Assembly: GCA_023262185.1 (NCBI GenBank)
Contig: JALRDO010000005.1
Coordinates: 1 to 64,000, forward strand
Length of the DNA stretch: 64,000 bases
Reading direction: 5' to 3'
Origin: Flavobacteriaceae bacterium
Lineage (GTDB): Bacteria > Bacteroidota > Bacteroidia > Flavobacteriales > Flavobacteriaceae
Below, one piece after another: positions 1-64,000 of this stretch. The number at the start of each line of letters is the position of its first letter. Position 1 is the stretch's first letter. The notes beneath the pieces were generated by a model. It saw only the letters and a program-made list of their open reading frames with translations, did not search any database and was not told the origin of the DNA. A program made the translations under genes and the position numbers.

Positions 1-1857
1 GTTTTCGTAAAGCTCTTTTCCGGATCCTTTTAGGTAAGTCTCGGTAAATTCATCGTTTACGATAAGAGCCTTCTGCTCTATCATTCTAATGATCGAATCG
101 GTAATATTTTCGTTCGTCCCATTAGGCATTTGCAGTGTGATGCTTACCTGATCTGAAGCGACCCTTGGAAAAAATGCGGTCTGAATAATGCCTCCGCCAA
201 TCGATCCGAAAGTAGTGATCAACAGGGCGGTAAATACCATAACTGTAAAAAACGAATTACGCATTGAGAATCTCAAAAAAGGGCTGTAGACTTCGTCCCG
301 CATCCAAACCATGACTAGGTCGCCCATTTTATTGATGGCACGCATTCTGGCGAAACCCTTACCGATTAATGTGGTAGGCTCGGTTTGTGGTTTTAAAGCT
401 TTAGAGTGTGCCAGGTGAGACGGAAGAATGATCATGGCTTCTACCAAAGAAACCACCAAGGTCAAGATTACAATCACCGAAACTTCTGAGAAAAATTCAC
501 CGATACCCCCATCTAAAAAGAGAAAGATTCCGAAGGCTAATACAGTGGTTAAGATCGCAGACACAATAGGCGGAATCACCTCAAGGGTTCCGTCTATTGC
601 GGCTCTAACCGGGCTTTTTCCTTTTTCATAATGCTGATAAATGTTTTCGGCAATCACGATCCCGTCATCGACCAAAATACCGATCACAATGATCATTCCG
701 AATAAAGAGAGTACATTGATCGTCACTCCGGCAAAAGGGGCCACCACAAACATTCCCAAGAAGGCTACCGGCAGTCCGAAGGCCACCCAGAAGGCCAATC
801 TTGTATTCAAGAAAAGCGACAAGAACACCAAAACCAAGATCATTCCCATGATGGCATTCTCAGTGAGTAATTCTGTACGCTGAACGAGTGTAGTAGATAA
901 GTCGTTCACTACATCTAGTCGCGCATTCGAAGAGCGGGCGTTAAAGTCTTCGATGTATGCTTTTACAGCCTCAGCGGAACCCAATAGATCTTCAGTGTTG
1001 GTTGAAGTCACTGTCACGGTGATCGCTCGATTCTCATTAAAGTAAGTGGCATTTGGGGTCTCTGAGAAACGATCGCGTACACGTGCAATGTCTGAGAGCA
1101 ACAACTTTCGGCCATCAGGAAGCGCTTTTACTACAATAGAAGAAAGTTCATTGGCGTAATACAGTCGATTATTGGCGCGGATAAGGTATTCTTCTGAGTC
1201 GGTTTTAATCGTACCCCCTGTGATCAGAAGGTTACTCGAAGCCACCTTCTGTGCGACCTCGCTAAAACTTATGTTGTAGGCGAGCAGTTGGTCTTCATCT
1301 AAGGCAATTTCGATCTCTTCGTCTGGATAGCCTGTCACTTCAATTTGAGAAATGCCAGGGATTGCCCTTAAGTCATTCTCGACTTGTCGGCCAATTTGCT
1401 TTAAAACTGAAAGTGGAATAGACTCACCGCTGATTGCAAAACTAATGGTCTGTCTAACCACTTCTTGCTTGGCCACCACAAGAGGTTCCATTCCGGTCGG
1501 ATAGGTCGGAACACGATCTACCGCATTCTTCACTTCGAGTAACATAAAATCTATGTCACGACCCTTTTCGATCTCTACGTTAATACTCCCTGAATTCTCT
1601 CTAGAAATAGAGGTGACACGGTCGATGCCTTGCAATCCTTTAAGATTGTCTTCAATCTTTAGCACTACTCCCTCTTCAATTTCTTGCGGAGAGGCTCCCG
1701 GATAGACCACAGAGATGAGGATGTTTTTTGACTCCGATAACGGAAAGAAAGACGAGCGCAATGAGAAGGCCCCGATCAATCCGAACAACACAAAGGCGAT
1801 GATAACGATATTCACCGCCACCTCATACTTTATAAAATATTCAATTACTTTCTTCAT
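1..1857 (-). CDS. RND efflux transporter, AcrB/HAE1-like (partial, C-terminus outside window)
   Basis: This is the N-terminal part (about 619 residues) of an inner-membrane proton-driven RND pump; the rest lies before base 1. Translation from the ATG at 1857 begins MKKVIEYFIKYEVAVNIVII, the usual amphipathic start and first membrane helix. It continues through periplasmic porter repeats (for example YPGASPQEIEEGV) into a helix bundle containing GILVDDGIVIAENIY near residue 396. That motif holds the paired aspartates of the proton relay, both intact, so the pump is probably functional. The start lies 13 bases after the stop of the upstream membrane-fusion gene, so the two form an operon. The substrate cannot be told from sequence; drugs or lipophilic compounds are more likely than metals, but this is inference. 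Confidence 0.93.
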   Translation of the reverse strand, partial: MKKVIEYFIKYEVAVNIVIIAFVLFGLIGAFSLRSSFFPLSESKNILISVVYPGASPQEIEEGVVLKIEDNLKGLQGIDRVTSISRENSGSINVEIEKGRDIDFMLLEVKNAVDRVPTYPTGMEPLVVAKQEVVRQTISFAISGESIPLSVLKQIGRQVENDLRAIPGISQIEVTGYPDEEIEIALDEDQLLAYNISFSEVAQKVASSNLLITGGTIKTDSEEYLIRANNRLYYANELSSIVVKALPDGRKLLLSDIARVRDRFSETPNATYFNENRAITVTVTSTNTEDLLGSAEAVKAYIEDFNARSSNARLDVVNDLSTTLVQRTELLTENAIMGMILVLVFLSLFLNTRLAFWVAFGLPVAFLGMFVVAPFAGVTINVLSLFGMIIVIGILVDDGIVIAENIYQHYEKGKSPVRAAIDGTLEVIPPIVSAILTTVLAFGIFLFLDGGIGEFFSEVSVIVILTLVVSLVEAMIILPSHLAHSKALKPQTEPTTLIGKGFARMRAINKMGDLVMVWMRDEVYSPFLRFSMRNSFFTVMVFTALLITTFGSIGGGIIQTAFFPRVASDQVSITLQMPNGTNENITDSIIRMIEQKALIVNDEFTETYLKGSGKELYEN

Positions 1858-1870
1858 GAGTTGCTTTCGC

Positions 1871-2983
1871 TTAAGGGGCTATAACTTGAACGGGCATATT
1901 TTTCTGAGCACCAGGAAGAGGTTTAGCTAGTAGCATCTCTCCTTCACTCACCCCTTGAACGATGACTGTATTTTCATTAAAGTGTACAGGATTGACCGAA
2001 ACAAGGTCTAATACCCCATCTCGAATGACAAACAATTCGTTTGAATCTAATAAGAGGCTTCTATCTACTTCAACGGCTTGCTCAATAGATTGGACTTCAA
2101 TCACGGTTCTCAGGTACTGTCCTTCTTTGAGGAAATCACTGCTGACGGCAACAAAAACCGAAATCATTTGTGTTTCTTGATCGATGGCCGGATTGACGCG
2201 CACCACTTTTCCTTCAAAATGCTGGGCATGATCTAACGTAGATAGCTCAACAGATTTTCCGAGTGCTACGAAAGACGCATACGAGGCCGCAATTGGGATT
2301 TCGATCTCAAACTGTTTACCCTCGATAAAGGTCCCCAAATTCTGACCTGATCGAACCAGCGTTCCTTCAGTTATTGTAGCCGCTGATAAGGCTCCGTCAA
2401 AAGGAGCGCGAATCACAAATTTCGAAAGGCGCGTCTCAAGATTCACGACATTGTAATAGGCATTCACGATCCCCCTTCCTGAAACGAAAAAGCGCTCTTT
2501 CTCAGAATCAAAATCCGGAAGTTGAGGGATTGGTGCGTTTAGGTCAAATGAAGAAACATAAGCCTTCCATTTTTCGTATACCTCAGGAAAGTCCAAGGCA
2601 ATATCGGCCAAAGTAGTACTTAATGTATTTAAAAAATTACTCTTAGCCGACTGCACTGATGCGCTAAATTCAGTAGCATCTATCGCTAAAATGATATCGT
2701 TTTTACGGTAGGTTTGTCCTGCTCTAAAGGCACGGTCTTTTAGAAGTAACACCCCCTGCACCTCTGAAAACAATTCGACGCGTCGTTTGGCGACCAGTCG
2801 TCCATTACTGCTAAGCTTAACAGGTAGCTTCTGAAGATTGGCTTCGCGTACAAAAACAGATTTAACCGTTTTGGGCACCGTTATTTGAGGCTGCTTGTTC
2901 GAACTTACTAGTTGAGAAGCGAGAAAGATGGCGGCAACCACCAAAACTACTCCTGCGAGCGTCAAAATAATTTTTCGATTCAT
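1871..2983 (-). CDS. RND efflux periplasmic adaptor (membrane-fusion) subunit
   Basis: A 370-residue HlyD/AcrA-type adaptor that would link the downstream RND pump to an outer-membrane channel. It has one N-terminal membrane anchor (about residues 4-24), a lipoyl-like half motif (SNGRLVAKRRVELFSEVQG), a short helical hairpin and a C-terminal beta-barrel (GEMLLAKPL). The frame stays open upstream to 3064. I place the start at 2983 because MNRKIILTLAGVVLVVAA gives a normal anchor, whereas the longer form adds a basic, non-membrane stretch that overlaps an inverted repeat in the leader (3014-3039). No outer-membrane factor or regulator gene is visible in the window. Confidence 0.92.
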   Translation of the reverse strand: MNRKIILTLAGVVLVVAAIFLASQLVSSNKQPQITVPKTVKSVFVREANLQKLPVKLSSNGRLVAKRRVELFSEVQGVLLLKDRAFRAGQTYRKNDIILAIDATEFSASVQSAKSNFLNTLSTTLADIALDFPEVYEKWKAYVSSFDLNAPIPQLPDFDSEKERFFVSGRGIVNAYYNVVNLETRLSKFVIRAPFDGALSAATITEGTLVRSGQNLGTFIEGKQFEIEIPIAASYASFVALGKSVELSTLDHAQHFEGKVVRVNPAIDQETQMISVFVAVSSDFLKEGQYLRTVIEVQSIEQAVEVDRSLLLDSNELFVIRDGVLDLVSVNPVHFNENTVIVQGVSEGEMLLAKPLPGAQKNMPVQVIAP

Positions 2984-3013
2984 TCGTGATAGTTTAAAGG
3001 TCTGAAGACTATG

Positions 3014-3039
3014 AGCGTGGTCTTTTTTTCTTCCACGCT
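3014..3039. promoter_or_regulatory. Inverted repeat upstream of efflux operon (possible operator)
   Basis: Perfect 7-base arms AGCGTGG (3014-3020) and CCACGCT (3033-3039) flank a 12-base pyrimidine-rich centre, 31-56 bases upstream of the adaptor start at 2983. The symmetry and position suit a dimeric repressor site, or a small leader hairpin in the minus-strand transcript. Which of these it is cannot be decided from sequence. Confidence 0.4.
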
Positions 3040-3043
3040 GCAA

Positions 3044-3075
3044 AGCTTGCCAAAACCGTGCCAAACCCTATTTGG
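3044..3075. promoter_or_regulatory. CCAAA repeats and CCAAA/TTTGG palindrome in divergent region
   Basis: In the 181-base divergent spacer between the efflux operon and the gene at 3165, CCAAA occurs as a direct repeat (once within the last twelve bases before 3061, again at 3061-3065). The second copy forms a perfect inverted repeat with TTTGG (3071-3075) around five bases. This is a possible binding site for a regulator of either flanking transcript, and the signal is weak. Confidence 0.25.
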
Positions 3076-3164
3076 TCAACATTAACACCATTTAAAAAGT
3101 AACTGACTTATTATTTCATACTTTACAATGGAATTTATTCCGTTTCGAACCTTAAAACCATAAC

Positions 3165-4133
3165 ATGAACAGAAAAACCTTCATCAAACAGGCTTCTGTC
3201 GCTAGCTTGGCGATAGGCTTAACGCCTTCACTAAGCTCATGTATGCTTAAAAAACAAAAGATTGCAAAGATTGGTCTAGGCCTGTTTACAGCTCCACGCC
3301 TCTTTCAAGAGGATGTTGAAAAAGGCATCGCTACGCTGGCTGAACTGGGTATACAAGAATTTGAAACCTACGGACCCTACACGTTCTCAGATGCGAGAAA
3401 CCACGCCTCTTGGAAGGCTCTTACGCCTCAACTTGGGTTCGATATTAGCGGGTTTTTAGGCCTTAGCCTGAATGAATTTCAAACCTTGTTGAAGAAGTAC
3501 AACATTTCTGTTCCTTCGATGCACACCGATCTTTACACCCTAGAGGGCAGTATGGGAAAACTGGCTGAGGCAGCTAACACTGTAGGTGCTAATTATGTGG
3601 TCTTGCCGGCTATACCCGAAGCCGAACGTGCAACCTTAGACGATTACAAACGTATTGCCGAACGCTTTAATGCGATAGGAGCTGCAGCCAAAAAAGAAGG
3701 TATCGCCTTTGCCTATCACAATCACGGATACGGTCTAGTTCCGAACGAACAAGGAATCAAACCGGTTGATTTAATTTTTGACGGAACCGACCCTAATCTT
3801 GTCTTTTTAGAAATGGACATCTTTTGGACGGTCGCCGGAAGGGCTAATCCAGTCGAATTGATTCAAAAGCATTCTGGACGCTACAAAATGTTCCACATCA
3901 AAGACATGAGAGAGCTAACTTACTTTGAGGGAGAAGGCTCAAACGCTTCTGAGTGGATGGCGCTGTTTCCGAAACTCGTCTCAGCAGGTTCTGGTGTAAT
4001 GCCTATCGATGAAATTGTGCAGACGGCAACCGCTCACGGAGCAGAGCATTTCTTTATCGAACATGACTTTGCCCCAGACCCTGTAGAGAATATAGGATCA
4101 GCCGCTCGTTATCTCGAAAGTCTTAAGTGGTAA
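3165..4133 (+). CDS. Sugar phosphate isomerase/epimerase-like TIM-barrel lipoprotein
   Basis: A 322-residue protein of the AP-endonuclease-2/xylose-isomerase-like TIM-barrel family (sugar isomerases, epimerases and lyases). Metal-site style segments are visible: AFAYHNHGYG, FLEMDIFW, FHIKDMR and FFIEHDF. They supply the His, Glu and Asp residues expected of this fold. The N-terminus MNRKTFIKQASVASLAIGLTP is Tat-like (Arg-Lys in place of Arg-Arg) and is followed by a lipobox LSSC with Cys26, so the protein is probably an exported lipoprotein. Family members in Bacteroides 3-keto-glycoside loci act as 3-keto-glucoside eliminases; that role here is inference. It ends one base from the convergent receptor gene. 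Confidence 0.85.
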   Translation: MNRKTFIKQASVASLAIGLTPSLSSCMLKKQKIAKIGLGLFTAPRLFQEDVEKGIATLAELGIQEFETYGPYTFSDARNHASWKALTPQLGFDISGFLGLSLNEFQTLLKKYNISVPSMHTDLYTLEGSMGKLAEAANTVGANYVVLPAIPEAERATLDDYKRIAERFNAIGAAAKKEGIAFAYHNHGYGLVPNEQGIKPVDLIFDGTDPNLVFLEMDIFWTVAGRANPVELIQKHSGRYKMFHIKDMRELTYFEGEGSNASEWMALFPKLVSAGSGVMPIDEIVQTATAHGAEHFFIEHDFAPDPVENIGSAARYLESLKW

Positions 4134-4134
4134 A

Positions 4135-5973
4135 CTACCAATTGTAGCGTAGGGCCAGTCCTATATTTCTACCCGGCATCGGAATAAAACTCGTCTCCCA
4201 ATACGACTGATTGAGCAGGTTGTTCAGCGTTAGATTTAGATTCAATGGCCCCCATTGCTGACGCACTGAGGTGTCAACCACAGTATACGTTCGACTCGAG
4301 GCGCGCTCAATAAAGCGTGCATTGAACTGAACTTCTGTTTGATTCGATAGTCTAATCCCTGTGCGAACAACCCATTGGTGTTTGAGATCGTTATCAATAG
4401 AATAACGTGAAAACTGAGCCGCCTCATCACTTAAGTTTTGATTCATGTAAGTATAGCTCAAGCCATAGTGAAAGGTTCGAGTAGCCGATAAAAAACGGTC
4501 AAATGAAAATTCCAATCCTTGCGACACAAGTTGCTGTATGTTCATCGCCTGAAAGCGATCTTCTTCTTGCTCTTTCACGTAGTCAATAAGATTGTCAGAT
4601 CGACGTGTAAAAAGTACAATTGAGGCCTCAACCGCGTCATGGGAGTAACGCATTCCCCAATCTGCAGAGGTAGCGCGTTCAGCAACAAGGGCGGCGTTGC
4701 CTATAGTCGTCGGATCGCTGTAGTACAGGTCAGTGAAGGTTGGAACCCTAAAGGTGGTTCCCCAATTGAGATAAGTTCTTAATGCTTCATTTAAAGGCAA
4801 TCCGGCCTCTATGCCCGGAAAGACCTGGGTTCCAAATTCATCTATGGAGGTCAAAACAATACCCGGCGTAAGATCAAAGCCTGAGGTTCCAATGGTGAAG
4901 CGATGTTCAAAAAAAACATTCAACAAATCTCTTGAACGTTCTCCCAAATTGTTGCTCTGAATGCTCGATCGAGAGAGGTCTATTCCGAATCCGGTTTGTC
5001 CTAGAGAAGAAGTGTGGCTTAAATCAACTGCGGCACCAACCTTATGGGTGATATGCATATTGCGATAGACTTCTGGTCGATCCCGGATATACTCGTACAT
5101 GTCTTGCCCTCTTCGCCAATACAGGCGTGGAACAATTTTGGTATTCTTGAGTGCGATCGAACGCGTAAGGGCCAACAAACCCGCCTGGGTTTCTTCGTAT
5201 TGATCAATCGCAGAAGGACTGGCGTAGAAGCCATTTGCTCCAAAGGCGCGGGGAGAGAAAAGCCCGAATAGGTGAAACCCATTTGATGTATCGCCGCTGC
5301 GCAATGACAGAGCAAACTGCTGTTGCCTGTAATCCGTATTGTGACGGTATCCGTCAGATTGAGCCGTCGCGGCATAGGCCATTAGCTTTAGGCCCTTGTG
5401 TTGACTGACTCCATAAAGGTCAAACCCAATTGTTCCATACGATCCTCCATAAAGTTGACCTTGGTAGCCAGATTCAGGATTACGCTTAGTGATAATATTG
5501 ATGGCCCCAGCAAAGGCATTCTGACCGAAAATACGAGCGGCTGATCCTCGAATGATCTCAATGCGTTCAATAAGGGCGATGGGTGGTAAAAAATTTGAAA
5601 GATGATGTCCGGTCTGGGCATCTTCCAGTGCAATGCCATCGATAAGCAATAAAGTCTGGTCAAAACTACCACCTCTAAAATTAAAATCAGCCTGGGTGGG
5701 TCCGACTCCTCTTCTACGCACATCTAGACCTGCAACGCGCTGAAGGTAGTCCACTACATGAACAACACCGCTGGCCTTTAGCTCGGCGGCGCTGATGACT
5801 TGAATAGTTTTAGAGCGTTTGCTATAGGGCTCAGCTATACGGCCGCTGACCACTACCTCATCGAGTACTTGAGCAGAAAACAAACTGTCTTGTTGAACGT
5901 CTTGTGCCCGAAGTAGACTCGTTATAAGGAGTGTCGAAAAGAATCCAAAAAGGAATTGCAATCCTATGCGCAT
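4135..5973 (-). CDS. TonB-dependent outer-membrane receptor
   Basis: A 612-residue TonB-dependent receptor. It has a signal peptide ending LLRAQ, a plug domain without an N-terminal carboxypeptidase-like domain (VLDEVVVSGRIAEPYSKRSKTIQ is followed by VDYLQRVAGLDVRRRGVG, LLIDGI and IEIIRGSAARIFG), and a 22-strand-type barrel ending in an aromatic residue (ALRYNW), as outer-membrane insertion requires. The plug and its short length resemble BtuB-like and siderophore receptors. No cobalamin, haem or iron gene lies nearby to fix the ligand, and no SusD partner is present, so it is not a classical SusC. Confidence 0.93.
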   Translation of the reverse strand: MRIGLQFLFGFFSTLLITSLLRAQDVQQDSLFSAQVLDEVVVSGRIAEPYSKRSKTIQVISAAELKASGVVHVVDYLQRVAGLDVRRRGVGPTQADFNFRGGSFDQTLLLIDGIALEDAQTGHHLSNFLPPIALIERIEIIRGSAARIFGQNAFAGAINIITKRNPESGYQGQLYGGSYGTIGFDLYGVSQHKGLKLMAYAATAQSDGYRHNTDYRQQQFALSLRSGDTSNGFHLFGLFSPRAFGANGFYASPSAIDQYEETQAGLLALTRSIALKNTKIVPRLYWRRGQDMYEYIRDRPEVYRNMHITHKVGAAVDLSHTSSLGQTGFGIDLSRSSIQSNNLGERSRDLLNVFFEHRFTIGTSGFDLTPGIVLTSIDEFGTQVFPGIEAGLPLNEALRTYLNWGTTFRVPTFTDLYYSDPTTIGNAALVAERATSADWGMRYSHDAVEASIVLFTRRSDNLIDYVKEQEEDRFQAMNIQQLVSQGLEFSFDRFLSATRTFHYGLSYTYMNQNLSDEAAQFSRYSIDNDLKHQWVVRTGIRLSNQTEVQFNARFIERASSRTYTVVDTSVRQQWGPLNLNLTLNNLLNQSYWETSFIPMPGRNIGLALRYNW

Positions 5974-6026
5974 ATCACCATTTTATTATTGCAAAAATAC
6001 TACGATTCTCATATAAAGAAGAGGCG

Positions 6027-7100
6027 CTACTCCAATTCAATGGGGCTGCCGAAGCCTGCTGCGGTTTCTGGTTTTAACCCCAGAAGCTTTCGAACGGTTG
6101 GCGCAATCTGATTCGTGTAGAGCTGTTCTTGTTCTTTTATTTCGCCTTTCGCCGCTACTCCCGCGCCAAACACTATAAGCCAGGTTTGATCGGCGCCAGA
6201 GACGTCTGAGCCATGACCGCGCCACAAGTCTAAGGGCTGTGTTCCTCGACCGTGATCTGTGGTTATGATAAAAGTCGTTTTACCCCTGTAATACGTGTCA
6301 CTTTGCGTAAAATTCCATAGGTCTTCTATGAGTTTGTCGGTGTTGTGAGCCGCTTTCAAATAAGCTTCGTAATCACCGTCATGTGCAAAATCATCGGTCT
6401 CTCCGTACGAGATGTAAATCAGGTCAGGATGGTGTTTTTTTAGATACTCTTTCGCATAGTGATGCGTGAATCCGTCAAGTCTAACGCTGCTCCACGGACT
6501 TGGAATTTGAGGCTGAAGTTCATTCAATAGCACTTCGCGCTCGGTGAGCGGAAAGTCTGATGAAAGGTCAAACCCGCTATTGGTATATACCGTAGAGCGA
6601 GGTTCGTTTACGATAAAATCGAACACATCCCAGCTTCCAAAAGCAGCTACCTTATGAGGTGTAGCTCTTTCTCGCGCGAATTGCTCTAAAACGGTAACGT
6701 TGGGGTTAGGGATTTTATCGTTGCTTCTGATACGCTGATCGTCTGCTCTTCCTGTGAGAATTTCATTATACCCGGGATACGAGAACCACATCGAATTCGT
6801 GAGGTTTACCTTGCTCCCCAAGAGACGATTGCCGTGAAGTTGACCCTTATCGCTTATGGTTGTCCAAATAAATGGGGTAAGCAAAACACGGCGTTGCTCT
6901 GCACTTTCAGACCAAAACCGTTCGGCAAGCTCCTCAGCACGATCAATATAATCCGCATTGTCGATGAGGGCTGGATCGGCTCCAGCGAAAAGCTCTTGCC
7001 ATCTATAACCATCAAGTGTGATTAGAACCACCTTTTTCGCCTCTTGAGCACGCAAACCCAAGGCTATTATCAGTGTAAAAAAGAGTATCTTAAAGTTCAT
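6027..7100 (-). CDS. Secreted nucleotide pyrophosphatase/phosphodiesterase (alkaline phosphatase superfamily)
   Basis: A 357-residue exported hydrolase with a signal peptide (MNFKILFFTLIIALGLRAQ). The metal-binding start TLDGYRWQE carries Asp30. The segment FSYPGYNEILTG places Ser107 where related enzymes carry the nucleophile. DDFAHDGDY and TTDHGRGT supply the remaining Asp and His ligands of the two-zinc site. Members of the type I phosphodiesterase/NPP family hydrolyse phosphodiester or phosphomonoester substrates in the periplasm or outside the cell; the substrate here is unknown. The gene runs divergently from the serine hydrolase at 7130 with only 29 bases between the two starts. Confidence 0.87.
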   Translation of the reverse strand: MNFKILFFTLIIALGLRAQEAKKVVLITLDGYRWQELFAGADPALIDNADYIDRAEELAERFWSESAEQRRVLLTPFIWTTISDKGQLHGNRLLGSKVNLTNSMWFSYPGYNEILTGRADDQRIRSNDKIPNPNVTVLEQFARERATPHKVAAFGSWDVFDFIVNEPRSTVYTNSGFDLSSDFPLTEREVLLNELQPQIPSPWSSVRLDGFTHHYAKEYLKKHHPDLIYISYGETDDFAHDGDYEAYLKAAHNTDKLIEDLWNFTQSDTYYRGKTTFIITTDHGRGTQPLDLWRGHGSDVSGADQTWLIVFGAGVAAKGEIKEQEQLYTNQIAPTVRKLLGLKPETAAGFGSPIELE

Positions 7101-7129
7101 TTTGAACTAAAGATATACGGTAATACTCA

Positions 7130-8320
7130 ATGAAACTAGCCTATCGTTTACTATTAACCCTTACGACCTTTTTCATCCTTTCGAATTGCACTGAATCAAC
7201 ACCTCTAGAGCAGGCCCTATCAAGTCGTGAGCTGCAAGAGCTCATCGCTAATCCTGCCCACGAAGTTCAAATTCGATACACCCAAATTGACCGAAGTTCA
7301 GAGGGAGATCCCATTTTCACTACCCATAGTATCGGAGAAGATAATGCGGCTTATTTCTATCCGGCAAGCACCGCAAAACTTCCTATAACGGTATTGGCTC
7401 TTCAACGCCTAAAAGAGCTACGAGCAGGCGGATATAGGATTGACGCCAATACTCCTTTTCATATTTACTCTCCTGACTTAAGCGCTTCCATCGCATTGCA
7501 AGACAGCACCAAAATTGACCAGAAGCTTACCATTGCTCACCTCATCAAAAAGGTCTTTTTGGTCAGTGATAACGATTCCTACAATTACCTCTTTGATTTT
7601 TTAGGCCGAGATTACATCAATCAAGAATTGCTGAAAAAAGGACTTTCTCACACCCAGATTCAGCATAAGTTTCTTTTCGGTGCCGACAACGAAAATACCT
7701 GGCACTATGTGTTCCTAGACGCGCAAGACACGGTTTACGTACAAACCTCGATTCGCAGTGAAATCTCTATAGAAAATTCTGCAACCAAAGGGGTGACAAA
7801 AGGGGTTGGTTATCAAGCAAACGACAGTATCATCCGCGAAGCCTTTGATTTCTCTCAAAAAAACAGAATCGCATTAGAAGATCTAGAGGGTATCTTACAA
7901 CGTCTTATTTTTCCTGAGGTTTTTTCGGCCAACCAGCAATTCGATCTCAGCGAAGAAGACTACGCCTTTCTGAAACACTGGATGAGCCGAAATACTTTGG
8001 AAAGTATTGAGCCGAATTACCAAAAAGATAATGAGCACTACGACAGCTATGTAAAATTCTTTATATACGGCGATCGAAAAGGAGAGATGACCGATGTGAT
8101 ACGGATTTATAATAAGGTAGGGCTAGCTTATGGAACACTTACTGATGCAGCATACATTCGAGACGCGCATTCAGGGGCTGAATTTTTCTTATCGGCCAGC
8201 ATACTCGTCAATAAAAACGGCATTTTTAACGACAATCAGTACGAATACGATGAGATCGGAATCCCTTTTTTAGCAGAGGTCGGAAGAGCGGTGCTCTCTT
8301 ATGAGCAATCGAAACGCTGA
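7130..8320 (+). CDS. Class A beta-lactamase-like serine hydrolase, lipoprotein
   Basis: A 396-residue lipoprotein (lipobox LSNC, Cys20) of the serine beta-lactamase/penicillin-binding fold. The nucleophile motif is S80-T-A-K83 in YPASTAKLPIT. An SDN triad follows at 146-148 in FLVSDNDSYNYL, and a KVG triad in the third position (IYNKVGLAYG). It is longer than the usual 290-300 residues, with an insertion between the SDN and KVG motifs. KVG in place of KTG or KSG, plus a lipid anchor, argue for a peptidase or esterase role at the envelope rather than a resistance enzyme, but this is not proven. Confidence 0.82.
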   Translation: MKLAYRLLLTLTTFFILSNCTESTPLEQALSSRELQELIANPAHEVQIRYTQIDRSSEGDPIFTTHSIGEDNAAYFYPASTAKLPITVLALQRLKELRAGGYRIDANTPFHIYSPDLSASIALQDSTKIDQKLTIAHLIKKVFLVSDNDSYNYLFDFLGRDYINQELLKKGLSHTQIQHKFLFGADNENTWHYVFLDAQDTVYVQTSIRSEISIENSATKGVTKGVGYQANDSIIREAFDFSQKNRIALEDLEGILQRLIFPEVFSANQQFDLSEEDYAFLKHWMSRNTLESIEPNYQKDNEHYDSYVKFFIYGDRKGEMTDVIRIYNKVGLAYGTLTDAAYIRDAHSGAEFFLSASILVNKNGIFNDNQYEYDEIGIPFLAEVGRAVLSYEQSKR

Positions 8321-8445
8321 GGCTTTTTTCTTATAAGGGTCAAGGGTGACAAGTAATGAAATTTTACGTTAATAGCTGATCTGCAGGCCTCGAATCCAAC
8401 AAAAATTTCTGGCTATCTTCAAGGACTTTAAATGGATTCTTTAAC

Positions 8446-10761
8446 ATGAAAAAAAGCATAGTAGTTCTTCTTAGTCTCATGGTGCTATCGGCCATAGCCC
8501 AGCAAAAACCTATCGATTCATTAATCACTGAGTATCAGGTGAGCAGCGGCATAATTAGCACTTATTTCAAACCCGAAAAAGGCAAACTGTTAATGGCTAT
8601 TCACGACAGTGTACTAGAGCGTCCCTTGCTTATGGTAACCCGCTATGTAAAGCTCCCTTCGAACTACTCGGCCTATAGAAATGCCGGATCTAAAACAGCT
8701 GAAAGCGTTATTGGTTTTGAACGGAGAGGATCCAAAATTCTACTCAAGCAACTCTCTTATGTCAATCTTGCCGATGAATCTGACCCCATCGCTGAAAGCG
8801 TTGTGCAAAATAACCTACCGCCCATTTTAGGTGTCTTTGAAAAAATTAATACCGAAGACGATATGCATCTCATAGATGTCTCAGACTTCTTTTCAAAAGA
8901 TTCTCCGGGATTCAACGCAGTGGGTGAAACAGACAAGAAAAACTACAAAATCGGGTCGCTAGATAGCAAGCGTTCATTTATTGACGCTGCCAAGAGCTTT
9001 CCACGAAATACAGAGATTACACACACTTTGACCTATCCTGCTGCGGCCCCACCTAGAGCAAACAGAAGTGAGACCCTAAGTTTTCAGCTGAATCATTCAA
9101 TCATCGCACTACCCAATTATCCCATGCCTTCGCGCAAAGTCGACCAGCGCGTTGGATGGTTCTCTTTAGAGCAATATAACTATTCATCTGAGGCTCTTAA
9201 ATCAGACAATTACCGCATCGCGGCACGCTGGAGGCTAGAGCCTAGCGACAAAGAAGCATATGCGCGTGGCGAACTTGTCACCCCTGTAAAGCCAATTGTC
9301 TTCTATCTCGATCCTGCGACCCCTTTAAAGTGGAGACCCTATTTTAAGAAAGGTATCGAGGACTGGAATGGACCATTTGAGAAAGCCGGATTTAAGAATG
9401 CGATCATTGCCAAAGATCCTCCGACTAAAAAAGAGGATCCTGATTTCAGCCCTGAAGATGTGCGCTACTCTGTCGTACGCTATGTGGCCTCGACTACAAG
9501 AAATGCCACAGGGCCAAGTGTAAAAGATCCGCGCACTGGTGAGATCATTGAGAGTGACGTCATCTGGTACCACAACCACCTGCGCTCTTACCGCAATAGG
9601 TATCTCTTAGAGACAGGTGCCGCCAACGAGAAGGCCAGAACCCTGAACACACCTGAAGAAGAAATAGGTGAGATGATGCGTCGCGTCATCGCTCATGAGG
9701 TGGGGCACGCATTAGGGCTTCCACACAACATGAAGGCAAGTTCAGCCTATCCGGTAGACTCATTGCGTTCAGGGAATTTCACGCAAAAAATGGGAATTGC
9801 CGCAACCATCATGGATTATGCGCGCTACAACTACATTGCCCAACCTGGAGATCAAAATATCAGATTCATTCGTCAAATGGGGCCTTATGACGACTATGCG
9901 ATTGAGTGGGGCTACCGTTATTTCGAATCTGAAGAAGACGAAAAGGCCTGGTTGAAAAAATTCGTTGACGAGCATAGTCTAGACCCGGTGTATCAATTCG
10001 GGTCGGGGGGTAACGATCCTAACGCGCAAACCGAAAATATCGGAGACGATCCCGTTAAGGCTACTGCATATGGATTGAGCAACCTTAAGATTGTCGCCGA
10101 AAATTTAGAGGAATGGACCACCGAAAACGGGCAAACCTACGACGATCTTCAAGAACTATACATGGAGCTTATAGGGGTATATCGTCGCTACATCTATCAC
10201 GTGGTCGCTCTGATTGGCGGAGTCAACGAAACTCTGGTATTGAAAGGCCAAGAGGTAATGCCCTACCAAAACGTCCCCCATCAGAAGCAAAGAGAAGCAC
10301 TCGCTTCGTTGGACCAAAACCTGTGGAAGACACAACACTGGCTGGTAAAGCCTGAACTGATCTCTCGGTTTGAAAACGAAGGGCATCTTGACCTTATCGC
10401 AAATCTTCAAAAGGCCGCACTCTACCGCATTTTAAATCAAGAGCGCTTAAATACCATGCTGTCTACTCAACTCACTCTCATGGGCGCAGGATTAGAAGCC
10501 TCTGCCCTTATCTCATCTCTAGCAAATTCAATCGTTCTAAGTAAAGAGAAGCCCGATTTGCTTGAACGACTACTCCAAATAGCATTCATAGAGCGCTCGA
10601 ATGAACTAATAGCAGATGAGAACACCCATAGTGATGTTCGGGCCGCATTAAATCAAACCAATAGTGAGATTGAACGTTGGCTAGGTAAGCAAAAAAACGC
10701 CTCTTCTGAAACGCTTAAAAATCATTTCAGATTTGCCTTATCTATTCTTGAAAAAGAATAG
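8446..10761 (+). CDS. Zinc-dependent metalloprotease, metzincin-like (DUF5117/DUF4953 type)
   Basis: A 771-residue secreted protease with a signal peptide (cut after AIAQ). The zinc-binding motif is HEVGHALGLPH, with histidines 417, 421 and 427. It is followed by the Met-turn segment TIMDYARYNY, so this is a metzincin arrangement. The preceding half (KLLMAIHDSVLERPLLMVTRYVKLP and following) is typical of the Bacteroidota DUF5117/DUF5118 proteins, which are probably peptide scavengers. No TonB or secretion-system C-terminal sorting domain is evident. It ends two bases from the convergent DUF2147 gene. Confidence 0.88.
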   Translation: MKKSIVVLLSLMVLSAIAQQKPIDSLITEYQVSSGIISTYFKPEKGKLLMAIHDSVLERPLLMVTRYVKLPSNYSAYRNAGSKTAESVIGFERRGSKILLKQLSYVNLADESDPIAESVVQNNLPPILGVFEKINTEDDMHLIDVSDFFSKDSPGFNAVGETDKKNYKIGSLDSKRSFIDAAKSFPRNTEITHTLTYPAAAPPRANRSETLSFQLNHSIIALPNYPMPSRKVDQRVGWFSLEQYNYSSEALKSDNYRIAARWRLEPSDKEAYARGELVTPVKPIVFYLDPATPLKWRPYFKKGIEDWNGPFEKAGFKNAIIAKDPPTKKEDPDFSPEDVRYSVVRYVASTTRNATGPSVKDPRTGEIIESDVIWYHNHLRSYRNRYLLETGAANEKARTLNTPEEEIGEMMRRVIAHEVGHALGLPHNMKASSAYPVDSLRSGNFTQKMGIAATIMDYARYNYIAQPGDQNIRFIRQMGPYDDYAIEWGYRYFESEEDEKAWLKKFVDEHSLDPVYQFGSGGNDPNAQTENIGDDPVKATAYGLSNLKIVAENLEEWTTENGQTYDDLQELYMELIGVYRRYIYHVVALIGGVNETLVLKGQEVMPYQNVPHQKQREALASLDQNLWKTQHWLVKPELISRFENEGHLDLIANLQKAALYRILNQERLNTMLSTQLTLMGAGLEASALISSLANSIVLSKEKPDLLERLLQIAFIERSNELIADENTHSDVRAALNQTNSEIERWLGKQKNASSETLKNHFRFALSILEKE

Positions 10762-10763
10762 AG

Positions 10764-11210
10764 CTATTTTTTGGCCTGTTTGTACCAGATTTGGGTGCGG
10801 CCTAGTAGAGAGATTCCGAGATAACCGCGGACATTCAATGTGGTTGGATCTTCTAATGTAAGGGTGCACGAGTATTGCTTGCCATTGGCGGGGTCTAAAA
10901 TCTTGCCCCCTGTCCAGGCATCGCCATCCCATTCTAGACCTTCAATAATCGTCAGCCCTTCAATGGGCTGATTCTTTTTTGGTCCCTTACACTCAACACA
11001 GCGCTTTCCTTGATCTTCTGCAAGTAATAGCCTAGAAATTTGACCGTAAAGCTTTCCGTCCTCAACGTAGATATTGATTTCTGATTTACGCTGATTTGAA
11101 ACGTCATCGACAGAAACCCACAGTCCTTCAAAATCACTGCGCTCTGCGTTTTGGGCTAAAAGGGGTATTGTGCAAAGTAGTGTCAGTGCCCCTAAAACGT
11201 ATCTTTTCAT
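10764..11210 (-). CDS. DUF2147 family secreted protein
   Basis: A 148-residue exported protein with a signal peptide (MKRYVLGALTLLCTIPLLAQN). The body has the DUF2147 pattern: FEGLWVSVDD near the mature start, a CVECKGPKKNQPIEGLTIIEGLEWDG centre with Cys pairs, and the ending RGYLGISLLGRTQIWYK. The family is a small lipocalin-like beta-barrel of unknown function, common in Bacteroidota. It is the last gene of the probable glycan operon, six bases after the SGNH hydrolase. Confidence 0.85.
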   Translation of the reverse strand: MKRYVLGALTLLCTIPLLAQNAERSDFEGLWVSVDDVSNQRKSEINIYVEDGKLYGQISRLLLAEDQGKRCVECKGPKKNQPIEGLTIIEGLEWDGDAWTGGKILDPANGKQYSCTLTLEDPTTLNVRGYLGISLLGRTQIWYKQAKK

Positions 11211-11216
11211 GTGCCC

Positions 11217-11894
11217 CTAATTTAGAAGTTGATGTAATGTTTTCATGACAATGGGTTCCATGACCTTGTATCCTTCTTCATTCGGATGCACGGGGTCGTA
11301 TCCCCACTCTGATTTTAACCCTTGCTGGTCATCTACCATTGGGGTATAATAATCCACATATGGAACACCGTAATGGCTGGCAATGTTTTGAATCAATCCA
11401 TTGAGCTCAATCACACTTTCGGTTGGGGTAATGCGCGGTCTCCATGGAAAAGAGTTAGAGGGTAGTACTGAGCAAAGCACGGGAATAATTTCATTGGCAA
11501 GCGACAGCTGCACCATGCTTTCTAGGTTCTTCGCAATATCTGCTATCGAAATGGGGCCTGTGTTCTCAGCAATGTCGTTGATACCGGCTAAAATGACTAC
11601 CGCCTTAGGATTCAAATCAATGACATCTTGCCTGAATCTCAATAACATTTGAGGCGTAGTTTGACCGCCGATTCCTCGGTTGATGAATTGGTTTTTACTA
11701 AAAAATTCAGGGCGCATTGAGATCCAACCCTGAGTAATCGAATTCCCCATGAACACTACCGAAGTGTGATCGGTAATCTGCATGATAGAATCGTTCTTGG
11801 CCTTAAAAAATCCCATGGCAGGCCAGTCTTGTGCCTTCACAGATGCGGCATTAAGCAACAACGCACAAAGCGTAAAAGTTATGGTTTTATTCAT
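11217..11894 (-). CDS. SGNH/GDSL-family esterase, secreted
   Basis: A 225-residue hydrolase with all four SGNH blocks: FMGNSITQGW (nucleophile Ser52), GIGGQTT, LAGINDIA, and DPVHPNEEG with the catalytic Asp and His. A signal peptide ends SVKAQ. The frame extends upstream to 11918, but the ATG at 11894 gives a clean signal peptide and an 8-base overlap with the end of the creatininase-like gene, typical of coupled translation. Relatives of this size deacetylate sugars or polysaccharides; with DUF1080 and Gfo/Idh neighbours, a carbohydrate esterase role is a fair inference. Confidence 0.85.
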   Translation of the reverse strand: MNKTITFTLCALLLNAASVKAQDWPAMGFFKAKNDSIMQITDHTSVVFMGNSITQGWISMRPEFFSKNQFINRGIGGQTTPQMLLRFRQDVIDLNPKAVVILAGINDIAENTGPISIADIAKNLESMVQLSLANEIIPVLCSVLPSNSFPWRPRITPTESVIELNGLIQNIASHYGVPYVDYYTPMVDDQQGLKSEWGYDPVHPNEEGYKVMEPIVMKTLHQLLN

Positions 11895-12660
11895 ACATAT
11901 TGGATTGATCGAGCTCACATAAATCGCAAATGAGCTCGGCTATTTTATCAGTTACATCATTCATATAACGCTGACCCTTCTCAGCAGTTGATTGACTTGG
12001 ATCTCCTATTCCAGTATCCGCACTCACAGAAGACCATTTGCGTTCGGCCCAAGCCCATCGCTCTCGAATGGCTTTCACCTTGTGCTTGCGTTCAGCACCG
12101 TCTCCGGCTTCAGCTAGAGGTAGCACTAAATCTGGACGCAAATGCATCATAATCGAGGTTTCCATTTCGTCAGCATGGTCCCCTTCTTTTTCAAAATAAA
12201 GACTCTTGTCGAGCATTTGAAACCAACTGCAGGTAACCAACATCATCTCAGGAAAAAGTAATCCCAACTCGCGTAGCATGGTCTTGAAATCGTTTCCGCC
12301 ATGACTGTTAAAGACGAGTAGTTTCTTGAGACCTTGACGATCCAATACGGTGATGAGATCCTTGAGAATCGCAAACTGCGTACTCGGATTGAGGTTCATG
12401 TCAAGGTAAATATCACTTTGCCCTGTGTTTACCCCGTAGGGGACCGTAGGCAATACCACAAAGTTGGCACCCTTGGCGTATGCTTTTTCTCCAGCTTGCC
12501 TCAAGATACCATCAGCCTCATAGACATCGGTTCCGTATGCAAGGTGGTAATTATGAGCTTCAACCGCACCCCACCCTAAAACAGCGAGCTCAAAACGATG
12601 TGTTTTGAGCCGCTTCCAGTTGTTCTCTTTTAAATCAAAATGTACAGATCCACTTGCCAT
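11887..12660 (-). CDS. Creatininase-family amidohydrolase
   Basis: A 257-residue cytoplasmic protein (no signal) with the creatininase fold. Metal-ligand positions Glu34, His36 and Asp45 lie in GWGAVEAHNYHLAYGTDVYEADG, His120 in FNSHGGND, and a HADEMETS motif near residue 162. True creatininase has Glu at 122; here 122 is Gly, as in the wider NGHGGN subgroup, so creatinine is unlikely to be the substrate. Family members hydrolyse cyclic amides and also 3-dehydro-inosose in sugar-acid and inositol routes. The operon context (Gfo/Idh dehydrogenase, DUF1080) makes a ring-opening step on an oxidised sugar or cyclitol plausible but untested. Confidence 0.82.
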   Translation of the reverse strand: MASGSVHFDLKENNWKRLKTHRFELAVLGWGAVEAHNYHLAYGTDVYEADGILRQAGEKAYAKGANFVVLPTVPYGVNTGQSDIYLDMNLNPSTQFAILKDLITVLDRQGLKKLLVFNSHGGNDFKTMLRELGLLFPEMMLVTCSWFQMLDKSLYFEKEGDHADEMETSIMMHLRPDLVLPLAEAGDGAERKHKVKAIRERWAWAERKWSSVSADTGIGDPSQSTAEKGQRYMNDVTDKIAELICDLCELDQSNMYE

Positions 12661-12669
12661 AATGCACGA

Positions 12670-14016
12670 CTATAAACTGCGGTATTCTCCACTGAGATAC
12701 TGATTGGCTTCTGCCTCTTCAAAGGCCGAGGCCTGCTTGTTGTAATGAAGTGTCTTACCTGGGAACCTTCCGGCGATTACTCCTAACAATATGGTCTCTG
12801 TTAGGCGTGCTGAATAATCAAAAGGTGCAGAAGTTTCTGCCTTACCGAGGCAAGCATCAATAAACTGATGGTAGTGCTTAGGTGACTCTGCGGCGTAATC
12901 GCGCACAGGTTCTCCCATAACACCTTCAGTGTCGAAGTCAGCAATGGTATAATCTGCATAGGCCCCATCTACGATCAACTGAGGAAGTTGCTGAAAGTGC
13001 GGCAACAATAGACGTTGACCATTCTCGCCTATGAACATGGCTCCTTGATCAGGTAAAGCATCTCCGTTAGGCAATTCCAATTCATCGGTAATCACCGGCC
13101 CCTCAGCACCATCAAACCAAACCCACTCAAATTCAGGCGTAGTGTAGGCGGTGCCTTCAAAAGTATAATGGACCTCATTGCGCTCTGGATAGCCATAACC
13201 GTTTGATTCACGGCAATAGGTGGTAATAGTATCTGGAACGTCAATGTCTAATGCGTTGTACGGCGTATCGAAAATATGAACTCCCATATCCCCCAGTGTA
13301 GCACAGCCATAATCCATTAGCTTTCTCCAGTTCATGGGATGATAATATCCTTCTTTATAAGGGCGCTCTGAAGAGGTTCCTAGCCATAAGTTCCAATCGA
13401 GGCGTTCAGGTACGGCATCGGCTCCTTCAGGAACCGGTCCGTCGTAGCCCCAATTTTTGTTCGACCAAGCAATCACCTTACTCACTTTTCCGATGATCCC
13501 CTTGCGGATCAGTAAGGTCGCCAATTTATAGTCGTAAAAAGAGTGTACCTGAATTCCCATCTGGGTGATTAATCCTTTCTCATTCGCTACTCGACGCATC
13601 TCACGAGATTCAGAAACGTAGTGCGTCAAGGGTTTCTGACAATAAACCGGTTTGTCGTATTCCATCGCCAACAATGAGGCTGGTGCATGAGTGTGATCAG
13701 GAGTTGAAACCACAACGGCATCAATTTGATCTGAGAATTGCTCCATCATGGTTCTGTAGTCGGCAAACACCTGCGCGTCTGGGAATAAGGCGTGAGCTGC
13801 TTTGAGGTGCTCGCTATCAACATCACATAATGCGGCAACCTTTACTTGCGGATGCGATGCGATGGCTTCTAAATCTGCCATTCCCATATTTCCGACCCCT
13901 ACATGAGCCGTTCGAATCATTTTAGGCGCTGAAGAAGCGCATGACCAAATAGATAGCGGAAGGGCTGTAGCCCCTGCGCCCAGTGTCATCGTTTTTAAAA
14001 ACTCTCTTTTTTTCAT
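12670..14016 (-). CDS. Gfo/Idh/MocA-family oxidoreductase with export signal
   Basis: A 448-residue NAD(P)-dependent sugar dehydrogenase-type protein. It has a Rossmann motif (HVGVGNMG), a conserved CQKPL segment in place of the common EKP, and the C-terminal Gfo/Idh alpha-beta domain (RKLMDYGCATLGDMGVHIFDTP). The first 26 residues (MKKREFLKTM onward, ending SIWSC) form a Tat-like signal (KKR-x-F-L-K) followed by a possible lipoprotein Cys26. This suggests a folded, cofactor-loaded enzyme exported to the envelope. It starts two bases after a DUF1080 gene. In Bacteroides 3-keto-glycoside loci such enzymes oxidise C3 of the sugar; the same role is inferred here. Confidence 0.88.
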   Translation of the reverse strand: MKKREFLKTMTLGAGATALPLSIWSCASSAPKMIRTAHVGVGNMGMADLEAIASHPQVKVAALCDVDSEHLKAAHALFPDAQVFADYRTMMEQFSDQIDAVVVSTPDHTHAPASLLAMEYDKPVYCQKPLTHYVSESREMRRVANEKGLITQMGIQVHSFYDYKLATLLIRKGIIGKVSKVIAWSNKNWGYDGPVPEGADAVPERLDWNLWLGTSSERPYKEGYYHPMNWRKLMDYGCATLGDMGVHIFDTPYNALDIDVPDTITTYCRESNGYGYPERNEVHYTFEGTAYTTPEFEWVWFDGAEGPVITDELELPNGDALPDQGAMFIGENGQRLLLPHFQQLPQLIVDGAYADYTIADFDTEGVMGEPVRDYAAESPKHYHQFIDACLGKAETSAPFDYSARLTETILLGVIAGRFPGKTLHYNKQASAFEEAEANQYLSGEYRSL

Positions 14017-14018
14017 CT

Positions 14019-14798
14019 CTATAATTCTTTGATTTTAATACTTCTAAACCATAGCGAACTCCCGTGATCTTGGAGTCCGATAAATCCTTTTTTGAATTTG
14101 CCGTAGTCAGGAGCCAATCCCCATTTACCGTTTGACTTCTTGGCCTCCCAATCTTCTGACCAAGGCTCAAAACTCAACAACAATTCTCCATTCAACCAAT
14201 GCTCTACGCGTTCGGGCGTAAACACAATCTTCGAACTGTTCCACTCTCCGGCCGGATTGAGCTTTTTATTGCTAACATCAGGAACGTACATCGCATAATC
14301 AGCCCCGGTTGACTGAAGCGGCTGCAATTTCTCAGGATGTTCAGTCACTCCAATGCTCTTGTTGTATGCGGTGATGTCGTGAAAGTCGGTATAGTGCAAA
14401 TCGTCAATCAATTGGTATTCTGGTGAAACCTCAGGAATTCCAGCATAGCCTTCATGCACATGATAGAAAATTCCGCTGTTGCCACCAAGAGGAATCTTCC
14501 ATTCAAGATAGAGCTCAAAATTCTCAAATTCTTTGGCGGCATAAATCAGATCGCGACTGCCCTTGTAATCGTAGTCCTCTTCTTTTACCATTTCAGTACT
14601 AAAAGTGAGTTCACCGTCGACGATTCCCCACCCCGGTGGTAGACGATCGCCATTGTAGGCGCGCCATCCGTCAAGGCTAGTTCCATCAAATAAGGTGATC
14701 CACTCTGAAGCCGATTCAACTTCGGAGGATTTGTCTGCTACGGGGCCACAAGAAAACAATAGGATTGCGACCCAACCGAGTGCTACATAGTTTTTCAT
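14019..14798 (-). CDS. DUF1080 (3-keto-disaccharide hydrolase-like) lipoprotein
   Basis: A 259-residue concanavalin-like beta-sandwich of the DUF1080 family. The signature WITLFDGTSLDGWRAYN opens the domain, then GNSGIFYHVHEG, and a typical end HGSSLWFRSIKIKEL. The signal ends in lipobox FSC (Cys17), so the protein is lipid-anchored. DUF1080 members act on 3-keto-glycosides as hydrolases or hydratases. It lies one base after the second DUF1080 gene and two bases before the Gfo/Idh gene, which fits an oxidise-then-cleave pathway. Confidence 0.9.
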   Translation of the reverse strand: MKNYVALGWVAILLFSCGPVADKSSEVESASEWITLFDGTSLDGWRAYNGDRLPPGWGIVDGELTFSTEMVKEEDYDYKGSRDLIYAAKEFENFELYLEWKIPLGGNSGIFYHVHEGYAGIPEVSPEYQLIDDLHYTDFHDITAYNKSIGVTEHPEKLQPLQSTGADYAMYVPDVSNKKLNPAGEWNSSKIVFTPERVEHWLNGELLLSFEPWSEDWEAKKSNGKWGLAPDYGKFKKGFIGLQDHGSSLWFRSIKIKEL

Positions 14799-14799
14799 T

Positions 14800-15387
14800 T
14801 TAAAGTTCAGTGAGTTTGATGTTTCTCCATTTTACTTTGATACCCCCTCCGTCGTGAATTTGGAGGGCGATTCCGCCTTTGCCCTCTCCGATCTTTTCAT
14901 CGGTCAGGCTGACCATTTCGTGCCCATTCAAAAAGGTGGTTACCGTATCGCCATTACAGATGATACGCATGTGATTCCATTCACCCATTTTGAGGTAGGC
15001 GTCTTTTTCTTTGTCTGGCTTGATAAGCCATCCGCGTCCGTATGACTCGTAAATACCTCCGGTGTCGTGATCGGGTGGAGCTACCTCAACTTGCCATCCG
15101 CTAACAATGGTGCCTTCAACGGTTGATCTGAAAAAGACACCGCTGTTTCCGTCTGCCTCTTGCAAAAACTCAAGCTCGAGCACAAAATCGTCGTAATAGG
15201 CGTCAGTAGAAAGGTATCCATAGGCCTTGTCTGGACCGCTCTCGCACACCAAAAGCCCATCTTCTACATACCATTTCTCGGTACCATTAATGGTCCACCC
15301 GTCTAAATTTTTTCCATTAAAAAGCGAGACTTGTGCCGATACGCCGACTGAGGTCAATGCCACTAAGCTTAATAAGAGTTGTTTCAT
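14800..15387 (-). CDS. DUF1080 (3-keto-disaccharide hydrolase-like) secreted protein
   Basis: A 195-residue second DUF1080 protein with SLFNGKNLDGWTING, GNSGVFFRSTVEG and the ending GGGIKVKWRNIKLTEL. The start at 15387 is chosen because MKQLLLSLVALTSVGVSAQ is a complete signal peptide; the longer open frame (to 15456) would put 23 polar residues in front of it and run into the upstream gene. It is smaller than the neighbouring paralogue and has no lipobox. Two different DUF1080 proteins in one operon suggest consecutive steps or different linkages. Confidence 0.9.
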   Translation of the reverse strand: MKQLLLSLVALTSVGVSAQVSLFNGKNLDGWTINGTEKWYVEDGLLVCESGPDKAYGYLSTDAYYDDFVLELEFLQEADGNSGVFFRSTVEGTIVSGWQVEVAPPDHDTGGIYESYGRGWLIKPDKEKDAYLKMGEWNHMRIICNGDTVTTFLNGHEMVSLTDEKIGEGKGGIALQIHDGGGIKVKWRNIKLTEL

Positions 15388-15397
15388 TGATTTGATT

Positions 15398-16489
15398 TTA
15401 CAGTTTGATAAATATGCGTTTTTTAAAGAGCCACCAGGTCGGTAGTCCAATGACAATCACGTAAAGCAATGCATAGATTAATGAGGCGAGCTTTGCCGCT
15501 ATGCCTGCATCTGTCAAGGCTCCGACAAACATTTTACTGATCGAAAAGCCCAGAAAGTAATCACTGTAGAACACTGAAATTAAAAGGCTTGAAAGGGCAT
15601 AAGAGACGATAGGGTTTTTTCCAAAGGCCTCCACTAATGCCAAAGACCTCTCTTTGCCTTGATCGAAAATCAAGCTACACAGCACCCAGCCCTGTAGTGA
15701 AACGCCTGCGGTAACAAGAGTAAAAGAACTTGACCATAAGGCTTTATTGATCGGAAACAAGTAGCCTAATAAGTAGCCTGAACCGAGTAATAGCGCTCCC
15801 AATTTCATCATGGTCAATAATTTTTTAGTCTGATCTTCACTTTTTAAATAAAGGTGTGCGGCTGTCATTCCAAGTAGCGTCGTGCATACTGCTCCGACAG
15901 TACTAAGTATTCCTTCAGGATCCCATGTTTCTTGCCATAACACTCCAGGAAGCAAAAAGCTGTCGAGGTAATTTGCCCAGTTGGCCATGGGTTTTGAAAG
16001 GTCAGGCATTCCCACTCCCGGAACCGGAATAAAGACCATAATAAAGGTATAGAGCGCAAGCAGTACCACCACCAATCTCAGATGGTCTGAACGTTTAGTA
16101 AAGAGATAAATACTTGCACATATAAGGTAAACAGTCGCTATGCGCGGAAGCACTCCTACATAGCGCACATGGGTCAAGTCAAAGTCGGGCCAAATCCATA
16201 AAAAGATTCCGACGGCGTAAATCTTGAGGCTTCTAAAAAAGATTTTTTGAAAGGTTTTTCCAATGGGTTGCTCATTGATGCGCTTTTGCATCGACAAAAC
16301 AATAGAAACTCCGACGATGAAAAGAAAACTCGGAAACACGAAATCGGTTGGGGTAATGCCGTTCCATTCAGCGTGAAGAAAAGGGGCGTAAACCGCATTC
16401 CAGCTGCCCGGACTGTTCACTACAATCATTAACATAATCGTGAGCCCTCTCAAGATGTCGACCGATAATACTCTTGCTTTTGTAATCAT
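15398..16489 (-). CDS. HGSNAT-like membrane acyltransferase (DUF5009/COG4299)
   Basis: A 363-residue polytopic membrane protein related to heparan-alpha-glucosaminide N-acetyltransferase. It opens with VLSVDILRGLTIMLMIVVN, followed by WNGITPTDFVFPSFLFIVG, the diagnostic blocks, then about nine further hydrophobic helices. The family moves acetyl groups across a membrane onto amino sugars, or carries related glycans. The start at 16489 is preferred to the open frame to 16720, whose first 77 residues lack family similarity and cross the divergent promoter region. It is the first gene of the seven-gene minus-strand operon. Confidence 0.87.
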   Translation of the reverse strand: MITKARVLSVDILRGLTIMLMIVVNSPGSWNAVYAPFLHAEWNGITPTDFVFPSFLFIVGVSIVLSMQKRINEQPIGKTFQKIFFRSLKIYAVGIFLWIWPDFDLTHVRYVGVLPRIATVYLICASIYLFTKRSDHLRLVVVLLALYTFIMVFIPVPGVGMPDLSKPMANWANYLDSFLLPGVLWQETWDPEGILSTVGAVCTTLLGMTAAHLYLKSEDQTKKLLTMMKLGALLLGSGYLLGYLFPINKALWSSSFTLVTAGVSLQGWVLCSLIFDQGKERSLALVEAFGKNPIVSYALSSLLISVFYSDYFLGFSISKMFVGALTDAGIAAKLASLIYALLYVIVIGLPTWWLFKKRIFIKL

Positions 16490-16547
16490 GATAAAACGCT
16501 TTTTCTGCGGTATCTTTAGAATACCATAAAGAATTGCTAATAATATT

Positions 16548-17819
16548 ATGAAAAATGAACTCGGTATCCTAAAAAAGGTTGGGCTTGGAATCGTTTTCAC
16601 ACTATTCTGCAGCGCTTCGGTACTTGCGCAAACCAATCGGATTTTTACTATCAAAGGCGAGGTGTACGACGCCCAAACGAACGAGATGCTCTCTTTGGCC
16701 TCTATTCGGCTTGAAGGCACCTCTTATGCAACGGTCAGCAACGACGATGGAATCTTCAGTATTAAGTACAATGAAAACGAGAATCCCACATACCTCATTG
16801 TTTCTTACCTCGGGTACAGGACAGCGCGTATCGCCCTTGGCGAAAAAGACAGCCGGAAAGAGAGTATCAGCGTTGGCTTAATCAGTGATTCTATCCGCCT
16901 TGAAGGTGTTGATGTAAACAACAGAGAAGACGCTAAAGCCATTGTCGTTAAAATGATAGACCGCTACGACAAACAGAAGCCCTTTCAGCCAAAGACAGCT
17001 GTGTCTTTCTTTAGAGAACGCATTAATCGCCGAAACAGAAATCTCTCAATTACGGAGGCTGTCATTGAAATACAGAAAAACCACATAAAAGAGGGATTAA
17101 ACGGAGCCTATGTCATCGAGTCACGCAAGCGTAATGATTACAAGCCACTCGACACCATCGCTTTAAAATTACAGGGCGGACCCTACAACCTCCTCTACCT
17201 CGACCTGCTCAGCCATCGCAACGATATTTTGGACGACGAAAGTATTGACAAGTATAACTTTCGTTTAGACGGAACTGTTCGTTACGATGAAAATGACGTT
17301 TACATCATCCATTTTCAGCAAAAAGAAGAGGTGTTCGAACCCCTTTATCAAGGCGAATTGTACATCACGGTAGATTCATTCACCCTGGCACGATCAAATT
17401 TTGAGATGAATATTACCAATAGCGAAGAAGCTGCAAAACTCTTTGTACGCAAAAAACCTAAATCCCTTCAGATTGAGCCGACCCGAGTCGCCTATCGTAT
17501 CGATTACGGGGTTTCTGATTCAGATCCGATACTCAATTATGCAGATCTTGAGATGGATTTTACCATCAACTGGAAGAAACGTCTTTTCAATCGAAACTAC
17601 AGTGTATCTGCTGAAATGGCCTTTACACAATGGGATACCGCTGAAAAGGAAGAGGTAAAGCCTAGAAGTGAACGTCTGAAAACCTCTGTGATCATGGTAG
17701 ATTCTGAAAGTGGTTTTAGCGATCCTAACTTTTGGAAGAATTACAATGTGATTGAGCCTGATCAGACCATTGAATCGATCTTAAAGCGCATCGAAAGACA
17801 GCTTCGAAGAGCGCGGTAG
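16548..17819 (+). CDS. Carboxypeptidase-regulatory-like domain protein, exported
   Basis: A 423-residue protein. A signal peptide (cut after VLAQ) is followed by a carboxypeptidase-D regulatory-like beta-sandwich at about residues 32-110 (FTIKGEVYDAQTNEMLSLASIRLEGTSYATVSNDDGIFSI, ending YLGYRTARIAL). A long beta-rich region follows with no recognised catalytic motif. The first domain is the one seen in front of TonB receptors, but no plug or barrel follows. Relatives are surface or periplasmic proteins of unknown role in Bacteroidota. It is divergent from the acyltransferase gene with 58 bases between starts. Confidence 0.78.
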   Translation: MKNELGILKKVGLGIVFTLFCSASVLAQTNRIFTIKGEVYDAQTNEMLSLASIRLEGTSYATVSNDDGIFSIKYNENENPTYLIVSYLGYRTARIALGEKDSRKESISVGLISDSIRLEGVDVNNREDAKAIVVKMIDRYDKQKPFQPKTAVSFFRERINRRNRNLSITEAVIEIQKNHIKEGLNGAYVIESRKRNDYKPLDTIALKLQGGPYNLLYLDLLSHRNDILDDESIDKYNFRLDGTVRYDENDVYIIHFQQKEEVFEPLYQGELYITVDSFTLARSNFEMNITNSEEAAKLFVRKKPKSLQIEPTRVAYRIDYGVSDSDPILNYADLEMDFTINWKKRLFNRNYSVSAEMAFTQWDTAEKEEVKPRSERLKTSVIMVDSESGFSDPNFWKNYNVIEPDQTIESILKRIERQLRRAR

Positions 17820-17854
17820 TCGGCGAAATTAGATGGAAAAAATCACCTTAAAAG

Positions 17855-17885
17855 TTTGTTCTTACGGGATAAACCAATACATTTC
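17855..17885 (+). promoter_or_regulatory. Bacteroidota-type promoter for the nagB operon
   Basis: TTTG at 17855-17858, a 19-base spacer and TACATTTC at 17878-17885 match the -33 TTG / -7 TAnnTTTG pattern with one mismatch. The box sits 35 bases upstream of the nagB start at 17921, in the 101-base gap after the preceding gene. Confidence 0.45.
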
Positions 17886-17920
17886 TCGTTCAGTCTTTTT
17901 TAACAAAAAATACACCATTA

Positions 17921-19846
17921 ATGGCCAAGACTCCGACAACCGAGCTGACCTACAAAGCTCCGGGAACCCATGAAGAAAACCGTTACGAAAAACTGCATAA
18001 TGTAATCGTATCCTCAGCCGCAAAAGGATCTGAGCTGATTGCACAAGAAATTGCTGATATCATTCGTGCAAAACAGGCAAAAGGCAAAAACTGCGTGCTT
18101 GGACTCGCAACGGGCTCATCTCCACTTAGCGTATACGCAGAATTAGTGCGAATGCACAAAGAAGAAGGGTTGAGTTTTCAAAATGTCGTGAGCTTTAATC
18201 TCGATGAGTATTGGCCTATGGGCAAAGAAAATCTGCAGAGTTACCATTACTTCATGCACGAAAATCTCTTTGACCACATTGACATCAAACCCGAAAATAT
18301 TCACATACCAGATGGAGAGGTCAAAGCAAATCAGGTGCGCGCCTATTGTCAAGACTATGAGGCAAAAATTGAGGCTGCTGGTGGACTTGATTTTCAGCTT
18401 CTAGGAATTGGTCGAACCGGACACATCGGCTTCAATGAACCCGGTTCAAATCAAAACTCAAGAACAAGACTGGTCAATCTTGACCACATCACCAGAGAAG
18501 ATGCCGCAGAGGGCTTTCAAGGCTTAGAATACGTGCCGAAGCGCGCAATAACCATGGGTATTGCAACAGTACTCTCAGCGAAGCGCATTGTACTCATGGC
18601 TTGGGGTCAGAAAAAAAGTGAGGTGGTACAGCAAGCCATTGAGGGTACTATGACCAGTCAGCTTCCTTCCTCTTTTCTTCAAACGCATAAGAATACTACG
18701 TTTGTATTAGATGAAGAGGCTGCGGCAAAACTGACCCGCATTAAAACGCCTTGGATCGTTCAAACCTGTGAGTGGAACGACAAACTAAAATATCAGGCCG
18801 TAGTATGGTTATGCCGTAAAACGGGTAAATCGGTATTGAAGCTGACAGAGTCTGACTACAATGAAAATGCCCTAGCTGATTTGCTTGAGACTCAATCGGT
18901 CTACGATTTAAACATTGAAATCTTTAACCGTCTACAACACACGATCACCGGCTGGCCAGGCGGAAAACCCGATGCAGACGATTCGCACCGACCAGAACGT
19001 GCCCGACCTAAATCGAAAAGAGTTATCATTTTTAGCCCTCACCCCGACGACGATGTGATTTCTATGGGAGGAACTCTCGATCGTCTCATCTCACAAGGTC
19101 ACGAGGTTCACGTAGCTTACCAGACTTCTGGAAGCATCGCCGTGTCGAATCAAGAAGCGCTAAAATTTATTGAGGTAGCCTGTGACATGATGCTGGGGGC
19201 AGAGAGCAATACCTTAAGAGAATTAAGGGCTAATATTGACAATCTCAAAGATGGTGAGATTCCATCGGCTGAGATACGCAATCTCAAAACCATCATCAGA
19301 CAACGCGAGGCGATCGCTGCGACGCGCTACCTTCGTCTACCAGATGAGAACGTTCATTTCTTGAAGTTGCCTTTTTACGAAACAGGAGCTGTTAAAAAGG
19401 CGCCGATCTCACAAGACGACATCGACATCATGAACCATCTGATCAAGAACATCCGTCCACACCAGATCTATGCTGCGGGTGATTTAGCAGATCCGCACGG
19501 AACGCACCGCCTCTGTATCGACGCCCTTCAACAATCGCTGAGTCAACTGCGTAAAGAACCCTTCTTGAAAGACTGTTGGGTTTGGCTGTATCGCGGTGCT
19601 TGGCACGAATACGAGCCTTATGAAATCGACATGGCTGTTCCAATGAGTCCGGCACAGGTGAGAAGAAAGCGCCGTGCCATTTTCTTCCACCAAACACAAA
19701 AAGACGGCGTCATGTTCCAAGGCAACGATCCTCGCGAATTTTGGGTCAGAGCTGAAGACCGTAACCGCGAAACCGCCGATATTTACCGTCAATTAGGATT
19801 GTCTGATTACGCGGCCATCGAAGCCTTTAAGCGCTATTATTACTAA
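17921..19846 (+). CDS. nagB: Glucosamine-6-phosphate deaminase fused to LmbE/PIG-L deacetylase domain
   Basis: A 641-residue cytoplasmic two-domain protein. Residues about 25-290 are NagB: LGLATGSSPLSVY (phosphate loop), SFNLDEYWP with Asp95, GIGRTGHIGFNEP with His168 and Glu173, and the C-terminal AWGQKKSEVVQQAIEG. The position of the second catalytic acid of E. coli NagB (Asp141) is Thr166 here. Residues about 365-600 are LmbE/PIG-L: SPHPDDDVISMGG (374-378 metal and base residues) and DPHGTHR (His526, His529). The fusion is a known Bacteroidota form. The PIG-L half could remove the acetyl group from GlcNAc-6-phosphate before deamination, since no nagA is present nearby; that is inference. 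It heads the operon with the hexosaminidase. Confidence 0.92.
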   Translation: MAKTPTTELTYKAPGTHEENRYEKLHNVIVSSAAKGSELIAQEIADIIRAKQAKGKNCVLGLATGSSPLSVYAELVRMHKEEGLSFQNVVSFNLDEYWPMGKENLQSYHYFMHENLFDHIDIKPENIHIPDGEVKANQVRAYCQDYEAKIEAAGGLDFQLLGIGRTGHIGFNEPGSNQNSRTRLVNLDHITREDAAEGFQGLEYVPKRAITMGIATVLSAKRIVLMAWGQKKSEVVQQAIEGTMTSQLPSSFLQTHKNTTFVLDEEAAAKLTRIKTPWIVQTCEWNDKLKYQAVVWLCRKTGKSVLKLTESDYNENALADLLETQSVYDLNIEIFNRLQHTITGWPGGKPDADDSHRPERARPKSKRVIIFSPHPDDDVISMGGTLDRLISQGHEVHVAYQTSGSIAVSNQEALKFIEVACDMMLGAESNTLRELRANIDNLKDGEIPSAEIRNLKTIIRQREAIAATRYLRLPDENVHFLKLPFYETGAVKKAPISQDDIDIMNHLIKNIRPHQIYAAGDLADPHGTHRLCIDALQQSLSQLRKEPFLKDCWVWLYRGAWHEYEPYEIDMAVPMSPAQVRRKRRAIFFHQTQKDGVMFQGNDPREFWVRAEDRNRETADIYRQLGLSDYAAIEAFKRYYY

Positions 19847-19861
19847 TACAATTTCAAGACT

Positions 19862-21367
19862 ATGATCCGTTCACTGCCCTTCTTTTCACTTTGCGCATTT
19901 CTGCTGTTGTCTTGCGCCCAACCAGAGTCAGATGGAGCCGCTTATCAGCAGCTGATTCCCCTAGCCGATACAGTAACACTTGAGAACGGAAGTTTTACAC
20001 TTCAAGAAAACGCATCCTACAGTTTGAATGGCTTTTCAGCACAAGAGGCGGACTCTTTCGACAAGGTATTGACAGATCAGGCAAGTATTCACGGTTTATC
20101 CTTAACTAAGGCTAGCGGTGCAGAAGCCGCTCTTCAGCTCAATGTTGACCCCTCTTTAGCGAATGAAGCCTATTTGCTTGAGATCAATGGGGATGGTATC
20201 TCGCTCAAAGGCGGAAGTCCTGCTGGGGTTTATTTCGCCTGGCAAACACTGCGACAGACCCTCTTTCTACAAGCCGATACCGAGCAGGCCTTGAACTTAA
20301 GGGCCGTGCGTATTTCAGATCAACCCACCTACAGCTATCGTTCGGTGATGCTAGACGTTGCTCGTCATTTTTTTGATGCCCCAACGGTAAAAGAACTCAT
20401 CGATCAAATCACCCTTTATAAAGTGAACACCTTGCATTTGCATCTTGCAGACGATCAAGGATGGCGCATAGAAATCAAGAAATGGCCTAACTTAACCACA
20501 CACGGTGGGCTTACCGAAGTGGGTGGCACTGATGGCGGATTCTATACTCAAGAACAGTACAACGATTTAGTGGCATACGCACAGGAACGGTTTATCACCA
20601 TAGTTCCGGAAATTGACCTCCCTGGACATACGAATGCAGCGCTTTCTAGTTATCCAGAATTGAACTGTGACGGTATAGCTCCTGAGCTGTACACCGGAAT
20701 CGAAGTCGGTTTTTCTACCCTATGTGCGGATAAAGAAATCACCTACACCTTCTTAAAGGATGTGTTTGAAGAATTGGCACAGTTGACCCCTGGACCTTAC
20801 CTTCATATCGGCGGAGACGAGTCTCATGTCACCGAAGAGGACGATTACGTCAAAATGGTCAATTTTGCCCTTCAGACCGTTAAAGATTTGGGCAAAACCC
20901 CTGTCGGTTGGGATGAAATATCACACGGAAACCTTGATCAAAACACCGTTTCTCAATATTGGGCCAGCTCAGAAAACACCAAAAAAGCTTACGATAAAGG
21001 AGCCCAGCTCATCATATCGCCTGCCATTCATGCTTACCTCGATATGAAATACGATTCACTGACCCCAATAGGTCTTAAATGGGCCGGATATCTCCCCATT
21101 GAGAAAGCTTACGATTGGTCTCCCGATCAACTCGTTGAAGGAATTTCTGCGGAGCGCATCATCGGAACAGAAGCACTTCTTTGGACAGAAAGCGTAACAA
21201 CATCTGCAGATATTCAGTACCTTATGTTTCCTAGAGTACTCGGTATCGCTGAAATAGGATGGACCTCGGCTGACAAGCGCAATTTAAACGCTTACAAAAC
21301 ACGGCTCGAGAGCCACTTAAAGGTTTTAGATCGATTAGAGATCGGCTATTACAAGGGTTCAGAGTAG
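19862..21367 (+). CDS. Beta-N-acetylhexosaminidase, GH20 lipoprotein
   Basis: A 501-residue glycosidase that releases terminal GlcNAc/GalNAc from chitin-like or glycan substrates. The lipobox LLSC gives Cys18. An N-terminal GH20b domain (to about residue 150) precedes the barrel, which begins YRSVMLDVARHFFDAPTVKELID and contains LHLADDQGWRIEIKKWP, PEIDLPGHT and the catalytic pair D319-E320 in HIGGDESH. Substrate-binding Trp residues are seen near WDEI and ALLWTESV. It follows nagB by 15 bases, so surface release of amino sugar and cytoplasmic use are encoded together. Confidence 0.94.
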   Translation: MIRSLPFFSLCAFLLLSCAQPESDGAAYQQLIPLADTVTLENGSFTLQENASYSLNGFSAQEADSFDKVLTDQASIHGLSLTKASGAEAALQLNVDPSLANEAYLLEINGDGISLKGGSPAGVYFAWQTLRQTLFLQADTEQALNLRAVRISDQPTYSYRSVMLDVARHFFDAPTVKELIDQITLYKVNTLHLHLADDQGWRIEIKKWPNLTTHGGLTEVGGTDGGFYTQEQYNDLVAYAQERFITIVPEIDLPGHTNAALSSYPELNCDGIAPELYTGIEVGFSTLCADKEITYTFLKDVFEELAQLTPGPYLHIGGDESHVTEEDDYVKMVNFALQTVKDLGKTPVGWDEISHGNLDQNTVSQYWASSENTKKAYDKGAQLIISPAIHAYLDMKYDSLTPIGLKWAGYLPIEKAYDWSPDQLVEGISAERIIGTEALLWTESVTTSADIQYLMFPRVLGIAEIGWTSADKRNLNAYKTRLESHLKVLDRLEIGYYKGSE

Positions 21368-21392
21368 AGAAGGATTTTTAAAACCGTCTTTT

Positions 21393-22343
21393 ATGGAACT
21401 TAAAAACGAACATCTTGAGATTCCTGGTAATCCATCGGTAGATAAATCAAGTAGCTACCGCCTCAATCAACGCGAAGGTGGAGAGCCGCTTAAAGCCCTA
21501 AGCGAAGAACAGTGGAGCTTTTGGATAGAGAACGGATATGTGGTGATCAAACAAGCAATCTCTAGAGAACAAGCCGCCAAGACCGCTTCATTTCTATGGG
21601 AGTTTGAAGAAAAAGATCCTAACGACCCTACGACTTGGTACGCGCCGGCTCGTGCAGAAATGCAAATGAAAGAGCTGATCGGAACAGGAATGGTAGAGGC
21701 CTACAATCACCCGTTGATGTGGGAGAACCGTCAGAGTCCAAAGATCTACGACGCCTTCAGGGATATATGGGGGCGCGACGAACTTTGGGTAACCATCGAT
21801 CGCGCAAATCTCAACTTTCCGCAAAAGCCTGGCCATGAGCAAAAAGGTTTTATTCATTGGGATTACGATCCCGAAACTCGACCTCAAAACGTACAGGGCG
21901 TGTTAGCTCTAGCGGACCAAAATGACCCAAATATGGGAGGATTTCAGTGCGTTCCGTGGCTATACCGTAATTACGACACCTGGAAGCTTACCCAGCCCGA
22001 AGACCGAAACCGTTTTCAACCCGATATGAAGGGGCTAGAAGACGAATTGGTCAAGGTGCCTTTAGAGGCAGGTGATATGCTCATTTTCAATAGCACACTG
22101 GCCCACGGAATCCGACCCAACAAGTCAGAGAACAAGGTTCGCATTGCCCAGTACATTTCAATGATGCCGGCCGACCCTGCCAATGAAGCACTTATTGATT
22201 GGCGCGTGCGCTCCATGAGCGCACGGATTGCCCCAGAGGGTTACGCCTTTCCTGGAGACCCCAGAAAATGGGAACAGACCAGATACAAAAGAGCAGACTT
22301 GTCTGAACTAGGACGAAAACTTCTAGGTCTAGATCCGTGGTAA
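21393..22343 (+). CDS. Phytanoyl-CoA dioxygenase (PhyH) family Fe(II)/2-oxoglutarate oxygenase
   Basis: A 316-residue non-haem iron oxygenase. The iron triad is visible as H155-W-D157 in FIHWDYDPETRP and His238 in LAHGIRPN, with Arg241 placed to bind 2-oxoglutarate. There is no signal peptide, so it is cytoplasmic. PhyH members hydroxylate small molecules, lipids or sugars; none of its sequence fixes the substrate. It lies 25 bases after the hexosaminidase and 18 before an SDR, so its product may be passed to that dehydrogenase. An oxygenase in an amino-sugar operon is unusual. Confidence 0.88.
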   Translation: MELKNEHLEIPGNPSVDKSSSYRLNQREGGEPLKALSEEQWSFWIENGYVVIKQAISREQAAKTASFLWEFEEKDPNDPTTWYAPARAEMQMKELIGTGMVEAYNHPLMWENRQSPKIYDAFRDIWGRDELWVTIDRANLNFPQKPGHEQKGFIHWDYDPETRPQNVQGVLALADQNDPNMGGFQCVPWLYRNYDTWKLTQPEDRNRFQPDMKGLEDELVKVPLEAGDMLIFNSTLAHGIRPNKSENKVRIAQYISMMPADPANEALIDWRVRSMSARIAPEGYAFPGDPRKWEQTRYKRADLSELGRKLLGLDPW

Positions 22344-22361
22344 ATTGAGCCAGCATAAAGC

Positions 22362-23132
22362 ATGAAAAACAGCGTTCTGATCACTGGATCAACTGCGGGT
22401 ATTGGTTTTGAAACCGCCAGAGTGCTCGCCAATCAAGGGCACAAGATCTTCCTCAATGGACGAACCAAAGAAGGCACCTCTGCCGCCGTGGAGCGCTTAC
22501 AATACTCATGCAAAGAAGCTGACATTGACGGCGTAGTTTGCGATTTCTCAAAGCCCATCGATTTAAGCATTTTTCCGCCAAACATCGATGTACTCATCAA
22601 TAATGTGGGCATTTATACCTCAAAAGATTTTTCAGTCACTAGTGATGAAGATTGGTATGCACAATTCGAGGTAAACTGCATGAGTGGGGTGCGGCTCAGC
22701 CGACATTATTTGCCTCAGATGCTGGCCTCAAACTATGGACGCATTTTGTTTATCTCTAGCGAATGTGCCTATCTGGCACCTGAAGACATGGTCTCGTATA
22801 GCAGCACAAAAGCTGCGTTACATGCCCTTTCTAGAGGTTTGGCGAATACAACGCGCAATAGTGGGGTAACCGTCAATACCATTGTGCCCGGATCAACCTA
22901 TACCGAAGGGGCGGAGCGTTTCATTCAAGAAAAGGCCGCACAACAAAACCAGAATCCTAATCAGGTAGCACAGGCCTTCATAAAATCTGAGCGTCCACAG
23001 TCGCTCATCGAGCGCTTTGCCCGCACCGAAGAAGTGGCTGCACTTATTGCCTTCTATGCCAGTGGTCAGTCAAGTGCAGTGAACGGCTCTGTCATTTTTT
23101 GCGAGGGCGGAAGCACCAGCGCAACCTTTTAA
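22362..23132 (+). CDS. Short-chain dehydrogenase/reductase (SDR)
   Basis: A 256-residue classical SDR. The cofactor loop is TGSTAGIG (residues 8-15), NNVG lies at 80-83, the catalytic Ser at about 133 (FISSECAY), and the Y146-x-x-x-K150 pair is in YSSTK. The usual NNAG is NNVG, a common variant. The substrate is unknown. Position between the PhyH oxygenase and CutC suggests oxidation or reduction of the hydroxylated product, which is inference. Confidence 0.92.
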   Translation: MKNSVLITGSTAGIGFETARVLANQGHKIFLNGRTKEGTSAAVERLQYSCKEADIDGVVCDFSKPIDLSIFPPNIDVLINNVGIYTSKDFSVTSDEDWYAQFEVNCMSGVRLSRHYLPQMLASNYGRILFISSECAYLAPEDMVSYSSTKAALHALSRGLANTTRNSGVTVNTIVPGSTYTEGAERFIQEKAAQQNQNPNQVAQAFIKSERPQSLIERFARTEEVAALIAFYASGQSSAVNGSVIFCEGGSTSATF

Positions 23133-23142
23133 ACAAATCAAA

Positions 23143-23868
23143 ATGCAATTTGAAGTCTGTGCCAACTCATTCACCTCTGCCAAAAATGCACAAGAAGCGG
23201 GTGCCCATCGAATAGAACTTTGCGCCGAGCTCGGAGTAGGTGGCGTGACTCCATCGTTTGGTCTGATAAAAAAGGTCTGTGACGAACTTACCATTAAGGT
23301 GAATGTTCTGATCCGCCCGAGAAGTGGAAACTTCATTTACAGTGCAGATGAGCTTGATGTCATTTTAAGAGACATTCAAATGGCCGTAGAGCTGGGAGTG
23401 AACGGTATTGTGTGCGGCTCGCTAAATGAAGACCATTCGATAAACGAAAAACAGCTCTTGGCCATGCTCAAGGCCTCTTCGGGTACAGAATTTACGTTTC
23501 ACCGTGCGTTTGATCTCACTCCAGATCCTGTAGCTGCTTATGACCTATTAGCAAAACATCAGGTAGATCGAATTCTAAGTTCAGGTCAACAACAAAAGGC
23601 GATTGACGGCTTGTCATTACTAGCTCAATTGAATGAGCGAGGAGGCGTGCGCATGATGCCTGGTTCAGGAGTCAATGCCGCGAACATCAAGACCTTTGTT
23701 TCTCAAGGTTTTGAAGAGATTCATTTTTCAGGAACGGTGATGAGCCCTGAACCCAACAAGGCGCCAATAATTCCATTTATTACTCAAGGCTTACTCGCAG
23801 AGTACGGTTATCCGACCTCTGATCTCATCCGACTCAAAGAAATTATTGGGTCGGCTGAATCGGACTAA
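23143..23868 (+). CDS. cutC: CutC family protein
   Basis: A 241-residue TIM-barrel protein with the hallmark segments FEVCANSFTSAKNAQEAGAHRIELCAEL, GGVTPSFGLI, VLIRPRSGNFIYS and MMPGSGVNAANI. The family was named for copper homeostasis, but evidence for a direct copper role is weak in many bacteria; a sugar-related enzymatic role is possible given the operon. The C-terminus ends one base from the convergent cytochrome gene. This is not the choline lyase that shares the name. Confidence 0.92.
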   Translation: MQFEVCANSFTSAKNAQEAGAHRIELCAELGVGGVTPSFGLIKKVCDELTIKVNVLIRPRSGNFIYSADELDVILRDIQMAVELGVNGIVCGSLNEDHSINEKQLLAMLKASSGTEFTFHRAFDLTPDPVAAYDLLAKHQVDRILSSGQQQKAIDGLSLLAQLNERGGVRMMPGSGVNAANIKTFVSQGFEEIHFSGTVMSPEPNKAPIIPFITQGLLAEYGYPTSDLIRLKEIIGSAESD

Positions 23869-23869
23869 T

Positions 23870-24931
23870 CTATTTGGTTTTTTTGACCCCAAAATTCTCT
23901 TGGTAGAATGCCATAATGGGCTGATATGGCCCCAATTGGTGCTGTTCTATAGAGAAGTTGTCGGCATAGGGTCCGTAAGGGGTTGACATGGGTTTTTTAA
24001 TCCGATCCGGAAAGTCAAGCTCAAGATTGGCGCGCTGCGGACGCTCTTGTTGATTCATGTAACCCGCAACATCATAGGCCTGCTCATCTGTAAGAATCGG
24101 ATTGTCATGGCTAACGCCAAAAGGCATGTTGTACTTGATAAATTGAGCCGCAGTAATGACGCGATTCATACCGGCACCGTTATTATACGAGTTAGAACCC
24201 CATAGAGGTGGATAGGTGTAGGTCCATCCATCAGGATTCTTTAAGCCCTGGCCGTCTGGTTGATGGCAAACAGCGCACTGTGTGTTGTAAACCGCTGCCC
24301 CTTGCTCTAAATTGACTGCGCGATTCGGAAGTTCTATGGGCTTCAATCCTTTTTTGACCGTAGCAGGATCAACCTCTAGATAATCATCTAACCATTCGAT
24401 GTAGGCAATCATGGCTAACATTTCAGGCTGGTCGACCTCCAAAGGCCTTCCGTTCATACTTCGAGTGAAACATCCGTTAATGCGCTCAGCCAAGGTTCCC
24501 ATTTTATCTTCTCTTCCTCTGTACTGAGGAAAACGTTGATCGACTGAAACCAAAGAAATACCGTAATCTTTAGCGCCGTCATTAAGGTGACAGCTAGTGC
24601 ATTGTAAGGCGTTTCCGGTGTAGCGTTTGCTTGGGTCATCCGCAAGTGGTCCGAGTAATTCGTCGGTTTGGGTGAGCAGTGCGTATCCAAACTGAAGTTG
24701 CTCATCACCTGACTGCGCAACCGCATCAAATATGGGGAGTTTCTCTTCAGTAAGATCTTGAGTTTCAGTGGCAGGTGCAGCCATCATACGCACTTGTGGC
24801 ACGTCTACAAAGAAGGTACCAATCAATAAGAGTGATACAAGAAGTACCAGTGTCAATCCGGCGGTTGCTATGGTTTTTGAAAGCCTGCTGATGAGATCTT
24901 CAAGTTCTTGTTTAGACTTCTTTGACTGCAT
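23870..24931 (-). CDS. Dihaem c-type cytochrome, TsdA/thiosulfate dehydrogenase-like
   Basis: A 353-residue membrane-anchored periplasmic cytochrome. A single N-terminal helix (about 22-42) precedes two haem sites, CTSCH (111-115) and CAVCH (219-223). The segment RINGCFTRSMNG places Cys154 where TsdA enzymes carry the cysteine ligand of haem 1. YNMPFG (Met269) and Met255 are candidate ligands of haem 2. TsdA-type enzymes couple two thiosulfates to tetrathionate, or run the reverse. No sox genes are nearby. Other dihaem relatives exist, so the substrate needs testing. Confidence 0.8.
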   Translation of the reverse strand: MQSKKSKQELEDLISRLSKTIATAGLTLVLLVSLLLIGTFFVDVPQVRMMAAPATETQDLTEEKLPIFDAVAQSGDEQLQFGYALLTQTDELLGPLADDPSKRYTGNALQCTSCHLNDGAKDYGISLVSVDQRFPQYRGREDKMGTLAERINGCFTRSMNGRPLEVDQPEMLAMIAYIEWLDDYLEVDPATVKKGLKPIELPNRAVNLEQGAAVYNTQCAVCHQPDGQGLKNPDGWTYTYPPLWGSNSYNNGAGMNRVITAAQFIKYNMPFGVSHDNPILTDEQAYDVAGYMNQQERPQRANLELDFPDRIKKPMSTPYGPYADNFSIEQHQLGPYQPIMAFYQENFGVKKTK

Positions 24932-25051
24932 CTTATTTACAAGGGTTGGTTCACTAAATGTAGCGAAAAGTAAGCTCTGATTTTCTAACGCTTAGTAACA
25001 CGAGTTACACAACCAACTTATCCTACATAGGGTTTTAAGCGAAGCAGCATC

Positions 25052-25059
25052 TATCTTTG
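25052..25059 (+). promoter_or_regulatory. -7 box TATCTTTG immediately upstream of a GTG start
   Basis: TATCTTTG (25052-25059) matches TAnnTTTG exactly and ends four bases before the GTG start at 25064. No clear TTG -33 element is seen at the usual distance. Transcription would begin at or inside the start codon, giving a leaderless message. Confidence 0.4.
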
Positions 25060-25063
25060 CGCT

Positions 25064-26032
25064 GTGAAGATCTCAAAAGACATAGCTGAAGCTGCTCAAC
25101 TTCTGAAAGAAGGTCAGGTGATTGCCATGCCAACTGAAACGGTCTACGGATTGGCGGCAAATGCGCTTGATCCCACTGCAATCTCAAAGGTCTACAAGGT
25201 AAAGGAACGTCCGGCCACCAATCCGCTCATTGTGCACATACACACGATCGATCAACTGACCTCACTGGTGATTGAAATGGGTGCTAACGCCCAACGTTTA
25301 GCCGAGCACTTTTGGCCTGGTCCACTAACCCTGCTATTGAAAAAAAACGAGCGTATAAGTGATCAGGTCACTGCAGGAAGCCCGCTCGTCGCTATACGCA
25401 TGCCCAAGCACCCAATGGCATTTGAGCTTCTAAAGTCAGTAGAATTTCCGCTCGTCGCTCCAAGTGCCAATCGCTACACCACGGTAAGTCCAACTTCTGC
25501 CGAGCATGTAGCAAAAAACCTAGGAGAACGCATTCCTCTGATACTCGATGGAGGACCCTGCGAGAAAGGTCTCGAATCAACGGTTGTTGGTTTTGACGCC
25601 AATGACCGTCCGCTCATTTATAGGCTTGGAGCTATCACCCTCGAGGCAATACAATCTATAGTACCCGAAGCAGAAGTGTATGAATCGGCCTTATCTGAGC
25701 CTGCGGATTCGCCTGGTATGGCCAAAAAACACTACGCTCCAAAAACAGCGCTTAAGGTAGTCGATGACCTTAGGGCTTTTTTAGAAAACTATTCTGGGGA
25801 TCAAAAATTAGGCGTGCTTTCTTTCGGGCATCAGGGCCTTGCCTCTAGCCCACATACCCTAGTTGAACTTTCTCAGAAAAGAGATTTAGAAGAAGGTTCT
25901 CAGAGGCTTTATCAGAGTTTATATGCACTAGACGAAGCGAATGTCGATCTTATTGTCGCTGAATGGTTTGAAGACAAAGGCTTGGGTCAAACCCTAAACG
26001 ACAAGCTGAAGCGCGCTTCTACTGACGATTGA
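25064..26032 (+). CDS. L-threonylcarbamoyladenylate synthase (Sua5/YwlC type)
   Basis: A 322-residue enzyme that makes threonylcarbamoyl-AMP from threonine, bicarbonate and ATP, the first step of t6A37 tRNA modification. The N-terminal YrdC domain shows VIAMPTETVYGLAANA, KERPATNPLIVHI and PLVAPSANRYTTVSPTSAEHV. A C-terminal Sua5 extension (about 240-322) makes it the long type. The start is GTG at 25064: the next Met is residue 22, inside the conserved block, so it cannot be the start. Confidence 0.94.
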   Translation: MKISKDIAEAAQLLKEGQVIAMPTETVYGLAANALDPTAISKVYKVKERPATNPLIVHIHTIDQLTSLVIEMGANAQRLAEHFWPGPLTLLLKKNERISDQVTAGSPLVAIRMPKHPMAFELLKSVEFPLVAPSANRYTTVSPTSAEHVAKNLGERIPLILDGGPCEKGLESTVVGFDANDRPLIYRLGAITLEAIQSIVPEAEVYESALSEPADSPGMAKKHYAPKTALKVVDDLRAFLENYSGDQKLGVLSFGHQGLASSPHTLVELSQKRDLEEGSQRLYQSLYALDEANVDLIVAEWFEDKGLGQTLNDKLKRASTDD

Positions 26033-26075
26033 AGTAATAGCGTAAAGGCTAGACTTCTTTAGTTACTTTTATAAC

Positions 26076-26978
26076 ATGAGTCAGCATGATCACCATCACC
26101 ATATGGTTTCTGGAACAAGGCTTTTCTGGACGATAGTTCTGAACATCAGTATTACGGTCGGACAGTTCATTGGTGGCATTTTATCCGGAAGCATGGCGCT
26201 TCTGTCGGATGCGGTGCACAATTTGAGCGATGTGATTTCACTCATAGTGAGCTATACCGCGAACAGGCTTGCCCACAAAAAAGCAACTACAGATAAGACT
26301 TTTGGGTACAAACGGGCAGAAATCATTGCGGCCTTTATTAATGCCATTTCATTAATACTTATTGCATTTTGGCTGATTTATGAATCGATTCAGCGCATCC
26401 TGACCCCGAGCTCTATAGAAGAACAAACCGTTATCTACCTTTCGGTAGTCGCCATTGTGGGTAATGGTCTAAGTGTATTGCTTTTAAAAAATCAACAGAG
26501 CAATAACCTCAACATTCGCTCGGCTTATGTGCATCTCTTTTCAGACCTGTTAGCGAGTGTAGCCGTTCTGGTAGGAGCCATTGCCATCTCACTCTACGAC
26601 TGGCAGCTAATAGACCCTATTCTAAGCATCTTAATTTCGCTATACCTCATATATCTAGGCTACCAACTTTTGAGAGACTCCACTCAGATATTAATGTTGT
26701 ACACACCCTATGAAGTCGATTTAGCAGCGGTGATTGAAACCGTGCATGCCTTTGAGAAAGTCAAGAAACTTCACCACATTCATTTGTGGAAGTTAAACGA
26801 CACCGAAATACATCTAGAGGCACACATCGACCTTCAAGGCGATCTCAATATTTCTGAGTTCACGGCGCTTCAGCAAGAAATTGAATCACTTTTACTTGAA
26901 CAATATGGTATTAATCATTTGACGCTTCAACCAGAATTTCAGAAAAAAGATCCAAAAGAATTTATTGTACAAGACTAA
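26076..26978 (+). CDS. Cation diffusion facilitator (CzcD/ZitB-like metal exporter)
   Basis: A 300-residue inner-membrane divalent-metal/proton antiporter. A His-rich start (SQHDHHHHM) precedes six membrane helices; helix 2 holds LLSDAVHNLSD with Asp45, His48 and Asp52 of the transport site, and helix 5 holds HLFSDLLASVAVL with the matching His and Asp. A C-terminal cytoplasmic ferredoxin-like domain follows (KVKKLHHIHLWKLNDTEIHLEAHI). The HxxxD pattern suits zinc, cobalt or cadmium. It is 43 bases after the t6A gene with no shared function evident. Confidence 0.93.
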   Translation: MSQHDHHHHMVSGTRLFWTIVLNISITVGQFIGGILSGSMALLSDAVHNLSDVISLIVSYTANRLAHKKATTDKTFGYKRAEIIAAFINAISLILIAFWLIYESIQRILTPSSIEEQTVIYLSVVAIVGNGLSVLLLKNQQSNNLNIRSAYVHLFSDLLASVAVLVGAIAISLYDWQLIDPILSILISLYLIYLGYQLLRDSTQILMLYTPYEVDLAAVIETVHAFEKVKKLHHIHLWKLNDTEIHLEAHIDLQGDLNISEFTALQQEIESLLLEQYGINHLTLQPEFQKKDPKEFIVQD

Positions 26979-26992
26979 TATTGTTTTATTCG

Positions 26993-27000
26993 TAAATTTG
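26993..27000 (+). promoter_or_regulatory. -7 box TAAATTTG upstream of small lipoprotein
   Basis: TAAATTTG (26993-27000) matches TAnnTTTG and lies 13 bases before the ATG at 27014. TTG trinucleotides upstream are at non-standard spacings (9 and 25), so the call rests on the -7 box only. Confidence 0.35.
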
Positions 27001-27013
27001 TATATAAAAAATT

Positions 27014-27181
27014 ATGAATAAACCAATTATACCCCTGATATTCATTGCAATATTGAGTATATCTCTGATTTCTTGTGGATCTGTTAAGAATGCTTCAACA
27101 GAAAATGCTCAGTCGAACAGCATAGAGACACCACCGAATGTGGGCTCTAATAAACTCTCAAAAATCCGCCAGAAGAACTAA
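27014..27181 (+). CDS. Small lipoprotein, 55 residues, unknown function
   Basis: A short reading frame beginning MNKPIIPLIFIAILSISL, with lipobox LISC (Cys21) and a 34-residue polar tail (GSVKNASTENAQ onward, ending SKIRQKN). A hydrophobic signal with a well-placed lipobox and its own -7 box 13 bases upstream support a real gene. The mature part is too small for a fold and is rich in Ser and Asn, like entericidin-type or other small envelope lipoproteins. It sits alone between the metal exporter and the potassium transporter. Confidence 0.7.
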   Translation: MNKPIIPLIFIAILSISLISCGSVKNASTENAQSNSIETPPNVGSNKLSKIRQKN

Positions 27182-27230
27182 GGCAGAAGCAGAAAATTGA
27201 TCTTTTTCGCACTGAATGCTGCGTTTATTC

Positions 27231-27238
27231 TACCTTTG
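27231..27238 (+). promoter_or_regulatory. Possible -7 box for the potassium uptake operon
   Basis: TACCTTTG (27231-27238) matches TAnnTTTG, 87 bases before the start at 27326. No TTG at normal distance upstream. If used, it would leave an untranslated leader of about 80 bases. Confidence 0.25.
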
Positions 27239-27325
27239 ACCTAACAAATCTGAGCTATACCATTCGTTTTCATAGATTAATAGTGTCTTTAGTGGTTCAC
27301 CAAACGCCATCCAGCTGCGCTAGCC

Positions 27326-29071
27326 ATGTTATTTAACCCTAAATACCTGTACAGGTTTTCATTCTGGACGAGTCTCTTTATACTCATTCTTTTACTGTTA
27401 GATTTTGGCTTCAAACAAACGGCTGAGGTCGAGACGCAAATCGAAAATTACTACTACTATGCGCTTCTTGTAGGGGTGGTAACCACGGCGCTTTCGTACA
27501 TTCTAGACAGAAAAAGGATACGACAAAACATAGCGCTTATTGACCTTCTAGGGGTAAGTTTCGCCTTATTCTTATTAGGGATACATTTCTTCGGAGATTC
27601 GTCTGCAGAACTCACGCTAGAATTGGCCCGCTTGCATCTTGAAAAGTATTCGGCTGGCCTGCTCTTCTTTAAAGGTCTACTCGATCTAAAGGTAGAGTAT
27701 AAAAGGACCGACCTTAACCCTGCCCAGCTGTTTTTAATCAGTTTCGTGGCAATCATCCTATTCGGAACGCTATTGCTATCACTCCCAAGTGCAACTCACA
27801 ATGGCATTTCGCTTCTAGACGCCTTATTTACCGCCACCAGCGCGGTTTGTGTCACGGGGCTTATTGTGGTCAACACAGCAACTGATTTTACCGTGTTTGG
27901 ACAGGGAATCATCCTTCTACTTATTCAAATTGGGGGATTAGGGATTTTGACCTTTGTAAGCTATTTCAGTTACTTCTTCAAAGGGCAGATCAGTTATGAA
28001 AAACAGATCGCAATGAGTGCAATTAACTCAAACGCCACGATTGGGAAAGAATTGACCTTGCTCAAGCACATCATCATCATCACGCTGCTAATCGAGGCGC
28101 TTTCAGGAGTGCTCATCTTTTACAATGTCGACAGGGCAAGCTTTAGCAGTTTAGGAGATCAGGTGTTTTTCGCCATATTTCATGCCGTTTCTGCCTTCTG
28201 TAACGCCGGATTTTCAACCCTTGAACACTCGCTGCAACAAGGAGCCTTTGAATTCAATTACGGTCTGCAGATCATCATAGCGCTGACCTTTATTTTAGGC
28301 GGACTAGGGTTCCCTATTGTGGAGAACATCACCTCTTATTTCAAGTACAAAACACAGCGTGCTTTTTCGTTTACCAAGAACATGAATCACAGGCCTTGGG
28401 TACTTACGCTAAATAGTCGCATCGCATTGATCACCTCAGCCGTTCTTACTGCAGGGGGATTTATTGCCTTTTACTTACTTGAGTTCAACAATACCCTTGT
28501 GCGTCACAGCGGTTCCGGAAAACTGATCACTGCCTTTTTTGGAGCAGTTACTCCGCGTACGGCCGGATTCAATACCGTTGATACCGCTTCACTCCTTTTT
28601 CCGACCACCTTACTGCTCTTCTTTCTCATGTGGGTAGGGGCCTCTCCAAAATCAACTGGGGGTGGAATCAAAACCACAACCCTTGCCATAGCCGTATTGA
28701 ACATCTTAAGTTTGGTTAAAGGAAGTTCGCGCATCGAGATTTTCAAACGCGAGATCGTTGAGGTTACCATTAAGAGAGCTTTCGCTATGATCTCGTTGTC
28801 CATCATTGTCATCAGCATCGGAATTGTGCTCATCTCTAGTCAAGAACCAGAGATTGAAATGCTGAATATCGCATTTGAGTGTATCTCGGCCTACAGCACG
28901 GTCGGACTCAGCATGGGAATCACAGAAGGGCTAAGCTCGGTGAGTAAACTGGTACTTATCTTTCTCATGTTCATCGGAAGGGTCAGCGCCCTAACCGTTC
29001 TTTTTGCTATCTTCAGAAAGAAGGTAGTGCGCAATTACAGATATCCAAAAGAAGAAATAACCATTCACTAA
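27326..29071 (+). CDS. Trk/Ktr-type potassium transporter, membrane subunit
   Basis: A 581-residue TrkH/KtrB-family potassium channel-like transporter. Four N-terminal helices (to about 125) precede the four M1-P-M2 repeats. The pore-loop glycines are all present: SAVCVTGLIV, SAFCNAGFSTL, TPRTAGFNTV and SAYSTVGLSMG. The extra N-terminal helices make it longer than KtrB (about 450). Its cytoplasmic TrkA-type regulator follows three bases downstream, so the two proteins form one complex. Confidence 0.93.
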   Translation: MLFNPKYLYRFSFWTSLFILILLLLDFGFKQTAEVETQIENYYYYALLVGVVTTALSYILDRKRIRQNIALIDLLGVSFALFLLGIHFFGDSSAELTLELARLHLEKYSAGLLFFKGLLDLKVEYKRTDLNPAQLFLISFVAIILFGTLLLSLPSATHNGISLLDALFTATSAVCVTGLIVVNTATDFTVFGQGIILLLIQIGGLGILTFVSYFSYFFKGQISYEKQIAMSAINSNATIGKELTLLKHIIIITLLIEALSGVLIFYNVDRASFSSLGDQVFFAIFHAVSAFCNAGFSTLEHSLQQGAFEFNYGLQIIIALTFILGGLGFPIVENITSYFKYKTQRAFSFTKNMNHRPWVLTLNSRIALITSAVLTAGGFIAFYLLEFNNTLVRHSGSGKLITAFFGAVTPRTAGFNTVDTASLLFPTTLLLFFLMWVGASPKSTGGGIKTTTLAIAVLNILSLVKGSSRIEIFKREIVEVTIKRAFAMISLSIIVISIGIVLISSQEPEIEMLNIAFECISAYSTVGLSMGITEGLSSVSKLVLIFLMFIGRVSALTVLFAIFRKKVVRNYRYPKEEITIH

Positions 29072-29074
29072 GAA

Positions 29075-29767
29075 ATGAAATACATCATTGTCGGACTCGG
29101 AAATTTTGGGGCCTCTTTAGGTCAAAAACTTACTAGCCAAGGAAACGAGGTAATCGGAATTGACACTAGTGCTGCCAAAGTCGAGGCCTACCGCGAAAAG
29201 ATCACTTATACCATGGAGATGGATGCCACCGATGAGCTCGCCGTATCTGGTTTGCCATTGAAAAGCACTGACATCGTCATTATTGGTATCGGTGAAGACC
29301 AAGGGGCTAATGTGATGGCCACCGCACTGTTCAAGAATTTAGAAGTAAAGCGCCTTATCAGCCGCTCCATCAATCCGCTTCACGAAAAAGTCCTAGAGGC
29401 AATTGGCGTCGACGAGATCGTTCGACCCGAAGAAGAAACCGCCGAGAGATGGGCTAAGAAATTATGCCTCATCAATGTAGTTGATTCATTCGAACTTAAT
29501 GACGACTTCAGCATTATCGAGGCAACCGTGCCTAAAGAGTATATCGGAAAAACCTTGAAAGAAGTTGGGTTCAGGTCAAAATACAACCTCTTAGTGTTGA
29601 CTATTATTAAGAAGGTTGAAGTGACCTCGCTGCTCGGAAACAGCAAGGTTGAAAACCAGGTTCAAGGAGTCGCCTCTGCGGAAAACATTTTAGAAGAAGG
29701 AGACATCTTGGTACTCTACGGGGCAAATAAAGACCTTCAGCATTTCTTGAAGCAGAAATTTAGATAG
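29075..29767 (+). CDS. TrkA/KtrA-type potassium uptake regulator
   Basis: A 230-residue RCK protein. The N-terminal Rossmann domain starts YIIVGLGNFGASLGQKL (nucleotide loop GxGxxG with the third Gly as Ala-Ser), with the acidic end of strand two in EVIGIDTS. A C-terminal RCK_C domain ends in GDILVLYGANKDLQHFL. It gates the membrane subunit in response to nucleotides (ATP/ADP or NAD(H)). Its last 8 bases overlap the convergent pterin dehydratase gene. Confidence 0.94.
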   Translation: MKYIIVGLGNFGASLGQKLTSQGNEVIGIDTSAAKVEAYREKITYTMEMDATDELAVSGLPLKSTDIVIIGIGEDQGANVMATALFKNLEVKRLISRSINPLHEKVLEAIGVDEIVRPEEETAERWAKKLCLINVVDSFELNDDFSIIEATVPKEYIGKTLKEVGFRSKYNLLVLTIIKKVEVTSLLGNSKVENQVQGVASAENILEEGDILVLYGANKDLQHFLKQKFR

Positions 29768-30071
29768 TCCTTAGACGCTCGATATTGTCCAAAATTTGTT
29801 CTACCTCTTGGGCGTATTGAAAATCAAGAAGCGTTAATCCGTTCGCATCATGCGTGGTCAAAGAAACCTCTATATCCTTGACTCTTACAAGGGTATCCGG
29901 ATGGTGGTTGAGTTCATAGGAAACTCTTGAAAGACGGGTCAATAGCTCGTGCACCTCTTGCATTGAATGCATCGAGACCATCAGTGAAATTTGTTCCTCT
30001 TTCAGTTTCCACGGATACTGAAGTCGCTCACTCAGCCACTTTAGTTGCTCTTGCTCAGTCAATCTTTTCAT
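29760..30071 (-). CDS. Pterin-4a-carbinolamine dehydratase
   Basis: A 103-residue protein with the PCD fold. The active-site signature is YELNHHPD (paired His), and the second block VSLTTHDANGLTLLDFQYA supplies the third His. The enzyme recycles 4a-hydroxy-tetrahydrobiopterin formed by aromatic amino-acid hydroxylases; no such hydroxylase is in the window. Size is normal for the family (95-115). It overlaps the TrkA-type gene tail-to-tail by 8 bases and is divergent from the acylase gene by 25 bases. Confidence 0.9.
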   Translation of the reverse strand: MKRLTEQEQLKWLSERLQYPWKLKEEQISLMVSMHSMQEVHELLTRLSRVSYELNHHPDTLVRVKDIEVSLTTHDANGLTLLDFQYAQEVEQILDNIERLRTI

Positions 30072-30096
30072 AACTTACAAGTTGCAAATAAATACC

Positions 30097-32160
30097 ATGA
30101 AAAACCACCTTCTATTAGGGTTGCTTTTTGCTCCTCTATTTTCGCTATTCGCTCAAATAAATCCAGACAATATTGAGATCATTAGAGATGCTTACGGCGT
30201 GCCACACATCTATGCCAAAACCGATGCCGAGGTCGCCTATGGACTTGCTTGGGCGCATGCAGAAGACGATTTCCAAACCATTCAATTGAGTTATTTGGCA
30301 GGTGACGCTAAGCTTTCAAGAGCTATTGGACTCAAAGGAGCTCCTGCAGATTTCTTACAACAACTCATCCAGGCTGAAAAAACCGCAAGAGAACAAGTAC
30401 ACACCTTGAGCGATGCCTTTATGGGTGTCATCAAGGGGTACGCTGCGGGCTTGAATGCCTATGCCCAGGCCCACGAAGAAGAGTTAATCTTGAAAGAACT
30501 GTTTCCGATAACCCCAATTAAAATGATCGCGTATTCGCAATTGCAACTTTTTGTTTCGAATGCAGCAGATCAGTTAGTCAGCCAAATTGTAAATAACAAA
30601 ACCCCAAAAGAGATTCCAGATGAAGACGTACAGGGGTCAAACCTTATCGCCCTGTCAAGCACGAAGACCGGAGAGAATGCTAGTTACCTCACCATCAATA
30701 CGCATCAACCTCTAGAAGGCCCGACTTCTTGGTACGAAGCACACCTGGTGAGTGAAGAGGGCACCAATATCATTGGTGCTTTGTTTCCTGGAGCCCCCTG
30801 TGTGCTTACGGGTGCTAACGAATATCTAGGATGGACACACACGGTTAATTTTCAAGACAAGGCCGACTTGTACAAGCTTGAAATGCTCGATAAAAAAGCG
30901 CTGACTTATCGAGTAGATGAGGATGAACTAACGCTTGAGGAACACAAGGCTAAGGTCTATTTAAAACTCTTTGGTTTAAAAATCGGTATCAACCGCACCT
31001 TCTACTCTAGCATCTATGGGCCCACCTTAAAAAACGCAAAAGGATTTTATGCCGTGCGAACCCCAAGTACTACCACCATATTGGCCTTAGAACAGTGGTG
31101 GCGGATGAATAAGGCGCGCTCCTTTACCGAGTTCTACAACACTCTGAAGATGAATGCGCTACCTGGTTACAATATTGGTTATGCCGACCGTAACGATACC
31201 ATCTTTTACATCTCTAACGGCAAGATGCCGATTCGCGCAGAAGGATACAATTGGAAGGGTGTGGTACCAGGAAACACCTACGCCACGCTATGGGACAACT
31301 ATTACGAAACCGAAGACCTTCCGCAGGTTATACAACCCCAATCAGGTTATGTGTACAATGCGAATCACAGCCCTTTTAAATCCTCATCATTAGCGGACAA
31401 TCCTGACCCCAACGATTATCCAGAGGCTATGGGCTACGAACGCTACGACAACAATCGAAGCACCAGACTTTTTGAGCTTTTAGAAGCGCATAAAACCATC
31501 GATTTTCAAACCTTCAAGAAAATTAAATACGACCACACCTTACCCGATCCGCTCAACTACAATTATGTCAACCTCAATGCGCTGTTTGACATGAATCCTG
31601 CTGATTACCCAGGTGTAGGAGGATTGTTACGCAAAATACAGACCTGGGATCGCGTGGTCTCTGCCGACTCAAAGGGAGCCGCGGCCTATGCCATCTTGTA
31701 TTATCAATTGCGTCATTACTGGTCACAATTGGGCCCAGACAAGACCTTTGATGCAGCCACTATTCACAAGGCTTTAAAGAAAACTAGCCGCTACATGGAC
31801 AAGTATTTCAATAGCCAAGACATCACCCTTGGCGACTTTCAAAAACTAGTGCGTGGCGATAAAAACATACCCATCTGGGGCCTTCCAGACGTGGTTACGG
31901 CCATGCACGGTGCGCCTTATAAAGACGGACGCTACCGTATCACCAACGGCGAATCGTATATCGCACTCATTCAATTTAGAGAGAACAAGACGCATTATCA
32001 ATCGGTCATCTCATACGGAAACAGCAATCGCGAAGACGGATTACACTATGACGATCAAATGAAACTGTATCAAAATTTTCAAACCAAGCCCATGTCGTTT
32101 GATCGCGAAGACGTCTTACAGAACGCCGTAAGAAGTTACCACCCCACTAAAGGCCGTTAG
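30097..32160 (+). CDS. Penicillin acylase family hydrolase (Ntn fold), secreted
   Basis: A 687-residue N-terminal-nucleophile amidase precursor. Signal peptide (cut after LFAQ), alpha region opening IEIIRDAYGVPHIYAKTDAEVAYGLAWAHAEDDF, then the self-cleavage point G180/S181 in DVQGSNLIALSS, where Ser181 becomes the catalytic N-terminus of the beta chain. NYNIGYADRND and YNANHSP are typical beta-chain blocks. ATG at 30097 is preferred to the TTG five codons upstream because it begins the signal peptide. Such acylases cut amides of fatty or aromatic acids, including acyl-homoserine lactones; the substrate here is unknown. Confidence 0.9.
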   Translation: MKNHLLLGLLFAPLFSLFAQINPDNIEIIRDAYGVPHIYAKTDAEVAYGLAWAHAEDDFQTIQLSYLAGDAKLSRAIGLKGAPADFLQQLIQAEKTAREQVHTLSDAFMGVIKGYAAGLNAYAQAHEEELILKELFPITPIKMIAYSQLQLFVSNAADQLVSQIVNNKTPKEIPDEDVQGSNLIALSSTKTGENASYLTINTHQPLEGPTSWYEAHLVSEEGTNIIGALFPGAPCVLTGANEYLGWTHTVNFQDKADLYKLEMLDKKALTYRVDEDELTLEEHKAKVYLKLFGLKIGINRTFYSSIYGPTLKNAKGFYAVRTPSTTTILALEQWWRMNKARSFTEFYNTLKMNALPGYNIGYADRNDTIFYISNGKMPIRAEGYNWKGVVPGNTYATLWDNYYETEDLPQVIQPQSGYVYNANHSPFKSSSLADNPDPNDYPEAMGYERYDNNRSTRLFELLEAHKTIDFQTFKKIKYDHTLPDPLNYNYVNLNALFDMNPADYPGVGGLLRKIQTWDRVVSADSKGAAAYAILYYQLRHYWSQLGPDKTFDAATIHKALKKTSRYMDKYFNSQDITLGDFQKLVRGDKNIPIWGLPDVVTAMHGAPYKDGRYRITNGESYIALIQFRENKTHYQSVISYGNSNREDGLHYDDQMKLYQNFQTKPMSFDREDVLQNAVRSYHPTKGR

Positions 32161-32194
32161 ATCAATTTTTGTTATTGCGTATATTCGTGATGCT

Positions 32195-33013
32195 ATGGAA
32201 ACTTTTTTGAACTTCTTTGAACTCATGCCGGTTTGGATGAAGGCGGCATGGATCTTTATCGTACTCGGTGTTTTCTGGATCGCAGAAGGCTATTACACCC
32301 AAGTAAATTTCAACTACAAAAAGTGGCGTCATGCTCGTGTAAACGGGTCGCTTCTGTTAATGGTAATGGCCATCAACGTAGGATTTGGCACATTAACCGC
32401 TTTGCTCTACCAATGGCTTGACAGCAGTTCTTTTGGCCTGCTTCGCATGGTCGATTGGCCAGTGTGGGCAGAACTGATCCTGGCACTCGTAGTGCTTGAT
32501 TTTATCGCTCAATACTTCGTTCACTTTTTGCTTCATAAGGTGCCTGCGCTGTGGAGGCTGCACCTTGTGCATCATAGTGACAAGAAGGTAGATGTAACTA
32601 CTGGAACACGTCACCACCCACTCGATTTTCTGCTTAGAGAAACCTTCGCACTAATCGCGATTGCGATTACAGGAATGCCTATATCCTTTTACTTGTTCTA
32701 TCGCATTTTGAGCGTACTGTTTACCTACTTTACACACGCTAATATTGCCTTACCACTGGCGGTTGACAAAGCAATGTCATACGTCTTTGTCACCCCTAAC
32801 ATGCACAAATTTCACCACCACAATGAATTACCGTGGACCGATTCAAACTACGGAAACATGCTCTCTGTATGGGATCGTCTCTTTGGCACCTTCGTTTATG
32901 GCGATGTTTCGAAAGTGGTCTATGGAGTAGACATCGCCGACCACAAAGACGATCAAAATCTTTGGGTCCAGTTGGGGATTCCCTTTGACAGATCTGTCAA
33001 ATCAAAATCTTAA
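32195..33013 (+). CDS. Sterol desaturase / fatty acid hydroxylase family membrane protein
   Basis: A 272-residue integral membrane di-iron enzyme. The histidine boxes are HFLLHKVPALWRLHLVHHSD, TGTRHHPLDF and NMHKFHHHNELPWTDSNYGN, giving the eight-His set of the family. About four membrane helices are seen. The WDRLFGTFVYG block resembles the bacterial subgroup that includes carotenoid and lipid hydroxylases. The substrate is not known. Its stop codon abuts that of the convergent DASS transporter with no base between. Confidence 0.88.
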   Translation: METFLNFFELMPVWMKAAWIFIVLGVFWIAEGYYTQVNFNYKKWRHARVNGSLLLMVMAINVGFGTLTALLYQWLDSSSFGLLRMVDWPVWAELILALVVLDFIAQYFVHFLLHKVPALWRLHLVHHSDKKVDVTTGTRHHPLDFLLRETFALIAIAITGMPISFYLFYRILSVLFTYFTHANIALPLAVDKAMSYVFVTPNMHKFHHHNELPWTDSNYGNMLSVWDRLFGTFVYGDVSKVVYGVDIADHKDDQNLWVQLGIPFDRSVKSKS

Positions 33014-34468
33014 CTAAGACAACTCCCAGAAGATAGGGAGCAGGTAAAATACCCATATCGTAATCAAGAAGATAGATATCAGATTGAGGCCCAGACCTGC
33101 CCTGATCATATCTTTCATGCTGACATAACCCGAACCAAATACCACTGCGTTCGGAGGGGTAGCAACGGGTAGCATAAAGGCGCAAGAGGCCGCAATCGTT
33201 GCGCCAATCATGAAGATATACGGATGCACTCCCATCGCAGAGGCAAGAGGTGCCAATACGGGTAAAATCATCGCTGTGGTAGCTAAGTTTGAGGTGATTT
33301 CGGTCAAGAAATTAATAGCCGCCACCAGCACCAATGTCATAACAAGCAAGGGCAAGAAATCCAGCGTAATGAGCTGCTCGGCAAACCATTGAGCAAGTCC
33401 GGTATCTTTGAAACCTTGAGCGATAGCCAAGCCTCCTCCGAAGAGAATGAGAACACCCCAGGGAAGCCTCTTTGAATCGTCCCAACTCAAAATGGCAATA
33501 GCTGTGCCTTGCTTTGATCCACGAATCACAAATAAGGCAATACCCGCACTTAAGGCAATAATCGTATCGTCGATGGCCGGAAGGATTGGACTCAATAGAA
33601 ACGACCTACTGATCCAAGCGGCAGCAGTCAGAACGAATACGACCGCCACCTTCTTCTCATCTAAGCGAATCGGACCAAGAGCTTCTCTTTGTCTTTTAAT
33701 CTCTTCTACTCCACCGGCAAAATCATCGGCCTTTAACTTAATGGCAAAGCGCGTTAGGTATACCCAACAAAGGGCCAATAATAAAATAGAAAGCGGAAGG
33801 GCCAATAGCATCCATTCTAAGAATCCGATTTCTACTCCGTAGAGTTCCTTCACAATACCGGCTAAGACTAAATTAGGCGGTGTGCCAATCAAGGTGCCTA
33901 TACCTCCAATTGAAGCGCTGTAAGCGATGGCGAGCATCAGCATTTTTCCGAATTGGGTATGCTCATTTTCAGGAGTATCAGAATGGTCTCTGTACTGGGC
34001 GATGATCGCCAGTCCAATCGGAAGCATCATCACTGAAGTGGCAGTATTCGAGATCCACATCGACAAAAAGGCGGTGGCCACCATGAATCCGAGTACGATC
34101 ATGCGCATCCGTGTGCCAATAGAAGCAATAATAAATAATGCGATGCGCCTATGTAAATTGACTTTTTCGATGGCAATGGCCAATAAGAATCCTCCTAGGT
34201 ACAAGAAGACGTACTTGTGGCCGTAAGCAGCAGTGGTAGTTCCTAAGTCTAAGGCGCCAGTCAGCGGAAAGAGAACGATGGGTAAGAGGGCGCTCACCGC
34301 AATCGGAACTGCCTCGGTGACCCACCAAGTTCCTACCCATAAAGCAACCGCCAGTGCAGCCGTGGCTTCTGCCGAGAGTCCTTCAGCAGAGGGTCCGAAT
34401 TGAACGAAGGCAAAAAGCAAAGGCCCCAATATAAGTCCGAGGGTGGCAGAGGTAAATCGTTTATTCAT
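33014..34468 (-). CDS. DASS/SLC13 family sodium-coupled dicarboxylate transporter
   Basis: A 484-residue inner-membrane transporter with about 11 helices and both substrate-binding SNT-type repeats: MWISNTATSVMMLP in the first half and EITSNLATTAMILP in the second. It imports succinate, malate, citrate or similar acids with sodium. It begins inside the last 8 bases of the upstream sterol-desaturase-family gene, so the two are probably co-translated, an unusual pairing. Confidence 0.93.
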   Translation of the reverse strand: MNKRFTSATLGLILGPLLFAFVQFGPSAEGLSAEATAALAVALWVGTWWVTEAVPIAVSALLPIVLFPLTGALDLGTTTAAYGHKYVFLYLGGFLLAIAIEKVNLHRRIALFIIASIGTRMRMIVLGFMVATAFLSMWISNTATSVMMLPIGLAIIAQYRDHSDTPENEHTQFGKMLMLAIAYSASIGGIGTLIGTPPNLVLAGIVKELYGVEIGFLEWMLLALPLSILLLALCWVYLTRFAIKLKADDFAGGVEEIKRQREALGPIRLDEKKVAVVFVLTAAAWISRSFLLSPILPAIDDTIIALSAGIALFVIRGSKQGTAIAILSWDDSKRLPWGVLILFGGGLAIAQGFKDTGLAQWFAEQLITLDFLPLLVMTLVLVAAINFLTEITSNLATTAMILPVLAPLASAMGVHPYIFMIGATIAASCAFMLPVATPPNAVVFGSGYVSMKDMIRAGLGLNLISIFLITIWVFYLLPIFWELS

Positions 34469-35690
34469 CAGCTAGGGCCCATTTAGTTGCCAATGCAGAA
34501 AGTGAGCTCAAGCCCATAATTAATGCATACGGTAGGCCCAAAGCGATAAATACATCAGGCTGTAAAAAGTATAGCGCAATCAAAAACGCCAATTTGAGTC
34601 CTTCAAAGGCCAGAGCCCATTTTGATCCATCCATTAGTGAAGTGTACCCCGATACCATTAAAAAGATGAGTCCACCAATCATCAGCCTATGAGCATTGCT
34701 AAGCTCAGCGAAAATGCCGAAAAAGTAAAAGAGCAAGCTAATGGCCGCTAAAAACTGCATAAAGACCACAACCTTTCGGATCATTCCGCTCTTCGGATCG
34801 TAACGCTGGTAGGTATAAACATCTTCAATAATAGGTCGCTCAAAACGCGCTGCGACATCGGCAGGGCGCCATCCTGTCGGCATAAACCAAATCCGAAGTT
34901 TGTCAGTAACCCGCTCTGCGTGCCAGGCATCGACGAGTAGATTGTAAAAATGTTGAAAGTTGATCCAGAGCGGATTATAAGTGCGTGCCGGTTTTAACAC
35001 GCCGTATCGAGGTGGTACCTCATCGAGTTCTTCTTGAAAGGTTCCGAATAGTCGATCCCAAATCGAAAAAATTTGGCCTAGGTTCTTGTCGATGTATTCT
35101 GGATTGATCGCGTGATGCACACGGTGCTGAGAAGGGGTCACAAGGATGTATTCGAGCCATCCGAGCTTTCCGATGTGCTGTGTATGGTACCAAAACTGAC
35201 CGAAAAGATGTAACGGACCTAGTACTGCAATCATCGAATAGGGCACCCCAAGTAGTGCCGCTGGTAGCAGGAGCACCGCGGTGTAACCTATCACGTTCGA
35301 AATCGATTGACGCAGTGCGCAGGCCAAATTAAAGTCTTCACTTGAATGGTGAATGACATGTTGGTTCCAGAAAATATTGATGTGATGACTTAAACGGTGG
35401 TTCCAGTATCCGGCGAAATCTATGGCCACAAAGGCAATGACCCAGGTCACTACAGAATCTGACAGCTCAGTAATGGCGAGCCGCGAAGCCAAATACGGAT
35501 AACTTACTAGAACAATTGCCAGCCCCAAGCTGTCTTTAAGCACATTGGTCACGCCGCTACTTAGGCTACTCAATGTATCGAAAAAACGATACTTCTGATT
35601 CTTTACAAAATGACCATAGGCCACCTCTAATAGTACTAATACCATAAAGGCGGGTATAGCGTAAAGTAAAGCATTGGCGTACGAAATCAT
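34461..35690 (-). CDS. Sterol desaturase family membrane protein (second copy)
   Basis: A 409-residue membrane enzyme with di-iron His boxes HRLSHHINIFWNQHVIHHSSEDFN and HRVHHAINPEYIDKNLGQIFSIWDRLFGTF. Extra C-terminal helices (about residues 300-400) give a length like alkylglycerol-monooxygenase-type members. The frame is open to 35771, but ATG 35690 begins the hydrophobic start MISYANALLYAIPAFMVLV; the longer version would overlap the divergent amidinohydrolase start. It is not a close duplicate of the copy at 32195; only the family blocks match. Confidence 0.88.
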   Translation of the reverse strand: MISYANALLYAIPAFMVLVLLEVAYGHFVKNQKYRFFDTLSSLSSGVTNVLKDSLGLAIVLVSYPYLASRLAITELSDSVVTWVIAFVAIDFAGYWNHRLSHHINIFWNQHVIHHSSEDFNLACALRQSISNVIGYTAVLLLPAALLGVPYSMIAVLGPLHLFGQFWYHTQHIGKLGWLEYILVTPSQHRVHHAINPEYIDKNLGQIFSIWDRLFGTFQEELDEVPPRYGVLKPARTYNPLWINFQHFYNLLVDAWHAERVTDKLRIWFMPTGWRPADVAARFERPIIEDVYTYQRYDPKSGMIRKVVVFMQFLAAISLLFYFFGIFAELSNAHRLMIGGLIFLMVSGYTSLMDGSKWALAFEGLKLAFLIALYFLQPDVFIALGLPYALIMGLSSLSALATKWALADE

Positions 35691-35741
35691 GAGGTTAAAA
35701 ATACTAAAATTATACACCAAGACTCTTCGTAAACTTCGCTG

Positions 35742-35749
35742 TACTTTTG
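35742..35749 (+). promoter_or_regulatory. -7 box TACTTTTG for the amidinohydrolase pair
   Basis: TACTTTTG (35742-35749) matches TAnnTTTG and lies 16 bases upstream of the ATG at 35766, in the 75-base divergent spacer. No canonical TTG -33 element is evident at the usual distance. Confidence 0.4.
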
Positions 35750-35765
35750 CAGCAAAAGACAGTTT

Positions 35766-36683
35766 ATGCACTTAAACGTGAACGACGAAACGGCGACGTT
35801 ACGCTCGGTAATCTTAGGCACAGCAGCGCTCAATGGTCCCACTCCGAGGGTTGAAGAAGCCTACGATCCTAAATCGCGTTTTCATATTGAGCAAGGCAGC
35901 TATCCGCTAGAGGCCGACATGGTCAGAGAGCTAGAAGACTTTGCTGCGGCACTCTTAAAACACGGTGTGGAGGTGTTTCGTCCTGAAGTCATCGAGAATT
36001 GCAACCAGATATTTTCTCGTGACATAGGCTTCGTGGTCAAAGATTGTTTTGTAAGGGCCAATATCTTACCCGATCGCGAGCGTGAAATTGAGGCCATTGC
36101 ACATGTTCTTAAACACATCGATGCAAGTAAAATTTTGACCCCTCCTCAAGAGGTCCATTTAGAAGGTGGCGACGTAATGCCCCACCACGACTATCTTTTT
36201 GTAGGCTATTATAAAGGTGCCGATTACCCTAAAACGATTACGGCTAGAACAAATGTAGCCGCGGTAGAATGGTTGCAGTCAACCTTCACGACTAAGCAGG
36301 TTAAAGCCTTTGAATTGCGTAAATCAAATACTGATCCCTTTACGAATGCGCTTCACCTTGACTGCTGTTTTCAACCGGTGGGCGATCGCTACGCGATCAT
36401 TCACGAAGAAGGATTCCTGTACCGTGAAGACGCAGACTTTTTAACAGAACTCTTCGGAGAAGAAAACCTATTCAAAATCTCTTCCCAAGAGATGTACGAT
36501 ATGACGAGTAATATATTCTCGATCAGCCCCACTGTGGTGATCTCTGACCATCATTTTGTGCGTCTTAACGCGTGGCTAAGAGAAAGAGGAATTACCGTAG
36601 AGACCATTTCATTTAGAGAAATCGCAAAGCAAGAAGGGCTGCTGCGTTGCACTACCTTGCCGCTTTCACGTGGACCCGAATAA
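35766..36683 (+). CDS. Dimethylarginine dimethylaminohydrolase-like amidinohydrolase
   Basis: A 305-residue guanidino-group hydrolase of the pentein fold. The catalytic Cys295 lies in GLLRCTTLPLSRG, the His in ALHLDCCF (His197), and acidic ligands in VHLEGGDVM (Glu133, Asp136) and FSRDIGFV (Asp86). Relatives convert methylarginines or arginine to citrulline, or transfer amidino groups; the exact substrate cannot be read from sequence. The citrulline-type hydrolase CtlX follows nine bases later, so the pair may act in sequence on arginine derivatives. Confidence 0.85.
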   Translation: MHLNVNDETATLRSVILGTAALNGPTPRVEEAYDPKSRFHIEQGSYPLEADMVRELEDFAAALLKHGVEVFRPEVIENCNQIFSRDIGFVVKDCFVRANILPDREREIEAIAHVLKHIDASKILTPPQEVHLEGGDVMPHHDYLFVGYYKGADYPKTITARTNVAAVEWLQSTFTTKQVKAFELRKSNTDPFTNALHLDCCFQPVGDRYAIIHEEGFLYREDADFLTELFGEENLFKISSQEMYDMTSNIFSISPTVVISDHHFVRLNAWLRERGITVETISFREIAKQEGLLRCTTLPLSRGPE

Positions 36684-36692
36684 CACCAAGTT

Positions 36693-37625
36693 ATGAAACA
36701 GTACAGTTCTCACCTATTGATGGTAAGGCCCTCGAGCTTTAGAATGAATGAGCAGACGGCGGTCAATAATTATTTTCAAAGCGATTCTGACCTTGGTCCT
36801 GAGGCTATTGTTCAAGAGGCACGTGTAAAATTCGACGCCATGGTAACGGCGCTTCGAGGCGCTAGAGTTGAAGTGGTAGTATTCGATGAGCCTGAGGGGA
36901 GCGATACCCCAGATGCACTGTTTCCAAATAACTGGATCTCAATGCATGCCGACAAAAGAGTGGCTTTATACCCTATGTATGCAGAGAACCGAAGAGAAGA
37001 GCGCCGTGAAGAGGTACTTGATCTGCTCGAAAAAGAGGGGTTCCAGATCGAAGAAATCGTCGACTATACCAGCGCCGAAGAAGAAGGATTTTTTCTTGAA
37101 GGTACCGGAAGCATGATACTCGATCACATCAATCGCATCGCCTACTGCGCACTCTCTGAACGCGCTGATGAAGAATTATTCATCGAGTTTTGTGAAGACT
37201 TCGAATATACTCCATGCACCTTTAACGCCTATCAAAGCGTTAACGATAAGCGACTCCAAATCTATCATACCAATGTCATGATGTGCGTCGCAGATCGCTA
37301 TGCAGTGGTTTGTCTTGAATGCATCGATGATACCTCTGAACGCAAACAGCTAAAGAAACAGCTAAAAGACTCTGGTAAAACCATTGTGGCCATTACCGAA
37401 GATCAAATGCATCAATTTGCTGGCAATATGCTGCAGGTAGGCGACCAAGATGGAAATCCACTACTGGTGATGAGCAATACAGCTTACAACAGTTTACGGC
37501 CTGATCAGCTGCGCCTATTGGAGTCGTTCAACCCTATTATTCATGCAGAGTTGAACCTTATTGAACAATGCGGAGGCGGTAGTGCCCGATGCATGATGGC
37601 CGAAATCTTTCTGCCTAAAGCGTAG
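36693..37625 (+). CDS. ctlX: CtlX-type citrulline hydrolase (amidinotransferase family)
   Basis: A 310-residue pentein-fold protein matching the CtlX group: VRPSSFRMNEQTAVNNYFQ at the N-terminus, DALFPNNWISMH, EGTGSMILDHINRIAYCALSERA, IYHTNVMMCV with His192, and the terminal GGGSARCMMAEIFLP with Cys300. CtlX in Francisella is reported to hydrolyse citrulline to ornithine, releasing ammonia and carbon dioxide. With the DDAH-like gene just upstream, this suggests a two-step route from an arginine derivative to ornithine. Its end overlaps the convergent peptidase by 11 bases. Confidence 0.9.
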   Translation: MKQYSSHLLMVRPSSFRMNEQTAVNNYFQSDSDLGPEAIVQEARVKFDAMVTALRGARVEVVVFDEPEGSDTPDALFPNNWISMHADKRVALYPMYAENRREERREEVLDLLEKEGFQIEEIVDYTSAEEEGFFLEGTGSMILDHINRIAYCALSERADEELFIEFCEDFEYTPCTFNAYQSVNDKRLQIYHTNVMMCVADRYAVVCLECIDDTSERKQLKKQLKDSGKTIVAITEDQMHQFAGNMLQVGDQDGNPLLVMSNTAYNSLRPDQLRLLESFNPIIHAELNLIEQCGGGSARCMMAEIFLPKA

Positions 37626-38961
37626 AAAAAGGCTTGTTGATGATGATCAGATCGGTCTGGCGTCCGTCGATATAACGCACCCCATTCTCATCAAAAAAGG
37701 CCTCTTCTTCGAGCATAATCCGCACATCCTTACCCCATTCCTTGATGAAAACTGAGGCGTTGAGCTCAATAGAGTAAGCGGAGTTGAGATGTAACGGATA
37801 GTCTCCTGTTACCGGAACGCCCCCTTGAGAATCCCACATCCCTAAGGTGGTTCCTGCCGCGTGGCCATGGTATCCGATCGGGTGAGTATATATAGACGGC
37901 GTGATTCCTTCTTCAATGGCTTGTGCACGACTCATCGCAAGCACCTCGTTTCCGGTTCGACCTTCTTTAAAATTATCGGTGAAAATATCTTGGAGCCTGT
38001 TTCCTGTGGCTAGCGCCTTTTTCAAATACTCAGGTGCGTCTGTTTCACCCGGGCGGAGCACATAGGCATGCTCTTGTTGATCCGTGTTCAAACGCAAATA
38101 GGTAATACCAAAATCACAGTGCAAAAGGTCTCCAGGCATAATGACCTGGGTGTCGGGCCGTTTAGAAAAGGTTCTTAGGTGATCAAAGCGTTCAGGATCG
38201 GCGCGCTGAATATCAACCGTCGGATGAAACCATGTTTGCAATCCTAATGAACGTATCTTATCACGCATGAACCAAACGACATCTTCAGTAGTCGTTACTC
38301 CAGGGGTGATCACCTTTTCTGAAAAGGCTTCTGCGATAATGTTATGACTGATACGTTCGATATGCGGATAGATCACCATTTCTTTGTCGGTACGGGTCTC
38401 TAGCCAGGCCAAGGCAAGTTTTTCTGCAGAAACCACACGTTTAGCAAGTTTTGTACCCAAGGCCTCCAGCAGCTGTTCTTTGTCGGTAGCTACGATCCCG
38501 TCTGCAAGTCCGAAATATTCAGACTGATTGATTCCAATAACCTTGGGATCTCTTTCTTCTACAATCTCTTGAAGTCGCGCCCATTGATCGGGCTGTTGTT
38601 CTTTGTTCCATGCACTTTTAAAGGCTGATCCGACGTCATAACGGGCGACAGCCAGTGTCTCTATCATTGAGCCGTTGTTGAAAAAGACCAAAATGGTTCT
38701 TCTGCGTGCGGCCAACCACTCCGCCGGAAGTAGCGTTTTGATGATAGGGTCTTCATTGTATTCTCTTGATACCACAATCCACATATCAATCCCTGTATCG
38801 GCCATGAGTGTTGGCAGATAATTTTGAATCTTATCTTCAAGTAACTCATTGATGACGCGAGCGCGTTCTTTCATGGGCAAAATGGCCCCATAGTCTTGAG
38901 CATAACATAGAGCGGTGCAGTTTACAAGAAGGAGTAAAGCGATGATTTTTATACCTTTCAT
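37615..38961 (-). CDS. M24-family metallopeptidase (Xaa-Pro aminopeptidase-like), secreted
   Basis: A 448-residue exported protein with a pita-bread fold. Signal peptide MKGIKIIALLLLVNCTALCYAQ. An N-terminal creatinase-like domain (to about 200) is followed by metal-ligand blocks: LLHCDFGITYLRLNTDQQ (two Asp), YHGHAAGTTLG (His), YSIELNAS (Glu) and RIMLEEEAFF (Glu). All five positions appear filled. The ATG at 38961 is used because the upstream-extended frame (to 39024) adds 21 residues before the signal. It is likely to trim proline-containing peptides in the periplasm. Confidence 0.85.
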   Translation of the reverse strand: MKGIKIIALLLLVNCTALCYAQDYGAILPMKERARVINELLEDKIQNYLPTLMADTGIDMWIVVSREYNEDPIIKTLLPAEWLAARRRTILVFFNNGSMIETLAVARYDVGSAFKSAWNKEQQPDQWARLQEIVEERDPKVIGINQSEYFGLADGIVATDKEQLLEALGTKLAKRVVSAEKLALAWLETRTDKEMVIYPHIERISHNIIAEAFSEKVITPGVTTTEDVVWFMRDKIRSLGLQTWFHPTVDIQRADPERFDHLRTFSKRPDTQVIMPGDLLHCDFGITYLRLNTDQQEHAYVLRPGETDAPEYLKKALATGNRLQDIFTDNFKEGRTGNEVLAMSRAQAIEEGITPSIYTHPIGYHGHAAGTTLGMWDSQGGVPVTGDYPLHLNSAYSIELNASVFIKEWGKDVRIMLEEEAFFDENGVRYIDGRQTDLIIINKPFSTL

Positions 38962-39011
38962 AGGTGTTCTGATTTTCTTTTCAAGATATGCGAACTTTTT
39001 GAATCCTGCAC

Positions 39012-39563
39012 ATGCCCCTATCATCTGAAACCCATAAGAAAGAGGCCTGCCTTTTCAGCATAGGCTACGGACTTCGAAGCCCAGAAGAGTTTCTCGAATT
39101 GTTGAGAACACATGCGATAGATGTTGTCGCAGATGTGCGCTCAAACCCCTATTCAAAGTGGAATCCTGATTTTTGCAGAGAACCCATTTCGGCATACCTC
39201 AAAGAACATCACGTCCAATACGTTTATATAGGCGATATGATTGGAGGTATTCCGAAAGACGACAGCTGTTACATTGATGGCAAGCTCGACTATCAAAAAG
39301 CCAAACTACATCCGACCTTTACCAAAGGAATAGCGCGGTTGTTAGTCGCTCTCGAAAAAGGCTTTCGTGTGGCTTTGATGTGTGGAGAGGTAGAACCTCA
39401 TCAATGCCATCGATCAAAGCTTATTGGAGAAGTGCTAGCCGAAAAGGGCGTTTCATTGAGTCACATTCTTAACAACACTACCCTAAAATCGCAAACCCAG
39501 GTGATGCTCGAGCTCACCAAAGGCCGAAATACTCTAGATTTATTCGGAAACCCCTCGCTTTAA
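39012..39563 (+). CDS. DUF488 family protein
   Basis: A 183-residue cytoplasmic protein with the DUF488 blocks FSIGYGLRSPEEFLELL, DVVADVRSNPYSKWNPDF, YVYIGDMIGGIP and VALMCGEVEPHQCHRSKLIGEVL. The CxxxxxxxCHR arrangement near the end could bind metal or act as a redox pair. The function is unknown; the family is widespread and often near DNA-related genes, but nothing here specifies a role. It is divergent from the peptidase by 50 bases. Confidence 0.88.
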   Translation: MPLSSETHKKEACLFSIGYGLRSPEEFLELLRTHAIDVVADVRSNPYSKWNPDFCREPISAYLKEHHVQYVYIGDMIGGIPKDDSCYIDGKLDYQKAKLHPTFTKGIARLLVALEKGFRVALMCGEVEPHQCHRSKLIGEVLAEKGVSLSHILNNTTLKSQTQVMLELTKGRNTLDLFGNPSL

Positions 39564-39565
39564 TT

Positions 39566-40000
39566 ATGAGAAAACTATTCTTTATTGCCCTGCTATGCGC
39601 AGGCTTTCACGTCACCGCACAAAAACAACCCAGCCCCAAAGTAAGCCGTACGATAGATGCCCTTTTTGAACATCAGATCGAGGCTTGGAATGCCGGAGAC
39701 ACTCAGCGGTTTATGGAAGGATACTGGGAAGACGACCGCCTGATCTTTGTGGGCAGCAGTGGCCCAACCTACGGCTATCAAAACACATTAAAAGGATACA
39801 ACAAGCGCTACCCTAATCGCGCTGCGATGGGCACACTAGCCTTTGACATCTTAGAAAAACGTCAATGGGACAGGCGTACGATTCAAGTAGTTGGCAAGTT
39901 TACGCTCTACAGAGAGAACGATACCCCAACGGGGCATTTCACCTTACTGCTTCGAAAAATAAAGAGAAAATGGGTGATCGTGAGTGACCACTCTTCTTAG
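39566..40000 (+). CDS. Secreted SnoaL/NTF2-like (DUF4440) protein
   Basis: A 144-residue exported small alpha-beta cone protein. Signal peptide MRKLFFIALLCAGFHVTAQ, then the NTF2-like start IDALFEHQIEAWNAGDTQRFMEGYWED and the end GHFTLLLRKIKRKWVIVSDHSS. The fold is used for ligand binding or isomerase-like chemistry; no specific activity can be assigned. It starts two bases after the DUF488 gene, and its TAG stop interlocks with the TAA of the convergent DUF456 gene (shared bases TTAG). Confidence 0.82.
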   Translation: MRKLFFIALLCAGFHVTAQKQPSPKVSRTIDALFEHQIEAWNAGDTQRFMEGYWEDDRLIFVGSSGPTYGYQNTLKGYNKRYPNRAAMGTLAFDILEKRQWDRRTIQVVGKFTLYRENDTPTGHFTLLLRKIKRKWVIVSDHSS

Positions 40001-40473
40001 AGTGCGGCGTAAAACATCCAGGCCATCCACAACACTAGAGCCAACTTCAATAGCGATCCTGCAAGCACTCCCATTAAAGAGCCGAGAGCTGCCCTGGCTG
40101 CGGCCTTGATGTCAGATCGTTGCACGTACAATTCACCGGCAAAGGCGCCTAAAAACGGACCAAATAAAAACCCAAATGGCGGAAAGAACAGCAATCCTAA
40201 AACCAACCCAACAAATGATCCTATGGTTCCGGCCTTAGTTCCTCCGAATCGTTTGGTAGCATATACCGGAATAATATTATCCACGATAGAAACGATCACT
40301 GCGAGGGCTCCAAATACCCATAGCCAAGTCGATCCAATGGTGCCTTCTCCACTAAATTTCAACACCAAGAGTGCTAAATAGCCAATGATTGGACCAGGAA
40401 TTACGGGTACAAAACAGCCTATGATTCCGACGATCAACAGCAGGCTTCCGAGTAACACATAAAGAATTTCCAT
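39997..40473 (-). CDS. DUF456 family membrane protein
   Basis: A 158-residue polytopic protein with Gly-rich helices: VIGCFVPVIPGPIIGYLALLVLKF, FGGTKAGTIGSFVGLVLGLLFFPPFGFLFGPFLGAFAGEL and AALGSLMGVLAGSLLKL. These repeated glycine-zipper segments are typical of DUF456, whose role is unknown. It is divergent from the padR operon across a 95-base spacer. Confidence 0.88.
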   Translation of the reverse strand: MEILYVLLGSLLLIVGIIGCFVPVIPGPIIGYLALLVLKFSGEGTIGSTWLWVFGALAVIVSIVDNIIPVYATKRFGGTKAGTIGSFVGLVLGLLFFPPFGFLFGPFLGAFAGELYVQRSDIKAAARAALGSLMGVLAGSLLKLALVLWMAWMFYAAL

Positions 40474-40505
40474 GGGCGAGGTCTTGGAGCTAAATTACAT
40501 CATTT

Positions 40506-40528
40506 GGTACTTTGTTTTGCATAGTACC
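40506..40528. promoter_or_regulatory. Palindrome overlapping the padR promoter (candidate PadR operator)
   Basis: Perfect arms GGTACT (40506-40511) and AGTACC (40523-40528) are separated by 11 bases, giving 17 bases centre to centre, about one and a half helical turns. The -33 TTG (40517-40519) lies inside it. A dimeric winged-helix repressor bound here would block RNA polymerase, as expected for PadR autoregulation. Confidence 0.5.
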
Positions 40529-40548
40529 TTTTTTTGTTTATATCTTTG
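40515..40548 (+). promoter_or_regulatory. Promoter of the padR-pspC operon
   Basis: TTTTG (40515-40519) and TATCTTTG (40541-40548) with a 21-base spacer match the Bacteroidota -33/-7 pattern with an exact -7 box. The ATG of padR is 20 bases further at 40569. Confidence 0.55.
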
Positions 40549-40568
40549 TAGTGCATTATAGATGAAAT

Positions 40569-40898
40569 ATGAATATTGAAAACACTAAACAACAGATGCG
40601 CAAGGGAATCTTGGAGTACTGTATTCTTGCCGTTCTCAAAGATCAAGACCTCTATGCTTCTGAAATTTTAGAGCACCTGAAACAGGCCAAACTGCTGGTT
40701 GTAGAGGGTACGCTCTATCCACTGCTCACACGACTCAAAAATGCCGATCTGTTGCAGTACAGATGGGAAGAGTCTACGAGCGGGCCTCCTCGTAAGTACT
40801 TCACTTTGACCGAAGAAGGGGTCGCCTTTTTAGAAGAATTAAAAATCACTTGGAACGAATTGCAACACGCTATAAATACGGTAACCAATAAATCATGA
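40569..40898 (+). CDS. PadR-family transcriptional regulator
   Basis: A 109-residue winged-helix repressor: LEYCILAVLKDQDLYASEILEHLKQAKLLVVEGTLYPLLTRLKNADLLQYRWEES is the helix-turn-helix plus wing, followed by SGPPRKYFTLTEEG. The C-terminal dimerisation helix is short, so this is the small PadR-s2 type. It overlaps the start of the PspC gene by 4 bases (ATGA), a layout common in Bacteroidota, and it probably controls its own operon through the palindrome at 40506-40528. Confidence 0.92.
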   Translation: MNIENTKQQMRKGILEYCILAVLKDQDLYASEILEHLKQAKLLVVEGTLYPLLTRLKNADLLQYRWEESTSGPPRKYFTLTEEGVAFLEELKITWNELQHAINTVTNKS

Positions 40899-41956
40899 AA
40901 AAAACGTTAACCATTAATCTTTCTGGCCTGGTCTATCACATCGATGAAGACGCTTACACCAAACTGCAAGACTATCTAGATTCGATAAAGGCCTATCTCG
41001 ACAATACACTCGGAAAAGATGAAATCATTGCGGATATCGAAAATCGCATTGCTGAACTCTTTTCGAGCAAAAACAAATCAGTGATCTCTATAGAAGACGT
41101 TGAAGAAGTGATTGTGATCATGGGACAACCCGAAGACTATGTGTCTGAAGAAGATGCCCCGAAACAAGAGCGCACTCATTTCAAAGAGAGTAGTAAAAAG
41201 CGTCTCTATAGAGATCCTGACAATCAAGTGCTCGGAGGGGTCTGTTCGGGGATCGGCCACTTCACCGGTATAGATCCCGTCTGGGTACGCCTTATTTTCT
41301 TGGCACTGCTGTTTAGTGGCGTCTCTGCGATCTTCTACTTTGTGCTTTGGATCATTATCCCAAAGGCTATTAGCATCTCACAAAAACTAGAGATGAAAGG
41401 AAAAGCGGCCACTTTCAGCAACATTGAGGATTTCGTGAAAGAGAGTTATCAGAACGTGAAAGAGGACCTTAAAAATGTCAACTTCAAAGGCGCCCAACAC
41501 AAGGCTCAAGAAGGAGCAAAGGGGTTTTTCGCTTTCATTGGAGAGCTGTTCAGCGCACTCTTCAAAGCCATAGGAAAATTACTAAGCATCATAGTTGAAA
41601 TCGTGGGAAAGCTTTTCGGAGTGATCATTATCGCAGTGACACTCGTATTCTTAATCGTTATAACCGTTAGTTTCATCGTTGGAAGTTTCATCGATGTTCA
41701 CATAGGCAATGACATTCTAATGCTCCCAGGTTTTCAATACATGGAATCGAATTGGGGCGGACCTTATCATCCGATATTCTATCACATCAGTATGGTGTTG
41801 ACCTTCGGAATACCAGCATTCAGCCTACTCTTGGTTGCTCTTCAATTGTTATTCAAGAACATGGGACGTCTTTCAGGCAGTGTCAAAATCGGAATGCTCG
41901 CCGTGTGGATGATCGCACTCATCACTTTCATCGTAATGAGTCTCACACGATTTTAA
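40895..41956 (+). CDS. PspC-domain membrane protein
   Basis: A 353-residue protein. An N-terminal soluble domain of about 85 residues (MKKTLTINLSGLVYHIDEDA onward, ending EVIVIMGQPEDY) is followed by a PspC domain at about 105-165 (LYRDPDNQVLGGVCSGIGHFTGIDPVWVRLIFLALLF). An amphipathic linker and four more membrane helices follow. PspC proteins respond to envelope stress. No PspA is present, so this is the PadR-linked Bacteroidota form. Its TAA stop shares the four bases TTAA with the stop of the convergent gene. Confidence 0.9.
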   Translation: MKKTLTINLSGLVYHIDEDAYTKLQDYLDSIKAYLDNTLGKDEIIADIENRIAELFSSKNKSVISIEDVEEVIVIMGQPEDYVSEEDAPKQERTHFKESSKKRLYRDPDNQVLGGVCSGIGHFTGIDPVWVRLIFLALLFSGVSAIFYFVLWIIIPKAISISQKLEMKGKAATFSNIEDFVKESYQNVKEDLKNVNFKGAQHKAQEGAKGFFAFIGELFSALFKAIGKLLSIIVEIVGKLFGVIIIAVTLVFLIVITVSFIVGSFIDVHIGNDILMLPGFQYMESNWGGPYHPIFYHISMVLTFGIPAFSLLLVALQLLFKNMGRLSGSVKIGMLAVWMIALITFIVMSLTRF

Positions 41957-43539
41957 AGGCGTGAGGCCTTTACCGATTGTGCATTTTTGCGCGCTACCAC
42001 CTCGGCCAAAGGGGTTGAGCTGATATGGCTTTCGAGCCATGACAAGACGTCCAAATAAAGAAAAGAGCGCCGCTCGTAGTAGTCTTCTTCTAGAGGTAGC
42101 AACTGCCCGTGTAGCGCTCTAAATTTTTCTTTCAAATCTTGAGGGTATACCGATCCTAGCTCGCGTATGAATTGAATGAGCAGGCGCTGCACCTGATGCA
42201 GATCGTTCATCCGAATCAAGAAGCGGTAGGTGCTTAACAAAAGGCGGTCAAGATCGTCATCTAACCCGGCTTCAAAGTGTGCAATTACGTCTAGGATACG
42301 CGAAAAACACAAGAGATCTTCTCGCATCGTCAGAGAGGAATTCGCAATGATTGGCCTCAAATAGGCAATGCACTGCGTATAATTGGCGGCGCCAAAATAC
42401 ATGCAAGCCATTTTATAATTCAACATCATCACATGGTGTGCATCGATCTGATTCTCAAAAGTCTTCACCCCTTCTTTCACCTCAGCAACTAGCTTTAATC
42501 CTTCGTTAAAGGTGCCCTTTAAAAAATGAAGGTTCATTTCATTGTTGACTCGATATAAAAAAGCGAGTGCTTGGGTATTAGTGTTTTTCGGAAAAGCATC
42601 TGAGGCAGTGGTTTCACGAAGTGTCTCGAGTGTGGTTTTGAACTTCTCAGGGTGTCTCAATAGCAGAAGAGACTCCATCAAATAGTTGTTCGCCTTTAGA
42701 TAAAAAATGGGGTGCGAGGTGAGCATTTCAGGGTGCTGTTCAAAAAGGTAAACCCAACGAGAAGCGTGCTTAAAAAGCCCTAAAAAGTCTTGAGTTATCA
42801 TGCTATACCAAACATGTGCCTTTGCATACCATAGACGCTCTCTAAAACCCAACTGCTCGTAATCAACTTTTGGAAGTTCTCTAAAGAAAAACTGAGTGAT
42901 ATCGCGGTATTCATCGTCACTTTTGACGTATCCGGCCTTGAGCAATCGCTCGTAGAGCAAAAGCGATAAATTCGACAGTTGGCTGCAGAGCATATTGGCC
43001 TCACCGAGTTCTCTAGCATCAGAAACTAAGGCTTCGGTTCGGTTACTCATACTTCGCGTGATGTACTGGGATTCAATGATTTTTTCAAACTCAACAATTT
43101 CGTATTGCGTGTACTTTTCATCCCATTTTTTTGCCATTTGTTTGGCCTTCTCTAGAATCTTTAAGCTCTGACGGTACAATCCTTTCTGATAGAGAACCGT
43201 AGCAAAATCGAGTTGTTCACGAATGAGCATGCGCGGATTTTGAATACTCGGATTCAACCTCAACGAAGTGAGCAATTGCTTGTAAAGGTGCGATTTGAGA
43301 TTTGCCAACTGCGTGCGAGACACAAAAGATTGCTTGAGCAGTTCACGCTCGTCGTAGGCCTCGGCGTGATCGAAAAAATCAAATAATTGGATGAATTTTG
43401 AATCGCGGTGCCCTTCAATTCTATTGGCGTAGAGCTTAAATTGTCGTTTTTGTGCCTTAGTCAGTGACTTTATGAGCAAAAAGACCGGATCTTGCATATT
43501 TTTAGGTGTCGCCGGATATTTTTTGTTAACTCTCTGCAT
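41953..43539 (-). CDS. Hypothetical large helical (TPR-like) protein
   Basis: A 528-residue soluble protein without signal peptide. It is almost wholly alpha-helical with repeated helix pairs, for example ILEKAKQMAKKWDEKYTQYEIVEFEKIIESQYI and AQYTQCIAYLRPII-like segments, resembling tetratricopeptide repeats. The opening LLIKSLTKAQKRQFKLYA is characteristic of a conserved Bacteroidota family of unknown function. A second ATG at 43497 (MQDPVFLLIKS) is an equally likely start. No catalytic motif is seen, and a scaffold role is a guess. Confidence 0.75.
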   Translation of the reverse strand: MQRVNKKYPATPKNMQDPVFLLIKSLTKAQKRQFKLYANRIEGHRDSKFIQLFDFFDHAEAYDERELLKQSFVSRTQLANLKSHLYKQLLTSLRLNPSIQNPRMLIREQLDFATVLYQKGLYRQSLKILEKAKQMAKKWDEKYTQYEIVEFEKIIESQYITRSMSNRTEALVSDARELGEANMLCSQLSNLSLLLYERLLKAGYVKSDDEYRDITQFFFRELPKVDYEQLGFRERLWYAKAHVWYSMITQDFLGLFKHASRWVYLFEQHPEMLTSHPIFYLKANNYLMESLLLLRHPEKFKTTLETLRETTASDAFPKNTNTQALAFLYRVNNEMNLHFLKGTFNEGLKLVAEVKEGVKTFENQIDAHHVMMLNYKMACMYFGAANYTQCIAYLRPIIANSSLTMREDLLCFSRILDVIAHFEAGLDDDLDRLLLSTYRFLIRMNDLHQVQRLLIQFIRELGSVYPQDLKEKFRALHGQLLPLEEDYYERRSFLYLDVLSWLESHISSTPLAEVVARKNAQSVKASRL

Positions 43540-43619
43540 ACTAGTAAAATAGGGTCCTAATAAAAGGGTTGAATTTCGTAATATAATCTGTGATACCCAA
43601 ATAAAGCATCAAAGAGCAG

Positions 43620-43641
43620 TTATTTTTGAATTTAATATTTG
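43620..43641 (+). promoter_or_regulatory. leuA promoter/operator element shared with ilvD
   Basis: TATTTTTG (43621-43628) fits TAnnTTTG, and the following bases extend it to a 21-base element ending AATATTTG at 43641. It matches 19 of 21 bases on the opposite strand at 55006-54986, upstream of ilvD. An exact 8-base TTGAATTT inside it (43626) recurs 57 bases upstream (43569). It ends 11 bases before the leuA ATG at 43653. Confidence 0.55.
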
Positions 43642-43652
43642 CGTAAGGCGCT

Positions 43653-44807
43653 ATGGGCAAAGAAAAAGTAGAAATTTTCGACACCACTCTGAGAGACGGA
43701 GAGCAGGTCCCTGGCTGTAAGCTAGACACCAAAAGCAAACTTGAAATCGCCGAACAACTCGACGCTCTAGGGGTAGATATCATAGAGGCCGGATTCCCCA
43801 TTTCTAGCCCAGGTGATTTCAAAGCGGTTGAAGCCGTTGCAAAATTGGTCAAGAACGCAAGAGTATGCGGATTGACCCGCGCTGTTGAAAAAGACATTGA
43901 CGTGGCTGCTGAAGCATTAAAGTCAGCCATTAGACCTCGTATTCATACCGGAATCGGCACTTCTGACTCTCACATCACTCACAAGTTTAGAGCGACTAGA
44001 GATCAGATCATCGAACGTGCAGAGAAGGCAGTCGCTCACGCCAAGCGCTATGTCGAAGACGTCGAGTTCTATGCAGAAGATGCCGGTCGAACAGACAATG
44101 AATTTTTGGCCCGTGTATGCGAAAAGGTAATTGCCGCCGGAGCCACCGTGCTTAACATTCCAGACACCACAGGATATTGCCTGCCTGAAGACTACGGTGC
44201 AAAAATTGCCTATCTGAAAGCGAACGTCAAGGGAATCGAAAAGGCCACCCTTTCGTGCCATTGCCACAACGACCTCGGTCTAGCCACGGCGAACGCCATT
44301 TCTGGAGCGCGTAACGGAGCACGCCAAATCGAGTGTACCATTAACGGTATCGGAGAGCGGGCAGGAAACACCGCTCTTGAAGAAGTGGTGATGATCATGC
44401 GTCAACATCCAGGCCTCGACCTTTACACCGACATCAACACCAAGCTACTCAATTCAATCAGCCATTTAGTCTCTGATCGCATGGGTATGTTTGTTCAAGC
44501 CAATAAAGCCATCGTCGGCGCCAATGCCTTCGCCCACAGCTCAGGCATACACCAAGACGGTGTGATCAAGAATAGAGAAACCTATGAAATCATAGATCCG
44601 CTTGAAGTAGGTGTCGATCACTCGGCTATAGTGCTCACTGCCAGAAGTGGCCGTGCAGCCCTCGCCTACCGCGCTAAAAACTTAGGGTTCGAATTTGACA
44701 AATTGATGCTCGATACCATGTATGAGCAATTCTTGATTATGGCCGATTCGAAAAAAGAAATCGACGATAACGACATCGAAGTATTAGTAAAACAAGTGAA
44801 GCAATAA
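43653..44807 (+). CDS. leuA: 2-isopropylmalate synthase, short form without regulatory domain
   Basis: A 384-residue enzyme joining acetyl-CoA and 2-oxoisovalerate, the first committed step of leucine synthesis. The TIM barrel begins [18 protein letters not shown]; metal His residues lie in [33 protein letters not shown] and [15 protein letters not shown] follow. The protein stops near residue 384 after the linker helices, so the C-terminal LeuA allosteric domain (about 120 residues) is absent, and ordinary leucine feedback through it is not possible. It is the first gene of the leu operon and sits 18 bases before leuC. Confidence 0.95.
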
Positions 44808-44825
44808 ACATAGCTTTCAACCTCC

Positions 44826-46223
44826 ATGAAAAAAACATTATTTGACAAAGTATGGGACGCGCACGTGGTTTCTTCTGTACCTGAAGGACCAGATGTACTC
44901 TTCATCGATCGCCATATGGTGCACGAAGTAACGAGTCCGGTAGCCTTTTTGGGATTGAAGAACCGCGGCATCAAAGTGTTGTATCCTGAACGCACATTCG
45001 CCACTGCAGATCACAACACCCCTACACTCAACCAACACCTTCCCGTAGCCGATGCGCTATCCGCAAATCAACTTTCTGCCCTAGAGCGCAATGCGTCAGA
45101 ACACGGCATTTCTTATTGGGGGCTCGGACACGAGAAAAACGGTATTGTACACGTAGTGGGTCCAGAATACGGTATTACCCTTCCGGGGGCAACCATTGTC
45201 TGCGGAGACTCTCACACCTCAACGCACGGAGCCTTTGGTGCGATCGCATTCGGAATCGGTACCTCTGAGGTTGAAATGGTACTCTCTACCCAATGTATCA
45301 TGCAGCCTAAACCGAAAAGCATGCGCATTCACATTGAGGGAATGCCAGGTAAAGGCGTGACTCCTAAAGACGTCGCCTTATTTATCATTTCAAAACTCAG
45401 CACATCAGGGGCTACAGGGCACTTTGTAGAATACACTGGTGAGGTCTTCGAAAAGATGAGTATGGAGGGTCGTATGACCGTGTGTAACCTTTCTATTGAG
45501 ATGGGAGCTCGCGGTGGAATGATCGCTCCAGACCAAACTACCTATGATTACGTTCAAGGGCGCGAGTTTGCGCCAAAAGGGACTGAATGGGAGAGCGCAA
45601 TGAGCTATTGGAGCACGCTGCATACCGATGAAGGAGCGACCTACGACAAAGAAATTATTTTGAATGGTGCTGAAATCGAGCCGATGATCACCTACGGAAC
45701 CAACCCTGGGATGGGAACAGGAATCAGCGGAAGCATTCCTTCTCTCGAGCAGGCCGATGGAAGCAAAGAAAGCTATAAGAAGTCACTTGACTATATGGGC
45801 TTCAATGAAAAAGACCAGCTACTCGGCAAAAAGGTCGACTATGTGTTCTTAGGGAGTTGTACCAACGGACGTATCGAAGACTTTAGAGCGTTCACTGAAA
45901 TCGTGAAGGGGCGCAAAAAAGCAGATCACATTACCGCTTGGTTAGTACCCGGATCACACAAAGTGCGTCAAGCTATTATTGATGAAGGATTATTCGACAT
46001 CCTCTCAGAGGCCGGCTTTGAACTTAGAGAACCTGGCTGTTCTGCTTGTCTTGCCATGAATGAAGACAAGATTCCAGCCGGAAAAGTGGCTGTCAGTACC
46101 TCAAACCGAAACTTCGAAGGGCGTCAAGGTCCAGGAGCTCGTACGATGCTCGCCAGTCCAACGGTGGCAGCGGCAACCGCAGTAACTGGAGTTGTAACTG
46201 ATCCTAGAACCTTAATCGACTAA
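44826..46223 (+). CDS. leuC: 3-isopropylmalate dehydratase large subunit
   Basis: A 465-residue aconitase-family subunit carrying the [4Fe-4S] cluster. Cluster cysteines are in FLGSCTNGR and [25 protein letters not shown]-type block ([19 protein letters not shown]) and the start [14 protein letters not shown] are typical. With LeuD it isomerises 2-isopropylmalate; the same pair also isomerises citramalate. Spacing to leuD is three bases. Confidence 0.97.
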
Positions 46224-46226
46224 CAC

Positions 46227-46823
46227 ATGGCCTACGATAAATTTACTACCCTAAGCAGTTCTGTAGTTCCGCTACCGATAGAAAATGTAGATACCGATCA
46301 GATCATTCCGGCCCGCTTTTTAAAAGCGACCGAGCGCAAGGGATTTGGAGACAACCTCTTTCGCGATTGGCGTTTCAATCAAGACGGAAGCCCTAAGGCT
46401 GATTTTGTGCTGAATAACGAAACCTACTCAGGAAAAATTTTGGTAGGTGGAAAAAATTTCGGTTCAGGTTCTTCAAGAGAGCACGCCGCATGGGCCATCT
46501 ACGACTACGGGTTCCGCTGTGTGATTTCAAGCTTCTTTGCCGATATCTTCAAGAACAACTGCCTCAACATTGGGGTACTTCCTGTTCAAGTATCTGAAGG
46601 ATTCCTTCAATCCATCTTTGATGCCGTCAAAGAAGACCCTAAGACCGAAGTGACAGTAGACCTAGGTGCTCAAACGGTGACACTCAATGCCACTGGTGCG
46701 CAAGAAACCTTTGAGATTTCAGCCTACAAAAAACAAAATCTCCAAAACGGATTCGACGATATCGATTACCTATTGGATATCAAATCTTCTATCGAAGGTT
46801 TCGCCGAAACAAGACCCTTTTAA
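46227..46823 (+). CDS. leuD: 3-isopropylmalate dehydratase small subunit
   Basis: A 198-residue swivel-domain subunit: VDTDQIIPARFLKATER near the N-terminus, GGKNFGSGSSREHAAWAIYDYGF and FADIFKNNCLNIG, all hallmark LeuD blocks. It completes the LeuCD dehydratase. It is followed 21 bases later by the cimA-like gene. Confidence 0.97.
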   Translation: MAYDKFTTLSSSVVPLPIENVDTDQIIPARFLKATERKGFGDNLFRDWRFNQDGSPKADFVLNNETYSGKILVGGKNFGSGSSREHAAWAIYDYGFRCVISSFFADIFKNNCLNIGVLPVQVSEGFLQSIFDAVKEDPKTEVTVDLGAQTVTLNATGAQETFEISAYKKQNLQNGFDDIDYLLDIKSSIEGFAETRPF

Positions 46824-46844
46824 TAGGCCTCTAAGCTCAGTTCA

Positions 46845-48377
46845 ATGAATAAGAAACAACGGCCGATTGAGATCATGGACACCACGCTACGCGATGGTGA
46901 ACAAACTTCTGGCGTTTCTTTTACTGCGCCAGAGAAGTTAACCGTAGCTCAGCTTTTGTTAGAAGAGTTGCAGGTAGATCGCATTGAAATCGCCTCGGCG
47001 AGAGTTTCAAAAGGAGAACAAGAGGCGGTGAATCGCATTACCTCATGGGCCTATGATAAAGGGTTACTTGACCGTGTTGAGGTACTCACCTTTGTCGATC
47101 AAGGGGTTTCCCTAGACTGGATGGAGGCTTCAGGAGCAAAGGTGCAGAATTTGCTCACTAAAGGTTCGTTGAATCACCTGACCCATCAGCTCAAGCAGAC
47201 ACCAGAACAACATTTCAAAAACGTCGCTGAAAACCTTCAAGAAGCTCAAAAAAGAGGCATCCGCTCAAACGTATACCTCGAAGACTGGAGCAACGGAATG
47301 CGCAATTCAAAAGACTATGTGTTCGACTATCTCGATCATCTTGTCAAACAGCCCGTTGAACGCATCTTATTACCTGATACACTAGGGGTGCTCACTCCAG
47401 ATGAGACTTCAAGTTATCTACGCGAGATTCTTTCGCGCTATCCTGGTGTTCGTTTTGATTTTCACGGCCATAACGATTACGATCTTGGAGTAGCCAATGT
47501 GCTCGAAGCTGTTAAAGCCGGAGTCTATGGCTTACATCTTACAGTCAATGGCATGGGAGAACGTGCCGGAAATGCAGCTTTAGCAAGCAGCATCGCAGTG
47601 ATCAACGACTTTGTTCCTGAAGTAAAGACCCGTGTAAAAGAAAAGGCGCTCTACAAGGTGAGTCAACTCGTTGCCACCTTTAGTGGGTTTCATATTCCGG
47701 TAAACAAGCCGGTTGTAGGTGCGAATGTATTTACACAGACCGCCGGAATACACGCAGACGGAGACGCCAAAAACAACCTTTATTTTAACGATCTTTTACC
47801 CGAGCGATTCGGCCGCAAACGCTCTTATGCCCTGGGTAAAACTTCAGGCAAAGCCAATATTCTTAAAAACCTCAACAGCCTCGGTATCTCCCTAGGAGAA
47901 GAAGAGCTGAAAAAGGTCACCGCTCAAGTGATAGCCCTTGGAGACAAGAAGCAGAAGGTGACCCTAGACGACCTGCCTTATATCATCTCTGATGTGCTAG
48001 GTGAAAGTGCCTATGCACAACACGTTAAGATTGAGTCATATGTCTTGACCCACGCCAAGGGCCTTCAACCTTCAACCACTGTGAGCGTTCGCATTGACGA
48101 TCAAGTGTATGAAGAAAATGCCTGCGGAGACGGTCAATACGACGCCTTCTTAAATGCCATTCGAAAAATTTACAAACAACTTTCTCGTGAGCTTCCTCAG
48201 CTGATAGACTACTTCGTTCATATACCCCCTGGTAGTCACTCTGACGCCCTGTGCGAAACAACCATCACCTGGAAGACAGCCACGCGCGAATTCATTACTA
48301 GAGGTCTAGACTCTGATCAGACCGTATCGGCCATCAAGGCCACTGAAAAAATGCTGAACCAAATCTATACAGCCTAA
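46845..48377 (+). CDS. cimA: Probable (R)-citramalate synthase
   Basis: A 510-residue LeuA-superfamily synthase with its own C-terminal regulatory domain (about 385-510). Catalytic blocks: [39 protein letters not shown] and FTQTAGIHADGD. From memory of Leptospira interrogans citramalate synthase, the pyruvate-pocket residues Leu81, Leu104 and Tyr144 are all kept here at the same numbers (in EVLTFVDQ, NLLTKGS and NVYLEDWSNG), along with ARVSKGE and LPERFGRKRSYALGK. Such genes are often annotated as a second 2-isopropylmalate synthase. With LeuCD and LeuB it would make 2-oxobutyrate from pyruvate and acetyl-CoA for isoleucine. Confidence 0.82.
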   Translation: MNKKQRPIEIMDTTLRDGEQTSGVSFTAPEKLTVAQLLLEELQVDRIEIASARVSKGEQEAVNRITSWAYDKGLLDRVEVLTFVDQGVSLDWMEASGAKVQNLLTKGSLNHLTHQLKQTPEQHFKNVAENLQEAQKRGIRSNVYLEDWSNGMRNSKDYVFDYLDHLVKQPVERILLPDTLGVLTPDETSSYLREILSRYPGVRFDFHGHNDYDLGVANVLEAVKAGVYGLHLTVNGMGERAGNAALASSIAVINDFVPEVKTRVKEKALYKVSQLVATFSGFHIPVNKPVVGANVFTQTAGIHADGDAKNNLYFNDLLPERFGRKRSYALGKTSGKANILKNLNSLGISLGEEELKKVTAQVIALGDKKQKVTLDDLPYIISDVLGESAYAQHVKIESYVLTHAKGLQPSTTVSVRIDDQVYEENACGDGQYDAFLNAIRKIYKQLSRELPQLIDYFVHIPPGSHSDALCETTITWKTATREFITRGLDSDQTVSAIKATEKMLNQIYTA

Positions 48378-48379
48378 GC

Positions 48380-49444
48380 ATGAAAATGACCATTGCCCTA
48401 CTCGCCGGAGACGGAATCGGCCCAGAAGTAACCGCAGAAGCGGTTAAAGTCAGTAACGCCATAGCCGAAGTATACGGGCATGAGATCGAATGGAGGCCTG
48501 CCCTAACCGGAGCGGCAGCTATCGACGCCGTTGGTGATCCGTATCCACCCGAGACCCATGAAGTGTGTGCGAGTTCAGACGCTGTGCTTTTTGGCGCCAT
48601 CGGACTTCCTCGTTTTGATAACGACCCTTCAGCGAAGGTGCGTCCTGAACAGGGCCTACTGCGCATGAGAAAAATGCTCGGGCTCTACGCCAATGTGCGT
48701 CCTACCTTTGTATTTGAATCGCTCATAGACAATAGCCCTTTAAAGCGCGACCGCATTGAAGGTACTGACCTGGTATTTGTACGAGAGCTTACCGGAGGTA
48801 TTTACTTCGGAGAGCGCGGACGTCAAGACAACAACAATACTGCCTTCGACACCTGTACCTATACCAGAGATGAAATCGTTCGTCTTGCTCGTAAAGGGTT
48901 TGAATTAGCCATGAGCAGAAGAAAGCAGCTTTGCTTAGTCGACAAGGCCAACGTACTTGAAACTTCACGCTTGTGGCGTGAGACAGTTCAGAGCATGGAG
49001 AAAGAATATCCTGAGGTCACCGTTAGTTACGAGCTCGTGGATGCCGTAGCCATGCGCCTCATTCAATGGCCAAAAGCCTACGACGTTCTGATCACTGAGA
49101 ACCTTTTTGGAGATATTTTGACCGATGAGGCTTCTGTGATTTCTGGATCGATGGGTCTAATGCCTTCAGCCTCTATCGGCTCTAAAGTAGCCTTGTACGA
49201 ACCGATTCACGGATCTTTTCCTCAGGCTACCGGAAAAAACATCGCCAACCCATTGGCAACCATTCTCTCAGCCGCCATGTTGTTCGAGATGTCGTTCAAC
49301 CTTAAAGACGAGGCCGAACACATTCGCAAGGCCGTCAATCAGTCGCTGGCCGACATGGTAGTCACTGAAGACCTAGCCGGATCGAACCAAGCCTATGGCA
49401 CCTCAGAGGTCGGAGACTATTTGGTGGCTCAAATCAAGAAATAA
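48380..49444 (+). CDS. leuB: 3-isopropylmalate dehydrogenase
   Basis: A 354-residue NAD-dependent beta-decarboxylating dehydrogenase. LLAGDGIGPEVTAEAVKV at the start, VRELTGGIYFGERG, the catalytic Lys/Asp blocks KANVLETSRLWRETV and DEASVISGSMGLMPSAS, and YEPIHGSFPQATGKNIANPLA are all present. It acts on isopropylmalate and, in the citramalate route, on beta-methylmalate. It is the last gene of the operon; a strong terminator follows 26 bases after the stop. Confidence 0.96.
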   Translation: MKMTIALLAGDGIGPEVTAEAVKVSNAIAEVYGHEIEWRPALTGAAAIDAVGDPYPPETHEVCASSDAVLFGAIGLPRFDNDPSAKVRPEQGLLRMRKMLGLYANVRPTFVFESLIDNSPLKRDRIEGTDLVFVRELTGGIYFGERGRQDNNNTAFDTCTYTRDEIVRLARKGFELAMSRRKQLCLVDKANVLETSRLWRETVQSMEKEYPEVTVSYELVDAVAMRLIQWPKAYDVLITENLFGDILTDEASVISGSMGLMPSASIGSKVALYEPIHGSFPQATGKNIANPLATILSAAMLFEMSFNLKDEAEHIRKAVNQSLADMVVTEDLAGSNQAYGTSEVGDYLVAQIKK

Positions 49445-49470
49445 ACTTTTAGCCAATAACTAGAATAACA

Positions 49471-49497
49471 AAGGGCGCCCGATGGGCGCCCTTTTTT
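49471..49497 (+). terminator. Rho-independent terminator of the leu operon
   Basis: A perfect 10-base GC-rich stem AAGGGCGCCC / GGGCGCCCTT with a three-base loop (49481-49483), followed by T residues to 49497. It faces the plus strand after leuB. On the minus strand the run after the stem is only TTTG, so termination of ilvC from this hairpin would be weaker. It is the only strong hairpin terminator I found in the window. Confidence 0.88.
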
Positions 49498-49526
49498 GAC
49501 CGTAGATTGGATAGGTAAAACAAAAA

Positions 49527-50993
49527 CTAAACTATCTTCTTCATTGCGGTCATTGCCGATCTGAGTGTAGCCCCCACCTTTTCGATTGGGTGATTTCTCA
49601 GTTGAGCATTAACCTCTATCAGGGCTCTGTTGTCTACCCCTTTTGTAGCTGTTCCCTTTCCGATAACATCAGTATCAATGCCCTTCATGAAGTCAGCAAG
49701 CAATGGCTTACAGGCGTGATCGAAAAGGTAACATCCATATTCAGCCGTGTCAGAAATTACACGGTTCATTTCAAATAGTTTCTTACGCGCAATAGTATTT
49801 GCGATAAGCGGAGTCTCGTGAAGTGATTCGTAATACGCAGACTCTTCTTTGATACCGGCATCAACCATGGTTTCAAAAGCCAATTCTACGCCTGCACGCA
49901 CAAAGGCTACCATTAATATTCCGTGATCGAAATATTCTTGTTCATCGATAGCAGCGCTAGTAGCGTCGGTCTTCTCAAAAGCCGTCTCACCCGTAGCTGC
50001 TCTCCATGTCAATAGGTTTTTGTCGTCGTTGGCCCAGTCTTCCATCATGGTTTTAGAGAAGTGCCCTGACATGATATCGTCCATGTGCTTCTGAAAGAGT
50101 GGCGTCATGATCTCTTTCAATTGCTCAGATAGTTCGAATGCCTTGATTTTGGCGCTGTTTGAAAGACGATCCATCATGTGTGTGATTCCTCCGTGCTTTA
50201 AAGCCTCAGTAATAGTTTCCCATCCATATTGAATAAGTTTGGCGGCATAGGCGGGTTCGATTCCTTTTTCAACCATCTTGTCGAAGCACAAGATCGATCC
50301 GGTCTGAAGCACCCCACATAAAATGGTCTGCTCACCCATTAAATCTGATTTTACCTCGGCCACGAAAGACGACTCAAGTACCCCGGCACGGTGACCTCCT
50401 GTGGCAACCGCATAGGCTTTTGCTTGTGCTAGACCCTTTCCTTCAGGATCGTTCTCTGGATGCACGGCAATAAGGGTAGGTACTCCAAATCCTCTGCAGT
50501 ACTCTTCTCTCACCTCTGATCCTGGGCATTTGGGTGCCACCATGATCACGGTAAGGTCTTTGCGAATTTGCATGCCTTCTTCAACCATGTTGAATCCGTG
50601 TGAATACGATAGTGTCGCTCCTTTTTTCATAAGGGGCATAACCGCATTGATTACAGGAGTGTGGTTTTTATCTGGAGTAAGGTTGATCACTACGTCAGCG
50701 TTCGGGATAAGCTCTTCGTAGGTTCCTACTTTGAAATTGTTTGAAGTGGCATTCTGGTACGAAGCGCGTTTTTCAGCGATGGCTGATTCGCGCAGCGCGT
50801 AGCTGATTGATAGTCCAGAATCGCGCATGTTGAGTCCTTGGTTGAGTCCTTGTGCACCGCATCCGACGATCACAATAGACTTTCCTTCTAAAGCTGCAAC
50901 CCCATCGGCAAATTCATCAGCGCCCATGAAACGGCACTTACCGAGTTGAAGTAATTGTTCTCTTAACGATAGTTGATTGAAATAATTTGCCAT
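49527..50993 (-). CDS. ilvC: Ketol-acid reductoisomerase, class II
   Basis: A 488-residue long-form (E. coli-type) enzyme of valine and isoleucine synthesis. N-terminal Rossmann domain [21 protein letters not shown], cofactor loop [18 protein letters not shown] with basic and Ser residues that favour NADPH, then two knotted C-terminal domains ([21 protein letters not shown], and a second block near [13 protein letters not shown]). Class II enzymes are about 490 residues against 330 for class I. It is the last gene of the ilv operon, two bases after ilvN. Confidence 0.97.
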
Positions 50994-50995
50994 AA

Positions 50996-51535
50996 TTAGG
51001 TTAGGTTTTCTTTAAACGAATTTAAGATTTCAGAGATTCCCATAGGGGCTTTTGAGACTGAAATGCGTCCTGAGCGCACAAATTGAAGCAGTCCAAAGGG
51101 CGCCAATTGCTCTCTCAGCTTATCGGTCTCGTGTCGAAATCCGGTTTTTTCAATAACGAAATACTCTGGAGCCACCGTTACGATACTGGCGTGACTCTCT
51201 TTAATGTAATTCTGAATTTGTCGCTCTTCAAAAAGAAAGTTGGTCTTCACTTTGTACAGTGCTGTCTCTAAGAAAATGGTTTCTTCATCAGTATGGTAAA
51301 AGGCCTTGATGACATCGACTTGCTTCTCGATCTGCTGTACTACTTTCTGTACTTGTGCCTCTGTCACCATCACGACGATGACAAATCGAAAGACGTCAGG
51401 GATTTCAGAGAGTGAAGTAGTTAAACTTTCAATATTGATATGGCGCTTCAAAAAGATCGCAGAGATGCGGTTCAGTAAACCCACATTATTCTCTGAATAA
51501 ATCGAAATCGTATAACGGGTAGATTCTATGCTCAT
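50996..51535 (-). CDS. ilvN: Acetolactate synthase small (regulatory) subunit
   Basis: A 179-residue regulatory subunit. The N-terminal ACT domain is [37 protein letters not shown]; the second ALS_ss_C domain spans about 85-165 ([29 protein letters not shown]). Valine binding to the ACT dimer normally inhibits IlvB. Start and stop codons of ilvN and ilvB share one base (TAATG), so translation is coupled. Confidence 0.95.
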
Positions 51536-53232
51536 TAGTTCAAGCGTATTTCAGTTAATGAAGCTCCGGTTGGAATCATCGGAAAGACGTTGTCTTCTTT
51601 CTCAACCACCACCTCTAAGAAATAAGGTCCTTCGGTGGCAAGCATCTCTTCAACGGCCGCAGCCAAATCTGCTCTTTCGGTTACCTTTTTAGCAGGAATG
51701 TGATATCCTTTTGCAATGGTCACAAAATCAGGATTGGTCATCTCGGTTGAGGCATAGCGCTTGTCAAAGAAAAGCTGTTGCCATTGACGTACCATTCCCA
51801 AGAAGTTGTTGTTTAAGACCACAATCTTAACCGCGACTCCGGTTTGAAATATGGTTCCGAGTTCTTGAATGGTCATTTGATATCCCCCATCTCCTATCAC
51901 CGCAACCACGTGTCGATCTGGGGCGCCCATCTTGGCTCCAATAGCGGCCGGAAGGGCAAAGCCCATGGTTCCTAATCCGCCTGAGGTCACATTACTTTTT
52001 GAGCGAACGAAGCTTGCGTAGCGGCAGGCTACCATTTGGTGTTGCCCTACATCTGTTACAATAACGGCGTCTGACTTGCTAGCCTTATTAATCTCAACCA
52101 TCACCTCACCCATCGTGAGTCCTTCCTTTGAAGGTTTAAGGTCTTTTTCGATGACGGCCTCGTATTCTTTGGCGTACAATTCGTCGAATCGTGCCATCCA
52201 CTCATCTAATTTCTTGGTCTGTACAAGCGGTGTAAGTGCTTCAAGACTCTCTTTGCAGTTCGCCAAGACCGGATAGTCTGCGTGAACGTTTTTATTGATT
52301 TCAGCAGGATCGATTTCAAGGTGAACCACCTTCGCTTGCTTAGCATAGGCATCTAAGCGTCCGGTTACTCGATCGTCAAAGCGCATCCCGATAGAGATAA
52401 GCACATCGCATTCTTGGGTGAGCAAATTGGGCGCATAGTTTCCGTGCATTCCTACCATTCCCTTATTCAAAGGGTGATCGGTTGCTAATGCTGAAAGGCC
52501 TAAAATCGTCCATGCCGCTGGTATTTGTGTCTTCTCAACAAATGCCTTGAATGCAGCTTCAGCTTCTCCTAAGATCACTCCTTGACCCCAAACGATGAGC
52601 GGTTTCTTAGCTCCGTTGATGGCATCTGCAGCAGCCTGAACCTGAGCCTGATCTAGCTTTGGTACGGCCTTGTAGCTGCGCACTCCGGTACATTTTTTAT
52701 AACTAAAGTCAAAGGTGGCGAACTGCGCATCTTTGGTGATGTCGATGAGTACTGGGCCGGGTCTACCTGAGCGGGCTATGTAAAAGGCCTTCGCCATGAT
52801 CTCTGGAATCTCTTCGGCGCGAGTGATTTGATAGTTCCACTTGGTTACCGGAGTAGAGATTCCGATAATATCAGTTTCTTGAAAGGCATCTGAACCCAAA
52901 AGATGGGCAGCTACCTGACCGGTGATACACACAAGGGGGGTAGAATCAATTTGAGCATCTGCGATTCCTGTAATGAGGTTCGTAGCCCCAGGACCTGAAG
53001 TAGCAACAGCGACTCCGACCTTGCCCGAAGTACGCGCATAGCCTTGTGCCGCGTGCGTGGCTCCTTGCTCGTGTCTTGTGAGCACGTGATTGAGCTGGTC
53101 TTGAAATTTGTACAACTCGTCGTAGACCGGCATAATGGCTCCTCCTGGATATCCATAAATGAGGTCAACCCCTTCTGCGAGAAGGCAGCGAATGACCGCT
53201 TCGGCGCCGCTAATGTGTAGTTTTTCTGACAT
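51535..53232 (-). CDS. ilvB: Acetolactate synthase large (catalytic) subunit
   Basis: A 565-residue thiamine-diphosphate enzyme making acetolactate from pyruvate and acetohydroxybutyrate from pyruvate plus 2-oxobutyrate. It has GYPGGAIMPVYDEL, the activating Glu in TRHEQGATHAAQGYAR, SGPGATNLITGIADA, the central FAD-type domain and the TPP motif GDGGYQMTIQELGT continuing to NNNFLGMVRQWQQLFF. It takes the 2-oxobutyrate made by the adjacent cimA-leuCDB route. The gap to ilvD is two bases. Confidence 0.97.
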   Translation of the reverse strand: MSEKLHISGAEAVIRCLLAEGVDLIYGYPGGAIMPVYDELYKFQDQLNHVLTRHEQGATHAAQGYARTSGKVGVAVATSGPGATNLITGIADAQIDSTPLVCITGQVAAHLLGSDAFQETDIIGISTPVTKWNYQITRAEEIPEIMAKAFYIARSGRPGPVLIDITKDAQFATFDFSYKKCTGVRSYKAVPKLDQAQVQAAADAINGAKKPLIVWGQGVILGEAEAAFKAFVEKTQIPAAWTILGLSALATDHPLNKGMVGMHGNYAPNLLTQECDVLISIGMRFDDRVTGRLDAYAKQAKVVHLEIDPAEINKNVHADYPVLANCKESLEALTPLVQTKKLDEWMARFDELYAKEYEAVIEKDLKPSKEGLTMGEVMVEINKASKSDAVIVTDVGQHQMVACRYASFVRSKSNVTSGGLGTMGFALPAAIGAKMGAPDRHVVAVIGDGGYQMTIQELGTIFQTGVAVKIVVLNNNFLGMVRQWQQLFFDKRYASTEMTNPDFVTIAKGYHIPAKKVTERADLAAAVEEMLATEGPYFLEVVVEKEDNVFPMIPTGASLTEIRLN

Positions 53233-53234
53233 GA

Positions 53235-54917
53235 CTATAGATCAGTCACACAGCCTTTAGAAGCTGTTGAGACATTTTTAATGTATTTATAAAGCACCCC
53301 GCTTTTGAATTTGTACTCAGGCTGCTTCCACTTTTGAGCTCGTACCTTCATTTCATCATCGCTGATGTGTAGCGTGAGGGTGTTTGTTTCGGCATTGATT
53401 TCGATGAGGTCTCCATCTTGTACCAAGGCGATTGGTCCGCCTTCTTGAGCCTCAGGAACGATGTGTCCTACTACGAACCCGTGTGTTCCTCCTGAGAAGC
53501 GCCCGTCTGTAATTAAGGCCACGTCCTTTCCGAGGCCAGCTCCCATAATGGCGGCTGTAGGCTTCAGCATTTCGGGCATTCCTGGTCCTCCTTTTGGACC
53601 TTCATAGCGAATGACCACTACATCTCCGGGTTTTACTTCACCTTTTCTAATCCCATCATTAGCGGCATACTCTCCTTCGAAAACGCGTGACGGGCCTTTG
53701 AATTCTAACCCTTCTTTTCCTGTGATTTTAGCTACTGAACCCTCAGGGGCTAAATTTCCTTTCAATATGCGAATGTGTCCTGTGGCCTTGATCGGCTTAT
53801 CGAGTGGATAAATGACTTTTTGATCGGCTTTCAATCCCTCTACCTCCTGAAGGTTTTCAGCGATCGTCTTACCCGTTACGGTCATACAATCCCCGTGAAG
53901 CATGTCGTTCTCAAGCATAAACTTGAGAACCGCTGGCACACCACCTACACGGTGCAGATCTTCCATGAGGTATTTTCCTGAAGGCTTCAAGTCAGCCAAA
54001 AATGGAGTGCGGTCCATTAGCTCTTGAAAATCGTCTATGGTAAAGTCAATTTCTGCGGCCTTGGCAATCGCCAAGAAATGCAAGACAGCATTGGTTGATC
54101 CGCCTAAAACCGCGATCAATCTGATTGCATTCTCAAATGACCTACGTGTCACAATATCTTTTGGTTTCAGGTCGCGCTCAAGCAAGTGCTTAATTGCCGC
54201 GCCTACCTTGTCGCACTCGTCTACTTTGTTTTGACTTGTTGCCGGATTTGATGAGTTATAAGGAAGTGCCATCCCGAGTGCCTCAATGGCAGAAGCCATA
54301 GTGTTGGCCGTGTACATTCCTCCGCAGGCACCTGCACCAGGACATGCATTTTCAACAACCGCATTAAACTCGGCCTCATCTATCTTTCCGGCTACTTTTT
54401 CTCCCCAGGCCTCGAAGGCAGAAACTACATCTAGTTTTTTGTGGTTGTGGCAACCAGGAGCAATCGTTCCGCCGTACACCAGAATGCTAGGACGATTTAA
54501 ACGCAGCATCGCCATGAGGGCGCCTGGCATGTTTTTATCACATCCTACCACGGGCACAACGGCATCATATGACATCGCCTGAACTACCGTTTCGATAGAG
54601 TCAGCAATAATATCGCGCGATGGTAAAGAGAATCGCATCCCGGGAGTTCCCATAGAAATCCCATCACTGACTCCGATGGTATTGAATATCAAACCCACCA
54701 TATCAGAAGCCATAACGCCCTTCTTGATGTCGACTGAAAGGTAGTTCAAGTGCATATTGCAGGGGTTTCCTTCATAACCCGTACTCGCGATCCCAACAAA
54801 AGGTTTCTTAAAGTCTTCTTTTGTCAAGCCAATAGCATGAAGCATGGCTTGTGCTGCAGGCTGAGTCGGATCTTGGCTGACGGCTTTACTGTAGCGGTTC
54901 AAGGTATTGTTACTCAT
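53235..54917 (-). CDS. ilvD: Dihydroxy-acid dehydratase
   Basis: A 560-residue iron-sulfur dehydratase of the IlvD/Edd family, the third common step to valine and isoleucine. Cluster cysteines are in the segment near residue 50 ([12 protein letters not shown]), in [11 protein letters not shown] and in [19 protein letters not shown]; the C-terminal block [22 protein letters not shown] is also complete. Three cysteines in those positions fit the [2Fe-2S] or [4Fe-4S] site. It is the first gene of the ilv operon with a 218-base divergent upstream region that carries repeats. Confidence 0.97.
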
Positions 54918-54985
54918 TTGATTCTGAACGTGATTTCTAACGAAAGTACCGCCGGATTTTTCAGAAAACTACAACAGTTTGAAAA

Positions 54986-55074
54986 CAAATATTATGTTCA
55001 AAAATATTATTTTACAATAATTCACTCATATTCAACATTTTATATGATATTTTTCACTTATATTCAAAAATATA
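54986..55074 (-). promoter_or_regulatory. Three phased TTCAA-centred repeats upstream of ilvD
   Basis: TTCAA cores occur at 54997, 55031 and 55063, spaced 34 and 32 bases, so they lie on nearly one face of the helix. Copies two and three share TTCACTyATATTCAA (55021-55035 and 55053-55067, 14/15). Copies one and three contain CAAAAATA (minus-strand TATTTTTG, a -7-like box). An 8-base inverted repeat ATATTTTT/AAAAATAT spans 55047-55073. A regulator-binding array or multiple promoters would fit. Confidence 0.5.
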
Positions 55075-55134
55075 GGGTTCACTAAAATTTTCGTCCGAAG
55101 GTGCTTAAAACAAAGAGTTTATATCTTTATTCCC

Positions 55135-56022
55135 ATGAAACAGACCTCGCCATTATTTCTTCTTTTTGTACTTACTCCACTTTTGTTCTTTGGTCAAACA
55201 ACACGTGTATTCGTCGCGGCACACCAAGACGATTGGCAACTATTTATGGGAACCAAGGTGTTTGAAAGTGCTCAAAACATCGAGGATGAGACAGTGATTC
55301 TGCATTTAACGGCAGGAGACGCAGGTCATAAAACAGCAAACGATGCTTATTACAAGGCGCGAGAAGTGTCAGCTTTGGCCGCGGCCCGATTTGCCGTAAA
55401 CGCCTACGGGTCTGGAGCCTATTACGGTTATGAAATGAAGCGCGAATGGCTTCAAATGAACGGGCATCTCTTGTTAAAATACACCTATAAAAAGTTGTCG
55501 GTATACTTTATGCGCTTACCTGATGGTAACGGGGATGGTTCTGGCTTTGAAGCGAATGAAAATAAGAGCCTCGAAAAACTATTCAACCGTCAAGTGATTG
55601 ACTTTAGTACAATTGATGGGCAGGCGACCTACAGCAACAAAGAAGATTTGGTCGGAACCCTTAAAACTTTATTGACTCAACTCAAGCAAAATCGACCCCT
55701 TGAGTTACATTTGACCGATACCGATGCCGCGCGCAATCCGGGTGATCACTCAGACCACAGGGTGGCATCGCTGTTTGCACAAGAGGCAAGCAAAGGCTTC
55801 GAAAACACTACACTGTACTTTTACACGGGCTACCACATGAAAACCCTTGAGCCCAACCTCAATCCAGAAGAGATTAAGATTAAGAGTGCGCTTTGGGGTG
55901 TCAGTACTGCGGCATTAGCAGACCACAGACATTACAGCAGTTGGGACAGCCTTCACAACGCCTATTTAGATCGTGAATATTTTCGCGTTAAAGGGCTTCA
56001 GCCTAATAAGGCTCAGCGCTAA
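55135..56022 (+). CDS. PIG-L family deacetylase, secreted
   Basis: A 295-residue exported hydrolase of the LmbE/PIG-L fold with signal peptide ending FFGQ. The metal motif is VAAHQDDWQLFMG, a variant of AHPDDE with Gln for Pro and Trp for Glu, and the downstream His pair lies in NPGDHSDHRVASLF. Members deacetylate N-acetyl sugars and related amides. It differs from the PIG-L half of the nagB fusion in motif and compartment. It overlaps the convergent M20 peptidase by 20 bases. Confidence 0.87.
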   Translation: MKQTSPLFLLFVLTPLLFFGQTTRVFVAAHQDDWQLFMGTKVFESAQNIEDETVILHLTAGDAGHKTANDAYYKAREVSALAAARFAVNAYGSGAYYGYEMKREWLQMNGHLLLKYTYKKLSVYFMRLPDGNGDGSGFEANENKSLEKLFNRQVIDFSTIDGQATYSNKEDLVGTLKTLLTQLKQNRPLELHLTDTDAARNPGDHSDHRVASLFAQEASKGFENTTLYFYTGYHMKTLEPNLNPEEIKIKSALWGVSTAALADHRHYSSWDSLHNAYLDREYFRVKGLQPNKAQR

Positions 56023-57547
56023 GCACCGCAATCAAGGTACGCAATCCGTCTTTTAAATTCTGAACTCTAAGGTTCTCGTTTGGACTATGCTGGTTGTTAT
56101 CGGCATTTACCGTAGGAATAGTGACCGCGTCTATGCCGAGTCCGTCAACAAAAGGTGAAATCGGAATCGATCCTCCCGACATGCGAACAGAAACCAAAGG
56201 CTCATCGAAAGAACGCTTCATGATTTCAGATAACCAAACCGAAACCTCTGAGTCAAACGGAGTTCTAAACGCCTGATACGAAATGCTCGAATGCATGCTA
56301 ATGAATTTAGAGTGCTGCGCGCGCTCTTCGTCGGTTGGCTGACGGTTGTCTAATACCACAAACCCTTGCGATTCTAAATGTGACTTAACCAATTGGATCA
56401 AACGTACAGGATCTACCTCAGGCACCAAACGAACGTCAATCTCTGCCAAAGCAGTGGCCGGAACAATGGTGCGAACCTCAGCGCCTACCCAAGCAGAACG
56501 AAGGCCTCTAATGTTCAAAGAAGGATACTGTATACTCTCTTGATACGATCCTCCAACCGCGTCGGGCCGAGCGATTCCAAGGCGCTTCTGAATGGCCTGT
56601 TCGTCATCAGGAACCGCATCTAGCATCGCTTTTTCTTCAGCCGTGATATTGACATTATCGTAAAACCCTTTGATCACCACGCGTCCGCGCTCGTCTTTCA
56701 TCGAGGCCAATGCCTGAGCAAGCATTAGGGCCGGATTCGGTGCATAGTTTCCGTAATGTCCACTGTGCTGAGCGAGTTTTGGCCCAAAAGTTTCAAGCGT
56801 TATCGTCGCGATTCCGCGTGCGCCGAAGGTAAGCGTCGGTAGATTACTAACATGTCTAGGACCATCAAAAATGAGCATGGCGTCAGCCTTCAACTTATCT
56901 TCATACAGGGTAACGGCCTCAGGTAACGAAGGCGAACCCTGCTCTTCTTCAAAATCAACGATCATTTTAATCCCGTATTGGGGCAACTTCTTCACAGAAG
57001 TCAATGCATCCCAGGCGCCAAGAAACATCGCAAGAGGTCCTTTGTCATCAGAAGTTGAGCGACCAAAGAAGCGCATTTCCGGATCATAAGCTTCACTCAA
57101 GGTGCTCCATTCAAGGGCCACGTAGCCTCCTTCTGTCGTAGGCTTTTTGAGCACCACATCGTAAGGATCTGGTTGCAACCACTTCGAAAGGTCTACCGCC
57201 TGGCCATCGACATGCAGGTAGGTCAAGAGGGTCCGCTTCGCACGCTTGGGCTCATAGGTGGCCAGCATTAGTGGGATACCCGAAGTCTCAAGCATTTCTA
57301 TGGTGAATCCGCGCGAGGTGAATACGCGCTGGGCATAGGCGATATTTGCCTCTACATGTTCTGGAATCGCGGCGTCATTTTTCACCGCTATCATCTCTTT
57401 GAGCAGTTCGGCAGAATGCAAGAAATACGCTTCGGTCAATTGATCGAGTTGTTTATCCGATACACGCTGTGCCTGAACGGTGCTCGCACAAAAAGAAAAG
57501 GCCGCAAGAATCACGGCACTTTTCGCAATAGAAATTTTTAAGCTCAT
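56003..57547 (-). CDS. M20-family dipeptidase/peptidase, secreted
   Basis: A 514-residue di-zinc peptidase. From ATG 57547 a signal peptide ends STVQAQ; the frame extends to 57577 without better sense. Metal residues: YLHVDG (His112, Asp114), STSDDKGP (Asp168 region), DFEEEQGSPSL (Glu201, Glu202, base and ligand) and NNQHSPNENLRV near the end. A long insert (about 230-420) forms the lid/dimerisation domain. Likely a dipeptide or acylated-peptide hydrolase in the periplasm. The start overlaps the stop of the zinc-ribbon gene by four bases (ATGA). Confidence 0.9.
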   Translation of the reverse strand: MSLKISIAKSAVILAAFSFCASTVQAQRVSDKQLDQLTEAYFLHSAELLKEMIAVKNDAAIPEHVEANIAYAQRVFTSRGFTIEMLETSGIPLMLATYEPKRAKRTLLTYLHVDGQAVDLSKWLQPDPYDVVLKKPTTEGGYVALEWSTLSEAYDPEMRFFGRSTSDDKGPLAMFLGAWDALTSVKKLPQYGIKMIVDFEEEQGSPSLPEAVTLYEDKLKADAMLIFDGPRHVSNLPTLTFGARGIATITLETFGPKLAQHSGHYGNYAPNPALMLAQALASMKDERGRVVIKGFYDNVNITAEEKAMLDAVPDDEQAIQKRLGIARPDAVGGSYQESIQYPSLNIRGLRSAWVGAEVRTIVPATALAEIDVRLVPEVDPVRLIQLVKSHLESQGFVVLDNRQPTDEERAQHSKFISMHSSISYQAFRTPFDSEVSVWLSEIMKRSFDEPLVSVRMSGGSIPISPFVDGLGIDAVTIPTVNADNNQHSPNENLRVQNLKDGLRTLIAVLSAEPY

Positions 57548-57735
57548 AGGGTGCAACTCATATCTGCTCCGCAGCATTGAGGTGACTTAATCTTTCCTTC
57601 ACATGAAGGGCAAAAAGAAATTTGAACCTCATCTCCTGAATCGAGGGTTAGTGTTCCGTTTTCTAGAGGAACATCGCATTTAGCGCAAGAAGCATTTACC
57701 GCCATTCCACAAGTATTACAGGTGTACGTAGCCAT
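57544..57735 (-). CDS. Small zinc-ribbon protein
   Basis: A 63-residue cytoplasmic protein packed with cysteine: pairs C6-x-x-C9, C17-x-x-C20, C42-x-x-C45, then C54, C55 and C61. Nine cysteines in 63 residues point to one or two structural zinc sites, or an iron-sulfur or copper site. The start at 57735 (MATYTCNTCG) is preferred to the frame beginning at 57792, which adds a non-conserved 19-residue lead. It overlaps the M20 peptidase start by 4 bases, so the two are co-translated; why is unknown. Confidence 0.82.
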   Translation of the reverse strand: MATYTCNTCGMAVNASCAKCDVPLENGTLTLDSGDEVQISFCPSCEGKIKSPQCCGADMSCTL

Positions 57736-57783
57736 AGCATTTATTTTTTTAGATTTAAGATTCAATATACAAAGAAGCCATAT

Positions 57784-59100
57784 ATGCTCCATCGAATTTC
57801 ACTCATTTCACTTCTTAGCCTCTTTTTGATAGGAGGATCTTCAGCGATCCATGCACAGCAAAAATTATCGCGTGCCGAAAAACAGCTGGTTAAGCTCGTC
57901 AGTTCCAATAACGATGAAGCCATCGCCTTTTTAGAAGAAGTGGTCAACATCAACTCGGGCACCCTGAATCTCAAAGGAGTGCGCGAGGTAGGTAAGCTCT
58001 TTGGGGAGGCCTTTGACGGCATCGGATTCGAAACCGAGTGGGAAGAGATGCCCGAAGAAATGAATCGTGCCGGTCACCTTATCGCCAAAATTGAAGGCAA
58101 TCAAGGCAAAAAACTGCTACTCATTGGGCACCTCGATACCGTATTCGAAAAGAACAGTCCCTTTCAAACTTTTGAGCGCATTAACGACAGCATCGCCACA
58201 GCCCCAGGAGGCAACGACATGAAAGGCGGAGACGTCATCATAATTTACGCCCTAAAGGCCCTCAGACAAGCTGGCCTTTTAGATGATGCATCTATTGAAG
58301 TTGTCTTTACCGGAGACGAAGAAAGCACCGGAAAGCCTTTGTCGATCTCTAGAAAATCACTGATCGAGGCGGCAAAACGGGCAGACTATGCCCTAGGATA
58401 CGAGACTTCAACCGGATTTGATTACGCCACTGTAGCAAGAAGAGGAGCCTCAGGATGGCATCTCGTCACCCACGGAAAACGCGCACATTCCTCAGGGGTG
58501 TTTTCTGAAAATACCGGGGCTGGAGCTATATTCGAAATCTCACGTATCTTGAACGAATTCTACAATGAGGTGCGAGGCGAAGAACTACTCACGTTCAATC
58601 CTGGCCTACTTTACGGAGGCACCTTTATGGAGTATGACGACAAAAGCGGACAGGCAGAAGTCTTCGGCAAGACAAATGTTGTAGCGCAGCGTGCTGAGGT
58701 GCGCGGTGGGCTTCGCTTTATCTCAGAAGAGCAAAAAGAGCGTGCTCGCGCCAAGATGCGAGAGATTGTCAACTCGGGTAACCTTCCGCAAACCTCTGCA
58801 GAAATCAGCTTTACCGATTCGTATCCCGCCATGCCAATGACCGATGGAAACATGGGGTTGCTTAAACAATTAAGCGATGTGAGTGTGGCTTTAGACCAGG
58901 GTGAAATCAAGCCCTACGACCCGGGTAAGCGGGGGGCGGCAGATATCTCTTTTATCGCGGCACATGTCGATGGCGCATTGGGCGGACTCGGCAGTATGGG
59001 GTCAGGCGCGCACACTCCTCAAGAGACGGTGAATCTCAACACCTTTGAGGCACTCACCCAGCGCACTGCAGTATTTTTATATCGGCTTATTCGAGAATAA
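57784..59100 (+). CDS. M20/M28-type zinc carboxypeptidase (glutamate carboxypeptidase-like), secreted
   Basis: A 438-residue peptidase with signal peptide ending AIHAQQ. The metal-binding blocks are IGHLDTVFEK (His116, Asp118), APGGNDMKGGD (Asp145), FTGDEESTGKP (Glu179 base, Glu180) and a final His in GSGAHTPQETVN. This matches carboxypeptidase G2-type M20 proteins, which remove terminal Glu from peptides or folates. It is divergent from the zinc-ribbon/M20 pair by 48 bases; the sequences of the two M20 enzymes differ widely. Confidence 0.9.
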   Translation: MLHRISLISLLSLFLIGGSSAIHAQQKLSRAEKQLVKLVSSNNDEAIAFLEEVVNINSGTLNLKGVREVGKLFGEAFDGIGFETEWEEMPEEMNRAGHLIAKIEGNQGKKLLLIGHLDTVFEKNSPFQTFERINDSIATAPGGNDMKGGDVIIIYALKALRQAGLLDDASIEVVFTGDEESTGKPLSISRKSLIEAAKRADYALGYETSTGFDYATVARRGASGWHLVTHGKRAHSSGVFSENTGAGAIFEISRILNEFYNEVRGEELLTFNPGLLYGGTFMEYDDKSGQAEVFGKTNVVAQRAEVRGGLRFISEEQKERARAKMREIVNSGNLPQTSAEISFTDSYPAMPMTDGNMGLLKQLSDVSVALDQGEIKPYDPGKRGAADISFIAAHVDGALGGLGSMGSGAHTPQETVNLNTFEALTQRTAVFLYRLIRE

Positions 59101-59103
59101 CTT

Positions 59104-59607
59104 TTATTCAACAGACAAGACCTGAACGCCAGCAGTTTCACCAACAATGGTCACCACATAGAGGTTGCCATTTACAGCATCGTCTATCCATTCAAAGCGC
59201 TCTTCGCCTAAGAATTTGTTGACAAGCATAGGGGTAGTGTTGCTGTGACCAACAATCAAAACGCGTTGTCCCTTATGCTGGGCAATCAAAGCCGCAGGTT
59301 CTACCGCGTTGGGGTCGTAAAGCTGTAGGTCAAGTTCATTGGCTTGAACCGATGGTTCGGCCGTTTGACGGGTACGTCTATAATCAGTGCTGTATACGGC
59401 ATCTAGGGGCTCGAGCCCTAAAACTTCTGCCCAACGCTCTGCCCTGTTTTGGCCTGCCTCAGTCAGTTCTGGATCGTTTCCGACCCCTTCTGAACGGTCT
59501 TTTTCGGCATGTCTAATGAGGTAAAACGTCGTGATACTATCGTCTTGTGAGGTAGCACAGGCACTTGCCAACAGCACAAAAACAAAAGCGGCTATAAACT
59601 TTTTCAT
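59104..59607 (-). CDS. Histidine phosphatase superfamily lipoprotein
   Basis: A 167-residue protein with the phosphoglycerate-mutase-like fold. The catalytic start is FYLIRHAEKD (Arg-His), the second His lies in VLIVGHSNTTPML, and the RRTRQTAEP segment supplies the phosphate-binding Arg. Lipobox SACA near Cys17 (LLASACA) indicates lipid anchoring. Small members act as periplasmic phosphatases on various phospho-compounds (SixA/Ais type). It is a lone minus-strand gene, three bases from the end of the peptidase. Confidence 0.88.
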   Translation of the reverse strand: MKKFIAAFVFVLLASACATSQDDSITTFYLIRHAEKDRSEGVGNDPELTEAGQNRAERWAEVLGLEPLDAVYSTDYRRTRQTAEPSVQANELDLQLYDPNAVEPAALIAQHKGQRVLIVGHSNTTPMLVNKFLGEERFEWIDDAVNGNLYVVTIVGETAGVQVLSVE

Positions 59608-59664
59608 GAGGGGGTAAGATTAAGTGTCTTTTAGAACCCGTAACTTACAGAAAAATAAGCGCCG

Positions 59665-60546
59665 ATGAAAAACTATCTATTGCTTTTAAGTCTAGGACTG
59701 AGCACGCTATCCTTTGCCCAACGCGACTACAGCCAGGTTACGATTAAGGCCGAAAAACTGTCTGAAAATATCTATGTGCTGTTTGGCGCAGGAGGCAATA
59801 TGGCCCTGGTCACCGGAGCGGATCAGAATTACCTTATCGACGATCAGTTTGCCCCTCTTTCAGATAAAATACTATTTCAGATAAAATCCCTAAACGATAA
59901 ACCTCTGGCCTATGTACTCAATACCCATTGGCACGGAGACCACACCGGGGGTAACGAAAATCTTGCCAAAGAAGGGGCGCTCATCATTGCCTCAGACCGT
60001 GTTTACGATCGCCTTAAATCAGGGCAACAGTCGGCTCGGCGCAACACCCCTCCGGCCCCATTACTAACCCTGCCGGTCATCTCATTTAGCGAGCAGTTAA
60101 ATCTGCGTTACCGCGAAGACGCGCACATTCACGGGATGCATGTGAACGACGCCCATACCGATGGCGATAGCTTCTATTATTTTCCTGAAGAAAATGTGAT
60201 CCATTTGGGTGATAACTTTTTCAACGGAAAGTACCCTTTTATCGACGTTGATTCTGGAGGCGATATTGACGGGCTGTTGAGTAATCTCGCGATGGCAGCC
60301 GCTATGATTGATGAAAACACCAAGATTATTCCGGGTCACGGCGCCGTAGGTACCTTATCTGATCTCAAGGCTTACACCCATGTGCTACAAACCTGTGTAG
60401 ACCTCATCAAAGACCTCAGAGAAGAAGGAATGTCAATTGATGAAATTATAGGTGCTAAGCCCCTGGCTGCGTGGGACGATAATTTTGGCGACGGATTCAT
60501 AAGTCCCGAGGCCTTTATTCGATCGGTATACCAAACTGCAGACTAA
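59665..60546 (+). CDS. MBL-fold metallo-hydrolase, secreted
   Basis: A 293-residue exported metallo-beta-lactamase-fold enzyme. Signal peptide MKNYLLLLSLGLSTLSFAQ. Metal motif THWHGDHTGG (His88, His90, Asp92, His93); further His in NDAHTDGDSFYYF and IIPGHGAVG. The GDN segment FPEENVIHLGDNFFNG is also conserved. The length and sequence resemble quinoprotein-relay or cyclase-like MBL members rather than known resistance enzymes; no activity is assigned. Confidence 0.88.
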   Translation: MKNYLLLLSLGLSTLSFAQRDYSQVTIKAEKLSENIYVLFGAGGNMALVTGADQNYLIDDQFAPLSDKILFQIKSLNDKPLAYVLNTHWHGDHTGGNENLAKEGALIIASDRVYDRLKSGQQSARRNTPPAPLLTLPVISFSEQLNLRYREDAHIHGMHVNDAHTDGDSFYYFPEENVIHLGDNFFNGKYPFIDVDSGGDIDGLLSNLAMAAAMIDENTKIIPGHGAVGTLSDLKAYTHVLQTCVDLIKDLREEGMSIDEIIGAKPLAAWDDNFGDGFISPEAFIRSVYQTAD

Positions 60547-60553
60547 AAAACCG

Positions 60554-61483
60554 ATGAATCCTTCTGTCACATGCCTTAACTGCAACACCCCTGTAGCGGG
60601 TAATTTTTGCAGCAATTGCGGACAGGCGGTGATTCATTCAAAACTTACAGTTTGGCAATTATTGGGACAGTTTTTCTCGAGCACCTTTAACTATGACGGA
60701 AGACTCATCCGCTCAATTAAAACCCTTTTGTTTCATCCGGCTGCGCTGACCCAAGCCTATATTTCAGGTAAGCGCCGGCAATTTGTCAACCCTGTACAGT
60801 TTTATCTTTTTTCTTCGGCGATTTACTTCTTAATCGCAGGAGCAACCCGATCTGAGCCTCTGGTTGAATTCAACGATGGGCTCAACGAAGGTCTAGCCAT
60901 GGCAGAAGCGTCGGCTCCATTAGAAGGAGAAATCGAGCTTTCTTTTGAAAACTTTGAAGACTACCTGACGAACCAAGAGTCCCTTGAGGCCGAAGAGCGA
61001 GATACTGAATTTGAACTGCTCTTTATCCGCAAATTTTACGAGCTGAAGTCAGAGTACTCCACCACTAAAGAGTTGCTTTCAGCGGTGGGTAATGCCATTT
61101 ATGCGCGTATCCCACAACTGCTCATCATCACCCTACCCATTTTGGCGCTGCTCAGCAAATTGCTTTTCATTAGACAGCGGCACTATTGGTATATCGACCA
61201 CCTCATTTTTGTACTGCACATCACCACTAGTCTATTTGTCGTACTGATTGCAACTAACTTGCTTTCATTCGCATCAACCAAAACTGAGCTAAGTGCATTT
61301 AATGGCGCCGGACTTCTTTTAAATCTGGGTTGGCTCGGCTATTACTTTATCAGCTTGAAGCGTTTTTTCGCTAAAAGTTGGTTGAAAAGCGTACTGTATT
61401 TCTTTGTGATGAACAGTGTTATAAGCGTTATACTTCTTGTGGCTTTCCTTTCGCTTTTCGCTTTGAGCGTTCTTCAACTCTAA
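60554..61483 (+). CDS. DUF3667 membrane protein with N-terminal zinc ribbon
   Basis: A 309-residue protein. A zinc ribbon CLNCNTPVAGNFCSNCGQ (residues 5-22) precedes a DUF3667 block (LLGQFFSSTFNYDGRLIRSIKTLLFHPAALTQAYISGKRRQFVNPVQFYLFSSAIYFLI) and four or five membrane helices. An acidic soluble loop lies between helices one and two. The family is Bacteroidota-specific and of unknown function. The start is seven bases after the MBL gene. Confidence 0.88.
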   Translation: MNPSVTCLNCNTPVAGNFCSNCGQAVIHSKLTVWQLLGQFFSSTFNYDGRLIRSIKTLLFHPAALTQAYISGKRRQFVNPVQFYLFSSAIYFLIAGATRSEPLVEFNDGLNEGLAMAEASAPLEGEIELSFENFEDYLTNQESLEAEERDTEFELLFIRKFYELKSEYSTTKELLSAVGNAIYARIPQLLIITLPILALLSKLLFIRQRHYWYIDHLIFVLHITTSLFVVLIATNLLSFASTKTELSAFNGAGLLLNLGWLGYYFISLKRFFAKSWLKSVLYFFVMNSVISVILLVAFLSLFALSVLQL

Positions 61484-61523
61484 ACAAAATGTTCTAGCTT
61501 AAAACATTGATTATTTTCAACTT

Positions 61524-63944
61524 ATGAAACTATTTAAACTCTTGCTAAGCCTTGCATTTTGTGGGGCACTCTTCTACATAGGACACTTCGGATTGGGCAC
61601 GCTTCCGCCTCTAGGAAAGTTTATGAATCCTTACAGCGGATTTTGGCAAAACGAAACCACCGAATCTTCAGGGGAACAGCTTGCTCTTGACGGACTGAGC
61701 GCTGCTGTGACCGTGCATTACGACGCCCAATTGATTCCGCATGTGTTCGCAGAGAACGACCTTGACTTGTATCGCACACAGGGTTACCTCACCGCCAAGC
61801 ACCGCCTATGGCAAATGGAATTTCAGACCTATGCCGCAGCGGGTAGACTCTCAGAAATAGTAGGAGCGGCCGCGATCGAATACGACAGAGGCCAGCGCAG
61901 AAAAGGAATGGTATTTGGCGCTGAGAATGCCCTCGACGAAATGCTAAAAGATCCAGTGCTCGCTGCCCGCATTGAAGCCTATAGCGCAGGAGTGAATCAA
62001 TACATCTCATCGCTAGAACCCAAAGACTATCCAGTTGAATACAAGTTACTCAATTATGCCCCTGAGCCGTGGCAACCTCTAAAGTCGGCCTTGCTGCTCA
62101 TGTATATGACCGACATGCTCGCCGGAGGAGATGCCGATTTAGAAAACTCAAACTTCATTAGCCTTTTTGGTAAAGAGACCTTCGAACTGCTCTTTCCGGA
62201 GTTTCTGGCAGATCAAGATCCTGTGATTCCAAGAGAACGCGATTGGAGTGATTTCGGAGAGGTGACGGTGCCTGAAGTTCCAGCATCGAAAAGCGGGATA
62301 GCCTTAGTAAACAAGACCCTTGATCAACCCGACCCTGATAACGGAAGTAACAACTGGGCTGTCTCTGCAGAAAAGTCGTTGAACGGATACCCCATTTTAG
62401 CCAACGATCCACACCTTGGACTTAATCTGCCCTCAATTTGGTACGTCATGCAACTAGCCACACCCGATCACAATGTAATGGGTGCGACCCTTCCTGGGGC
62501 CTTAGGGGTTATCATCGGGTTTAACGAGCACATTGCCTGGGGAGTAACCAATGCCACCCGAGACGTAAAAGACTGGTATACGATCACCTTTACAGACGAG
62601 AGTAAAACGGCCTATGTCTACGGAGAAGAAAGTAAACCCATAAACACTGTGATTGAAGAGATCAAGGTGAAAGGCGGCGAAACCTACCTTGATACCGTTC
62701 GGTATACGCATTACGGGCCCATCACCTATGATGAAAGCTTCAAGGGTAATGGCCGCGATAACCTCGCCATGAAATGGATCGGCCATCAGCCCAATAGCAA
62801 CCAGAACACCTTTTTGAAGCTCAACCGCGCCACCAATTACGACGCTTATGTGGATGCCATTTCAACCTACACGGCCCCAGCTCAGAATTTTGTGTTCGCT
62901 TCGAAAGAAAACGACATCGCGCTCTGGATTCAAGGTAAGATCGCCAACAAATGGGAACAACAAGGAAAGTTTGTATTAGACGGATCGAATCCTGAACACG
63001 AATGGCAAAGTTATATTCCGCAGCCTCACAATCCGCACGTAAAGAATCCTGAACGCCAATTCGTGAGTTCGGCCAATCAACATCCGACCGATGAAGCCTA
63101 TCCGTATTACGTATACGATGCGAATTACGAACAATACCGTAACCGCACCATCAATGATTTTTTCAGAGCGCTCGAGAAGATATCTGTTGAGGATTTCAAA
63201 GCATTACAATCGAACAATTTCAACCTAAAAGCCTCAGAGGCGCTACCTAGTATGTTAGCGCTTCTAGAAGCCGAATCGTACAAGGCTCTGGGCAGTGCAG
63301 AGGGCTATCTCAAGACCTTAAAGGATTGGGACTATAGCAACGACAAAAATTCATTAGGGGCCTCTGTTTGGGAGGCCTGGTGGACCACATTCTATGCAAT
63401 GACTTGGGACGAGTTCGAAACTTCAGAGGTAGCCTTACATTGGCCAGATTCATACCAAACGGTATGGCTTCTCAAAAATCACCCTGAGTTAGACTTTTTT
63501 GACCGACTCGCTACGGCTGAAAAAGAGAATGCCACAGCTATTGTAAAGGCTTCTTTTGACCAAGCCGTAAAAGCGCTTGATGAGTTAAGCGCCACAGGAG
63601 CTTCCTTAGATTGGGCCACCTATAAAGGCACCTATGTCGCACACCTGCTTCAAGGGCTTCCGGCATTCTCTCGCTTTAACCTTCCGGTAGGCGGAAACGG
63701 CGGAATTGTTAATGCCATGAAGAAAAATCACGGCCCATCTTGGCGCATGATTGTAGCGCTTTCTGATGAAACCAAAGCATTAGGCGCCTACCCAGGGGGG
63801 CAATCTGGAAACCCTGGAAGCAAGCACTACGACGACCTGCTCGACCGCTGGGCGGCAGGGGAATACTACGAATTGAATTTCATGAAGGCTTCAGAAGAAT
63901 CGTCGGCAGTAAGCTTCAGTTCAACCTTTACTCCAAAAAACTAA
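61524..63944 (+). CDS. Penicillin acylase family hydrolase (second, larger)
   Basis: An 806-residue Ntn-hydrolase precursor. An N-terminal membrane/signal segment (about 5-23) is followed by the alpha chain and the self-cleavage site G274/S275 in DNGSNNWAVS. Then come the beta-chain blocks ILANDPHLGLNLPSIWYVMQL, LPGALGVIIGFNEHIAWGVTNA and SSANQHPTDEAYPYYV. It is longer than the copy at 30097 (687) and only loosely similar outside the active site. The first residues could be an uncleaved anchor. Substrates in the family include aliphatic acyl amides and acyl-homoserine lactones. Confidence 0.92.
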   Translation: MKLFKLLLSLAFCGALFYIGHFGLGTLPPLGKFMNPYSGFWQNETTESSGEQLALDGLSAAVTVHYDAQLIPHVFAENDLDLYRTQGYLTAKHRLWQMEFQTYAAAGRLSEIVGAAAIEYDRGQRRKGMVFGAENALDEMLKDPVLAARIEAYSAGVNQYISSLEPKDYPVEYKLLNYAPEPWQPLKSALLLMYMTDMLAGGDADLENSNFISLFGKETFELLFPEFLADQDPVIPRERDWSDFGEVTVPEVPASKSGIALVNKTLDQPDPDNGSNNWAVSAEKSLNGYPILANDPHLGLNLPSIWYVMQLATPDHNVMGATLPGALGVIIGFNEHIAWGVTNATRDVKDWYTITFTDESKTAYVYGEESKPINTVIEEIKVKGGETYLDTVRYTHYGPITYDESFKGNGRDNLAMKWIGHQPNSNQNTFLKLNRATNYDAYVDAISTYTAPAQNFVFASKENDIALWIQGKIANKWEQQGKFVLDGSNPEHEWQSYIPQPHNPHVKNPERQFVSSANQHPTDEAYPYYVYDANYEQYRNRTINDFFRALEKISVEDFKALQSNNFNLKASEALPSMLALLEAESYKALGSAEGYLKTLKDWDYSNDKNSLGASVWEAWWTTFYAMTWDEFETSEVALHWPDSYQTVWLLKNHPELDFFDRLATAEKENATAIVKASFDQAVKALDELSATGASLDWATYKGTYVAHLLQGLPAFSRFNLPVGGNGGIVNAMKKNHGPSWRMIVALSDETKALGAYPGGQSGNPGSKHYDDLLDRWAAGEYYELNFMKASEESSAVSFSSTFTPKN

Positions 63945-63946
63945 GT

Positions 63947-64000
63947 ATGAAACGCATTCTCATCCATAGTGTACTCACCCTAATGTTGGCCTTAATTCTC
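63947..64000 (+). CDS. Start of a further gene (partial, N-terminal 18 codons)
   Basis: An ATG two bases after the acylase stop opens a frame (MKRILIHSVLTLMLALIL) that runs off the window. The basic start and hydrophobic run look like a signal peptide or first membrane helix. Too short to assign; it is likely the next gene of the acylase operon. Confidence 0.55.
   Translation, partial: MKRILIHSVLTLMLALIL

Follow-up and report, generated by a model that had tools for sequence, protein, structure and literature searches.

A putative operator shared by the leu and ilv operons of Flavobacteriaceae lies at a fixed distance upstream of the -7 promoter box

Introduction

The sites of Lrp/AsnC (feast/famine) regulators are exemplified by those of Escherichia coli Lrp at ilvIH. 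Control of ilv/leu operons from an upstream site is also the mode of action of IlvY (E. coli) and NdgR (Streptomyces), which the putative regulator considered here resembles in this respect; one report on NdgR additionally deals with its effects on membrane fatty acids (PMC10331944). The Bacteroidota sigma-A -7 box has the consensus TAnnTTTG and is located at -12 to -5, and in F. psychrophilum RNA-level control, by leader peptide attenuation or a riboswitch, has been suggested upstream of other amino acid operons (PMC9723704). Hardly any regulator of amino acid synthesis has been described for marine flavobacteria in the open-access literature.

The leu and ilv operons of the Flavobacteriaceae bacterium studied here lie in one window, the whole 64,000-nucleotide stretch that was analysed. 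At leu the -7 box (43621-43628) fits the sigma-A consensus exactly, and the ilv box TACTTTCG and the TAnnTTCG form found in the family are close variants. Unlike the -7 box, the candidate operator is a separate element located 52-53 bases further upstream. Its association with branched-chain amino acid genes, the presence of several phased upstream sites and an AT-rich-centred palindrome (TTGA-TAA-TCAA) recall Lrp/AsnC sites, and the genome carries three Lrp/AsnC genes. However, the main site, TTGAACATCGTAA, has no clear palindrome, unlike Lrp/AsnC sites. As for IlvY, the sole LysR-type gene found in this genome (~94% complete) resembles OxyR by eye and is near a thioredoxin reductase-like gene.

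The 21-base match

The plus-strand sequence at 43621-43641 (TATTTTTGAATTTAATATTTG) and the minus-strand sequence at 55006-54986 (TATTTTTGAACATAATATTTG) are identical at 19 of 21 bases. The initial annotation, which began the element at 43620, one base too early, was correct in stating that a near-identical element precedes both operons. With up to 3 mismatches, the 21-mer pattern occurs at these two sites only in the window, where shuffles lead to an expectation of 0.03. In the whole genome the next-best sites carry 3 mismatches and none other falls within 2. The left end of the element (TATTTTTG, 43621-43628 and 55006-54999) is an exact TAnnTTTG box, as had been proposed, but the string 'TAATATTTG' does not fit that consensus.

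Identity at 19 of 21 bases was reached in none of 1000 shuffles of the leu and ilv spacer pair (maximum 18). When all 18 spacers of the window were shuffled 40 times, no shuffle (0/40) gave a pair with at least 19 identities, and 18 was seen 6 times in total. The match is therefore unusual, though the pair was chosen post hoc from one window. A third, partial copy (TATTTTTGAATATAAG), missed by the earlier description, is found at 55072-55057 on the minus strand. A search of 148 relatives with the 21-mer pattern (2 mismatches) returned only scattered AT-rich matches and was uninformative.

Elements upstream of leuA and ilvD

The features of the two upstream regions are as follows.

43569-43582, plus strand: leu operator-like site TTGAATTTCGTAAT, 52 bases before the -7 box and 84 before the leuA start
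43621-43628, plus strand: leu -7 box TATTTTTG, exact TAnnTTTG, invariant in 6 same-genus genomes
43629-43641, plus strand: right part of the leu 21-mer AATTTAATATTTG, predicted start-site region, poorly conserved
43653-44807, plus strand: leuA, first gene of leuA-leuC-leuD-cimA-like-leuB
55055-55067, minus strand: ilv site 1 TTGAATATAAGTG, 66 bases upstream of site 3
55025-55035, minus strand: ilv site 2 TTGAATATGAG, a degenerate version of the palindrome (C/T)TGATnATCA(A/G) seen in the family, lying 34 bases ahead of site 3
54986-55006, minus strand: ilv 21-mer of the initial annotation
54988-55001, minus strand: ilv site 3 TTGAACATAATATT, operator-like core within the ilv 21-mer, 53 bases before the -7 box and 84 before the ilvD start
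54941-54948, minus strand: ilv -7 box TACTTTCG, TAyTTTCG in four genomes (G000, G008, G005 and G001)
53235-54917, minus strand: ilvD, first gene of ilvD-ilvB-ilvN-ilvC

Alignment of same-genus genomes revealed that the relatives do not keep the same bases of the 21-mer at both operons; instead, different halves are conserved. At leu, two blocks are invariant in the 6 genomes, TCGTAATATA (43576-43585) and TATTTTTGA (43621-43629). The latter comprises the -7 box, whereas G001, G004 and G009 have not retained the right half of the 21-mer. At ilv, the right-hand core TTGAA..TAA is invariant, whereas TATTTT is lost in G005 (where the sequence is AACTAGTTGAACATAATATTTG) and G001, and in G008 the box is broken to TATTCTTG. 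The match thus decays in close relatives, which goes part of the way towards the absence that would have weakened the original claim. The ilv promoter has a -7 box of its own, TAyTTTCG in the 4 genomes listed and a weaker TATTTTTA in 3 others. The 21-mer coincides with the -7 box at leu (offset 0) but is ~58 bases upstream of it at ilv. Since different halves are conserved and ilv possesses a separate -7 box, the leu 21-mer is best described as the -7 promoter box plus an unconserved flank, while the ilv 21-mer overlaps an upstream operator-like site. On these alignments, the similarity of the two copies would arise from a leu -7 box and flank that happen to resemble ilv site 3.

The leu operon shows two further peculiarities. 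The leuA product (43653-44807, plus strand) is 384 aa long and matches 2-isopropylmalate synthase models to ~position 383 of 516; the C-terminal regulatory domain seems to be absent. A full-length citramalate synthase-like gene is found within the operon at 46845-48377.

The shared motif across Flavobacteriaceae

Judged from upstream regions of relatives, the element common to both operons is TTGAAYATnRTAA, with a -7 box of the form TAnnTTYG 52-53 bases downstream of its first base. In the leu region it begins 52 bases upstream of the -7 box that had already been marked, and the leu copy, TTGAATTTCGTAAT, has 2 mismatches to the family leu/leuC consensus TTGAACATCGTAA. The comparison comprised 86 ilvD and 32 leuA upstream regions from relatives, with near duplicates removed, and 440 AT-rich upstream regions of other ORFs of the same loci as controls. 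The spacers of the family set have ~25% GC. Between -200 and -40, TTGRRYRTNRTA was present in 43/86 ilvD, 8/32 leuA and 10/440 control regions; of the 10 control matches, 9 precede leuC and 1 precedes ilvD with another start codon. The motif is thus enriched before the regulon genes and not before others, and the strict match is missing in about half of the ilvD and three quarters of the leuA regions. A de novo motif search recovered the same site (aTTGaATATnaTA) together with the palindrome cTGatAATCA at ilvD. TAnnTTYG was enriched in the final 60 bases before both ilvD and leuA. A strict palindrome, ATTGAnnnTCAAT, was considered as the key motif and rejected: some family members have it at ilvD, but there it is the central one of several sites that make up a larger module.

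The position of the motif relative to the promoter is fixed. The distance from site to -7 box is 52-53 bases at ilvD, leuA and leuC; ilvD has a second, more distant copy at 117-118 bases. The two operator copies at ilvD are 66 bases apart, and the palindrome TGATnATCA between them follows site 1 by 32-33 bases and precedes site 3 by 33-34; at leuA, the palindrome precedes the operator site by 33-34 bases. For neither operon did any of 5000 shuffles yield an equally good site at the observed spacing from the -7 box. The present genome contains 20 matches to TTGAAYATNRTAAT with at most 1 mismatch, only two of which (2/20) are at the family's operator distance before a gene; these are the leuA and ilvD sites, each 84 bases before the start codon.

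Genes downstream of the motif

Searching 200 Flavobacteriaceae genomes for the site followed, after 38-41 bases, by TAnnTTYG gave 57 matches, against 9 for a reversed-pattern control. The genes downstream were leuC (19), leuA (12), a fabH-like gene (10), a DMT-family transporter (8), ilvD (1) and others (7), so that 50/57 matches precede leuC, leuA, ilvD, the fabH-like gene or one DMT-family transporter. The upstream gene was co-directional at the fabH-like and transporter loci examined, and the site is therefore not a divergent promoter there. Of 247 genomes sampled across the phylum, 7 matched, all Flavobacteriaceae, and no match was found outside this family. Sites, fixed spacing, gene specificity and family restriction are direct observations.

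We consider it probable, if less assured than the link between leu and ilv, that Flavobacteriaceae carry a previously undescribed branched-chain amino acid regulon, in which TTGAACATCGTAA is located 52-53 bases before the -7 box and leu, ilv, the fabH-like gene and the DMT transporter obey one regulator. No description of the motif was found among the open-access papers searched. The link to the fabH-like gene suggests that the supply of branched-chain amino acids may be regulated jointly with fatty acid priming. A motif of such strict position predicts regulon members and the geometry of activation, and provides a DNA bait for finding the regulator.

Individual loci offer some additional detail. 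TTGAACATCGTAA precedes the fabH-like ketoacyl-ACP synthase III gene by ~94 bases (L183, L188, L229, L244 and others), and the gene before the fabH-like gene of L182 resembles gcvP by eye. The DMT-family transporter has the site in L230, L231, L235, L237, L243, L267, L277 and L278. Its start codon follows the opening base of the -7 box by only ~12 bases, which predicts a leaderless mRNA; a topoisomerase IV subunit-like gene follows the transporter in the five loci examined.

Alternative explanations

The initial annotation attributed the 21-mer to a shared branched-chain amino acid regulator or to a combined promoter-operator. A shared regulator for leu and ilv is well supported by the sequence comparisons, but through a different pairing of sites, and the 21-mer does not appear to be its site. 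That the 21-mer itself serves as operator or combined promoter-operator at both operons, with the leu regulator site overlapping the start region, is improbable. Its 19/21 identity, its uniqueness in the genome and its rarity in shuffles speak for it, and TTGAATTTAATA at leu is one base off the ilv-type operator TTGAATATAATA, making a second leu operator possible in this small clade. However, the conserved halves differ between the operons, the right half at leu is lost in three relatives, the position relative to the -7 box changes from 0 to ~58 bases, and the family operator sits 52-53 bases from that box.

Promoters and AT-rich coincidence, with no shared regulator at all, would be favoured by the low GC content of the spacers and by the contribution of the -7 box to the match; this is very unlikely, as base composition cannot yield a family-wide motif, a fixed spacing and near-exclusive placement at branched-chain amino acid and related genes (57 matches versus 9 for the reversed control). 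Control at the RNA level, by leader peptide attenuation or a riboswitch, has a precedent in flavobacteria, where attenuation of amino acid operons has been reported (PMC9723704), but is hardly credible for leu and ilv. A structured leader between promoter and start codon was not found: no Rfam family matched in the window and the predicted leaders are only ~20 bases. Moreover, the conserved sites are upstream of the -7 box and therefore would not be transcribed.

Regulator and mechanism

We assign a probability of roughly 0.8 to the reading that leu and ilv share the upstream operator TTGAAYATnRTAA and are under a branched-chain amino acid regulator acting from phased sites, most likely an Lrp/AsnC protein. 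Sigma-A type promoters would drive both operons, with leaders of ~20 bases. With its first base 52-53 bases before the -7 box, the operator would span roughly -64 to -52 relative to the predicted start. Family members often have the palindrome TGATnATCA as well, 34 bases upstream of the operator, and at ilvD a further operator copy 66 bases upstream. Binding at about -64 to -52 combined with regularly spaced upstream sites is typical of activators in contact with RNA polymerase and of multimers that wrap DNA. A multimeric regulator responsive to branched-chain amino acids may thus bind the phased sites on one helix face and touch RNA polymerase from the -60 position, controlling leu and ilv together and, in relatives, the fabH-like gene and the DMT transporter as well. 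Protein binding, direction of control, ligand and regulator identity are what we infer here.

Assignment of the putative regulator to Lrp/AsnC is tentative, at somewhat less than even odds; it is favoured because the genome has three such genes and a single LysR-type gene that looks like OxyR. No strict copy of the motif was found in 29 Lrp-gene loci, a site at the regulator's own gene being common but not obligatory for an Lrp/AsnC operator. Similarly, no regulator gene recurs near ilv in 80 loci, and among the matches examined none is clearly controlled by the motif. One locus (L177) has a perfect palindrome, TTTCGATTTTCGAAA, ~75-90 bases before an AsnC-like gene at 1288; it differs from TTGAAYATnRTAA and is possibly that gene's own operator.

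Some matches overlap other reading frames. The leu match was flagged inside an antisense ORF (43541-43930) that overlaps leuA and looks spurious, and another of the 20 loose matches in this genome (L222), although only 156 bases ahead of an ORF, falls within a 533-aa gene on the opposite strand. On the minus strand, the leu site at 43576-43585 reads TATATTACGA, a possible -7 box of the divergent gene 41953-43539, which has a weak BT_2802 family match; the invariant TCGTAATATA could therefore also serve the divergent gene at 43539.
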